Source of the DNA: a virus
IMG/VR virus record: IMGVR_UViG_3300046715_000073
Location: 1 to 25,144 of that record
Strand: one strand, 5' to 3'
Length of the DNA: 25,144 nucleotides
Shown here: positions 1 through 25,144 of the stretch, piece by piece
Numbering within the stretch: the first letter of the stretch is position 1
How the letters are laid out: the number at the start of each line of letters is the position of its first letter
Notes under the pieces: generated by a model
The model's input: the letters and a program-made list of their open reading frames with translations, nothing else
Told to the model about the DNA's origin: nothing
The model's database searches: none
Translations under genes and position numbers: made by a program

Positions 1-14
1 CGTACCGGGGTCAC
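1..14 (-). CDS. Possible 5' end of a gene running off the left edge
   Basis: A GTG codon whose first base is at 14 overlaps the TGA stop of the next gene in the GTGA pattern used throughout this window, which suggests another coupled gene starts here and continues to the left. Only about four codons are visible, so nothing can be said of its product, and no clear ribosome site is seen. This is an inference from the junction style alone. Confidence 0.3.
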
Positions 15-379
15 GGGGTGGGGCGGGCAAGCGCGCGGGCCACGGCCAAAGCGGCAGCAGGAGCGCAGACGGTGCGATCGCAGGCGTCGTGCCGGTCCGA
101 GCCCGGATCGTCGAGCGCCGAGTCGTCGGGGTCGTAGGACACGGCCTCCAGCAAGTCGGCGACCGCGAGTCCGATCTCCGGATCCATGGCTGCGATGTAG
201 CGAAGATCGCCGGGGGTGTCTCCGCAGGCGACCTCCCACCCGGTGGCGGTCCGGACCGAGTTGCTCGGCGAGCCGCTCGCGTAGCGCCACCGTGCGGCGT
301 TGCTGGGCGCGCCCTTCGCGAGAGCCCGCAGTTCATCGGCGCGGGCCCGCAGTTCGTCGCCGGGGGTGATCGCCCTCAT
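11..379 (-). CDS. Small conserved-type phage protein, function unknown
   Basis: The 122-residue product begins MRAITPGDEL. The ATG at 379 is chosen because GAGGAGG lies just upstream and because it overlaps the stop of the preceding gene (ATGA). A longer upstream frame is open but lacks these signals. The N-terminal third is helical and charged (repeated LRARA/LRALA), followed by a Trp/Cys segment (GWEVACGDTPGDLRYIAAMDPEIG) and an acidic, Ala-rich C-terminal helix. I know no catalytic motif here. The composition resembles short hypothetical proteins common in Streptomyces phages. It is the last complete gene of the replication operon in the window. Confidence 0.75.
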   Translation of the reverse strand: MRAITPGDELRARADELRALAKGAPSNAARWRYASGSPSNSVRTATGWEVACGDTPGDLRYIAAMDPEIGLAVADLLEAVSYDPDDSALDDPGSDRHDACDRTVCAPAAALAVARALARPTP

Positions 380-690
380 CGCTGCGCCTCCTCGGCCGAA
401 CCTGGCCACGTCAGTTGGCGGCTGTACGAGCTCCCGGCGATCTCGGCGCTGCACGAGTGCTCGCCGTCGTGGCCACGCTGCCGGGTGCACAGCTGGCCGA
501 CGTGCAGGTCGTCACCCGGGAACTCGGACGAGCACAGCAGGTCGTCGTCGATGTCGCTGGTGTCGCCGGGGGTGACGAGGTGGGCGCCGTCATGTCCGGC
601 GGGCTTGATGCAGCCGGAGCCGGGGGCTTGGCCTTCGCCGTAGGTGCAGACGCCGTTGGCGTAGGGGTCGGACGTGGGCTTGTCGGTCAC
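376..690 (-). CDS. Small protein with duplicated Cys/His module
   Basis: The 104-residue protein starts at a GTG (690) preceded by GGAGGA. It contains two copies of one pattern: a cysteine, then 9-12 residues, a second cysteine, a few residues, then GHDGxH. The first copy ends in AGHDGAH (about residues 31-37) and the second in RGHDGEH (about 72-78). This spacing is compatible with a metal-binding C-C-H-H unit present twice, which is inference. It overlaps the next gene by 4 nt (ATGA) and lies downstream of the replication genes. No function is recognised. Confidence 0.75.
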   Translation of the reverse strand: MTDKPTSDPYANGVCTYGEGQAPGSGCIKPAGHDGAHLVTPGDTSDIDDDLLCSSEFPGDDLHVGQLCTRQRGHDGEHSCSAEIAGSSYSRQLTWPGSAEEAQR

Positions 691-753
691 AGGGTTCCTC
701 CGGTGATGTCGGGTGTCGTGCCCTGACCGGGCGGTACAGGGCGGGGGGCGGGG

Positions 754-942
754 TCAGGCGGCGTTGCGGCGGCGGTTGGCGGCTTGGCGGTGCACTTCGG
801 AGTACGCCGACAGCAGCCGACTCGTGGCCCAGCGGTGGCCGCAGTTGGGGCACCGGTAGCCGTGGACGATCGACTCGCCGCGGCGCTTCTCGGCGGCGGG
901 GGCTATGCCGCGCTGGCAGCAGTTGGGGCAGGAGTCGGTCAT
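754..942 (-). CDS. Small zinc-ribbon protein
   Basis: This 62-residue protein has two Cys knuckles (CPNC near residue 5, CPNC near residue 31) with a basic helix after the second, the usual form of a small zinc ribbon. The ATG at 942 overlaps the TGA of the helicase gene (ATGA), so it is probably translated by coupling to dnaB. Small zinc ribbons next to phage replication genes may bind nucleic acid, but the role here is unknown. A weak inverted repeat (722-728 with 752-758) spans its stop codon and the short gap before the next gene. Confidence 0.8.
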   Translation of the reverse strand: MTDSCPNCCQRGIAPAAEKRRGESIVHGYRCPNCGHRWATSRLLSAYSEVHRQAANRRRNAA

Positions 943-2300
943 GTCTGTGCCATGTCGACGAAGCGGGAGTAGTGCCCCTGAAATGCGGTGGTGATCGTGG
1001 CCGTTGGGCCGCCGCGGTTTTTCGCGACGATGAGGTCGGCCTCGCCCGCGCGCGGCGACTCGCGGTCGTAGGCGTCTTCGCGGTGCAGGAGGATGACCAT
1101 GTTGGCGTCCTGTTCGATCGCCCCGGATTCGCGGAGGTCGGACAGGAGCGGCTTCTTGTCGGTGCGCTGTTCGGCCCCGCGGTTGAGCTGCGACATGGCG
1201 ATCACAGGGACCTGGAGTTCCGCGGCGAGCTTCTTCAGGCTTCGGCTGATCTTTGCGACTTCTTGCTGCCGGTTCTCAGCGCGCCCGGACAGTTCGCCTT
1301 CCATGAGCTGCAGGTAGTCGACGACGACGAGTCGCAGGTCTCGCTTCCGCTTGATGCGGCGGCAGTGTGAGCGGATCTTCGTGAGCGTCAGTCCGGGGTC
1401 GTCGACGATGTCGAGCGGCGCCGCGTTGATCATTGGCCAGACCTTGGCGAGGCGCGCCCAGTCGTCGTCGGTCATGCCGTTCTGGCTCTGCATGTGGTGC
1501 AGGGCGACCTTCGCCTGGGCTGACGCGATCTTCATCTTCAGTTCGGTGCGGGACATCTCCAGGCTGAAGAACACGGCCGGCAGGTCGTCGACGATGGTCG
1601 CCTGGCGGACGATGTCCGTGCCGAGGGTGGACTTGCCGATGGCGGGCCGCGCCGCGATGACGATCAGCTGGCCGGGCTGGAGGCCGTTGGTCAGCGAGTC
1701 GAAGTCGGTGAACCCGGTCTTCACGCCTCGGGCCGGCCCATGCTTCTGCAGGCTTTCGAGCTGCTCGAGGAAGTCCTCGCCGTCGGCGCCGATGAGGGTG
1801 TCTTCGTCGCCTCGACTGGTGTCGTCCACGATGCCGTCGATCTCGGCGCGCAGGTCGTCGAGGAGTTCGTCGGTGCCGCCGGTGCCGGCGGCAATCTCGT
1901 GCAGGGCTCGATGGCAGGCCGCCTCCAGGGTTCGCAGCACCGCCTTCTGGCGGACGATCTCGGCGTAATACTCGCCGTTCGCTGCGGTCGGTACCTGCTG
2001 GACGAGGTGGTGCAGGTACGAGGCGCCGCCGATGCGGCTGATGTCGCCGCTCTTGGTCAGGTCGTCATTGAGGACGATCGGGTCGACGGGTGCGCCGTCG
2101 GTGTACCGGGCGCGGATCGCCAGGAAGATCGTCTGATGGGCGGGCCGGTAGAAGTCCGCCGGGTTCTTGATGATTTCGGTGACGTCGGCGATCGCATCTC
2201 GGGACAGCAGCATCGCGCCGAGGACGCTCATTTCTGCGGCGATGTCCTGCGGGGGCCGCGATTCACGCTGCGGCTCGCCGTCGAAGTCGTCGTCGCTCAC
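939..2300 (-). CDS. dnaB: Replicative DNA helicase, DnaB family
   Basis: The 453-residue protein is full length for DnaB (usually 450-470). The N-terminal primase-interacting domain covers about residues 17-125 (PPQDIAAEMSVLGAMLL onward). The RecA-like motor follows, with a Walker A at about 217-224 (ARPAIGKS), a Walker B at about 322-333 (LRLVVVDYLQLM) and the SQLNRGAEQR motif later. DnaB is the hexameric 5'-3' helicase that unwinds the fork. The GTG at 2300 is chosen because it overlaps the DnaC-like stop (GTGA) and matches the family start. The open frame continues upstream, but that sequence is the out-of-frame shadow of the loader gene. Loader and helicase are coupled, as expected for a phage replication module. 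Confidence 0.95.
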   Translation of the reverse strand: MSDDDFDGEPQRESRPPQDIAAEMSVLGAMLLSRDAIADVTEIIKNPADFYRPAHQTIFLAIRARYTDGAPVDPIVLNDDLTKSGDISRIGGASYLHHLVQQVPTAANGEYYAEIVRQKAVLRTLEAACHRALHEIAAGTGGTDELLDDLRAEIDGIVDDTSRGDEDTLIGADGEDFLEQLESLQKHGPARGVKTGFTDFDSLTNGLQPGQLIVIAARPAIGKSTLGTDIVRQATIVDDLPAVFFSLEMSRTELKMKIASAQAKVALHHMQSQNGMTDDDWARLAKVWPMINAAPLDIVDDPGLTLTKIRSHCRRIKRKRDLRLVVVDYLQLMEGELSGRAENRQQEVAKISRSLKKLAAELQVPVIAMSQLNRGAEQRTDKKPLLSDLRESGAIEQDANMVILLHREDAYDRESPRAGEADLIVAKNRGGPTATITTAFQGHYSRFVDMAQT

Positions 2301-2893
2301 TTGCTGCCGCCCTTCCGGCGGTCGATGCCGGTGAAGTGGGCGACGGTCGCTCCGTCGCCGAGCCGGGATGAGGCCCGGTCGCCGAGGACGTCGCGGATCT
2401 CTGGGCCGATCAGGTTCGTCGCGATGAGCGTCGGGCGGCGCTTCTGCCAGCGGTTGTCGATCAGTTCGCTGATGGCGTCCGCGGTCCAGTCGTTGACGGC
2501 GCGCGCACCGAGGTCGTCGACGGCGTAGAGGTCTGCCTCGCGCCAGGCGGCGAGGCGCTCGTGGTCGATGGGCCGGTCGGTGGCGAGCTTGACGTCGTAG
2601 GTGGTGGCGATGCGGAACTGGCCTGTCCAGCCAGAGCGGATGAGGGTCTCGTTGAGCTTCCACAGGTGCCACGTCTTGGTGGTGCCGATCTCGCCGGTGA
2701 GGATCAGTGATCCGTGGTGGCCGGCGAGGAAGCCGTTCATCCAGTCGCGGACGTCGGCTCGCAGTTCGCCGGGGTCGGCGAAAGCAGCGGGGCGCCGCCC
2801 GAGGAAGGCTTCCAGCCGGCTGCCGACAGCTTCGGCTTGGGCTTCGGCCCGCCAGGCGGCGTGGTCGCGGGGGTCGTAGTTGGTGGCGTTCAT
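2297..2893 (-). CDS. DnaC-like helicase loader ATPase
   Basis: The 198-residue AAA+ type protein is placed directly before dnaB. The P-loop region reads LTGEIGTTKTWHLWKL (about residues 66-81) and a Walker B follows at ADLYAVDDLGAR. ANLIG-type sensor residues (LIATNLIG) are also present, typical of the DnaC/IstB group. By position and motifs it probably loads the DnaB hexamer. The P-loop has Thr where the family normally has Gly just before Lys, so ATP handling may differ. The ATG at 2893 overlaps the stop of the initiator gene (ATGA). A GGAGG lies 13 nt upstream, longer than ideal, so coupling may matter. Confidence 0.85.
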   Translation of the reverse strand: MNATNYDPRDHAAWRAEAQAEAVGSRLEAFLGRRPAAFADPGELRADVRDWMNGFLAGHHGSLILTGEIGTTKTWHLWKLNETLIRSGWTGQFRIATTYDVKLATDRPIDHERLAAWREADLYAVDDLGARAVNDWTADAISELIDNRWQKRRPTLIATNLIGPEIRDVLGDRASSRLGDGATVAHFTGIDRRKGGSK

Positions 2894-3828
2894 GATGCGA
2901 ACAGGTCCTCCACTGATGAGTTCGTGTAGTCGTCTGCGGTGTGCGATCCGGCGCGCGCTCCGGTGCCCTGGCGGCGGGAGCCGCTGGCGGCTGCGGGGTT
3001 TCGCTGCTGGCGCTCGCGGGCCTTCTTGGCGGAGTCGGCGACCCACTTCTGCCAGGCGTCGTGCCAGTTGCGCTTACGGCGGCCTTCGGCTCGCCAGTAG
3101 CGAATGAACTGTTCGGTCTCGAAGTCGGCGTCGAGGTACGGGTAGAGGGCGACGACCCAGCGGCGCATCGTGTCGTTGAGGTGGAAGTCGTCGGGGATTT
3201 CGTGGAGGCCGTCAGGCTCTGCGGCGCGCACTACACGACCCGCACTCTCTCCACCTACAGCAACCACAGATATGGGGTACGGGTCGGGTCGGGTCGGGGC
3301 GTCGTTAGTAACGCCGTGACGCAACTCGATGACCTGGGGTTCTTCGTCTGAAACGGCACTCTTTGAAGTCGCGTTCGTGTCGCTGTCGTGCTGCTGTCGT
3401 GTCGCCGTCGTGTCGTCGAGCTGCATTTCGCCGCCATGCGTAACGCCGTTACTGCTGCCGTTACTTGACCCGTCGGGCGGCGGTGTCGGCTTGCCGTTCT
3501 TGCGGCGCCGGAAGCGCTCTTGCCGCTCGGCGTTCCTCTTGCGCTCCAGGAGCACCTGTTCGCGGCTCGGGTTGTAGTCGAGGTAGTCGTGGATCAGCCA
3601 CCCGTCGTCGGTGCGGTCCCAGACGCCGGCCTCTTCCAACTGCTTGGCGGTCGCCTTGATGCCGCGGATGTTGGCGACGAGCGGGAGCTCGCGGTCGCTG
3701 ATGTGCCCGTCCGTGAGGTTTTCGGCGCACCAGCAGATCGCTGAGACGTGCAGCCGGAAGGCCCGATCGGACAACAGCGCAACCTTCCGGTGGGAAGGGA
3801 AGCGGTCGTCGAGCTTGACCCAGGGCAT
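2890..3828 (-). CDS. Phage replication initiator / replisome organiser-like protein
   Basis: The 312-residue protein starts MPWVKLDDRFPSHRKVALLS, a beginning I associate with actinophage replication proteins that have an N-terminal winged helix. Residues 1-110 form the predicted wHTH. A basic stretch (ERKRNAERQERFRRRKNG) follows, then a low-complexity polar linker (about 112-185), and a C-terminal helical domain with a Trp-rich segment (YWRAEGRRKRNWHDAWQKW). It heads the initiator-loader-helicase operon, as O, DnaD-like or replisome organiser proteins do. The linker DNA carries tandem 11-bp repeats (separate entry), reminiscent of lambda O, where the origin sits inside the gene. Origin binding is inferred, not shown. 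Confidence 0.75.
   Translation of the reverse strand: MPWVKLDDRFPSHRKVALLSDRAFRLHVSAICWCAENLTDGHISDRELPLVANIRGIKATAKQLEEAGVWDRTDDGWLIHDYLDYNPSREQVLLERKRNAERQERFRRRKNGKPTPPPDGSSNGSSNGVTHGGEMQLDDTTATRQQHDSDTNATSKSAVSDEEPQVIELRHGVTNDAPTRPDPYPISVVAVGGESAGRVVRAAEPDGLHEIPDDFHLNDTMRRWVVALYPYLDADFETEQFIRYWRAEGRRKRNWHDAWQKWVADSAKKARERQQRNPAAASGSRRQGTGARAGSHTADDYTNSSVEDLFAS
3281..3465. repeat. Iteron-like repeat cluster inside the initiator gene (candidate origin)
   Basis: Four tandem 11-bp units lie at 3371-3381, 3382-3392, 3393-3403 and 3404-3414 (consensus GCTGTCGTGTC). The period is not a multiple of three, so a protein repeat does not explain it. They are flanked by near-identical 13-mers, GTAACGCCGTGAC at 3308-3320 and the palindrome GTAACGCCGTTAC at 3440-3452, with a further GCCGTTACT at 3457-3465. 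Three tandem GGGTC units occupy 3281-3295. The stretch is visibly less GC-rich than its surroundings. Iterons inside a replication initiator gene are known from lambda O. Here the origin role is inference. Confidence 0.5.
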
Positions 3829-3922
3829 TGGAGCTTCTTTCGAGAGGTGTGGTCAGGGACTTCTGGGTGCGCGGAACCAGGGCCTCTAGGGGGGCGCCAG
3901 TGAACGGTCGGCGCCCAACCCG

Positions 3923-3958
3923 TAGCCAACACTACTGTGGCCACAGTAGTGTTGGCTA
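3923..3958. promoter_or_regulatory. Perfect 36-bp palindrome, probable operator between divergent genes
   Basis: The left half-site TAGCCAACACTACTGTGG (3923-3940) is followed at once by its exact reverse complement (3941-3958), with no spacer. It lies between the initiator operon (minus) and the HTH gene at 3988 (plus). A good -10 hexamer for the plus gene, TATAGT (3957-3962), starts inside the right arm, so a bound protein would block it. A smaller dyad, AGTTG-TC-CAACT, follows at 3960-3971. A homodimeric or tetrameric repressor site, or a cruciform, would both fit. The neighbouring HTH protein is the obvious candidate ligand. Confidence 0.7.
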
Positions 3959-3987
3959 TAGTTGTCCAACTGGATGTGGCCTAGGCC

Positions 3988-4269
3988 GTGTGGGACCATG
4001 CGGCCATGAGCGAGGAGGAGACCGTGACCCGCCTTAAGGAGGCGGCCGAGGCGAAGCGTGCCGCCGAGAAGGCTGCGACCAAGGAGTTCGAGGACGCCGT
4101 AGCTGCTGCGCTGCTCGAGGGCCTGAAGCCCAAGACAGTCGCCACCGCGACCGGCTACAGCTACGAGACGATTCGGCGCATCGCCCGCAAGCGAAACATC
4201 GAGCCCCTGCGTGAGCCGACGGTCACCAGCAGGAAGAAAGCCCAGTCGGTCGAAGGCTCCGAGTCCTGA
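3988..4269 (+). CDS. Small helix-turn-helix DNA-binding protein, probable autoregulator
   Basis: The product is 93 residues from a GTG at 3988, or 87 from the ATG at 4006; neither has a convincing ribosome site, so the start is uncertain. The N-terminal half is an Ala/Glu/Lys-rich helix that may be a coiled coil. A helix-turn-helix follows (LLEGLKPKTVATATGYSYETIRRIARKRNI) with a basic tail. It is the only plus-strand gene within the left 15 kb, standing between two minus-strand operons. Its promoter lies in the 36-bp palindrome, which suggests it represses itself and perhaps the replication operon. That role is inferred from position. Confidence 0.75.
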   Translation: MWDHAAMSEEETVTRLKEAAEAKRAAEKAATKEFEDAVAAALLEGLKPKTVATATGYSYETIRRIARKRNIEPLREPTVTSRKKAQSVEGSES

Positions 4270-4291
4270 TTGCACGTCTCCTCCTCTCGTT

Positions 4292-4315
4292 GAGGCCCTG
4301 CTTCTGCAGGGCCTC
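4292..4315. terminator. Hairpin terminator between convergent genes
   Basis: GAGGCCCTGC (4292-4301) pairs perfectly with GCAGGGCCTC (4306-4315) around a 4-nt loop, just after the HTH gene and just before the end of the convergent CoiA-like gene. The T-tract is weak on both sides. Position and stem strength favour a bidirectional terminator. Confidence 0.65.
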
Positions 4316-4327
4316 TGCTGTTTCCTG

Positions 4328-5509
4328 CTAGCTGGCGTGGCGGTAGCTGACGGGCCGGTGTTCGTCGCATCGCCAGCCAGCCGCATACAGGCGTCCTGGC
4401 TGGCCGCATTTGATGCGACCGGCGTCGCAGATGCCGGGGATTGGGCGCGGGATCGTCGGCGCGACCAGTCGTGACGCCCCAGTGGCGCCGCGCGGCACGA
4501 CGGGCAGATCGAGGGCCTTAGCGCGCATCGCTTCCAGTTCCGCTTCCTTGGCCTGGGAGTGCCCGTTGCGAATGCCGCTTCGGGTCCGCGCCCCGCCGGC
4601 CGGTGAAACGCTGGTCTGCGGCGGCACTGCCGGGCTGGCTATGTACGCGAGGTACTGGCCGTAGGACGCCATGTCGGTCCAGAAGAACCTGGGCGCCCGG
4701 ATCACATGGGCGTCGACGACGGGCATGTAGGCGCCAATAGGCGCGCCGCGAAGGACGTCGTCCAGCTGGCCGGCCGTGACCTGTCCGCGAGCGTGGGGCT
4801 TGCCGCAGCCACTGAACTTGCCGTTCGGGCACTCGTGGCCGTGGCGCACGGTGCAGGTGTAGATCTCTATGCGGTAAATACCGCCGCGGAACTCGTGCCG
4901 GTAGTTGGGGTTCGTGATCACCCGCGGCGGCAGGTCGCCGTCGGTACGCAGGATCGGCACCTGACCCCGCACCTTGTCGCTCGTGGAGTGCCACATGGCG
5001 GTGCGCCCCGCAATCGCGGCCAGGCGCGTCCTCTCGGGGGCGCTGTACCGGCCGGTGGCGCTGAACGGGGAGTGCTGGTGCTCGTAGGCGATCGTCAGCG
5101 TGCCGGTCAGAAGCACGTCGGCGCGGGTCTTCATGTCCGAGGCCCACGCTTCCTTGCGCGGGTTGTAGCCCTCGAGCTCTCCGATGATGAACACCCGTTC
5201 GTTCCAGGCCAGGTGCTCAGGAGTCTCGACGGGCTCGTAGTCGTGGTCCGGCCGCGCTTCGCCAGGCTGGTGACTCGCGACGCGCGTGCCCCTACTCGTG
5301 CTGTACGTCTTCAGCCACTGCACCTCGCGGTACAGCTCCCAGCACTTGACGCACTGGACCAGCCGGGCCTTCGCCGAGTTCATGTTCCGGCCGCGCAACT
5401 CGTTCCACTCGCCGTCGGTGAGCCCCGCCGCGTCGACAACGCCCTGGTCGTTACGGCGGACATAGGCGCAGACATTGCCGTCCGTGATGACGATCTGGTT
5501 GTTCAGCAC
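4328..5509 (-). CDS. CoiA-like PD-(D/E)xK nuclease with zinc-binding modules
   Basis: In this 393-residue protein, residues 95-147 follow the pattern of CoiA-type nucleases: a PEH segment (E98, H99), E120, then TRADVLL (D131), then AYEHQHS (E143-x-Q145), followed by a GRTAMWH segment. D...ExQ is the family's core metal site. Extra Cys/His groups are seen: VQCVKC (53-56), a CTVRHGHEC...CGKPH cluster (219-239), and a C-terminal C..C..GWRCDEHRP unit typical of Streptomyces element proteins. The GTG at 5509 follows GAGGGG. CoiA proteins act on DNA during uptake or recombination. In this phage context a recombination nuclease is plausible. Family assignment is from motif reading only. Confidence 0.6.
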   Translation of the reverse strand: MLNNQIVITDGNVCAYVRRNDQGVVDAAGLTDGEWNELRGRNMNSAKARLVQCVKCWELYREVQWLKTYSTSRGTRVASHQPGEARPDHDYEPVETPEHLAWNERVFIIGELEGYNPRKEAWASDMKTRADVLLTGTLTIAYEHQHSPFSATGRYSAPERTRLAAIAGRTAMWHSTSDKVRGQVPILRTDGDLPPRVITNPNYRHEFRGGIYRIEIYTCTVRHGHECPNGKFSGCGKPHARGQVTAGQLDDVLRGAPIGAYMPVVDAHVIRAPRFFWTDMASYGQYLAYIASPAVPPQTSVSPAGGARTRSGIRNGHSQAKEAELEAMRAKALDLPVVPRGATGASRLVAPTIPRPIPGICDAGRIKCGQPGRLYAAGWRCDEHRPVSYRHAS

Positions 5510-5533
5510 GACCGTCCCCTCTCGTCGTCTTCC

Positions 5534-5557
5534 AAGCCCCGCCAGCCGGCGGGGCTT
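5534..5557 (-). terminator. Hairpin terminator
   Basis: AAGCCCCGCC (5534-5543) pairs with GGCGGGGCTT (5548-5557) around a 4-nt loop, directly after the stop of the minus-strand gene ending at 5571 and before the CoiA-like gene. It probably ends or attenuates the long early operon here. Confidence 0.7.
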
Positions 5558-5570
5558 CGTCGTGGGCGGG

Positions 5571-5762
5571 TTATCGCCGGCCGGCTTGCCAGCAGCTGGG
5601 GCAGATGTCGCGTCCGTCGCGGGTGCGGTGCCAGCCCTGCTGCCGCAGGACCCGGCGGGCCGCGGTCGCCGATTTCGGGAAGCCGGCGCCGCTGTCCTCG
5701 GACATGTACGGGCCGATGTCGGTGTCAGGCACGTCGCAGACGAGGGAGACGTAGAAGCTCAC
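5571..5762 (-). CDS. Small Cys-containing phage protein
   Basis: The 63-residue protein has the GTG start at 5762 overlapping the stop of the upstream regulator (GTGA). It begins VSFYVSLVCD and ends with a RVLRQQGWHRTRDGRDICPSCW segment. The single N-terminal Cys and the CPSC pair could bind one zinc ion. I recall the DGRDxCPxC ending in many short actinophage proteins without known function. The out-of-frame extension upstream of the GTG is a shadow of the neighbouring gene. Confidence 0.75.
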   Translation of the reverse strand: MSFYVSLVCDVPDTDIGPYMSEDSGAGFPKSATAARRVLRQQGWHRTRDGRDICPSCWQAGRR

Positions 5763-6556
5763 GCGGCCACCGCCATCTCGCCTTTGCTGCGGAGGCGGAC
5801 GACGGTCCGCTTGTGGCAGCCGAGTTCGTCGGCGATCTGCTGCGCGGTGCGGCCGGCCTTGGTGAGTTCGGCGACGCGGGCGGGGTCGGCGTACACCTTG
5901 CGACGGGCGCCCGGCTTGACCTCGGCGGCACGCTCGGTCTCCGGCTTGCAGGCCGGGTTGTCGATGTCGTCCCAGGCCAGGGGCCCGTTCCAGCCTTGTG
6001 TGCGGGCGCGGTGGATGGTGTGCGGGTTGTCGCTGCGGAAGGTCGACAGCCGCCGGTACACGGTGGCGATGGACTGCGCGGTCGGGGCGTCGATCTTCGT
6101 GTAGGTGCCGGTGATGATGCGGCCGAGCCGCCACCGGCTGATGCCGGTTTCGACGCCGACGCTGTCGAGGGTGTGGCCGAGGCAGGCGAGCGCGCGCAGG
6201 CGCCGAACTGTTCCGGTGGCGTCGACGATGTTCGGGTCGGCGGGGGGCGGCCCGATGGGGATGTTGAGGATGGCGCGGGCGCGTTCGCGGCTGATGGTGG
6301 GCTGCCCGTAGAGGACGTAGCGGACGGCGGACATGGAGACGCCGCTGGCGTCGGCGATCTGGCGGACGAGCCAGCCGTTGGCGATGAGGCGTTGGGCGTG
6401 TTCGAGGACGGGGGTGGCGTCGCGGAGTCGGCGGATGCCGCGGCTGTGGTCGAGTCGGAGGGCGCCCATGTACCGGTAGTTGGCGAGGGCGCATTCGGGG
6501 CTGCTGCAGCCTTGGAGGTGGCAGTTGCGGCTGGGCTCGTGGTCGGCGGTGGTCAC
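5759..6556 (-). CDS. DNA-binding protein with Cys module and several HTH motifs
   Basis: The 265-residue protein starts at the GTG at 6556 (GTGA overlap). Residues 12-22 hold three cysteines (C12, C17, C22) followed by ALANYRYMGALR, an N-terminal module common in actinophage regulators. At least two HTH motifs follow: ANGWLVRQIADASGVSMSAV (59-78) and the C-terminal LTKAGRTAQQIADELGCHKRTVVRL (231-255), which is resolvase-like in style. A third possible one lies at 127-150. It probably binds DNA as a regulator of the early operon. The target is unknown and no enzymatic motif is seen. Confidence 0.75.
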   Translation of the reverse strand: MTTADHEPSRNCHLQGCSSPECALANYRYMGALRLDHSRGIRRLRDATPVLEHAQRLIANGWLVRQIADASGVSMSAVRYVLYGQPTISRERARAILNIPIGPPPADPNIVDATGTVRRLRALACLGHTLDSVGVETGISRWRLGRIITGTYTKIDAPTAQSIATVYRRLSTFRSDNPHTIHRARTQGWNGPLAWDDIDNPACKPETERAAEVKPGARRKVYADPARVAELTKAGRTAQQIADELGCHKRTVVRLRSKGEMAVAA

Positions 6557-6774
6557 TTCTCCCCCGTTCGGTGCTGGGTGGGCTTGTCGCTGAAGTCGGC
6601 GTGGATGGCGGTGATTTGCCGGTCTGCCCGGCGGAGTGCCCGCCAGATCACGGAGGCGGCGACGGCGAGCACCACGGCTGCCGCGAGGTTGGTCCAGTTG
6701 CGGGCGATCCACGCCCCGACTGGCTGGAGGTTGTTGCCGGCGGTGAGCCAGGCGGCGTACAGGTCGGCGCTCAC
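6553..6774 (-). CDS. Small single-pass membrane protein
   Basis: The 73-residue protein has one clear membrane segment (about residues 28-45, NLAAAVVLAVAASVIW) followed by a basic patch (RALRRADRQ) that would favour a cytoplasmic C-terminus. The GTG at 6774 overlaps the stop of the preceding gene (GTGA). No family is recognised. Several tiny membrane proteins are scattered through this early operon. Confidence 0.7.
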   Translation of the reverse strand: MSADLYAAWLTAGNNLQPVGAWIARNWTNLAAAVVLAVAASVIWRALRRADRQITAIHADFSDKPTQHRTGEK

Positions 6775-6878
6775 GTGCGCCTCCTCGCGGGCCGGACGAT
6801 GAGCGCGAAGGCGACAGCGGCCAGGCCGAGGGTGGCGGCGAGGACGAACAGGAACAGGGCGGCGGGGACGTTGTTCAT
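6771..6878 (-). CDS. Tiny single-pass membrane protein (35 aa)
   Basis: The product is 35 residues from the ATG at 6878: a hydrophobic stretch covering most of the chain (PAALFLFVLAATLGLAAVAFALI) and a basic end (RPARRRT). The start shares one base with the stop of the preceding gene (TGATG) and the stop overlaps the next start (GTGA), which supports it being a real coupled gene despite its size. Function unknown. Confidence 0.6.
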   Translation of the reverse strand: MNNVPAALFLFVLAATLGLAAVAFALIVRPARRRT

Positions 6879-7264
6879 CACGCCGCCCTCCGCTGCTCGA
6901 TGCGGGCGGCCTGCCGGTCCTCGATGAACTTCCGGCCGGCGCGGGTCAACGCGTAGGTGTTGACCTTCTTGCCGCGGGCCTTCTCGTTGATCGAGACCTC
7001 TTCGCCGACCTTCCGCAGCAGTTGCGGCTCGTCGGGGTGGAGGGCGTCGTGGCCGACGAGGGCGTGGAAGTACAGCCCGGCTTTCCGGCAGACGTCGCCG
7101 GGGACGATCTGCCGGATCTGGTTCATGCCGAAGGGCTGGCCGTGGGCGGCGAGGTGGAGGACGACCTGGTCGAGGACGGCGGTGTCCCAGCGGGTGACGG
7201 TGGAGTACAGGTTGCGGAGGTGGGCGGCTGCCCAGCTGGCGGCCTGCTCGGGTGTGGCGGTCAT
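6878..7264 (-). CDS. Predicted winged-helix protein, function unknown
   Basis: The 128-residue protein starts at the ATG at 7264 (ATGA overlap). The sequence alternates helices with a segment reading LLRKVGEEVSINEKARGKKVNTYALTRAGRKFIEDRQ, whose basic hairpin and TRAGRKFIE helix resemble the wing and last helix of winged-helix DNA-binding domains. The first half (AVLDQVVLHLAAHGQPFGMNQIRQIVP) could form the remaining helices. I cannot name a family. Fold prediction would decide. Confidence 0.7.
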   Translation of the reverse strand: MTATPEQAASWAAAHLRNLYSTVTRWDTAVLDQVVLHLAAHGQPFGMNQIRQIVPGDVCRKAGLYFHALVGHDALHPDEPQLLRKVGEEVSINEKARGKKVNTYALTRAGRKFIEDRQAARIEQRRAA

Positions 7265-7755
7265 GAGGTGGCTCCGATCCGGTCGAGCAGCGGCCCCGAG
7301 TCGAGGCGGCCGTCTTCGTCTTCGAGGGCGGAGAGGCTGTGGCAGCGGGCGCACAGCTGGATCTCCTTGAACTCCATCCAGCCGTCCGGCACCCAGGAGA
7401 AGGACCACAGGGGGCGGGTCTGCAGGCAGCGTCCGCAGCGGTCCTCGGGTGGGGTGATGGACGGCTTCGGACCGCGCTCGTGCAGTGCTGCGACGGCGGC
7501 TGCGGTATCGGGGAGGACGCCGACGAGGTGCGCGGCGTGCCCGATGCACGAGTTGCACCACGACAGGCCGGCCGGGGGTTCGGCGGGGATCGGGTCGAGG
7601 ATGACGGCCGGGGACTGGGTGACACCCCAGCCGGGGGTGCCGCACAGGCCCTGCTTGCCTGCGAACTTGCCGTCCTCACGCATGACGTGGAGGCGGCGGA
7701 CCTGCTTGGCACGGCGGCCCGTGGCGGCGCTGCACCCGCGGTAGAAGGCCCTCAT
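7261..7755 (-). CDS. Cys-rich zinc-binding protein
   Basis: The 164-residue protein carries three CxxC pairs: WCNSC (about 67-70), CGRC (about 107-110) and CARC (about 135-138), plus an upstream H...LCG segment. The second and third pairs are spaced like a zinc ribbon with an aromatic core between them (LWSFSWVPDGWMEFKE). It overlaps both neighbours by 4 nt (ATGA at each end). It lies immediately downstream of the exonuclease gene, so a nucleic-acid role is possible but not shown. Confidence 0.75.
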   Translation of the reverse strand: MRAFYRGCSAATGRRAKQVRRLHVMREDGKFAGKQGLCGTPGWGVTQSPAVILDPIPAEPPAGLSWCNSCIGHAAHLVGVLPDTAAAVAALHERGPKPSITPPEDRCGRCLQTRPLWSFSWVPDGWMEFKEIQLCARCHSLSALEDEDGRLDSGPLLDRIGATS

Positions 7756-8732
7756 GACGCGGCCTCCTCGGGTGTGCCGTGCTGCTCGAGCTCGGCGTCG
7801 GTCATGAGGCCGTGCGGCGGGAGGCCGGTGCGGAGGACTTCACGGACGTCGGAGGCTGCCTCGCGGTAAGTGGCGGCGCGTTCGACCCGCGCCGACTCGG
7901 CGGGTGTGACCTCGTCGACGAACAGGCCCTCGCTCGGGTCGGGCTTCGGACCGGCCATCTGCTCCCAGCGCTCGGCGAGATCGGCGAGCAGGGTGCGCAC
8001 CTTGCGCGCTTCGGTGAGCGGCACGAGCGGCCACTCGCCATCGACCACGGCGTATGGGTCCGACTTCCGCAGGTGCTTCTGGAGTTCGCCAGCCTGTACC
8101 CGTGCCCACCAGACCTGCCAGATGTGCAGCTGCTCCGCGGGCACCTGCAGTTGCGGGAACTTCTCGCCGATCGCGGCGGCCACTTCGACGGCGGCGAGCG
8201 CGTCGGCGTCCGCGCGATGTGCGGCGGCCAGGGTGACGCCGTAGTGGACGGCGAGGGCCTCGAGCTTGCGGGAGCCCCGCCGGAACTTGTCGGCCTGCTT
8301 GTCGAGGATGAACGGGTCGATGATCGGCCCGGGTGCGGTCTCACCGCCGAGGCGCTCCTGCAGGGTGCGCAGCCCGTAGCGGCGCAGCTCGCGGTCGAGG
8401 ACGGTGAAGTCGTAGCGCCCGTTCATGGCGACGACGGGGATACCGGTGGACAGGGTCGCGGCGAGAACGTCGGCGATCTCGTCGGCAACCTGGGCGGCGG
8501 GACGGCCGTTGGCGCGGGCCTGCTCGGTGGTGACGCCGTGGACCTTGGTGGCCTCGTCGGGGATCGGGACGCCGGGGTTGGCGAGCCAGAGGCGGGACCG
8601 GTCCTGCAGTGTGTCGAGGCTGTCGCCGGGCTTCCAGTCGATGGCCGCGGCGGTGACGATGTGAGCGGTCTCGACGTTGATGCCGGTGGTCTCCAGGTCG
8701 AAGCCGAGGAGGGGTTCGGTGTGCCAGGTCAC
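7752..8732 (-). CDS. DnaQ-like 3'-5' exonuclease (DEDDh)
   Basis: The 326-residue protein's first 190 residues form a DEDDh exonuclease: FDLETTG (D12, E14), NGRYDFTVLD (D108) and AHRADADALAA (H172, D177) supply the five metal/catalytic residues. The remaining 130 residues (LHIWQVWWARVQAGELQKHLRKSDPY onward) are not part of the core fold and include a helical, acidic tail. The family removes nucleotides 3'-5' in proofreading or repair. Here it lies two genes after the Bet annealing protein, so a recombination role is plausible. The start is the GTG at 8732, coupled to the preceding gene (GTGA). Confidence 0.9.
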   Translation of the reverse strand: MTWHTEPLLGFDLETTGINVETAHIVTAAAIDWKPGDSLDTLQDRSRLWLANPGVPIPDEATKVHGVTTEQARANGRPAAQVADEIADVLAATLSTGIPVVAMNGRYDFTVLDRELRRYGLRTLQERLGGETAPGPIIDPFILDKQADKFRRGSRKLEALAVHYGVTLAAAHRADADALAAVEVAAAIGEKFPQLQVPAEQLHIWQVWWARVQAGELQKHLRKSDPYAVVDGEWPLVPLTEARKVRTLLADLAERWEQMAGPKPDPSEGLFVDEVTPAESARVERAATYREAASDVREVLRTGLPPHGLMTDAELEQHGTPEEAAS

Positions 8733-9247
8733 GACGCCTCACCGGCCTCGATCTGCAGGAGGTTGAGGTGCGCCAGGGCGCCGTTGCGCCAGGCCTGGGC
8801 GATGACTTCTTTGCCGCCCGTCGTGGGCCGCACGGAGTGGGTGAGCGCCCGGGTGGCCTTCACCTCGACGCCGGGGACGTCGTGGAGTTCGCCGGTCTCC
8901 GTGTCGACGATGCGGGCGACGCCGGCCGCCGTCATCTGGGCGAGGATGTTGGTGCGGTAGGCGGGTCGGACTTCGGTGACGAGGCGGGTGCTGATCTCGC
9001 TGGGGGCGATGCTGCGGACGAAGGCGAGGAAGGCGTCGTCGTCGATGACGACCGCGGCGGGCTTGGCGTCGGAGCGGCTGATGGTGGCGACCGTGGTGCC
9101 GTCCGGCAGGGAGGCGGTGACCTTCGAGATTCCGTTGCCGACGAGTTGTTCCTGCATGGCGTTCTTCACCTCCTTGAGGCGGTCGTTGACGGTGTCGGAG
9201 AGGGCTTTGAGGGCGGCCTCTTCGAGGGCGAGCTGTGCGAGATCCAT
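8729..9247 (-). CDS. Conserved-type protein between bet and exonuclease
   Basis: The 172-residue protein starts at the ATG at 9247 with GGAG upstream. The first 40 residues are a charged helix (ALSDTVNDRLKEVKNAMQEQL). The segment KVTASLPDGTTVATISRSDAKPA suggests a small beta structure. The C-terminal half contains VDTETGELHDVPGVEVK. I do not know a function. The layout is Bet, this gene, then exonuclease, so an accessory role in recombination (nuclease inhibitor, Gam-like in position only) is a guess. Confidence 0.75.
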   Translation of the reverse strand: MDLAQLALEEAALKALSDTVNDRLKEVKNAMQEQLVGNGISKVTASLPDGTTVATISRSDAKPAAVVIDDDAFLAFVRSIAPSEISTRLVTEVRPAYRTNILAQMTAAGVARIVDTETGELHDVPGVEVKATRALTHSVRPTTGGKEVIAQAWRNGALAHLNLLQIEAGEAS

Positions 9248-9273
9248 TGAGACTCCGTGGTTTCCTGTGGGGT

Positions 9274-9302
9274 GGGCCGCCCCGATAGCCGCGGGGCGGC
9301 CC
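9274..9302 (-). terminator. Hairpin after bet
   Basis: GGGCCGCCCCG (from 9274) pairs with CGGGGCGGCCC (to 9302), 11 bp around a 7-nt loop, in the 67-nt gap between bet and the next minus-strand gene. There is no strong T-tract, so it may attenuate or protect mRNA ends rather than stop all transcription. Confidence 0.55.
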
Positions 9303-9314
9303 GTTGTGCGCGGG

Positions 9315-10433
9315 TTATGCGGCGGGGCGGATCTGTGCGGCGAGCGCGCGGAGCGCGTTGGCGGAGGCGTCTTCGACGGAGCACCCGAGGGCGCTGTATG
9401 CGCCGTTCTCGAAGTCGGTGAGGTTCGCGGCCTTCGCTGCGGCCCGGAGTTCGGCGACGGCGGCGGCATGGTCGGCGTCCTCGTCGGGGACGACCTCGAC
9501 GTCGACGACGCCCTCGTCGCGCCCCTGGGGGCTGGGGGCCGGCGAGTCGGCAATGACCTTCGCCCTACGGGTCAGGTACTCGCCGAGTTCGCCGATCTCG
9601 CCGGTGTCCGCGGCCCGCGCAGGGGCCGCCATCAGACGGCCGGTCTTGGCCAGCCCCCAGAGCTCGGCGATGCGCTCCTTCGTGGTCGCCTTCTCCGCCT
9701 GGTCTGCGATCTCCTGCGCCGGTCGGTGCGGCTCGACTGGCGGGGCCTCCGCTGTCTGCGGCTGCGGTGTGGCCGTGGCCCACGGGTCGGCCTCGCCCGC
9801 CTGCACTGCTCGCAGGTGCCGCTCGTCGCCCGGGTTGTCGGCCTGCGCCATCTCCTCGGCCGTGTACACCCCGGCCAGGTCGTGCGGGAACGCCTTCCGG
9901 AGCGCGAGCGCTTCAGCGCACTTGGCGATCTGGTTGGCGCCCATGTTCTTCCACATGCGGGTCGGGTTGCCGTTGTAGTCGGTCTGGACGTACTCGCGGT
10001 ACAGCGCCACGGCGGAGAACCGCTGCCCATTCCGCAGGACCGTCACCTTCGCGGCGGCAGGCGCCTCGTCCGGCAGCCACACGTCCCGCCAATTCCCTGA
10101 CGTGTCACACCACTGGGTGTCCTCGTATCCGAAGGTCTGGCCCGTCTCGGCGATCACTCGGTGCGCGACCACGCGGTAGCCGTCGATGCCGGTCTGAGGC
10201 GTGAACACCTTTCGGCCGGCCTTCTTGTCCTTCCGGCCGATCAGGTAGATCTGGCGGGAGAACGGGTCCAGCCGGGTGCGCTGGCACAGGTGAAGGAAGC
10301 CGGACAGTTCCGCCTTGGTCACGTCGCCGTCGATGCCGGACTGCTGCAGGACAGCGGCCTGTTCCGGCGTCCAGTCGGTCTGGTCGGGCCGGATGGCGAG
10401 CGCCCCGCCGCTCTTGACGAGTTCACTGCTCAT
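9315..10433 (-). CDS. bet: Single-strand annealing protein, Bet/RecT family
   Basis: The 372-residue protein's N-terminal 200 residues carry Bet hallmarks: LSGFLHLCQRTRLDPFSRQIYLIGR, then QTGIDGYRVVAHR, then KNMGANQIAKCAEALALRKAFP. These proteins bind single-stranded DNA and anneal complementary strands in phage recombination. The C-terminal 170 residues are a polar, Pro/Ala-rich linker (about 220-250) and a short helical end, a common extension that may contact partners such as SSB. The ATG at 10433 follows AGGAG. No 5'-3' lambda-type or YqaJ exonuclease is next to it; a DEDDh exonuclease is. Confidence 0.93.
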   Translation of the reverse strand: MSSELVKSGGALAIRPDQTDWTPEQAAVLQQSGIDGDVTKAELSGFLHLCQRTRLDPFSRQIYLIGRKDKKAGRKVFTPQTGIDGYRVVAHRVIAETGQTFGYEDTQWCDTSGNWRDVWLPDEAPAAAKVTVLRNGQRFSAVALYREYVQTDYNGNPTRMWKNMGANQIAKCAEALALRKAFPHDLAGVYTAEEMAQADNPGDERHLRAVQAGEADPWATATPQPQTAEAPPVEPHRPAQEIADQAEKATTKERIAELWGLAKTGRLMAAPARAADTGEIGELGEYLTRRAKVIADSPAPSPQGRDEGVVDVEVVPDEDADHAAAVAELRAAAKAANLTDFENGAYSALGCSVEDASANALRALAAQIRPAA

Positions 10434-10494
10434 TTCTGGTGCTCCTGTTCGCTGCTGATGTGCGTGTTCTGCGTGAATTGGGTGCGCTGAAGGT

Positions 10495-10537
10495 GGGCCG
10501 CCGCCTGTTGGCGGGGGGTGCCGCGAGGCGGCGGCCC
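10495..10537 (-). terminator. Hairpin between clamp-like gene and bet
   Basis: GGGCCGCCGCCT (10495-10506) pairs perfectly with AGGCGGCGGCCC (10526-10537) around a 19-nt loop in the bet leader. It lacks a clear T-tract. It may reduce read-through from the clamp-like gene into bet. Confidence 0.5.
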
Positions 10538-10590
10538 TGGTGCGGCGCGGAGTTGGGGGGACTCGGACGCGCCGCGGTCTGGGGTGTTGG

Positions 10591-11778
10591 TCAGGCGGTG
10601 ACGTCGGCCGGCTCGGCGGGCTGCGGGGCGATGGCCTTCCACTCCTCGGCCTCGGCGTCGTAGGCGACGTACCGGTTGCCGTCGACGCGGAAGTTGATCC
10701 CGGCCTGCTTGGCGTCGTTCAATGCGCGGGCCAGACGGATGGCCCACTTGCGGGGCTCCTCCGCCATCTGCTTGGCGACCCGCTTCTCGTGGTCGTCCTG
10801 CCACTTCTTCGGGTTGAAGCCGGACTGTTCGGCCATGTCGTAGGCCCACTCGCCGAGTTCGCCGGAGTCGAGCTGTTCGGCGGTGTCGTCGACGACGGCC
10901 TGCGCGGCCCGCGGGTCGACCTGGTGGAGGGCGTCGAGGTAGCGGTAAGCCATCCAGTCGGAGACGCCGGAGCGGATGTGCGCGAACCATGCGTCCTGGT
11001 CGTCGTCGAAGGACGTGTTGTAGACGTTCGACGTGGAGTCGAGGACTCCCTTGAGGAGGTTCGCGGCGGTTTCGCTGATGTCGTGGCTGGCGTCGAAGCG
11101 GGGCGGTGTGGGCTTCGGCAGGCTGGCCATGTCGATGTCCGTCGCGCCCGCGGAGAGCGTCCACAGCCACAGGCTCTGCGCGTCGCCGAAGGTCTGGTTC
11201 TTCGACGGGCCGATGCCGCCGCCGCTGGAGGGCATCTGTGCGCCGATGAAGTCTTCGCCGAAGAACAGGACGGCCTTGCGGTCGGCGGTCACTCGGGTGC
11301 GGAGGCTCTGCCCGGCCGATGCCCACCGCGGCAGGAAGTCGGAGTTGAGGGCGGGGAACGGTTCGCCGTCGATGGTCTGGGCGGCGATTCGGCGGAACAG
11401 GCCCCGCCAGTCCGGGTACTCCAGGGCTGTGTTGACGGTGATGTTCAGGTCGGTGCGGGGGCCTTCGAAGACGAGGCGGTCCTTGGCGAGGCTGACGTTG
11501 ATCCAGTCGGCGCCCTTCATGGCGCGCGCCCACTCGCGGACGGTGGTGGCGTGCTCGCCGGGCAGGAGCGCCTGCCAGGGTTCCTGGTCGCAGTCGCCGT
11601 GGTTGAGGCTGTAGCGGGCTGCAGCGATCGTGTAGGCGTCGGTGGCGACCGCGTACAGGTAGCGGGCATCGGCGTCGAGGCGAATGCCGTGCAGGTTCTC
11701 GTGGTGGTCGCCGCCCATGTGGACGGTCGTCTTGTCGAGCATGAGCCCGAGCTGGTGGGCGTTGATCGTGACGGACAC
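10591..11778 (-). CDS. Beta sliding clamp-like protein with extra C-terminal domain
   Basis: In this 395-residue protein, the segment LHGIRLDADARYLYAVATDAYTIAAARY (about 29-56) matches the DnaN pattern of L-x-GI...L-AVATD-x-R-x-A. LVFEGPRTDLNI...LEYPDWRGLFRRI resembles the G-x-YPDYR region, and VTADRKAVLFFGEDFIGAQMP resembles the end of a clamp domain. So residues 1-220 look like two clamp-type domains. The last 170 residues are unlike DnaN: helical, Trp/Asp-rich (DDDQDAWFAHIRSGVSDWMAYRYLDALHQ). The GTG at 11778 follows AGGAG. Clamps tether polymerase to DNA. The assignment is from motif likeness and is moderately sure. Confidence 0.65.
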   Translation of the reverse strand: MSVTINAHQLGLMLDKTTVHMGGDHHENLHGIRLDADARYLYAVATDAYTIAAARYSLNHGDCDQEPWQALLPGEHATTVREWARAMKGADWINVSLAKDRLVFEGPRTDLNITVNTALEYPDWRGLFRRIAAQTIDGEPFPALNSDFLPRWASAGQSLRTRVTADRKAVLFFGEDFIGAQMPSSGGGIGPSKNQTFGDAQSLWLWTLSAGATDIDMASLPKPTPPRFDASHDISETAANLLKGVLDSTSNVYNTSFDDDQDAWFAHIRSGVSDWMAYRYLDALHQVDPRAAQAVVDDTAEQLDSGELGEWAYDMAEQSGFNPKKWQDDHEKRVAKQMAEEPRKWAIRLARALNDAKQAGINFRVDGNRYVAYDAEAEEWKAIAPQPAEPADVTA

Positions 11779-11842
11779 GGATACTCCTGGTGGGATGCTG
11801 GTGGTTGATCCCCGTCCGCTAGACCCGGGCGGGGGTTGGTCG

Positions 11843-11878
11843 CCGGGCGGTCGGGACTCGCGGTCTCCGACCGCCCGG
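11843..11878 (-). terminator. Hairpin terminator
   Basis: CCGGGCGGTCGG (11843-11854) pairs perfectly with CCGACCGCCCGG (11867-11878) around a 12-nt loop, 3 nt after the stop of the coiled-coil gene. It ends or attenuates the micro-gene operon before the clamp-like gene. Confidence 0.6.
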
Positions 11879-11880
11879 GG

Positions 11881-12318
11881 TCACACAGCCGGCTTCGGTA
11901 GTTCGATGACGGGCAGCTGCTGCGTCTCGTCGTTGGCGGTGGAGCGGTGCGGCACCGGCGAGACGTAGGGCAGGACGACTTCGGGCGAGTAGGGGCGGAC
12001 CATCTGGCACGCCACTTCGCGGATCCGCGGTCGGGCGTTGACGACGGCGCGGCGGAGGCGTTCCTGTTCGGCCTTGGCGCGGATCACCGTGTGCCGCAGT
12101 TCCTTGTTCGCCTTCTTCAGCCGCCCGTTTTCCTCGTCGGCCTGGGCGCGCCACATGGCGTCCTGGGAGGCGCGGATGACGGTGCGGGTGAGGTCGCAGG
12201 CAAGCTGGTCGTTGGCCTTGGCCAGTGCCGCCTTGTCGGCTTCCAACTGCCGGATGCGGGCTTCGAGTTCGAGGTAGGCGGCGCTGTGCTTGGCGCGCGC
12301 GGTGACGGTAAGGCTCAC
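11881..12318 (-). CDS. Coiled-coil protein, function unknown
   Basis: In this 145-residue protein, residues 10-100 are almost entirely heptad-like and charged (LEARIRQLEADKAALAKANDQL...ENGRLKKANKELRHTVIRAKAEQERLRRAV), which predicts a long coiled coil. The tail is proline-rich and ends QQLPVIELPKPAV. The GTG at 12318 overlaps the DUF6197 stop (GTGA). Open frame further upstream is the shadow of that gene. No family function known to me. Confidence 0.75.
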   Translation of the reverse strand: MSLTVTARAKHSAAYLELEARIRQLEADKAALAKANDQLACDLTRTVIRASQDAMWRAQADEENGRLKKANKELRHTVIRAKAEQERLRRAVVNARPRIREVACQMVRPYSPEVVLPYVSPVPHRSTANDETQQLPVIELPKPAV

Positions 12319-12677
12319 GCCGACACCCCCGACCGCAGGCTGGCCGCGGTGTCGCGGAGGAGCTTCGCGGCCTCCCGTTTGCCGTGGCCGCGGGCGTCGT
12401 TCCAGGTGACGATGGCCGCGTCGGGAATCCGGGCGAGGACGGCTTCCTCGGCCCGCCACACGAGGAGTGACTTGCCGGTGTAGACGGGCACTCCATGGGC
12501 GGCGATGTTGAGGGCGCCGATCAGGTCGACCCGGCAGCCGGACGGTTTCGTGCCGTTCGCGGCCTGCTTGTGGTCGTACAGGTCCCGCTTGCAGTGCCCG
12601 TTGCGGTCGATGACGGCGGCGGCTCCGTCGAGGAGGTCGGCGACCTCGGCAGTCTCAGGCTCGGTGAGGGTGGTCAC
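12315..12677 (-). CDS. DUF6197 family protein
   Basis: The 120-residue protein contains an N-terminal helix (EVADLLDGAAAVIDRNGHCK), a central CRVDLIGALNIAAHG, and a C-terminal IVTWNDARGHGKREAAKLLRDTA, the order I recognise for DUF6197 (a Cys-GAL helix and the WND motif). Members are frequent in Streptomyces phages and chromosomes and have no defined role. The GTG at 12677 and the stop both overlap neighbours by 4 nt. Confidence 0.75.
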   Translation of the reverse strand: MTTLTEPETAEVADLLDGAAAVIDRNGHCKRDLYDHKQAANGTKPSGCRVDLIGALNIAAHGVPVYTGKSLLVWRAEEAVLARIPDAAIVTWNDARGHGKREAAKLLRDTAASLRSGVSA

Positions 12678-12916
12678 GACGCCTCCCCGCTCTGGCAGGT
12701 GTCGTGCGTCTCGGGCTCGGTCTCCCACTCGGCGGCGGTGGCGTGCAGTTCCCGGACGATGTCCAGTTCGGTCTTGACCTGGCCGTCGGCGTTCTTGTTG
12801 AACGGGTTGAGGGTCTGGCCGAAGGTGCGCTGGCGGCGCAGCTTCTTGCCGCAGCCGGGGCAGGGCAGGTTCTTGCTGGCCTGGTACTTGATCTCTCGGA
12901 AGCGGTAGACGGGCAT
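12674..12916 (-). CDS. Small zinc-knuckle protein
   Basis: The 80-residue protein (MPVYRFREIKYQASKN start) has a single CPGCGKK knuckle near residue 19, followed by RRQRTFGQTLNPFNKNADGQVKTELDIVRELHATAAEWE. This pattern (one knuckle, then a conserved-looking basic and NPFN segment) is frequent in Streptomyces phage hypothetical proteins. A second Cys near the end (DTCQSG) could help bind metal. The ATG at 12916 shares one base with the TAA of the preceding gene (TAATG). Function unknown. Confidence 0.75.
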   Translation of the reverse strand: MPVYRFREIKYQASKNLPCPGCGKKLRRQRTFGQTLNPFNKNADGQVKTELDIVRELHATAAEWETEPETHDTCQSGEAS

Positions 12917-13125
12917 TACAGGTTCTCCAAGTCGTGGTCGCGGATCATGCGCCAGGCGGTGCGCCGGGCCGAGTTGCGCTCCGCTGCGATGCGGGCGTCG
13001 AGCCGGGCGCGCCGGTCAGGTGCGGGCTGTTCGGCCGGCTTGGACAGGTGGCGGATTTCGCGGGCGACGATCAGCAGCCAGACGCAGCCGGCGAGCGCGA
13101 TAGCCGACCAGATGGCGGCGCTCAT
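12916..13125 (-). CDS. Small membrane protein with basic tail
   Basis: The product is 69 residues: an N-terminal membrane segment (AAIWSAIALAGCVWLLIVA, residues 3-21) followed by a long basic helix (RRARLDARIAAERNSARRTAWRMIRD). It would be anchored by its N-terminus with the tail in the cytoplasm. It overlaps the previous gene by ATGA. No family recognised. Confidence 0.7.
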   Translation of the reverse strand: MSAAIWSAIALAGCVWLLIVAREIRHLSKPAEQPAPDRRARLDARIAAERNSARRTAWRMIRDHDLENL

Positions 13126-13247
13126 GGCCTCTCCTTCGCCTGCTGGTTGGCGCGGGCCCGTGCGGCGCGTGCACGTAGGGCTTGGACTTCGATGAGGGCG
13201 AGCAGGAGGAGCGCGACGGCCACCACGGACAGCAGGTTCGTGATCAC
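13122..13247 (-). CDS. Tiny membrane protein (41 aa)
   Basis: The product is 41 residues from the GTG at 13247: a membrane segment (LLSVVAVALLLLALIEVQAL) and a basic Ala/Arg tail (RARAARARANQQAKERP). Start and stop both form GTGA/ATGA overlaps, supporting translation. The larger open frame through this point belongs to shadows of the neighbouring gene. Function unknown. Confidence 0.6.
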   Translation of the reverse strand: MITNLLSVVAVALLLLALIEVQALRARAARARANQQAKERP

Positions 13248-13564
13248 GAGGCGGCCTCCGCGGCGTCGAGGGTCTGCTGGCTCGTCTTGGCCTTCACATG
13301 GGGGCAGCGGGCGGCGAGGTCGACCTCGGCGCGGTAGCGGGGCCAGCTCATGAGCTCCAGGCGGTAGCCCTGGCGCTGGTACTTGTCCCGCTCCCGCTTG
13401 GTCGGGTACTGCTCGCGCCATGCCTGGTCCTCGGTGGCGAACGCCTCGTCGCCGAACGCGGCGGTGAGGGCTCCGCACGGGCAGCCGCACGGTGCGAACG
13501 TGATCCACGTGCAGTTGGTCAGGGCGTGCAGTCCGCCGTCGACCTCGACCTTCAGCTCAGGCAT
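13244..13564 (-). CDS. Cys-rich small protein, function unknown
   Basis: The 106-residue protein has an N-terminal Cys cluster (NCTWITFAPCGCPCGA, four cysteines in about 14 residues) with a further CPH near residue 87; a metal site is likely. The middle (FATEDQAWREQYPTKRERDKYQRQGYRLELMSWPRYR) is charged and aromatic. I recall this arrangement from Streptomyces phage hypothetical proteins. Its start overlaps the preceding gene by 8 nt (13557-13564), the largest overlap in this run. Confidence 0.7.
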   Translation of the reverse strand: MPELKVEVDGGLHALTNCTWITFAPCGCPCGALTAAFGDEAFATEDQAWREQYPTKRERDKYQRQGYRLELMSWPRYRAEVDLAARCPHVKAKTSQQTLDAAEAAS

Positions 13565-13763
13565 TGCGGGCCTCCGCCTTGCTGATGCGGGTGCAGTAGT
13601 CCTCGAACGACTCGGTGAACCCGCCGTCCAGGGACGCCTTGAAGTCGGGGTCGACAGTGCGTGGCTTGAAGCCGAGCCAGTCGAGGAGGCCCGGGACGGT
13701 GACCACGGCGCCCGCCTCGGTAGCGGCTTCGAGGAGCGTGTCGAGGGAATCGGAGGCGGCCAT
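13557..13763 (-). CDS. Small protein, function unknown
   Basis: The 68-residue protein (MAASDSLDTLLEAATEAGAV) has a helix, a hydrophobic GLLDWLGF segment and an acidic or aromatic end (FTESFEDYCTRISKAEARNA). The ATG at 13763 shares a base with the TGA of the preceding gene (TGATG). A GTG one codon upstream is possible. No motif recognised. Confidence 0.6.
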   Translation of the reverse strand: MAASDSLDTLLEAATEAGAVVTVPGLLDWLGFKPRTVDPDFKASLDGGFTESFEDYCTRISKAEARNA

Positions 13764-13933
13764 CACGCCACCACCTGGGGGTCCATGCGGGCGGCGTCGA
13801 GGCGCAGCTTGTACTCGCGGGCCTCGCCGGGCGTCCACGTGGACTCGTCGGGGCCGAACTCGCGGTGAGCCTCGGTCCAGACGCGGGCGAGCGCTGCCGC
13901 GACGATGTCGGCGAGCTGGGTCGGTGAGGCCAT
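13763..13933 (-). CDS. Small protein, function unknown
   Basis: The 56-residue protein (MASPTQLADIVAAALARVW) has two predicted helices around DESTWTPGEAREYKLRLDAARMD. Start and stop are both TGATG junctions with neighbours, which is the main support for its reality. No family recognised. Confidence 0.55.
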   Translation of the reverse strand: MASPTQLADIVAAALARVWTEAHREFGPDESTWTPGEAREYKLRLDAARMDPQVVA

Positions 13934-14154
13934 CACGCCGCCGCCTTGTCGGACGCCTTCAGGGCGTCGGCAGCTTTGAGGGCGGCTGCGGTCTCGAATG
14001 CGTGGGCGAGCGCCCGGCACGTTGCGGGCGATGCATCCGTCAGGTCGAGGTGCACACCGACTTCGAGACGCAGCGTCAGCCCGTAGTCGAGGTCGAGACG
14101 GATCTGCTCCGGCCGCGAGTCGACCTTGATGGCCAGCAGAGAGATGGCAGTCAT
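13933..14154 (-). CDS. Small protein, function unknown
   Basis: In this 73-residue protein, the N-terminal part alternates hydrophobic and charged residues (ISLLAIKVDSRPEQIRLDLDYGLTLRLEVGVHLDL), suggesting beta strands, followed by an Ala-rich helix (AHAFETAAALKAADALKASDKAAA). The start may be ATG 14154 or the GTG one codon upstream; both overlap the preceding stop. Function unknown. Confidence 0.6.
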   Translation of the reverse strand: MTAISLLAIKVDSRPEQIRLDLDYGLTLRLEVGVHLDLTDASPATCRALAHAFETAAALKAADALKASDKAAA

Positions 14155-14471
14155 CACGCCACCGCCTCAGCGACGAGGGCCAGGTTGGGGGCATAGCCGA
14201 CGAGTTCGACGTGGGCGTCCGCGACAGTCGCAGAGCCCGTGAGGACGAGCGTCATGCCGCCGGACTGCGTGTTACGGCGGACCGCCTCCGGGTCGATGCC
14301 GAGGGCCTCACGCCACGCCTCGAACCCGCCGAGGTCGCCGTGCACGGCCAGGGCCAGGGAGTGCGGGTGGTGCGGCGACACCCCCACGTGCGGGGCGGGC
14401 AGGTGCGGGTGGTCGACGGCCAGGAGACGCAGCAGCGCCATCGGGCGGGACAGGTCAGCGAACGTCGTCAC
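14154..14471 (-). CDS. Hypothetical protein (105 aa)
   Basis: The GTG start at 14471 overlaps the upstream stop (GTGA). The sequence includes a His-rich stretch (VDHPHLPAPHVGVSPHHPHSLALAVHGD) and a short WREALGIDPEAV helix, then predicted strands (MTLVLTGSATVADAHVELVGY). It might be a small alpha/beta domain. Nothing catalytic is evident and I do not know the family. Confidence 0.65.
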   Translation of the reverse strand: MTTFADLSRPMALLRLLAVDHPHLPAPHVGVSPHHPHSLALAVHGDLGGFEAWREALGIDPEAVRRNTQSGGMTLVLTGSATVADAHVELVGYAPNLALVAEAVA

Positions 14472-14740
14472 AGCGTCTCCTCGGGCGTGCGATGGTTGGC
14501 GGCTTGGAGGGCGGCGATGTGCTCGGCCCAGCCGGGAATGTCTGCGTCACACGTGCACGCCTCGGGGTGGCAGGCGGCCAGGTCACGGAATGCGGCGGCC
14601 GTCCAGTCGTGCCGGGCCTTCAGCGGGGCGTCCGCCGGGACCGGGTGGGCTTGCAGCCAGGACAGGTGCATGCGCGCCTCGACCACGGGCAGCGGCACGT
14701 CCACGTCGGTCATCGGGCGCGGGGCGGGAGACGTCGTCAT
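14468..14740 (-). CDS. Hypothetical protein with Cys pair (90 aa)
   Basis: The ATG at 14740 overlaps the stop of the preceding gene (ATGA). The protein is mostly helical with LPVVEARMHLSWLQAHP and a CHPEACTCDADIPGW segment (three cysteines and a His), which may bind metal. An AEHIAALQAANH helix closes it. It belongs to the same coupled micro-gene run. Function unknown. Confidence 0.65.
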   Translation of the reverse strand: MTTSPAPRPMTDVDVPLPVVEARMHLSWLQAHPVPADAPLKARHDWTAAAFRDLAACHPEACTCDADIPGWAEHIAALQAANHRTPEETL

Positions 14741-15141
14741 GAGGTCGCCTCCTCTGCCGACATTCCGCAGTACAAGCAGTGGGCGTTCACCAGCCGGTGA
14801 CCCCTGACGTTCGTGAAGCAGATGCCGAAGTGCTGCGGCTCGGAGGCCGCCTCCAGCTCGGCGATCCGCTCCCGGGCCTTAGCCAACGCGGCAAGTACCG
14901 GCTCGTGGTTGGCAATTTGTGCGCGTGCGTTCTCCAGCGCGATCCGTCCGCCACGGACCTCGGCCACGAGCTGGGGAACGTCGAAGTCCGTCAGGCGGTC
15001 GAGGTCGTCCTGGTCGGTCTCGTCCGGCATGGCGTACTGGCGGGCGATACGCAGCGCGCGGGCCATGATCGCGTCCAGGTCGAGCCCCGGCCGGTCGTCG
15101 CCCAACTGTTCGCTGCTGGGCGTCTGGTTCACTTGAGGCAC
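14737..15141 (-). CDS. Coiled-coil protein with C-terminal Cys pair
   Basis: The 134-residue protein starts at the GTG at 15141, chosen for the AAAGGGG ribosome site six bases upstream. A second GTG three codons in is possible. The first half is acidic (DETDQDDLDRLTDFDVPQL), the middle is a charged helix (LENARAQIANHEPVLAALAKARERIAELEAA), and the end has HFGICF...HCLYCGMS with three cysteines. It is the first gene of the coupled run that continues to 11881, presumably transcribed from the promoter at 15898-15926. No function recognised. Confidence 0.7.
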   Translation of the reverse strand: MPQVNQTPSSEQLGDDRPGLDLDAIMARALRIARQYAMPDETDQDDLDRLTDFDVPQLVAEVRGGRIALENARAQIANHEPVLAALAKARERIAELEAASEPQHFGICFTNVRGHRLVNAHCLYCGMSAEEATS

Positions 15142-15245
15142 GTGAAGCCCCTTTCGTTTCGTGGTTGCGGGGTGGATCGGTGCGGCTTTCGGGCCGCGGG
15201 CCCCTGCTGCCGGAGTGCGATCCGGTGGTGGGGGCTTTTGCCGTC

Positions 15246-15509
15246 TCAGGCGGCGGTGGCGAGTTGTGGTGTCGCGTACTCGGGGATGCCGAGGTATTCG
15301 GCTACCGCCTGGGCGGGGAAGCGGAGCTTGCGCGTGCTGCTGCCGGGGGTGGCGATGTCGATCACGCAGGCCTCGACGAACTGGGGGTCGTCGGCGAGGC
15401 GCATGTCGAGCCACGTGCGGCTGACCTTGAGCCACTTCATGAGCTCTTGCCTGGTGAGGAGCAGGGGGGTCTCGGTGTGCAGCTGCATGGGGGTGAGGGG
15501 CTGCTTCAC
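15246..15509 (-). CDS. Excisionase/AlpA-like DNA-binding protein
   Basis: The product is 87 residues from the GTG at 15509, which sits four bases after a perfect AAAGGAGG; an ATG further up would place that site inside the gene and is rejected. The pattern LLTRQELMKWLKVSRTWLDMRLADDP...RKLRFPAQAVAEYLG is the winged-helix layout of excisionases and AlpA-like proteins (helix-turn-helix, then a basic wing, then a helix). It lies 1.3 kb from the integrase, on the opposite strand, downstream of the Cro-like gene. It may direct excision or act as an early regulator. Confidence 0.65.
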   Translation of the reverse strand: MKQPLTPMQLHTETPLLLTRQELMKWLKVSRTWLDMRLADDPQFVEACVIDIATPGSSTRKLRFPAQAVAEYLGIPEYATPQLATAA

Positions 15510-15549
15510 GAGTCCTCCTTTCATCTGTTGCGGAAGCTTCTTCCGGCGA

Positions 15550-15557
15550 ATGTGGAA
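15550..15557. promoter_or_regulatory. ATGTGGAA site (outlying copy)
   Basis: One exact ATGTGGAA lies between the Cro-like and excisionase-like genes, about 300 bp from the main cluster. It could be an auxiliary operator for the same regulator. Confidence 0.4.
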
Positions 15558-15576
15558 ACTGCTGGCACGAAAAAGG

Positions 15577-15822
15577 TCACGTGGGGGCGTTGGTGCTGAA
15601 CAGTTCCGTGACGGGCTTGTCGAGGGCCTTCGCCAGCAGGTCGCAGGAGCGGTCTTCGAACTTGCTTCGCCCGCTGTGACCGGTAGAGACCATGTGACCG
15701 ATGGTGGAGCGGCTGATGCCGTAGCCGTCGATCCGTCTGGTCCTCTCGGCGAGGTCCTCGATGGACAGGTCGGCCGCCGCCATGGCTTCACGGATCGGCT
15801 GACCGTTGTCCAGTCTGTGCAT
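15577..15822 (-). CDS. Cro-like XRE-type helix-turn-helix regulator
   Basis: The 81-residue protein (MHRLDNGQPIREAMAAADLS) has the ATG at 15822 following AAAGGG. The helix-turn-helix reads LSIEDLAERTRRIDGYGISRSTIGHMVSTG, with a final helix that ends PVTELFS, the usual close of XRE proteins. It is the first gene of the minus-strand early transcript and faces the repressor-like gene across the operator region, so it is in the position of Cro. Extending the frame to 15921 would absorb the promoter and operators and is rejected. Confidence 0.75.
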   Translation of the reverse strand: MHRLDNGQPIREAMAAADLSIEDLAERTRRIDGYGISRSTIGHMVSTGHSGRSKFEDRSCDLLAKALDKPVTELFSTNAPT

Positions 15823-15897
15823 GGGGTGCCCTTTCGTGGCCGAGAGTGATGCCGCCGTGGCTGAATGTGGAAACCCGCCGGGCGACCTCGCTTCCAC

Positions 15898-15926
15898 ATT
15901 CAATGCTGTATGTGGAAGCATGTCAA
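15898..15926 (-). promoter_or_regulatory. Early promoter for the minus-strand operon
   Basis: On the minus strand, TTGACA (15926-15921) is followed by a 17-bp spacer and TTGAAT (15903-15898). The start point would be near 15891, about 70 nt before the Cro-like gene. One ATGTGGAA copy lies in the spacer and another overlaps the -10, so repressor binding would shut it off. Confidence 0.65.
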
Positions 15927-15938
15927 GGCATCTGGCGT

Positions 15939-15986
15939 GCCAGGATGCATTGGCCAGGGCTTCTGCATATGCCAGAGATTCCGCAT
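15939..15986. repeat. Three GCCAG...GCAT direct repeats
   Basis: Copies are GCCAGGATGCAT (15939-15950), GCCAGGGCTTCTGCAT (15953-15968) and GCCAGAGATTCCGCAT (15971-15986). The last two match at 13 of 16 positions with an 18-bp period. They lie between the minus-strand promoter and the plus-strand gene, so they may be a second class of regulator site. Confidence 0.4.
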
Positions 15987-16047
15987 GTGGAAATCAAAGC
16001 AGGTCACATACCCCGGGGCGACTTGTGGATCATGTAGAGAATGAAGG

Positions 16048-16413
16048 ATGCTTCTACATGTGGATGACCTTGCGGCCCTGATCGACAGAGTGATGCGGGA
16101 AAAGGACTGGACCCTGTCCACCCTCGCCCGCCGCTCCGGCCTGTCCGTGTCCACCCTCCACTCATGGAAAAGCGGCGACCGCGCCACCGGCAACCGGGGC
16201 CCCAACCCCGACAAGCTCCGCCAGCTCGCCGACGGCGCCGGCCTCACCGTCGCCGAAGTCTTCGAAGCCGCCGGCCGCCACGTGCCCGCCGCCATCGACG
16301 ACGAGGAAGAGCGCCGCTTCCTCCACCTCTTCCGCACCCTCGACGGTGCGGACCGCCGGGTCGTCGAGGCGACCATGCAGGCGATGAGTGAGCGTCAGAA
16401 GTCCCGATCGTGA
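16048..16413 (+). CDS. Phage repressor-like XRE protein
   Basis: The product is 121 residues from the ATG at 16048; a GTG at 16060 preceded by AAGGA at longer spacing is an alternative start. The HTH spans about residues 20-50 (DWTLSTLARRSGLSVSTLHSWKSG) and the domain closes with LRQLADGAGLTVAEVFEAAG. The C-terminal 45 residues are acidic or helical (DDEEERRFLHLFRTLDGADRRVVEATMQAM), a likely oligomerisation end; there is no LexA-type peptidase domain. It faces the Cro-like gene and precedes the integrase, the place of a CI-like repressor. Confidence 0.8.
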   Translation: MLLHVDDLAALIDRVMREKDWTLSTLARRSGLSVSTLHSWKSGDRATGNRGPNPDKLRQLADGAGLTVAEVFEAAGRHVPAAIDDEEERRFLHLFRTLDGADRRVVEATMQAMSERQKSRS

Positions 16414-16432
16414 CGAAAAACATGTGATCGAC

Positions 16433-16453
16433 GTACAACCATTTCGGTTGTAC
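16433..16453 (+). terminator. Inverted repeat after the repressor gene
   Basis: GTACAACC (16433-16440) and GGTTGTAC (16446-16453) form an 8-bp stem with a 5-nt loop, 20 nt after the repressor-like stop, followed by a moderately T-rich stretch. It is either a terminator or a protein site ahead of the integrase transcript. Confidence 0.45.
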
Positions 16454-16580
16454 ACATTTCTCTCACTGATCTCGTATGTGCGCTTCACGAACGGTAGTTG
16501 TCGGCTGTACGGTCGAAGTTCCGCCGTACCTCCACCTGCGGCCGGGCCAGTTGAGCCAAGCCTCGGCCATGGGGGGTCGT

Positions 16581-16844
16581 ATGTGTGTAACCGTGATCGT
16601 GGAGAGCATCAACCCGATCGCGCCACGGTGGGACAGGGACAGAGTCGCCATCGTCATCGGTGAAGGCCTGGACTATTTCCAGGCGTTGAAGCAAGTCAGA
16701 GTCCTCCTCATATACCTGGGCGCCCCACAGTTGGGTCTTGGTGCGACATGCTGGTGCGGGGACTACGTCGCCGTGCCGAAGAAGGCACACGTCCCCGTCC
16801 AGCGCACTGCGCACCGGCGCGAGGAGGCCCGTCATGCCCCGTAA
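16581..16844 (+). CDS. Small protein overlapping the integrase start
   Basis: The product is 87 residues from the ATG at 16581, five bases after a GGGGGG run; an ATG at 16569 in frame is less well supported. Codon third positions are mostly G or C, favouring coding. The product has predicted strands (CVTVIVESINPIA...RVAIVIGEGLDYFQAL), a CWC pair and a basic tail that ends 11 nt inside the integrase gene. The overlap suggests coupling to integrase translation. Function unknown, and its reality is less certain than its neighbours. Confidence 0.5.
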   Translation: MCVTVIVESINPIAPRWDRDRVAIVIGEGLDYFQALKQVRVLLIYLGAPQLGLGATCWCGDYVAVPKKAHVPVQRTAHRREEARHAP

Positions 16845-18117
16845 GGCCCGCAACAATCCGAGACAGCTCCGCATCAAGTCGTGCGGCTGCAAGGCGTGCA
16901 CAGCGCAGTTCCGGCCCGGCGAGGACTGGACCCGCAAGACGTGCACCGGCCCGTGGCAGGCCCGGTATCGCGACCCGGCCGGCAAGCAGCGAGCCAAAAC
17001 CTTCTCGGGCGAGAACGCCAACAAGAAGGCCAACGCGTTCCTCGACAACGTGCGCGACAAGGTGCGCTCCGGATCCTTCGTGGACCTCGACCGCGGGGCG
17101 ATCACCATCGACGACTGGCACGCGAAGTGGCGCCCGACCCGGCGCATCGCCGACAACACCGACGAGACCGCGGACAGTGTGTGGCTCAACCATGTGCAGC
17201 CGCACTTCGGTTCGTGGCCGCTGGTGTCGATCAGTCACCTTGATGTCGAGGCGTGGATTGCGAAGCTGGTCACGAAGGTCGGCAAGGCCACCATCGACAA
17301 GGCGTACCAGATGCTCGACGGGATGATGACGGCGGCCGTCCGTGACCGGCGCATCGCGCAGAACCCGTGTGACGGGGTGAAGCTGCCGAAGGCTCAGCCG
17401 AAGCACCCGGACGATCTGATGCCGCCCACCTACGACCAGCTGGCCGAGATCCGCGGCGAGTTCCCCGAGCACTTCCACGCGTTCCTGATCGTGGCGGAGG
17501 AGACGGGGCTGCGCTGGGGCGAGATGGTCGGGCTGCGCCGCTGCTGGGTGGACTTCGACGACGCCAGCATCCAGGTCCGCGAGACGGTCATCCAGGTGCG
17601 CGGCAGGATGCGGCGCAAGGCGTACCCGAAGTCGGCGGCCGGCTGCCGCACCGTGCCGCTGACGGATCGTGCCGCGCATGCCTTGAAGGCGCACCTTCAG
17701 GCGCATCCGGCGAAGGCGACGCGGACAGCTCCGGGCAGCGGCATGCATGCGGAGGAGCTGGTGTTCCGCTCCCCGTGGGCGGGCCGGAAGGTGAAGGGCC
17801 GTGCCGTGTTCGACGGGGTGATGGACCGGTCCGGGTTCTGGCGGAAGTGGAACCGGGCGACGGACAGTACGGGGATTTCGCGGAAGGTGGAGAATCCGGC
17901 GACGGGCCGCATCGAGCGGTGGCCGCACTTCCACGATGTGCGGCACGCGTTCGCCTCGAGGCTGCATGAGCTGGGGATTCCGGAGGCGGATGCGCAGCGG
18001 ATCCTCGGGCATGAGCGGGGCGCGAAGATCACGTGGCTGTACACGCACGCCAGCAAGGACTCGGTGTCGAGCGTGCGGAACGCGCTGAATGGCGGCGGGC
18101 TGCGCCGTGTCGTGTAG
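16834..18117 (+). CDS. int: Tyrosine integrase
   Basis: The 427-residue protein starts at the ATG at 16834, which follows GAGGAGG. The catalytic set is visible: R227 (ETGLRWGEMVGLR), K266 (YPKSAAG), H367 and R370 (HFHDVRHAFAS), H393 (ILGHE) and the nucleophile Y403 (TWLYTHAS). The core-binding SAM-like domain spans about 90-185 and the N-terminal arm-binding part carries a Cys group (SCGCKAC, C37). The enzyme joins phage and host att sites. Arm-like repeats directly downstream (18131-18415) put attP next to int, the usual order. The frame is open upstream, but the ribosome site decides the start. Confidence 0.95.
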   Translation: MPRKARNNPRQLRIKSCGCKACTAQFRPGEDWTRKTCTGPWQARYRDPAGKQRAKTFSGENANKKANAFLDNVRDKVRSGSFVDLDRGAITIDDWHAKWRPTRRIADNTDETADSVWLNHVQPHFGSWPLVSISHLDVEAWIAKLVTKVGKATIDKAYQMLDGMMTAAVRDRRIAQNPCDGVKLPKAQPKHPDDLMPPTYDQLAEIRGEFPEHFHAFLIVAEETGLRWGEMVGLRRCWVDFDDASIQVRETVIQVRGRMRRKAYPKSAAGCRTVPLTDRAAHALKAHLQAHPAKATRTAPGSGMHAEELVFRSPWAGRKVKGRAVFDGVMDRSGFWRKWNRATDSTGISRKVENPATGRIERWPHFHDVRHAFASRLHELGIPEADAQRILGHERGAKITWLYTHASKDSVSSVRNALNGGGLRRVV

Positions 18118-18130
18118 TGGACCGCGGAAA

Positions 18131-18415
18131 GTCCACAACCCGTCCACGCGACCACGTGCACGCACATTCACCTACATGCGAAAGTGGCGGGTTGTGGATG
18201 CGGTCTGACCTGGCCTTTCCCGCCCTGCGAGCCTTCCACCAGTGTGGATACCGCATCCACATCGGCTAACCCTTTTCCCGGTTCAGATAGTTGTTCATTC
18301 TGTCGGAGATGATCAGTATGGATGGCTGCCGTGCAGGTCAGCGTCCACATGGAGATGCGGGAAGACTTCGGGCGGATCAATGCGGAAGGCCAGGAATCCA
18401 CATCCCGTCCACAAC
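18131..18415. other. Probable attP region with integrase arm-type repeats
   Basis: The 11-mer TCCACAACCCG at 18132-18142 recurs exactly inverted at 18188-18198. A near copy extended to 16 bp (TCCACATCCCGTCCAC, 15 of 16 matches to 18132-18147) is at 18397-18412. Further TCCACA cores are at 18256, 18344 and 18408 and, inverted, at 18243; TGTGGAT-ACCGC-ATCCACA (18243-18261) is a perfect dyad. Seven TCCACA cores in 285 bp directly after int is what arm sites look like. The crossover core is not identifiable without a host att sequence. Confidence 0.6.
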
Positions 18416-18466
18416 GCCGCGTCCGTCGGTGATTCGCCCGAAGGGATGAGGGTGCCGCAGGTCCCA

Positions 18467-18495
18467 TTCCCATGCAGCGGCCAATGATCTAGCGT
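18467..18495 (+). promoter_or_regulatory. Candidate promoter for a small RNA
   Basis: TTCCCA (18467-18472), a 17-bp spacer and TAGCGT (18490-18495) form a plausible Streptomyces vegetative promoter. No good start codon with a ribosome site follows, only a run of hairpins and a terminator. The -35 match is weak. Confidence 0.4.
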
Positions 18496-18501
18496 GACGA
18501 T

Positions 18502-18705
18502 CACCTGGGGAGGGGTTTGCTTCGGCGGCCCCCTCGATGCACCCCCACGCGAGTACCGGTGGGGAAGAGGTAGGCAGGGCTTCGGTCCTGCCGGTGGAGC
18601 CTTGCCTCCACTGGAGGCGTCCCCCGTCGCTTAGCTCGGCGGGGGACGTTCTGCTGACAGTAGACCGCCCCGACCCAAATGAGGGTCGGGGCGGTCTCGT
18701 TTTAA
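18502..18705 (+). ncRNA. Candidate structured non-coding RNA, about 200 nt
   Basis: Between the candidate promoter and a strong terminator the sequence can form consecutive hairpins: CCCCAC/GTGGGG (18543-18564), an 8-bp stem capped by a cUUCGg tetraloop (18573-18592), GTGGAG/CTCCAC (18594-18611) and GTCCCCCG/CGGGGGAC (18619-18647). No convincing reading frame with a ribosome site fits. I do not recognise a known RNA family. Its place beside attP may mean it is carried by the phage for the lysogenic state, but that is inference. Confidence 0.45.
18662..18705 (+). terminator. Strong intrinsic terminator
   Basis: A perfect 15-bp stem (AGACCGCCCCGACCC at 18662-18676 with its complement at 18683-18697), a 6-nt loop, then CGTTTT. 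It is the best terminator in the window and has no protein-coding gene directly upstream, which supports a transcript such as the candidate RNA. Confidence 0.8.
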
Positions 18706-18721
18706 CAGCCGTTCAAGTCTG

Positions 18722-18832
18722 GGCGGCGGCCGGCGGATGCACCTACGCGCGACCGCCGCCTCCGTCCGCCGTGCTGGGGGGTGGCAGGTGCTGCGGCGGA
18801 CGGGCGGCTGGCGCGGGGTCCGGGCGCCAGCC
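18722..18832. other. GC-rich hairpins upstream of the XRE gene
   Basis: GGCGGCGG (18722-18729) can pair with CCGCCGCC (18753-18760), and GGCTGGCGC (18806-18814) pairs perfectly with GCGCCAGCC (18824-18832) before AAGTTT. No gene is evident here. The second hairpin may be another terminator or insulate the following XRE gene. Confidence 0.4.
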
Positions 18833-18911
18833 AAGTTTCCACTGTTCAAGATCGTCAAATGTATGCCTGCGTAGGCTGACTCATGATCGTTGTGGCCCGA
18901 GCGTTTGTCGA

Positions 18912-19148
18912 GTGCCACGCGAACCCGACCCTGACTGGATCATCCGACGACGCCAGGCGATCGGCGACCGCGTCCGGTCCGAACGGGAGTACGCCAACCT
19001 CAGCCAGGAGCAGCTGGGCTATCGCGCCGGGATCACACGCCTGACCATTCAGCGCATCGAATCCGGCGCCACCGATGCCCGCATCGGCTGGCTCCTGCGG
19101 ATCTCTGCGGATCTCGGCGTACCACTGGCAGACCTCCTCGGAGACTGA
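18912..19148 (+). CDS. Small XRE-family regulator
   Basis: The product is 78 residues from the GTG at 18912. The helix-turn-helix (EYANLSQEQLGYRAGITRLTIQRIESGATDARIGWLLRISADLGVPLADLLGD) is a textbook XRE/Cro domain with nothing added. There is no clear ribosome site; a TAGGCT hexamer lies about 35 nt upstream. The start is not certain because the frame stays open through the hairpin region upstream. It follows the att region, so it could be phage cargo that acts in the lysogen. Confidence 0.75.
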   Translation: MPREPDPDWIIRRRQAIGDRVRSEREYANLSQEQLGYRAGITRLTIQRIESGATDARIGWLLRISADLGVPLADLLGD

Positions 19149-19155
19149 GTGCAAC

Positions 19156-19195
19156 CCCGGCCGTCCTGCTGGCTCCACCTCGCGTGGCGGCCGGG
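19156..19195 (+). terminator. Hairpin after the XRE gene
   Basis: CCCGGCCG (19156-19163) pairs with CGGCCGGG (19188-19195), with a smaller CCAC/GTGG hairpin inside, eight bases after the XRE stop codon. There is no T-tract. The remaining bases to 19330 hold no gene I can support. Confidence 0.45.
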
Positions 19196-19330
19196 AACTC
19201 ATGCGGATCACTCCGTGTATGCCCAGGCATGCATTGAACGGGGGATACCGCCGGTAGCGGAAGGCGCTTACTGCATATATCTGCGCAAGTCCTGTGCCCT
19301 GTGTGAACATCTCGCCGAGCGCGAAGCCAT

Positions 19331-19353
19331 GGCCAGAGGGTCAGCCTCTGGCC
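19331..19353 (-). terminator. Hairpin terminator of the small zinc-protein operon
   Basis: GGCCAGAGG (19331-19339) pairs perfectly with CCTCTGGCC (19345-19353) around a 5-nt loop that holds part of the stop codon of the minus-strand gene ending at 19341. Confidence 0.6.
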
Positions 19354-19532
19354 TGCCGTATCAGCCGACAGGTGACGCATCGGCAGCGGGTGAGCGGGAT
19401 GGCCGGCCCGGGCCCTGGCTTCAGCCAATGGTTGCCCTCGCAGTAGTCGTGTTCACCGATCCGGCAGGGCCCGCACTCGTCGCCGCGGGTGTCGTCGGCG
19501 TCCACCTTCGGACGGCCGTCAGGGCCGTTCAT
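19341..19532 (-). CDS. Small Cys-rich protein
   Basis: The 63-residue protein (MNGPDGRPKVDADD) contains ECGPCRIGEHDYCEGNHW and then RCRCVTCR: six cysteines and two histidines, probably two zinc sites. The ATG at 19532 overlaps the stop of the gene before it (ATGA). Together they form a two-gene minus-strand unit in the accessory region. Function unknown. Confidence 0.7.
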   Translation of the reverse strand: MNGPDGRPKVDADDTRGDECGPCRIGEHDYCEGNHWLKPGPGPAIPLTRCRCVTCRLIRQARG

Positions 19533-19723
19533 GACCCGCCCCCGACCGGGTACCGGGGGGCGTGGTCGGGGCAGGCGTACACGGTGCGGCCGGCGCCAGC
19601 GGCGGCCCACGCTTCGCCGACCGCTATCGGCTGGTGAGTGATGAACCCGCAGTCGCAGCAGGTCTGCGGCTCGACGTCTGCCGCGGTCTGGTGCTCGGGC
19701 GGCGGGTTCGTAGGCTGTTCCAT
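19529..19723 (-). CDS. Small zinc-binding protein
   Basis: The product is 64 residues from the ATG at 19723 with CGGAG upstream. It has TCCDCGFITHQPI followed by a G/A-rich spacer and YACPDHAPRYP, a C-x2-C...C-x2-H arrangement that I associate with short Streptomyces proteins. The role is unknown. It starts the two-gene unit, facing the GntR gene across a 160-bp control region. Confidence 0.7.
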   Translation of the reverse strand: MEQPTNPPPEHQTAADVEPQTCCDCGFITHQPIAVGEAWAAAGAGRTVYACPDHAPRYPVGGGS

Positions 19724-19811
19724 GGCGGCGCTCCGGTTAGTGTCGTCCACGCCCCCGGGCCGTTCACGCGGTCGCGGGGGTTCTCTGTGAATTTGCAGGC
19801 TAGCCGGACTT

Positions 19812-19841
19812 GTATCGCTCTGTCTCACGACGTTTCGATAC
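19812..19841. promoter_or_regulatory. Inverted repeat between divergent units
   Basis: GTATCG (19812-19817) and CGATAC (19836-19841) form a spaced dyad between the zinc-protein unit (minus) and the GntR gene (plus). It is short, so it is only a candidate operator for the GntR-type protein. Confidence 0.3.
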
Positions 19842-19874
19842 GTAGCCCGAGATGCCAGGTTGTAGGTGCCTGCC

Positions 19875-19880
19875 TAGCTT
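19875..19880 (+). promoter_or_regulatory. -10 element of a probable leaderless promoter
   Basis: TAGCTT ends six bases before the ATG of the GntR gene, and no Shine-Dalgarno sequence is present. The transcript would start at or next to the ATG. The -35 is not clear. Confidence 0.45.
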
Positions 19881-19886
19881 CGGATC

Positions 19887-20153
19887 ATGACCGTTGATCC
19901 TGACGCTGAGATCGACCACGAGGGCCCCGTCACCCCGTACCGGCAGCTCGCGGCCATCCTGAAGGCGCGGATCGCCCGGGGCGACTGGGCGGAAGGGCGG
20001 CCGATCGCATCCGAGACGCGGCTGGTGCAGGAGTACGGGATCGCCCGGACCACCGTGCGGCGCGCCCTTGACGTCCTCGTCGAGGAGCAGGTCGTATGGA
20101 AGGTGCAGGGGCGCGGCACCTATGTGGGGCAGCCGCCCGCCGTTGAGGGCTGA
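19887..20153 (+). CDS. GntR-family regulator, DNA-binding domain only
   Basis: In this 88-residue protein, residues 16-80 form the GntR winged helix: YRQLAAILKARIARGDWAEGRPIASETRLVQEYGIARTTVRRALDVLVEEQVVWKVQGRGTYV. There is no effector-binding domain, so it is a short form such as those found on Streptomyces plasmids and phages. It would bind DNA as a dimer. The ATG has no ribosome site and sits just after a -10-like TAGCTT, so leaderless translation is likely. Confidence 0.88.
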   Translation: MTVDPDAEIDHEGPVTPYRQLAAILKARIARGDWAEGRPIASETRLVQEYGIARTTVRRALDVLVEEQVVWKVQGRGTYVGQPPAVEG

Positions 20154-20173
20154 CCGCTGTCCGACCCGGCCAC

Positions 20174-20180
20174 TAAGATC
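20174..20180 (+). promoter_or_regulatory. -10 element of a probable leaderless promoter
   Basis: TAAGAT lies about six bases before the ATG of the next small gene. The intervening bases are a short G run, and the spacing again suggests transcription starting at the ATG. Confidence 0.4.
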
Positions 20181-20185
20181 GGGGC

Positions 20186-20380
20186 ATGCCCCCAACTCCC
20201 GCGCCGCGCAGCTCTGTGCGCCCGTCTGCCGTGGTGAACCGGCTGATCCGGGAGCTGCTGCTGCGGACTGGCGGATGGCTGTACGGGGAGACGCGGCGGG
20301 AGTACGAGCAGCTCGTCGCCGAGTGGACGATGGCCACCGCGGCGGAGCGGCTGCGCGGGGACGTCGTGAAGGCGGCTTAG
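20186..20380 (+). CDS. Small protein, function unknown
   Basis: The 64-residue protein has a Pro/Arg N-terminus (MPPTPAPRSSVRPS) followed by helices (VVNRLIRELLLRTGGWLYGETRREYEQLVAEWTMATAAERLRGDVVKAA). It follows the GntR gene by 32 nt. No family recognised. The start appears leaderless (TAAGAT just upstream). Confidence 0.65.
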   Translation: MPPTPAPRSSVRPSAVVNRLIRELLLRTGGWLYGETRREYEQLVAEWTMATAAERLRGDVVKAA

Positions 20381-20391
20381 GATTCCGTCAC

Positions 20392-20592
20392 GTGGCAACC
20401 ATCGAATTTCCCGACGATCTGATCGCACTGGCCCGCACCTCCTGGGCTGAGATCCAGGCCGGGCGACTGACCGTGGACACGGCGCGCGCCGTACATGAGG
20501 CGGTCAGCGCATTCGCCGCGCAGGCCGGGCTGCGGCGGATGGACGTCGAGCTCGGGCTGAAGTCGCTCGTGCGGTACGAGATGGCGGCTTAG
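20392..20592 (+). CDS. Small protein, function unknown
   Basis: The product is 66 residues from the GTG at 20392 (VATIEFPDDLIALARTSWAEIQ). It is mostly helical with Ala-rich segments (TARAVHEAVSAFAAQAGLRRMDVELGLKSLVRYEMAA). A TAGGAT hexamer at 20378-20383, overlapping the stop of the gene before, lies eight bases upstream and no ribosome site is seen, so its transcript may be leaderless. The stop overlaps the end of a convergent tiny gene. No family recognised. Confidence 0.65.
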   Translation: MATIEFPDDLIALARTSWAEIQAGRLTVDTARAVHEAVSAFAAQAGLRRMDVELGLKSLVRYEMAA

Positions 20593-20684
20593 AAGCCGAG
20601 CCAGTCCAGGCAGTTCCAGAAGCCGTCACGGGTGTCACGGGCCCAGCGGGCGAGAGCATCACGCAGGAATCGGACGGGCGCCAT
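20589..20684 (-). CDS. Tiny coupled ORF (31 aa)
   Basis: The product is 31 residues from the ATG at 20684: a basic amphipathic helix (PVRFLRDALARWARD) and an aromatic end (FWNCLDWLGF). The ATG shares a base with the TGA of the DUF6221 gene (TGATG), the same junction used elsewhere in this window, and its TAA overlaps the stop of the convergent gene. The aromatic/basic content is not random-looking, but a gene this short cannot be proven from one sequence. Confidence 0.4.
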   Translation of the reverse strand: MAPVRFLRDALARWARDTRDGFWNCLDWLGF

Positions 20685-21109
20685 CAGTCCTCCAGCCAGG
20701 CCGGATCGAAGTCCGGGTGGTCCCGGTAGACAGCGACATCGCGGCGGGCAACGCGACGTAGCGTGTTCACGGCTCCAGTCATCAGGTCATGCGGCGGCGT
20801 TCCCGGCCCTGCTGTGCTCAGCGTGAACTCGGCCTGCTCCAGGTCGTGCAGCACCTGCTGCTTGGCCTCGATCTCCCGTAGCGCCCGCTCGGGGTGCCAT
20901 GTCGTTACCGCATCGGCGACCGGTCCCTCGGGCCACCGCGAGGTCCGCCCGTCCAGCGCTCCACCCACCGAGAGGATCACCCTGCCGCCTTCAGCGTCCA
21001 CGATGCTTCCCGAGCCTTCCATCCGCCACGGGCCACGTGGTGCAGCGTTCGCGATCCGCCCGTCCTCGTCGAGCCGCGCCCGCAGGAACTGCACCAGGTC
21101 GTCGCTCAC
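20684..21109 (-). CDS. DUF6221 family protein
   Basis: In this 141-residue protein, the start VSDDLVQFLRARLDEDGRIA, the central WHPERALREIEAKQQVLHDLE and the end YRDHPDFDPAWLED are the signatures I recognise for DUF6221, a family abundant in actinobacteria and their phages with no known role. The GTG at 21109 has GGAGG five bases upstream. It precedes the tiny ORF and follows two small genes after a gap of 131 nt in which I see no gene. Confidence 0.8.
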   Translation of the reverse strand: MSDDLVQFLRARLDEDGRIANAAPRGPWRMEGSGSIVDAEGGRVILSVGGALDGRTSRWPEGPVADAVTTWHPERALREIEAKQQVLHDLEQAEFTLSTAGPGTPPHDLMTGAVNTLRRVARRDVAVYRDHPDFDPAWLED

Positions 21110-21240
21110 GGATCCTCCGAGGGTTGCGGCCCCGCCCGGGGTTCCACGCTCGAACGGGGCGCCAGCAACAGCAAACCCGCGCTTGGCTTGTGCCTGCAAC
21201 GGATGAGGCCAGGGTAAACCGCGCCACCGACAGCGCCGGG

Positions 21241-21429
21241 TCACGCCTCCGGCCACACCGCCAGCGTCTCGCCGGTCGCCTCGTCGACGAGCACCACCCG
21301 GGCATCGGCGACACCGGAGCCCACCCAGCGCGTGAACTTGCCGCGGGCCGTCATCTCGCTCCCCCACCAGCCGTGCTGGACCGGGCGGCCGGCGGAGGCG
21401 AGGGTGACGCGGAAGCGTTCGGCGTTCAC
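21241..21429 (-). CDS. Small protein, function unknown
   Basis: The product is 62 residues from the GTG at 21429, overlapping the stop of the gene before (GTGA). The sequence VNAERFRVTLASAGRPVQHGWWGSEMTARGKFTRWVG then ARVVLVDEATGETLAVWPEA suggests a small all-beta protein. No family recognised. Open frame upstream belongs to the shadow of the preceding gene. Confidence 0.65.
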   Translation of the reverse strand: MNAERFRVTLASAGRPVQHGWWGSEMTARGKFTRWVGSGVADARVVLVDEATGETLAVWPEA

Positions 21430-21689
21430 CGGCTGGACCGCAGGTTCCATCCGGCGATCATGTGGTCCCGGCATTCGTCCACCCAGCGCGGCCCCAGCCT
21501 CGGCAGCGACACGAGGCGTGTGAAGGTGGCGGGCTGGCCGCACGTCGAACAGCCCTTGCGGTCCGGGGAGTCGGGGTAGACGCGGGCCTGCCAGCCCGGC
21601 GCCCGCACCACATCATCCGGGCCCGCCTCCAGAGCCTGCGGGTCGATGCCGAGGGCGGCCAGGACGTCGAACTCGGATCTTGTCGCCAT
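21426..21689 (-). CDS. Small zinc-finger-like protein
   Basis: The product is 87 residues from the ATG at 21689. After a helical N-terminus (SEFDVLAALGIDPQAL) it has GCSTCGQPATFTRLVSLPRLGPRWVDECRDH, a C-x2-C...C-x2-H metal site. There is no ribosome site; a -10 (TCTAAT) lies six bases upstream, so the mRNA may be leaderless. It leads a short operon with the next small gene and perhaps DUF6221. Confidence 0.7.
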   Translation of the reverse strand: MATRSEFDVLAALGIDPQALEAGPDDVVRAPGWQARVYPDSPDRKGCSTCGQPATFTRLVSLPRLGPRWVDECRDHMIAGWNLRSSR

Positions 21690-21695
21690 GCAGGC

Positions 21696-21725
21696 ATTAG
21701 AGCGCGTGTTCGAATTGCGGGGCAA
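21696..21725 (-). promoter_or_regulatory. Probable leaderless promoter
   Basis: On the minus strand, TTGCCC (21725-21720) is followed by an 18-bp spacer and TCTAAT (21701-21696), which ends six bases before the ATG at 21689. Five of six -10 bases match the consensus. Confidence 0.5.
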
Positions 21726-21741
21726 GTCGGTAGGCAGCAGA

Positions 21742-21776
21742 AGACCCCTGCCGACGGGGGATGACAGCAGGGGTCT
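21742..21776 (-). terminator. Hairpin terminator of the recombinase/nuclease unit
   Basis: AGACCCCTGC (21742-21751) pairs perfectly with GCAGGGGTCT (21767-21776) around a 15-nt loop, 40 nt after the GIY-YIG gene stop. It closes the two-gene unit and separates it from the next promoter. Confidence 0.65.
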
Positions 21777-21816
21777 CGAGTCAGTGTGGCATTACTGAGC
21801 GGTCCAGGTCGGCCAC

Positions 21817-23106
21817 TTAGCTCGTCAGCGCGTCATCGGAGTCGAATAGCACGGCAGAGTCAACGTCGATGTCCACAACATCAGGAACCTGAGGCGCTTC
21901 AGTCGCCTCGTAGAGATCGCCTACATCAACGACGATCGGCCGAGACTGTAGGCCAAGTTGCTCCGTAAACCATTCTCCCGCCAGCTCCATGGCGTCCTGG
22001 AGAGCTGCCGCGGGGAAGTACTCAACACCTCGGGTTGGTAGCCATCCTTCGCTGTCGAGTCCGTCTAGGACGGACTTTTCCAACGCTCTCGCCGCGCCGA
22101 CAGGCATCCCTTGGATCCGCAGGTGCTGCACAGTCAGTCCATCATCGGCGTGGTACCGAAGGCGGTTGTAACCGCTTCCCGAGCTGATGCCGGGCTTCAT
22201 GGTCTCCTCACCGGTCGTGACGTCCAGTCCACTTACGATGTAGTAGACGTCGTGCGGTGGGACCCCGCCGTACATCCCCCGTGGGCATTCGGGACATCCA
22301 CGCTTCACCTTGTTCGGGGTGAGGCCAAACTCGTGGCCTGCGAAGCAGACGGCCTGGTGAGCGCGTGACGCAGCTATCCATTGCGGCTCAAGAACGGTGA
22401 TGCCAAGATCCTTGGCTCTCCCTGAGAACTCCTGGAACTTGGTCAGCTTGTTGCAGGCGCCGCAGAAGTCCGACCGGATGGCTTCGCGCTCGATTCGACC
22501 GTCAACACGGAACGTGTGCAGGTGGCCGCGGCGGCACCTGATGTCGACACCGTTTCTGTATCGCTGCACGATCGTGGATCGAGTCTCGCCTACAACCGTC
22601 TCGATCTTGGCGAACCCGGCTGCGAACGAGGCGGCGGCTTGGCAGGTCGGGCACAGGATGTCGGTCCGCCCATCAGGCCGCTTCCACACGTTGAGCCCGG
22701 TCGTCTTGAAGCGGTGTCCCTTCGAGCACTTCGCCGCGAAAACGATATGCCCTTCCCCGGACTCGTCCCGCTCGTCCGAAGGTATGAGGTCCACGCCCTG
22801 CGCCGTCGCCGCCGACTTCAAAGTGGCCACGCATTCTGCAACCCAGTCAGCGTTGCGACACGTCATGCACCACGGGTAGCTAGGGTCTAGGCCGAAGGGC
22901 CTGGAGGTCGAGACGATGTCCCAGGCGGTAACGCGGAACTCATGCCCGGCGCTACATCTGGCGTCGGTCCATCCGGTCAGACCACGCTCGTGATCCAGCG
23001 TCCACCCCTGCCGCTTGCACGCCTGACGGAACAGGTCCATCAGTGCAGTGATGTGAACGGCAGCTTCCGCGCTTACGTCCCAGGGCTCCGGCTGTTCACT
23101 CGTCAC
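21817..23106 (-). CDS. Zinc-module protein with GIY-YIG-like C-terminal domain
   Basis: The 429-residue protein carries four modules of C-x3-H ... C-x2-C: C51/H55/C80/C83, C127/H131/C152/C155, C191/H195/C215/C218 and C254/H258/C271/C274. Three of the four start with C-x2-GHxF; the third reads C-x2-GHLHTF. Such repeats resemble DUF4379-type treble-clef zinc modules often fused to nucleases. Residues 285-365 then read DVYYIVSG...MKPGISS...NRLRYHAD...LEKSVLDGL...RGVEYFP, fitting a GIY-YIG fold (YYI, KPGIS, R316, E343). The C-terminus is acidic. The GTG at 23106 overlaps the recombinase stop (GTGA). Codon use looks less GC-biased than most neighbours, suggesting recent arrival. DNA cleavage is inferred. 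Confidence 0.7.
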   Translation of the reverse strand: MTSEQPEPWDVSAEAAVHITALMDLFRQACKRQGWTLDHERGLTGWTDARCSAGHEFRVTAWDIVSTSRPFGLDPSYPWCMTCRNADWVAECVATLKSAATAQGVDLIPSDERDESGEGHIVFAAKCSKGHRFKTTGLNVWKRPDGRTDILCPTCQAAASFAAGFAKIETVVGETRSTIVQRYRNGVDIRCRRGHLHTFRVDGRIEREAIRSDFCGACNKLTKFQEFSGRAKDLGITVLEPQWIAASRAHQAVCFAGHEFGLTPNKVKRGCPECPRGMYGGVPPHDVYYIVSGLDVTTGEETMKPGISSGSGYNRLRYHADDGLTVQHLRIQGMPVGAARALEKSVLDGLDSEGWLPTRGVEYFPAAALQDAMELAGEWFTEQLGLQSRPIVVDVGDLYEATEAPQVPDVVDIDVDSAVLFDSDDALTS

Positions 23107-23672
23107 GCGCGCTCCAGGTGACGGTAGATGGTCGGCCTGCTGACGCCGAACTCGTCGGCGATCTGCTGCACGGTGTACTTACGCTTACCGTCCGTGCCGG
23201 TCTCGTCGTACATCTCCTGCGCGAGCTTGATCTGGCGGGCCTTGAGCTTCGGCTTCTGTCCGCCGGTGCGTCCGCGAGCGCGAGCGGCTTCTAGGCCCTG
23301 CTTGGTGCGTTCGACCATGAGGCTGTGCTCGAACTCGGCGACGGCGCCCAGGATGTGAAAGAACATCTGACCCACGGGGGTCGACGTGTCGATGCCTTGG
23401 TCAAGGACGACGAGCTGGACGCCGCGCGCGCGGAGGTCGTCGCCGATGTCCATGAGGTTGCGGAGGGACCGGCCGAGGCGGTCGAGTTTGGTGATGACGA
23501 GGTAGTCGCCTTCTCGCACGGCGACGAGCGCCTTGTCCAGTTCGGGCCGTGAGGCGAGCTTGCCGCTGAGCTTATCGACGAAGATCTGGTCGCACTTGGC
23601 GTCGGTGAGTGCGTCGCGCTGGGCTTCAGGGTGTTGGTCGGAGGTGGACACGCGTCCGTAGCCGATTCGCAT
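23103..23672 (-). CDS. Serine recombinase (resolvase/invertase family)
   Basis: The 189-residue protein starts MRIGYGRVSTSDQHPEAQRD with the nucleophile Ser9, followed by KLSGKLASRPELDKALVAVREGDYLVITKLDRLGRSLRNL (the family's R-rich active-site segment), an E helix (EFEHSLMVERTKQGLEAARARGR) and a C-terminal HTH (YTVQQIADEFGVSRPTIYRHLE). It is full length for a Hin/Tn3-type enzyme. These proteins recombine two short DNA sites. It is transcribed first and coupled to the GIY-YIG-like gene. The ATG at 23672 has only a poorly placed GAGG and a TACACT five bases upstream. Confidence 0.95.
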   Translation of the reverse strand: MRIGYGRVSTSDQHPEAQRDALTDAKCDQIFVDKLSGKLASRPELDKALVAVREGDYLVITKLDRLGRSLRNLMDIGDDLRARGVQLVVLDQGIDTSTPVGQMFFHILGAVAEFEHSLMVERTKQGLEAARARGRTGGQKPKLKARQIKLAQEMYDETGTDGKRKYTVQQIADEFGVSRPTIYRHLERA

Positions 23673-23799
23673 GCCTCAGTGTATCGGGAACGGGGGAGAT
23701 CATTACATAGATGCGGACACGGGTTGCGTAACAACAACGTCCCAGCGTGGGGGTGTTGAAGCGGAGTGAATCACAGACGTTCGTTTGCGGACACAGCAG

Positions 23800-23833
23800 A
23801 ACGCCCCCGCTACCCGAAGGCAGCGGGGGCGTT
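23800..23833 (-). terminator. Terminator of the lysis-type operon
   Basis: AACGCCCCCGCT (23800-23811) pairs perfectly with AGCGGGGGCGTT (23822-23833) around a 10-nt loop, ten bases after the stop of the tiny proline-rich gene. Stem strength suggests it stops the minus-strand operon. Confidence 0.7.
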
Positions 23834-23842
23834 GACGTGCGG

Positions 23843-23944
23843 TCACTCGTCGTCGTCCACCGGCGGCATAGGCGGTGGTTCGCGGAACGGGCGGGGCGAC
23901 AGCCAGAACGGGGGGTCGTCGCGCGGCGGGGCAGGGCTGGGCAT
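23843..23944 (-). CDS. Tiny proline-rich protein (33 aa)
   Basis: The product is 33 residues from the ATG at 23944, which has a strong AGGAGGA six bases upstream, better than most in the window. The chain is Pro-rich with an aromatic centre (DDPPFWLSPRPFREPPPMPPVDDDE). It is the last gene before the operon terminator. The strong ribosome site is the main argument for it being real. Function unknown. Confidence 0.55.
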   Translation of the reverse strand: MPSPAPPRDDPPFWLSPRPFREPPPMPPVDDDE

Positions 23945-23954
23945 GGGGTTCCTC

Positions 23955-24575
23955 CTACACGTACTGACGGCGGCTGGGGTCGAGTCCGGCAGCCTGCGGG
24001 GACGGGCTGTCACTGCCCCCAGGATCCGGCGCACCATCCTTGCGGCAGACGAGAGCATCCGGGTCCCAGCTCGGGGCCTGCAGCGAGTAGCCGTCAGGGC
24101 AGGTCTGGCCGTCCTTGCCGTCGGCGCCGTCACGTCCGTCCGTACCGTCCTGGCCTGCCGGGCCGGCGGGGCCTGGCTCGCCCTGAGGTCCTTCCGGCCC
24201 GGTCGGTCCGACTGCTCCTGGGCTCCCAGTCGCCCCGGGGCTTCCGGCGGCACCAGCCTTTCCCGGCGAGCCCGGTGTGCCGGGACTCCCCGACGGGCCT
24301 GGCTCGCCGCTCGCACCGCGTGGGCCGCGCGGTCCGACGATGGACTGGCCCGTCTCGCCGCGGCTTCCTGGCGGCCCAGCGACCGGTTTCCCGCCGAGTT
24401 TCTGCACCTGTGCGGCCAGAAGATCGCGGGCTTCGTTCGCGGTGCGCAGGTCGTGGGAGAGCTGCTGCATGGTGATGACGACCCAGGCGAGCAGTGCGAG
24501 TGCGGCCACGGATCCGATGGCGAACCACACGTCGGCCCGGCGGCGCATCGTGGCCCGGGAGCTGTGAGCACTCAC
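23955..24575 (-). CDS. Membrane-anchored collagen-like protein
   Basis: The product is 206 residues: a short basic N-terminus, a membrane segment ([20 protein letters not shown], about 16-35), a coiled-coil neck ([24 protein letters not shown]), then about 90 residues of Gly-X-Y repeats ([12 protein letters not shown] through GKDGQ), and a small C-terminal domain with two cysteines ([19 protein letters not shown]). It would form a trimer with the collagen rod outside the cytoplasm. Collagen-like proteins occur in phage tails and near lysis genes; a spanin-like role is only a guess. The GTG at 24575 overlaps the preceding stop. Confidence 0.85.
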
Positions 24576-24916
24576 GAGCCCGCCCCCCTTGCCGCAAGGT
24601 AGGCCTGCAGTAGCAGGATCAGCACAGGGGCGACGAGTGCGGCGAACACCAGGCGCCGGTCTGCGCGGCGCTGGTCTTCCGCTTTTTGGCGTGCCATCTC
24701 CGCGTCCTGACGCTCCTTCTGGCGGGCCGTCTCGATCGCCTGAATGCGCTCCATCATCGCCACGTGGACTTCGTCCCGGTTGCGCCGCTCGAGCTCGTAC
24801 CGCTCCAGGCTGACCTTGGCGTCGAGCCGCTTGGCGATCTCCCGGAAGTCCTCCTTGAGGTCTTGGTGTACGGCCTCAAGGCGGCGGGCCAGCTCGCCGT
24901 TCGACGGATCGTCCAC
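24572..24916 (-). CDS. Coiled-coil protein with C-terminal membrane segment
   Basis: The product is 114 residues from the GTG at 24916, with CGGAG upstream. Residues 5-85 are charged and heptad-like ([55 protein letters not shown]...), followed by a hydrophobic segment near the end ([20 protein letters not shown]). Proteins of this build commonly sit next to holins in actinophages and may help assemble the holin complex. No family name is certain. Confidence 0.75.
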
Positions 24917-24928
24917 GTGTGGCTCCGG

Positions 24929-25141
24929 TCAGATACTGCCCGGCGTCGCGGGCTGCGAGGCGGGAGCGGCCGGGCTGGCCGGAGAGACCTGCACCCGGGT
25001 GAGCAAGGTGAGCGTGGCCAGGATGACGGTGTTGATGGCGCCGACCGTCGACTGGGACACGTCGTACCCGAACGTGGCTACCAGGACGGCGCCAGCGGCG
25101 ACGACCGCGGTGAAGGCCTGCGGGGCGATCGGCCTGGTCAT
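24929..25141 (-). CDS. Putative holin (two membrane segments)
   Basis: The product is 70 residues from the ATG at 25141: two hydrophobic stretches (about 9-25, FTAVVAAGAVLVATFGY, and 32-47, VGAINTVILATLTLLT) joined by a short polar turn and followed by a Pro/Ala/Ser-rich tail. Size and topology fit a small phage holin that would open the membrane to the endolysin. The endolysin is not in the window but would be expected upstream (to the right). The ribosome site lies outside the window. Confidence 0.65.
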   Translation of the reverse strand: MTRPIAPQAFTAVVAAGAVLVATFGYDVSQSTVGAINTVILATLTLLTRVQVSPASPAAPASQPATPGSI

Positions 25142-25144
25142 GGC

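Follow-up and report, generated by a model that had tools for sequence, protein, structure and literature searches.

Positions 18499-18703 of the window, by which we mean the whole 25,144-base virus record IMGVR_UViG_3300046715_000073 (positions 1 to 25,144), almost certainly hold a real, conserved RNA gene. Relatives were found at no fewer than 41 other loci, in phages and prophages of Streptomyces, and the order integrase gene (int), attP, RNA and small HTH gene is common to its three subtypes. Our best reading overall, held with somewhat better than even confidence, is that of a non-coding RNA of the lysogeny module which the prophage expresses and which acts in trans. The relatives show the window to derive from a temperate phage of Streptomyces.

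Results

The RNA and its neighbourhood in the window

The RNA comprises about six hairpins plus a terminator hairpin (Table 1). On the plus strand, the region 18480-18706 reached a folding energy of -131 kcal/mol, compared with -100.4 (sd 5.0) for 200 dinucleotide shuffles, none of which was as good (z -6.1); the minus strand folded less well (z -5.2). The stable hairpins described in the initial annotation, among them one with a cUUCGg tetraloop, are thus present. In subtype A, to which the window belongs, an alternative GGGG/CCCC helix at the place of subtype C's P1 is incompatible with P3. Constrained folding preferred P3 by 5.6 to 12.1 kcal/mol in 6/6 subtype-A sequences; subtype A may still switch between the two.

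The window integrase is 80-81% identical to those of two related viral contigs, L001 and L002. In the relatives, the interval corresponding to the attP region contains either a dodecin gene or the 3' end of a tRNA; a scan of the window for tRNA found none. Past the RNA terminator, a second GC-rich, dyad-rich conserved stretch (window 18715-18825) is kept in L001 and L002, and GGATGCACCTACGCG within it resembles the GATGCACC junction of the RNA itself. Inverted repeats GCCTgcgTAGGC, TTTGCCTGGctgGGCAAAG and TTTGCCAcgcaTGGCAAAG lie ahead of the HTH start (window 18845-18890, L060 6040-6060, L058 5985-6010), probably forming the operator of the HTH gene. Farther downstream, on the minus strand (21817-23672), a serine resolvase adjoins a 429-residue protein that weakly matches a zinc ribbon; the two may be a mobile gene pair.

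Table 1. Features of the RNA locus and its surroundings, in window coordinates.
Feature	Position	Strand	Remarks
Tyrosine integrase gene (int), 427 aa	16834-18117	+	Pfam Phage_integrase 1e-17
attP region (candidate)	18131-18415	.	between arm-like repeats TCCACAACCCGTCCAC from 18132 and TCCACATCCCGTCCACAAC from 18397
RNA promoter (predicted)	18467-18495	+	-35 TTCCCA 18467-18472, 17-bp spacer, -10 TAGCGT 18490-18495
Structured non-coding RNA, subtype A, ~200 nt	18499-18703	+	fold, homologues, covariation
P1 helix closing three-way junction	18503-18571	+	ACCU 18503-18506 / AGGU 18568-18571
P2 hairpin, variable, then conserved GAUGCAC	18510-18535	+	
P3 hairpin, conserved loop NRNAC	18543-18564	+	
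P4 hairpin, cUUCGg tetraloop	18573-18592	+	covaries; absent in L001 and L002
P5 hairpin GGUGGAG-CCUUGC-CUCCACU	18593-18612	+	subtype A's most conserved stretch
P6 hairpin	18618-18648	+	common to all subtypes; covaries
Linker with ACAGUAGACCGCCCC (common to subtypes), terminator hairpin 18663-18696 and tail	18649-18703	+	
Xre-type HTH gene, 78 aa	18912-19148	+	relative after RNA in 32/40 loci checked
GntR-type regulator	19887-20153		

Relatives and covariation in subtype A

Subtype A consists of eight loci including the window. An integrase search found the viral contigs L001 and L002. Streptomyces luteolifulvus, S. indicus and one further viral contig came from an integrase alignment, whose third genome match, L013, was dropped as a 21% Bacilli match. 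A DNA search then gave an RNA homologue in all five of the other integrase-related records first tested, and a pattern search yielded two more viral contigs (L046 and L302). Looser patterns in viral contigs returned chance matches (L007-L010), and blastn with the window region matched nothing among phages and plasmids.

We fitted the eight sequences to a model, R1, built from six of them, and 96.8% of the helix cells in this alignment pair. At 14 of the 45 pairs both partners had changed with pairing retained, which none of 500 shuffles equalled (mean 6.6, sd 1.9); controls with slid partners gave 1-5 such changes. A weaker measure, the number of further pair types, came to 28 against 25.1 and was equalled by 62/500 shuffles. 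Covariation is best in P4 and P6. P3 shows one-sided changes only, P1 and P3 both rest on few changes, and two of the P2 pair changes can also be explained by a paired indel. G-U cells outnumber A-C cells in the helices by 18:1. A kissing loop, looked for in subtype A, was not found.

Across 392 Streptomyces genomes, R1 matched strongly in S. luteolifulvus only. Weak matches turned up in eight other genomes; as the reverse-strand self match of R1 reaches 37 bits, these were left uncounted until met by other evidence. Five coincide with an HTH or a subtype-B model hit (G131, G184, G364; G365, G188), so that two independent search lines meet in 5/8 genomes; in G131 the weak match is on the strand opposite to the RNA found with the subtype-B model. 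G216, G275 and G280 have no such support.

Subtype B and a possible loop-loop contact

The subtype-B model, R2, was built from nine sequences (L063, L072, L094, L100, L110, L113, L126, L128 and phage OnionKnight). At E <= 0.001 it matched 28 of the 392 Streptomyces genomes, and in 20 of these the score was at least 69.9 bits. Among 246 genomes from the class it gave three matches, two already included in the Streptomyces hits and one weak (42 bits). A pattern demanding both loops met at least 120 stretches in viral contigs; when 80 loci among those listed (L182-L261) were given to R2, six matched.

In an alignment of 20 non-model sequences fitted to R2, 92.1% of cells paired and 31/40 pairs changed on both sides (shuffle mean 13.5, reached in 0/500; slid partners 9-13). 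The initial annotation had proposed compensatory changes in homologous loci as a check, and such changes are present in both subtypes. With the loop contact added to the model, 31/46 pairs changed on both sides in 23 sequences; aligning the same 23 by MAFFT without structure gave 26/46 (mean 12.7, 0/500), with 87.0% of cells paired. G-U cells exceeded A-C cells by 65:21, and in both subtypes the excess agrees with this strand being that of the RNA.

Between the loops of P2 (CUCCCC) and P3 (GGGGAG), 5-6 pairs could form in all 23 subtype-B loci whose discovery did not depend on a pattern requiring this contact, a count from which the six viral loci are left out because their pattern demands both loops. 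R2 also favours both loops, and its nine source loci make up the cleanest set for this comparison. Both loops are near-invariant, with variation limited to G-U variants. Complementarity of near-invariant loops on variable stems suggests that P2 and P3 make contact in subtype B. By eye only, a kissing loop can be drawn in three of the four subtype-C loci.

Extent of the family

Including the window, we counted eight subtype-A, at least 29 subtype-B and four subtype-C loci (L080, L096, L101, L121) and the divergent locus of phage mu1/6, which falls outside the three subtypes, making at least 42 loci. The subtype-B tally holds the nine model sequences, phage VWB, 13 further genome loci and six viral loci among those listed. 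A protein profile of the downstream HTH gene matched 99/392 Streptomyces genomes at E <= 1e-15. We examined 98 loci, 90 around HTH matches (a subset of a larger number) and eight others, and the shared 3' motif A[AG]ACCG?CCCC was present in 26 of them; L111, L117, L120 and L124 carry it by chance or in unrelated places, and L069, with the 3' part only, was left uncounted.

What connects the three subtypes is their context, the position of the promoter and the 3' part, in which P6, linker and terminator are shared; their 5' domains cannot be aligned end to end, and we infer common descent of this domain. A subtype-B blastn query picked out OnionKnight and VWB among phages and nothing convincing among plasmids, and a subtype-C query found no phage. 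The annotated records of OnionKnight, mu1/6 and VWB hold no RNA feature at the locus. Those of OnionKnight and mu1/6 have no annotated feature on the RNA at all; in VWB, where gp58 is the HTH gene, a hypothetical ORF, gp60, runs antisense over the RNA (L152 1008-1415) and is probably not a gene.

Rfam 15 at the gathering score gave no match in the window and only three tRNAs in eight related loci. At E up to 10, the window gave sub-threshold matches only, the best of them chance-like (Chloroflexus-1, E 0.0033, 21.7 of 181.5 bits). Searches of the open-licence literature gave no paper whose title or abstract beginning describes the RNA. The lack of an Rfam match and the covariation in both subtypes bear out the suggestion in the initial annotation of a new structured RNA: the family appears to be new, its broad kind, the phage-borne small RNA gene, being already known.

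Promoter, terminator and coding potential

A -35 element TTCC, a 17-bp spacer and a -10 element TANNNT stand at a constant distance from the RNA in all seven subtype-A members examined; the promoter that had been called plausible from 18467 onward therefore withstands comparison. A TANNNT box occupies the expected place in 32/34 loci (7/7 in subtype A, 21/23 in B, 4/4 in C) and is missing in L167 and L173. The RNA promoter was not listed by a generic sigma-70 scan; the comparative evidence argues for a promoter of its own, as an independent gene would have.

A consensus terminator scan of 15000-25144 did not list the hairpin at 18663-18696, whose T-run is interrupted, and in most relatives a second hairpin takes the place of the T-run. 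A terminator, as expected of a small RNA gene, is present as a conserved hairpin and tandem hairpins, with a weak T-run. The hairpin noted earlier as the window's strongest terminator is thus real and conserved, and its rank as the strongest was not confirmed.

An open frame on the plus strand (18537-19148) crosses the RNA in frame with the HTH gene. RNA length shifts by non-multiples of 3 in two of the six other subtype-A members, 15/20 subtype-B lengths are not divisible by 3, and each of the three frames carries in-frame stops in some relative. These off-3 length changes and stops argue that the RNA is not coding, in agreement with the earlier statement that the region has no supported reading frame.

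Gene order and integration

In all 12 loci with int in reach, the end of int and the start of the RNA are 363-477 nt apart on the same strand. In 32/40 loci, an HTH relative lies 106-352 nt past P6 in the orientation of the RNA, a count that leaves out L302 and mu1/6 and in which adjacency is by construction for loci found through the HTH gene; those found without an HTH search include L158, L161, L162, L171, L172, VWB and six viral contigs. The placement of the RNA between attP and accessory genes, as first described, accordingly holds in the relatives. Two of the 40 loci have partial overlapping HTH matches and six have none within the flank, which indicates that the RNA is separable from the HTH gene. 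These six (L163, L164, L166, L168, L169 and L173), where R2 found the RNA and no HTH relative lies within 1.5 kb, are either degraded prophages or cases of the RNA kept alone.

In 17 of the 21 chromosomal subtype-B loci, a tRNA gene on the same strand lies upstream, with 86-325 nt between its end and the start of the RNA model; in 11 of these 17 the distance is nearly constant, at 166-170 nt. Integrated copies keep promoter elements and RNA beside the tRNA, with the -10 box intact. The attachment core varies while the RNA stays: L001, L002 and S. luteolifulvus have a dodecin segment there, S. indicus and L046 the end of a tRNA. Segments of the dodecin gene are found in attP of L001 (6496-6729, NCBIfam dodecin 9e-34), L002 and L011 (6430-6640). 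S. luteolifulvus shows integration into a dodecin gene; tRNA ends are used by relatives whose integrases are similar. In S. luteolifulvus, ~67 kb of a single contig separate int from the RNA, and dodecin sequence is present at either end. The S. indicus contig NZ_FNFF01000025.1 (62,152 bases) carries the same tRNA-end sequence at both ends (L012 6380-6491, L018 1-100), which gives it the appearance of a circular phage molecule included in the assembly.

Discussion

We propose that the locus would be a self-contained RNA gene of about 200 nt with its own promoter, its transcript starting a few nucleotides past the -10 box. The 5' part folds into a compact domain of P1 with hairpins P2 and P3, whose loops could kiss in subtype B, and the 3' end is a module shared by the subtypes, made up of P6, the conserved linker and the terminator hairpins. 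Relative to the attachment site the gene lies on the phage side, across attP from int. Owing to this position, it stays intact with its promoter after integration and can be made in a lysogen. The most likely role would be that of a trans regulatory RNA in the lysogen, working by base pairing or protein binding. Such action is favoured by the promoter and terminator being kept after integration, by the conservation of the promoter, and by a 5' domain that exceeds what a terminator needs. The comparisons establish the sequence family, its fold, the preferred strand, the conservation of the promoter and the gene order; we infer transcription, trans action and every downstream effect of the RNA, and our confidence in trans action in the lysogen, taken by itself, is evenly balanced. 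This sequence analysis found no target or binding protein of the RNA.

The main rival is cis control of int as in phage lambda, where sib/tI is responsible for retroregulation of int: sib is cut by RNase III, and int mRNA is lowered. Here, the int transcript of the circular phage would cross attP and end in the structure, which would set the decay or stability of the int mRNA; control would be exerted only before integration. Like sib/tI, the RNA is a structure located immediately beyond attP, on the same strand as int, and is split from int by integration, by the ~67 kb already mentioned in S. luteolifulvus. The single-strand order int, attP and RNA holds wherever int is in reach, the hairpins and the terminator are strong, and a position directly past attP suits a cis element of int equally well. 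Unlike sib/tI, the RNA here has a conserved, predicted promoter of its own, a length of ~200 nt, a multi-helix 5' domain and a possible loop-loop contact. A processing site needs neither a promoter directly ahead of the structure nor a covarying 5' domain with a possible kissing loop, and an element reached by read-through only would have no promoter, whereas conserved promoter elements are predicted upstream, with the -10 box in nearly all loci compared. The gene also persists in integrated copies with that box intact. We regard cis control of this kind as unlikely on present evidence; cis action before integration and trans action in the lysogen could both occur.

The compact fold might instead serve as a protein-binding scaffold or decoy that titrates a host or phage protein with no base pairing to targets. 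Invariant loops and linker within variable helices (GGGGAG, NRNAC, RUARACCGCCCC) are consistent with this, and a kissing loop would mask the C-rich loop, which would otherwise be free for pairing with targets, but there is no candidate protein, and we give the idea a rather small chance. The same-strand HTH gene downstream raises the question of a cis-acting leader or attenuator. This we consider very unlikely, because terminator hairpins and 100-200 nt with their own conserved promoter-like and dyad sequences intervene, and the RNA also occurs at the six loci that have no HTH relative nearby. Least credible of all is a DNA-level element (an attP accessory, packaging or replication site) that folds incidentally, or a chance GC-rich fold. 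Closeness to attP and the GC-rich dyads would suit it, yet it is opposed by covariation with G-U over A-C on one strand, by the conserved promoter and by the shuffle and slid-partner controls.

Several narrower ideas were dropped. In a hammerhead, the three-way junction is surrounded by CUGANGA, GAAA and a UH cleavage site; the junction here reads GAUGCA, with GGGG before P2 (by eye, in the subtype-A alignment), and there is no Rfam match to a hammerhead ribozyme. P3, searched as one exact sequence form, had no match in genome contigs; on the strength of that one form, the idea of a CRISPR-repeat mimic or RNA anti-CRISPR was laid aside. The shared GAUCACCU resembles the 16S 3' end, and mimicry of the latter was rejected since the match length is within chance. 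A further idea, that the P5 loop pairs with the HTH start, was abandoned because the window's own loop does not allow it.

Phage small regulatory RNAs with their own promoter and terminator are known, such as P4 CI RNA and lambda OOP. The RNA resembles them as an autonomous short RNA gene in the lysogeny region and differs in showing no sequence or structural similarity to them by Rfam scans. Purine riboswitches have L2-L3 kissing loops, and here too two hairpin loops could pair mutually; in contrast to those riboswitches, subtype-B P3 lies outside P1, the terminator is away from a gene, and there is no Rfam match. A more speculative possibility, which we think improbable, is a class of attachment-site RNAs that act in cis on int mRNA in the circular phage and in trans in the lysogen, reporting and enforcing the integrated state. 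If this were true, subtypes A, B and C would be specificity classes of one device.

To our knowledge, few RNAs have so far been found to take part in the lysogeny of Streptomyces phages. A conserved RNA gene is present in the long-known phages VWB and mu1/6 and, by the subtype-B model alone, in 28/392 sampled Streptomyces genomes. It was missed because annotation looks for proteins. The gene is small, its helices and loops are defined, and phages carrying it can be grown in laboratory strains, so that a part in lysogeny, in the control of int or in immunity is directly testable.

Follow-up and report, generated by a model that had tools for sequence, protein, structure and literature searches.

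A serine resolvase locus with an exchangeable, overlapping nuclease-like gene in Streptomyces-type temperate phages

The window, by which we mean the whole stretch of DNA analysed, is an IMG/VR record of 25,144 bp. Its genes are those of the early region in a temperate phage of the Streptomyces type, and encode DnaB, a replication initiator, an exonuclease, RecT, a clamp-like protein, a tyrosine integrase and an HTH regulator. On the minus strand, a collagen-like gene (23955-24575) is followed by the gene for a small serine recombinase, termed P0002, and then by the gene for a 429-residue protein, termed P0001. From sequence comparison, the phage appears to be far from isolated phages: a megablast search with positions 1-25000 of the window found zero matches among 50,697 phage records, and Streptomyces plasmids gave short matches in the DnaB region only. 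Loci for comparison were collected by seed-pattern scans of viral contigs and plasmid records, and the completeness of these contigs varies. Because the loci were found by seed patterns, their frequencies describe a biased sample, which supports the existence of the architecture described below rather than its frequency. A Streptomyces host is named for the plasmid record and for distant phage relatives, and is presumed for the IMG/VR contigs. The features of the locus are as follows.

21742-21776, minus strand: hairpin after P0001, possible terminator of the unit (dG -25.2 kcal/mol, z -4.0)
21817-23106, minus strand: P0001, zinc-module array plus predicted GIY-YIG-like nuclease, 429 aa (translation, invariant motifs, fold model, viral structure matches, PHROG endonucleases)
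21967-22254, minus strand: GIY-YIG-like catalytic domain of P0001, residues 285-380 (invariant residues, AF2 pLDDT 83)
22285-22347, minus strand: zinc module 4, C254/H258/C271/C274 (invariant C/H/C/C)
22453-22536, minus strand: zinc module 3, C191/H195/C215/C218 (invariant C/H/C/C)
22642-22728, minus strand: zinc module 2, C127/H131/C152/C155 (invariant C/H/C/C)
22858-22956, minus strand: zinc module 1, C51/H55/C80/C83 (invariant C/H/C/C)
23103-23106, minus strand: GTGA stop/start overlap of P0002 and P0001, also the similarity breakpoint between loci with different cargo
23103-23672, minus strand: P0002, small serine recombinase of the resolvase type, 189 aa (PF00239, C-terminal HTH_7, invariant catalytic residues)
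23673-23794, minus strand: res-like block upstream of the resolvase gene, ~120 bp with three sub-blocks (conserved at an equal distance in 15 P0002-type loci)
23673-23735, minus strand: putative accessory sub-sites II/III, GTTGTTACGCAACCCGTGTCCGCATCTATGTAAT and TGTAATGATCTCCCCCGTTCCCGATACA (from conservation)
23768-23794, minus strand: putative crossover site I, with the core CGCAAACGAACGTCTGTG (23772-23789; from a pattern scan of 17 records)
23800-23833, minus strand: hairpin ahead of the resolvase module that may terminate the collagen-like/lysis operon before it (dG -33.3 kcal/mol, z -6.3)

Both open reading frames and their GTGA overlap are present as described in an earlier, sequence-only reading of this DNA. 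That reading also recognized a 429-residue partner with four zinc modules and a GIY-YIG-like domain, and here the motifs, the fold model and the structural matches agree with it. The four modules of P0001 have the form C-x2-G-H...C-x2-C, and all of their C/H/C/C residues are invariant among seven homologues. The GIY-YIG core residues Y289, K304-x-G306, R315, E343 and E362-Y363 are invariant across 13 diverse sequences. A full-length AlphaFold model was discarded (pLDDT 40), and we used an AF2 model that spans zinc module 4 and the C-terminal domain, which reaches pLDDT 83 and has a beta-beta-alpha-beta-alpha topology. This domain model matches viral structures annotated as T5orf172, CapR-homology, zinc-ribbon or Hef-like homing endonuclease proteins (best E 2.5e-7). 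A Foldseek search against the PDB returned nothing significant, and in a Pfam search neither the GIY-YIG nor the T5orf172 (PF10544) profile matched, nor did the CapR profile. Profile libraries hardly detect P0001, which matches two endonuclease families, phrog_559 (4.9e-5) and phrog_681 (4.7e-4), plus a sub-threshold zinc ribbon. Its relatives are under purifying selection (dN/dS about 0.2).

Zinc-array T5orf172 homing genes have been described, as have homing endonuclease gene loci that tolerate different nucleases (PMC10448857). The arrangement of P0001, with N-terminal zinc modules followed by a GIY-YIG-like domain, resembles that of T5orf172 proteins with CapR/DUF723/DUF4379 arrays. One of these, gp053 of Vibrio phage ICP1, consists by Pfam of three CapR domains plus T5orf172 and so has the same domain order, and a direct hhalign comparison of the two proteins is weak (E 0.028; HNH controls 0.28 and 0.82). 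P0001 is likewise a free-standing phage gene whose relatives vary in module number: other Streptomyces phages and plasmids contain distant relatives that share its C-terminus and have two to seven zinc modules. Two of these match phrog_681 strongly (9e-35 and 4e-25), and one of the relatives, L080, matches the CapR zinc domain at 2.5e-17. Unlike the T5orf172/CapR systems, P0001 itself matches neither profile, and its homing is putative. The zinc-array GIY-YIG homing endonucleases of Barth et al. (PMC10448857) are the most likely model for how P0001 works; it would have a DNA target that it cuts. In one relative (L003:4768-6480, CP108805.1), only a 164-aa coding sequence is annotated (5986-6480), and the open frame extends over 570 codons with seven zinc modules and a GIY-YIG domain.

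The serine recombinase is complete and has the Ser9 that the sequence-only reading had pointed out. P0002 matches PF00239 (E=5.6e-44) and, at its C-terminal residues 139-186, HTH_7 (7.3e-7), and Ser9, Arg7, Arg42, Arg65 and Arg68 are invariant among 13 homologues. Its nearest solved structures are DNA invertases and gamma-delta/Tn3 resolvases. Each record tested contains exactly one PF00239 gene, which is the recombinase at this locus. In almost every pairwise comparison, the conserved module has the res-like block at its left edge; the block is defined by conservation and one clear palindrome. This palindrome is the outermost sub-block, a dyad that is near-perfect, and clear, in L018 only (TCACGAACGATCGTTCGTGA). 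A site-I-like sequence is found in one copy per genome wherever the P0002-type module occurs (17 records scanned, several incomplete). The combination of three conserved sub-blocks with a single outermost dyad per genome agrees with a res site used in resolution and not with the paired sites of an invertase.

In principle, P0002 could instead be a DNA invertase that acts with a regulator to switch tail or lysis genes. Its top PHROG match is the DNA invertase family phrog_125, and invertase structures are among the closest. Such a role is nevertheless highly improbable, as only one site-I-like sequence is present per genome and an inverted partner site was not found at the sensitivity used (some records are incomplete); a tail-gene invertase in particular is disfavoured by the single site. 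We conclude that P0002 is a small serine resolvase, which may carry out resolution at the res-like block. It resembles the Tn3/gamma-delta resolvases in catalytic domain, C-terminal HTH, size and the ~120-bp region of three sub-blocks directly upstream. Unlike theirs, its locus has no transposase, a single site per phage genome and a swappable nuclease-type gene overlapping its 3' end.

An overlap between a recombinase gene and a nuclease gene is also a feature of IS607-type elements (serine recombinase plus TnpB), to which the sequence-only reading had compared the pair. This comparison fails: the DNA-binding HTH of P0002 is C-terminal, a res-like block lies upstream of the recombinase gene, the partner is not TnpB, and element ends are absent. 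An IS607-like element was therefore rejected.

Overlaps of 4 bp are common in the window (for example 8729-9553/7752-8732, 14154/14468/14737 and 23955/24572). Coupling is nonetheless strongly enriched after these resolvases. For 31 of 46 resolvases, counted over non-duplicate loci, the following gene begins within the resolvase stop codon (NTGA), versus 63 of 450 other genes (p=2e-14, with tips that are not fully independent). The pair had also been credited with its own terminator at 21742-21776 and with a looser codon bias than its neighbours. A strong hairpin does lie there, but a terminator scan found no T-run at this hairpin or at the one at 23800-23833, so that the word terminator is provisional for both. 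The claim about codon bias is only partly right, with a GC3 of 0.73 for P0001 and 0.86 for P0002.

P0001 homologues were found in ten further records, and all eleven, including the window, adjoin a serine recombinase gene. Nine of them overlap an upstream small serine recombinase gene by 4 bp. In four cases (window, L014, L015 and L019), this recombinase is of the P0002 type; in the other five (L006, L007, L023, L025 and L026), it belongs to a second type (37-40% identical). The remaining two homologues (L002 and L008) have a third kind of serine recombinase ~43 bp downstream. Distant zinc-array GIY-YIG relatives lack a serine recombinase within about 6 kb; thus, the association belongs to the P0001 subfamily. 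The homologue loci bear out the expectation that the coupled pair recurs with boundaries independent of its surroundings. As to whether the pair travels alone, it is seen only in Streptomyces-type (pro)phages and phage-plasmids, at a locus after the lysis genes. Seed-pattern scans of GTDB genome contigs gave no relatives, a result that reflects the seed patterns and does not prove absence.

Two of these loci have features of their own. L002 lies on CP108822.1, an S. chartreusis plasmid of 88.6 kb with phage tail and amidase genes, weak ParA/ParB and no tyrosine integrase, and is apparently part of a phage-plasmid that carries a P0001 homologue. In L019 (6567-9295), a mutator-family (IS256-type) transposase gene (7470-8723, minus strand) interrupts the GIY-YIG gene, which amounts to a natural knock-out.

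We surveyed 47 resolvase loci, 16 of the P0002 type and 31 of the second type, for the gene that occupies the position, or slot, after the resolvase. The cargo includes GIY-YIG genes (9 loci), EndoVII genes (7), HNH genes (5), macro-domain genes (2), HTH genes and unknowns. For EndoVII, 7 of 11 copies in 37 records are in the slot, and for HNH 5 of 31, with 26 of 31 outside it. Cargo changes at least 24 times on the 47-tip resolvase tree, the tips of which are not independent. The tree sister of the window resolvase, which carries GIY-YIG, is L010, which carries EndoVII, and the two resolvases are 96% identical; L028 (GIY-YIG) and L029 (EndoVII) are likewise sisters. Many resolvases of both types have a slot without a nuclease gene, or with a macro-domain or HTH gene. 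A fixed resolvase plus GIY-YIG pair is ruled out by this cargo turnover. The single cassette proposed at the outset is replaced by a resolvase that more often carries other genes and a GIY-YIG gene that occurs with three recombinases. Among the loci compared, we found no clean pair of an empty and an occupied slot in which both flanks are conserved. The macro-domain cargo of L016 and L017 (6567-7049; phrog_335, with weak similarity to the DarG antitoxin) begins with the same 4-bp overlap.

The breakpoints of similarity follow the same division. Loci of the P0002 type share a single block that begins at site I and ends with the resolvase stop codon; their flanks are unrelated, and similarity extends past that stop only where the cargo or flanks are also common to both loci. 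The nuclease block starts at the nuclease start codon. By these comparisons, the resolvase with its ~120-bp res-like block is one exchange unit, and the nuclease gene another. The 3' ends of the two resolvase types found beside GIY-YIG genes have no detectable common sequence. Therefore, the cut site is not simply that end, and a nuclease with a single fixed target there could not account for every insertion.

One exchange can be followed in detail. Rightwards from about +450 of the GIY-YIG gene, the DNA of L015 matches that of L023 at essentially 100% identity over most of 2.3 kb. Identity is 70-73% in the first ~300 bp of the gene, the resolvase module is of a wholly different type, and identity returns to 85-95% further left of it. 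This pattern indicates that the resolvase and the 5' part of the nuclease gene were replaced as a block, one end of which lies inside the nuclease gene. The mark is as left by recombination at the nuclease gene, and homologous recombination without cleavage leaves the same mark.

Ordinary phage mosaicism is one alternative. A tightly packed operon that closes the lysis region might take up any accessory gene, with nucleases merely frequent among phage genes. The many 4-bp overlaps in the window phage, the HNH genes that mostly lie elsewhere and the non-nucleases in the slot all agree with this explanation. We consider it unlikely in view of the excess of coupling after resolvases, the concentration of EndoVII copies at one position, and the contrast between P0001 homologues, all beside a serine recombinase, and their distant relatives, none of which has one within about 6 kb.

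Alternatively, nuclease and resolvase could be functional partners in one DNA-processing pathway that trims or resolves branched or multimeric phage DNA, so that the nuclease families are equivalent and are selected rather than selfish. Consistent with this proposal, the GIY-YIG gene keeps its overlap with two unrelated resolvase types, P0001 relatives are under purifying selection, and coupling is enriched after resolvases. In addition, the EndoVII proteins of the slot are related to a Holliday-junction resolving enzyme (PMC6083498). However, many resolvases of both types do without a nuclease in the slot, the L019 gene is disrupted by a transposase gene, and rapid cargo turnover is more in keeping with selfish or niche genes than with a partner that is required. 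We therefore hold a partnership to be about as doubtful as mosaicism.

Variable accessory genes beside lysis genes are often involved in superinfection control. The pair might in this respect be an anti-phage or phage-phage exclusion cassette, in which the nuclease attacks competing phages and the resolvase is accessory; zinc-array nucleases can act in phage-satellite conflict (PMC10448857). The sequence-only reading had likewise raised the prospect of a defence cassette, and we see no defence signal: PADLOC models contain no family that matches P0001, and P0002 matches at the HTH level only. Also, within the collections scanned the pair does not occur on its own outside phages, and nothing ties its expression to the lysogenic state. 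This leaves an exclusion role improbable, more so than a partnership.

We favour the reading, with a probability of roughly 0.55, that temperate phages and phage-plasmids of Streptomyces have a "resolvase plus plug-in nuclease" locus, that the pair is one of its fillings, and that a homing-type nuclease gene is swapped there by cleavage and repair. A resolvase locus that serves homing-type nucleases as a landing point is the simplest mechanism. P0002 would act on the one res-like site directly ahead of the P0002 gene, most probably to resolve dimers or cointegrates of phage DNA. P0001 would be translated from the P0002 transcript via the GTGA overlap. Its zinc-module array would bind DNA and its GIY-YIG domain would cut, in the manner of free-standing T5orf172/CapR homing endonucleases such as that of ICP1. 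Breaks made by the nuclease would be repaired by phage recombination, for which the window encodes RecT and an exonuclease, and repair would drive copying and replacement of the nuclease gene along with adjoining resolvase DNA. Cleavage-driven replacement of this kind would explain why GIY-YIG, EndoVII and HNH genes are swapped at an exact junction and the resolvase and its site stay in place. All three families have known homing members (PMC10448857; PMC6083498).

Some observations sit less easily with the plug-in nuclease reading. Its weak point is that the resolvases beside GIY-YIG genes have unrelated 3' ends. The non-nucleases in the slot (macro domain, HTH and unknowns) count against homing, as do the missing empty/occupied pair, the lack of a Pfam GIY-YIG or T5orf172 match and the weak hhalign score with ICP1 gp053. 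Because several of these phages carry a tyrosine integrase, the need for dimer resolution is not obvious. Multimer resolution of phage-plasmids as the role of all members was rejected. ParA/ParB is weak in the S. chartreusis plasmid, ParB is present in the L011 record, and many records have tyrosine integrases; with ParA/ParB so sparse and tyrosine integrases so many, such a role cannot be general.

The serine resolvase beside P0001 is a neighbourhood not mentioned for zinc-array T5orf172 genes in the available text of PMC10448857. EndoVII-type homing endonucleases form a known family (PMC6083498), and the EndoVII fold of its member F-CphI is the second commonest filling of the slot; F-CphI is tied to an intron target, whereas the slot EndoVII copies are not known to act in homing. 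Literature searches on serine recombinases with GIY-YIG proteins, Streptomyces phage resolvases with HNH proteins, and resolvase genes with homing endonucleases found no description of this architecture in titles or abstracts. A bolder proposal is a two-gene exchange system, in which the resolvase and res site are the conserved anchor and the coupled, interchangeable homing nuclease is the driver. The locus would then be a dedicated landing and swapping point for three unrelated nuclease families, and both enzymes together would move DNA between otherwise unrelated Streptomyces phages. We offer this proposal very tentatively, with only slightly more confidence than we give to mosaicism or partnership.

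Phage genomes are mosaics, and the machinery that sets their joints is mostly unknown. Here a joint is defined to the codon, where the resolvase stop overlaps the start of a repeatedly replaced nuclease-type gene. If cleavage drives the swapping, homing endonucleases would be linked to a specific recombinase neighbour in a compact, testable system. Should cleavage play no such part, the locus is still recognizable and can help to annotate homing-type nucleases in the phages of Streptomyces, a genus of importance for antibiotics.

Further genes occur near the slot. Just after the GIY-YIG gene of L015, positions 8013-8681 encode a protein with a hydrophobic start that is GmrSD_C/HNH-like and, judged by this similarity, appears to be a second nuclease-like gene product at the locus; related genes are present in L006 and L007. 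In three phages, a Ku (NHEJ) gene is found a short way downstream of the slot (L011:6821-7921, L014:8527-9426 and L019:10422-11714; PF02735 about 1e-40), and in L011 it follows a resolvase gene without coupled cargo.
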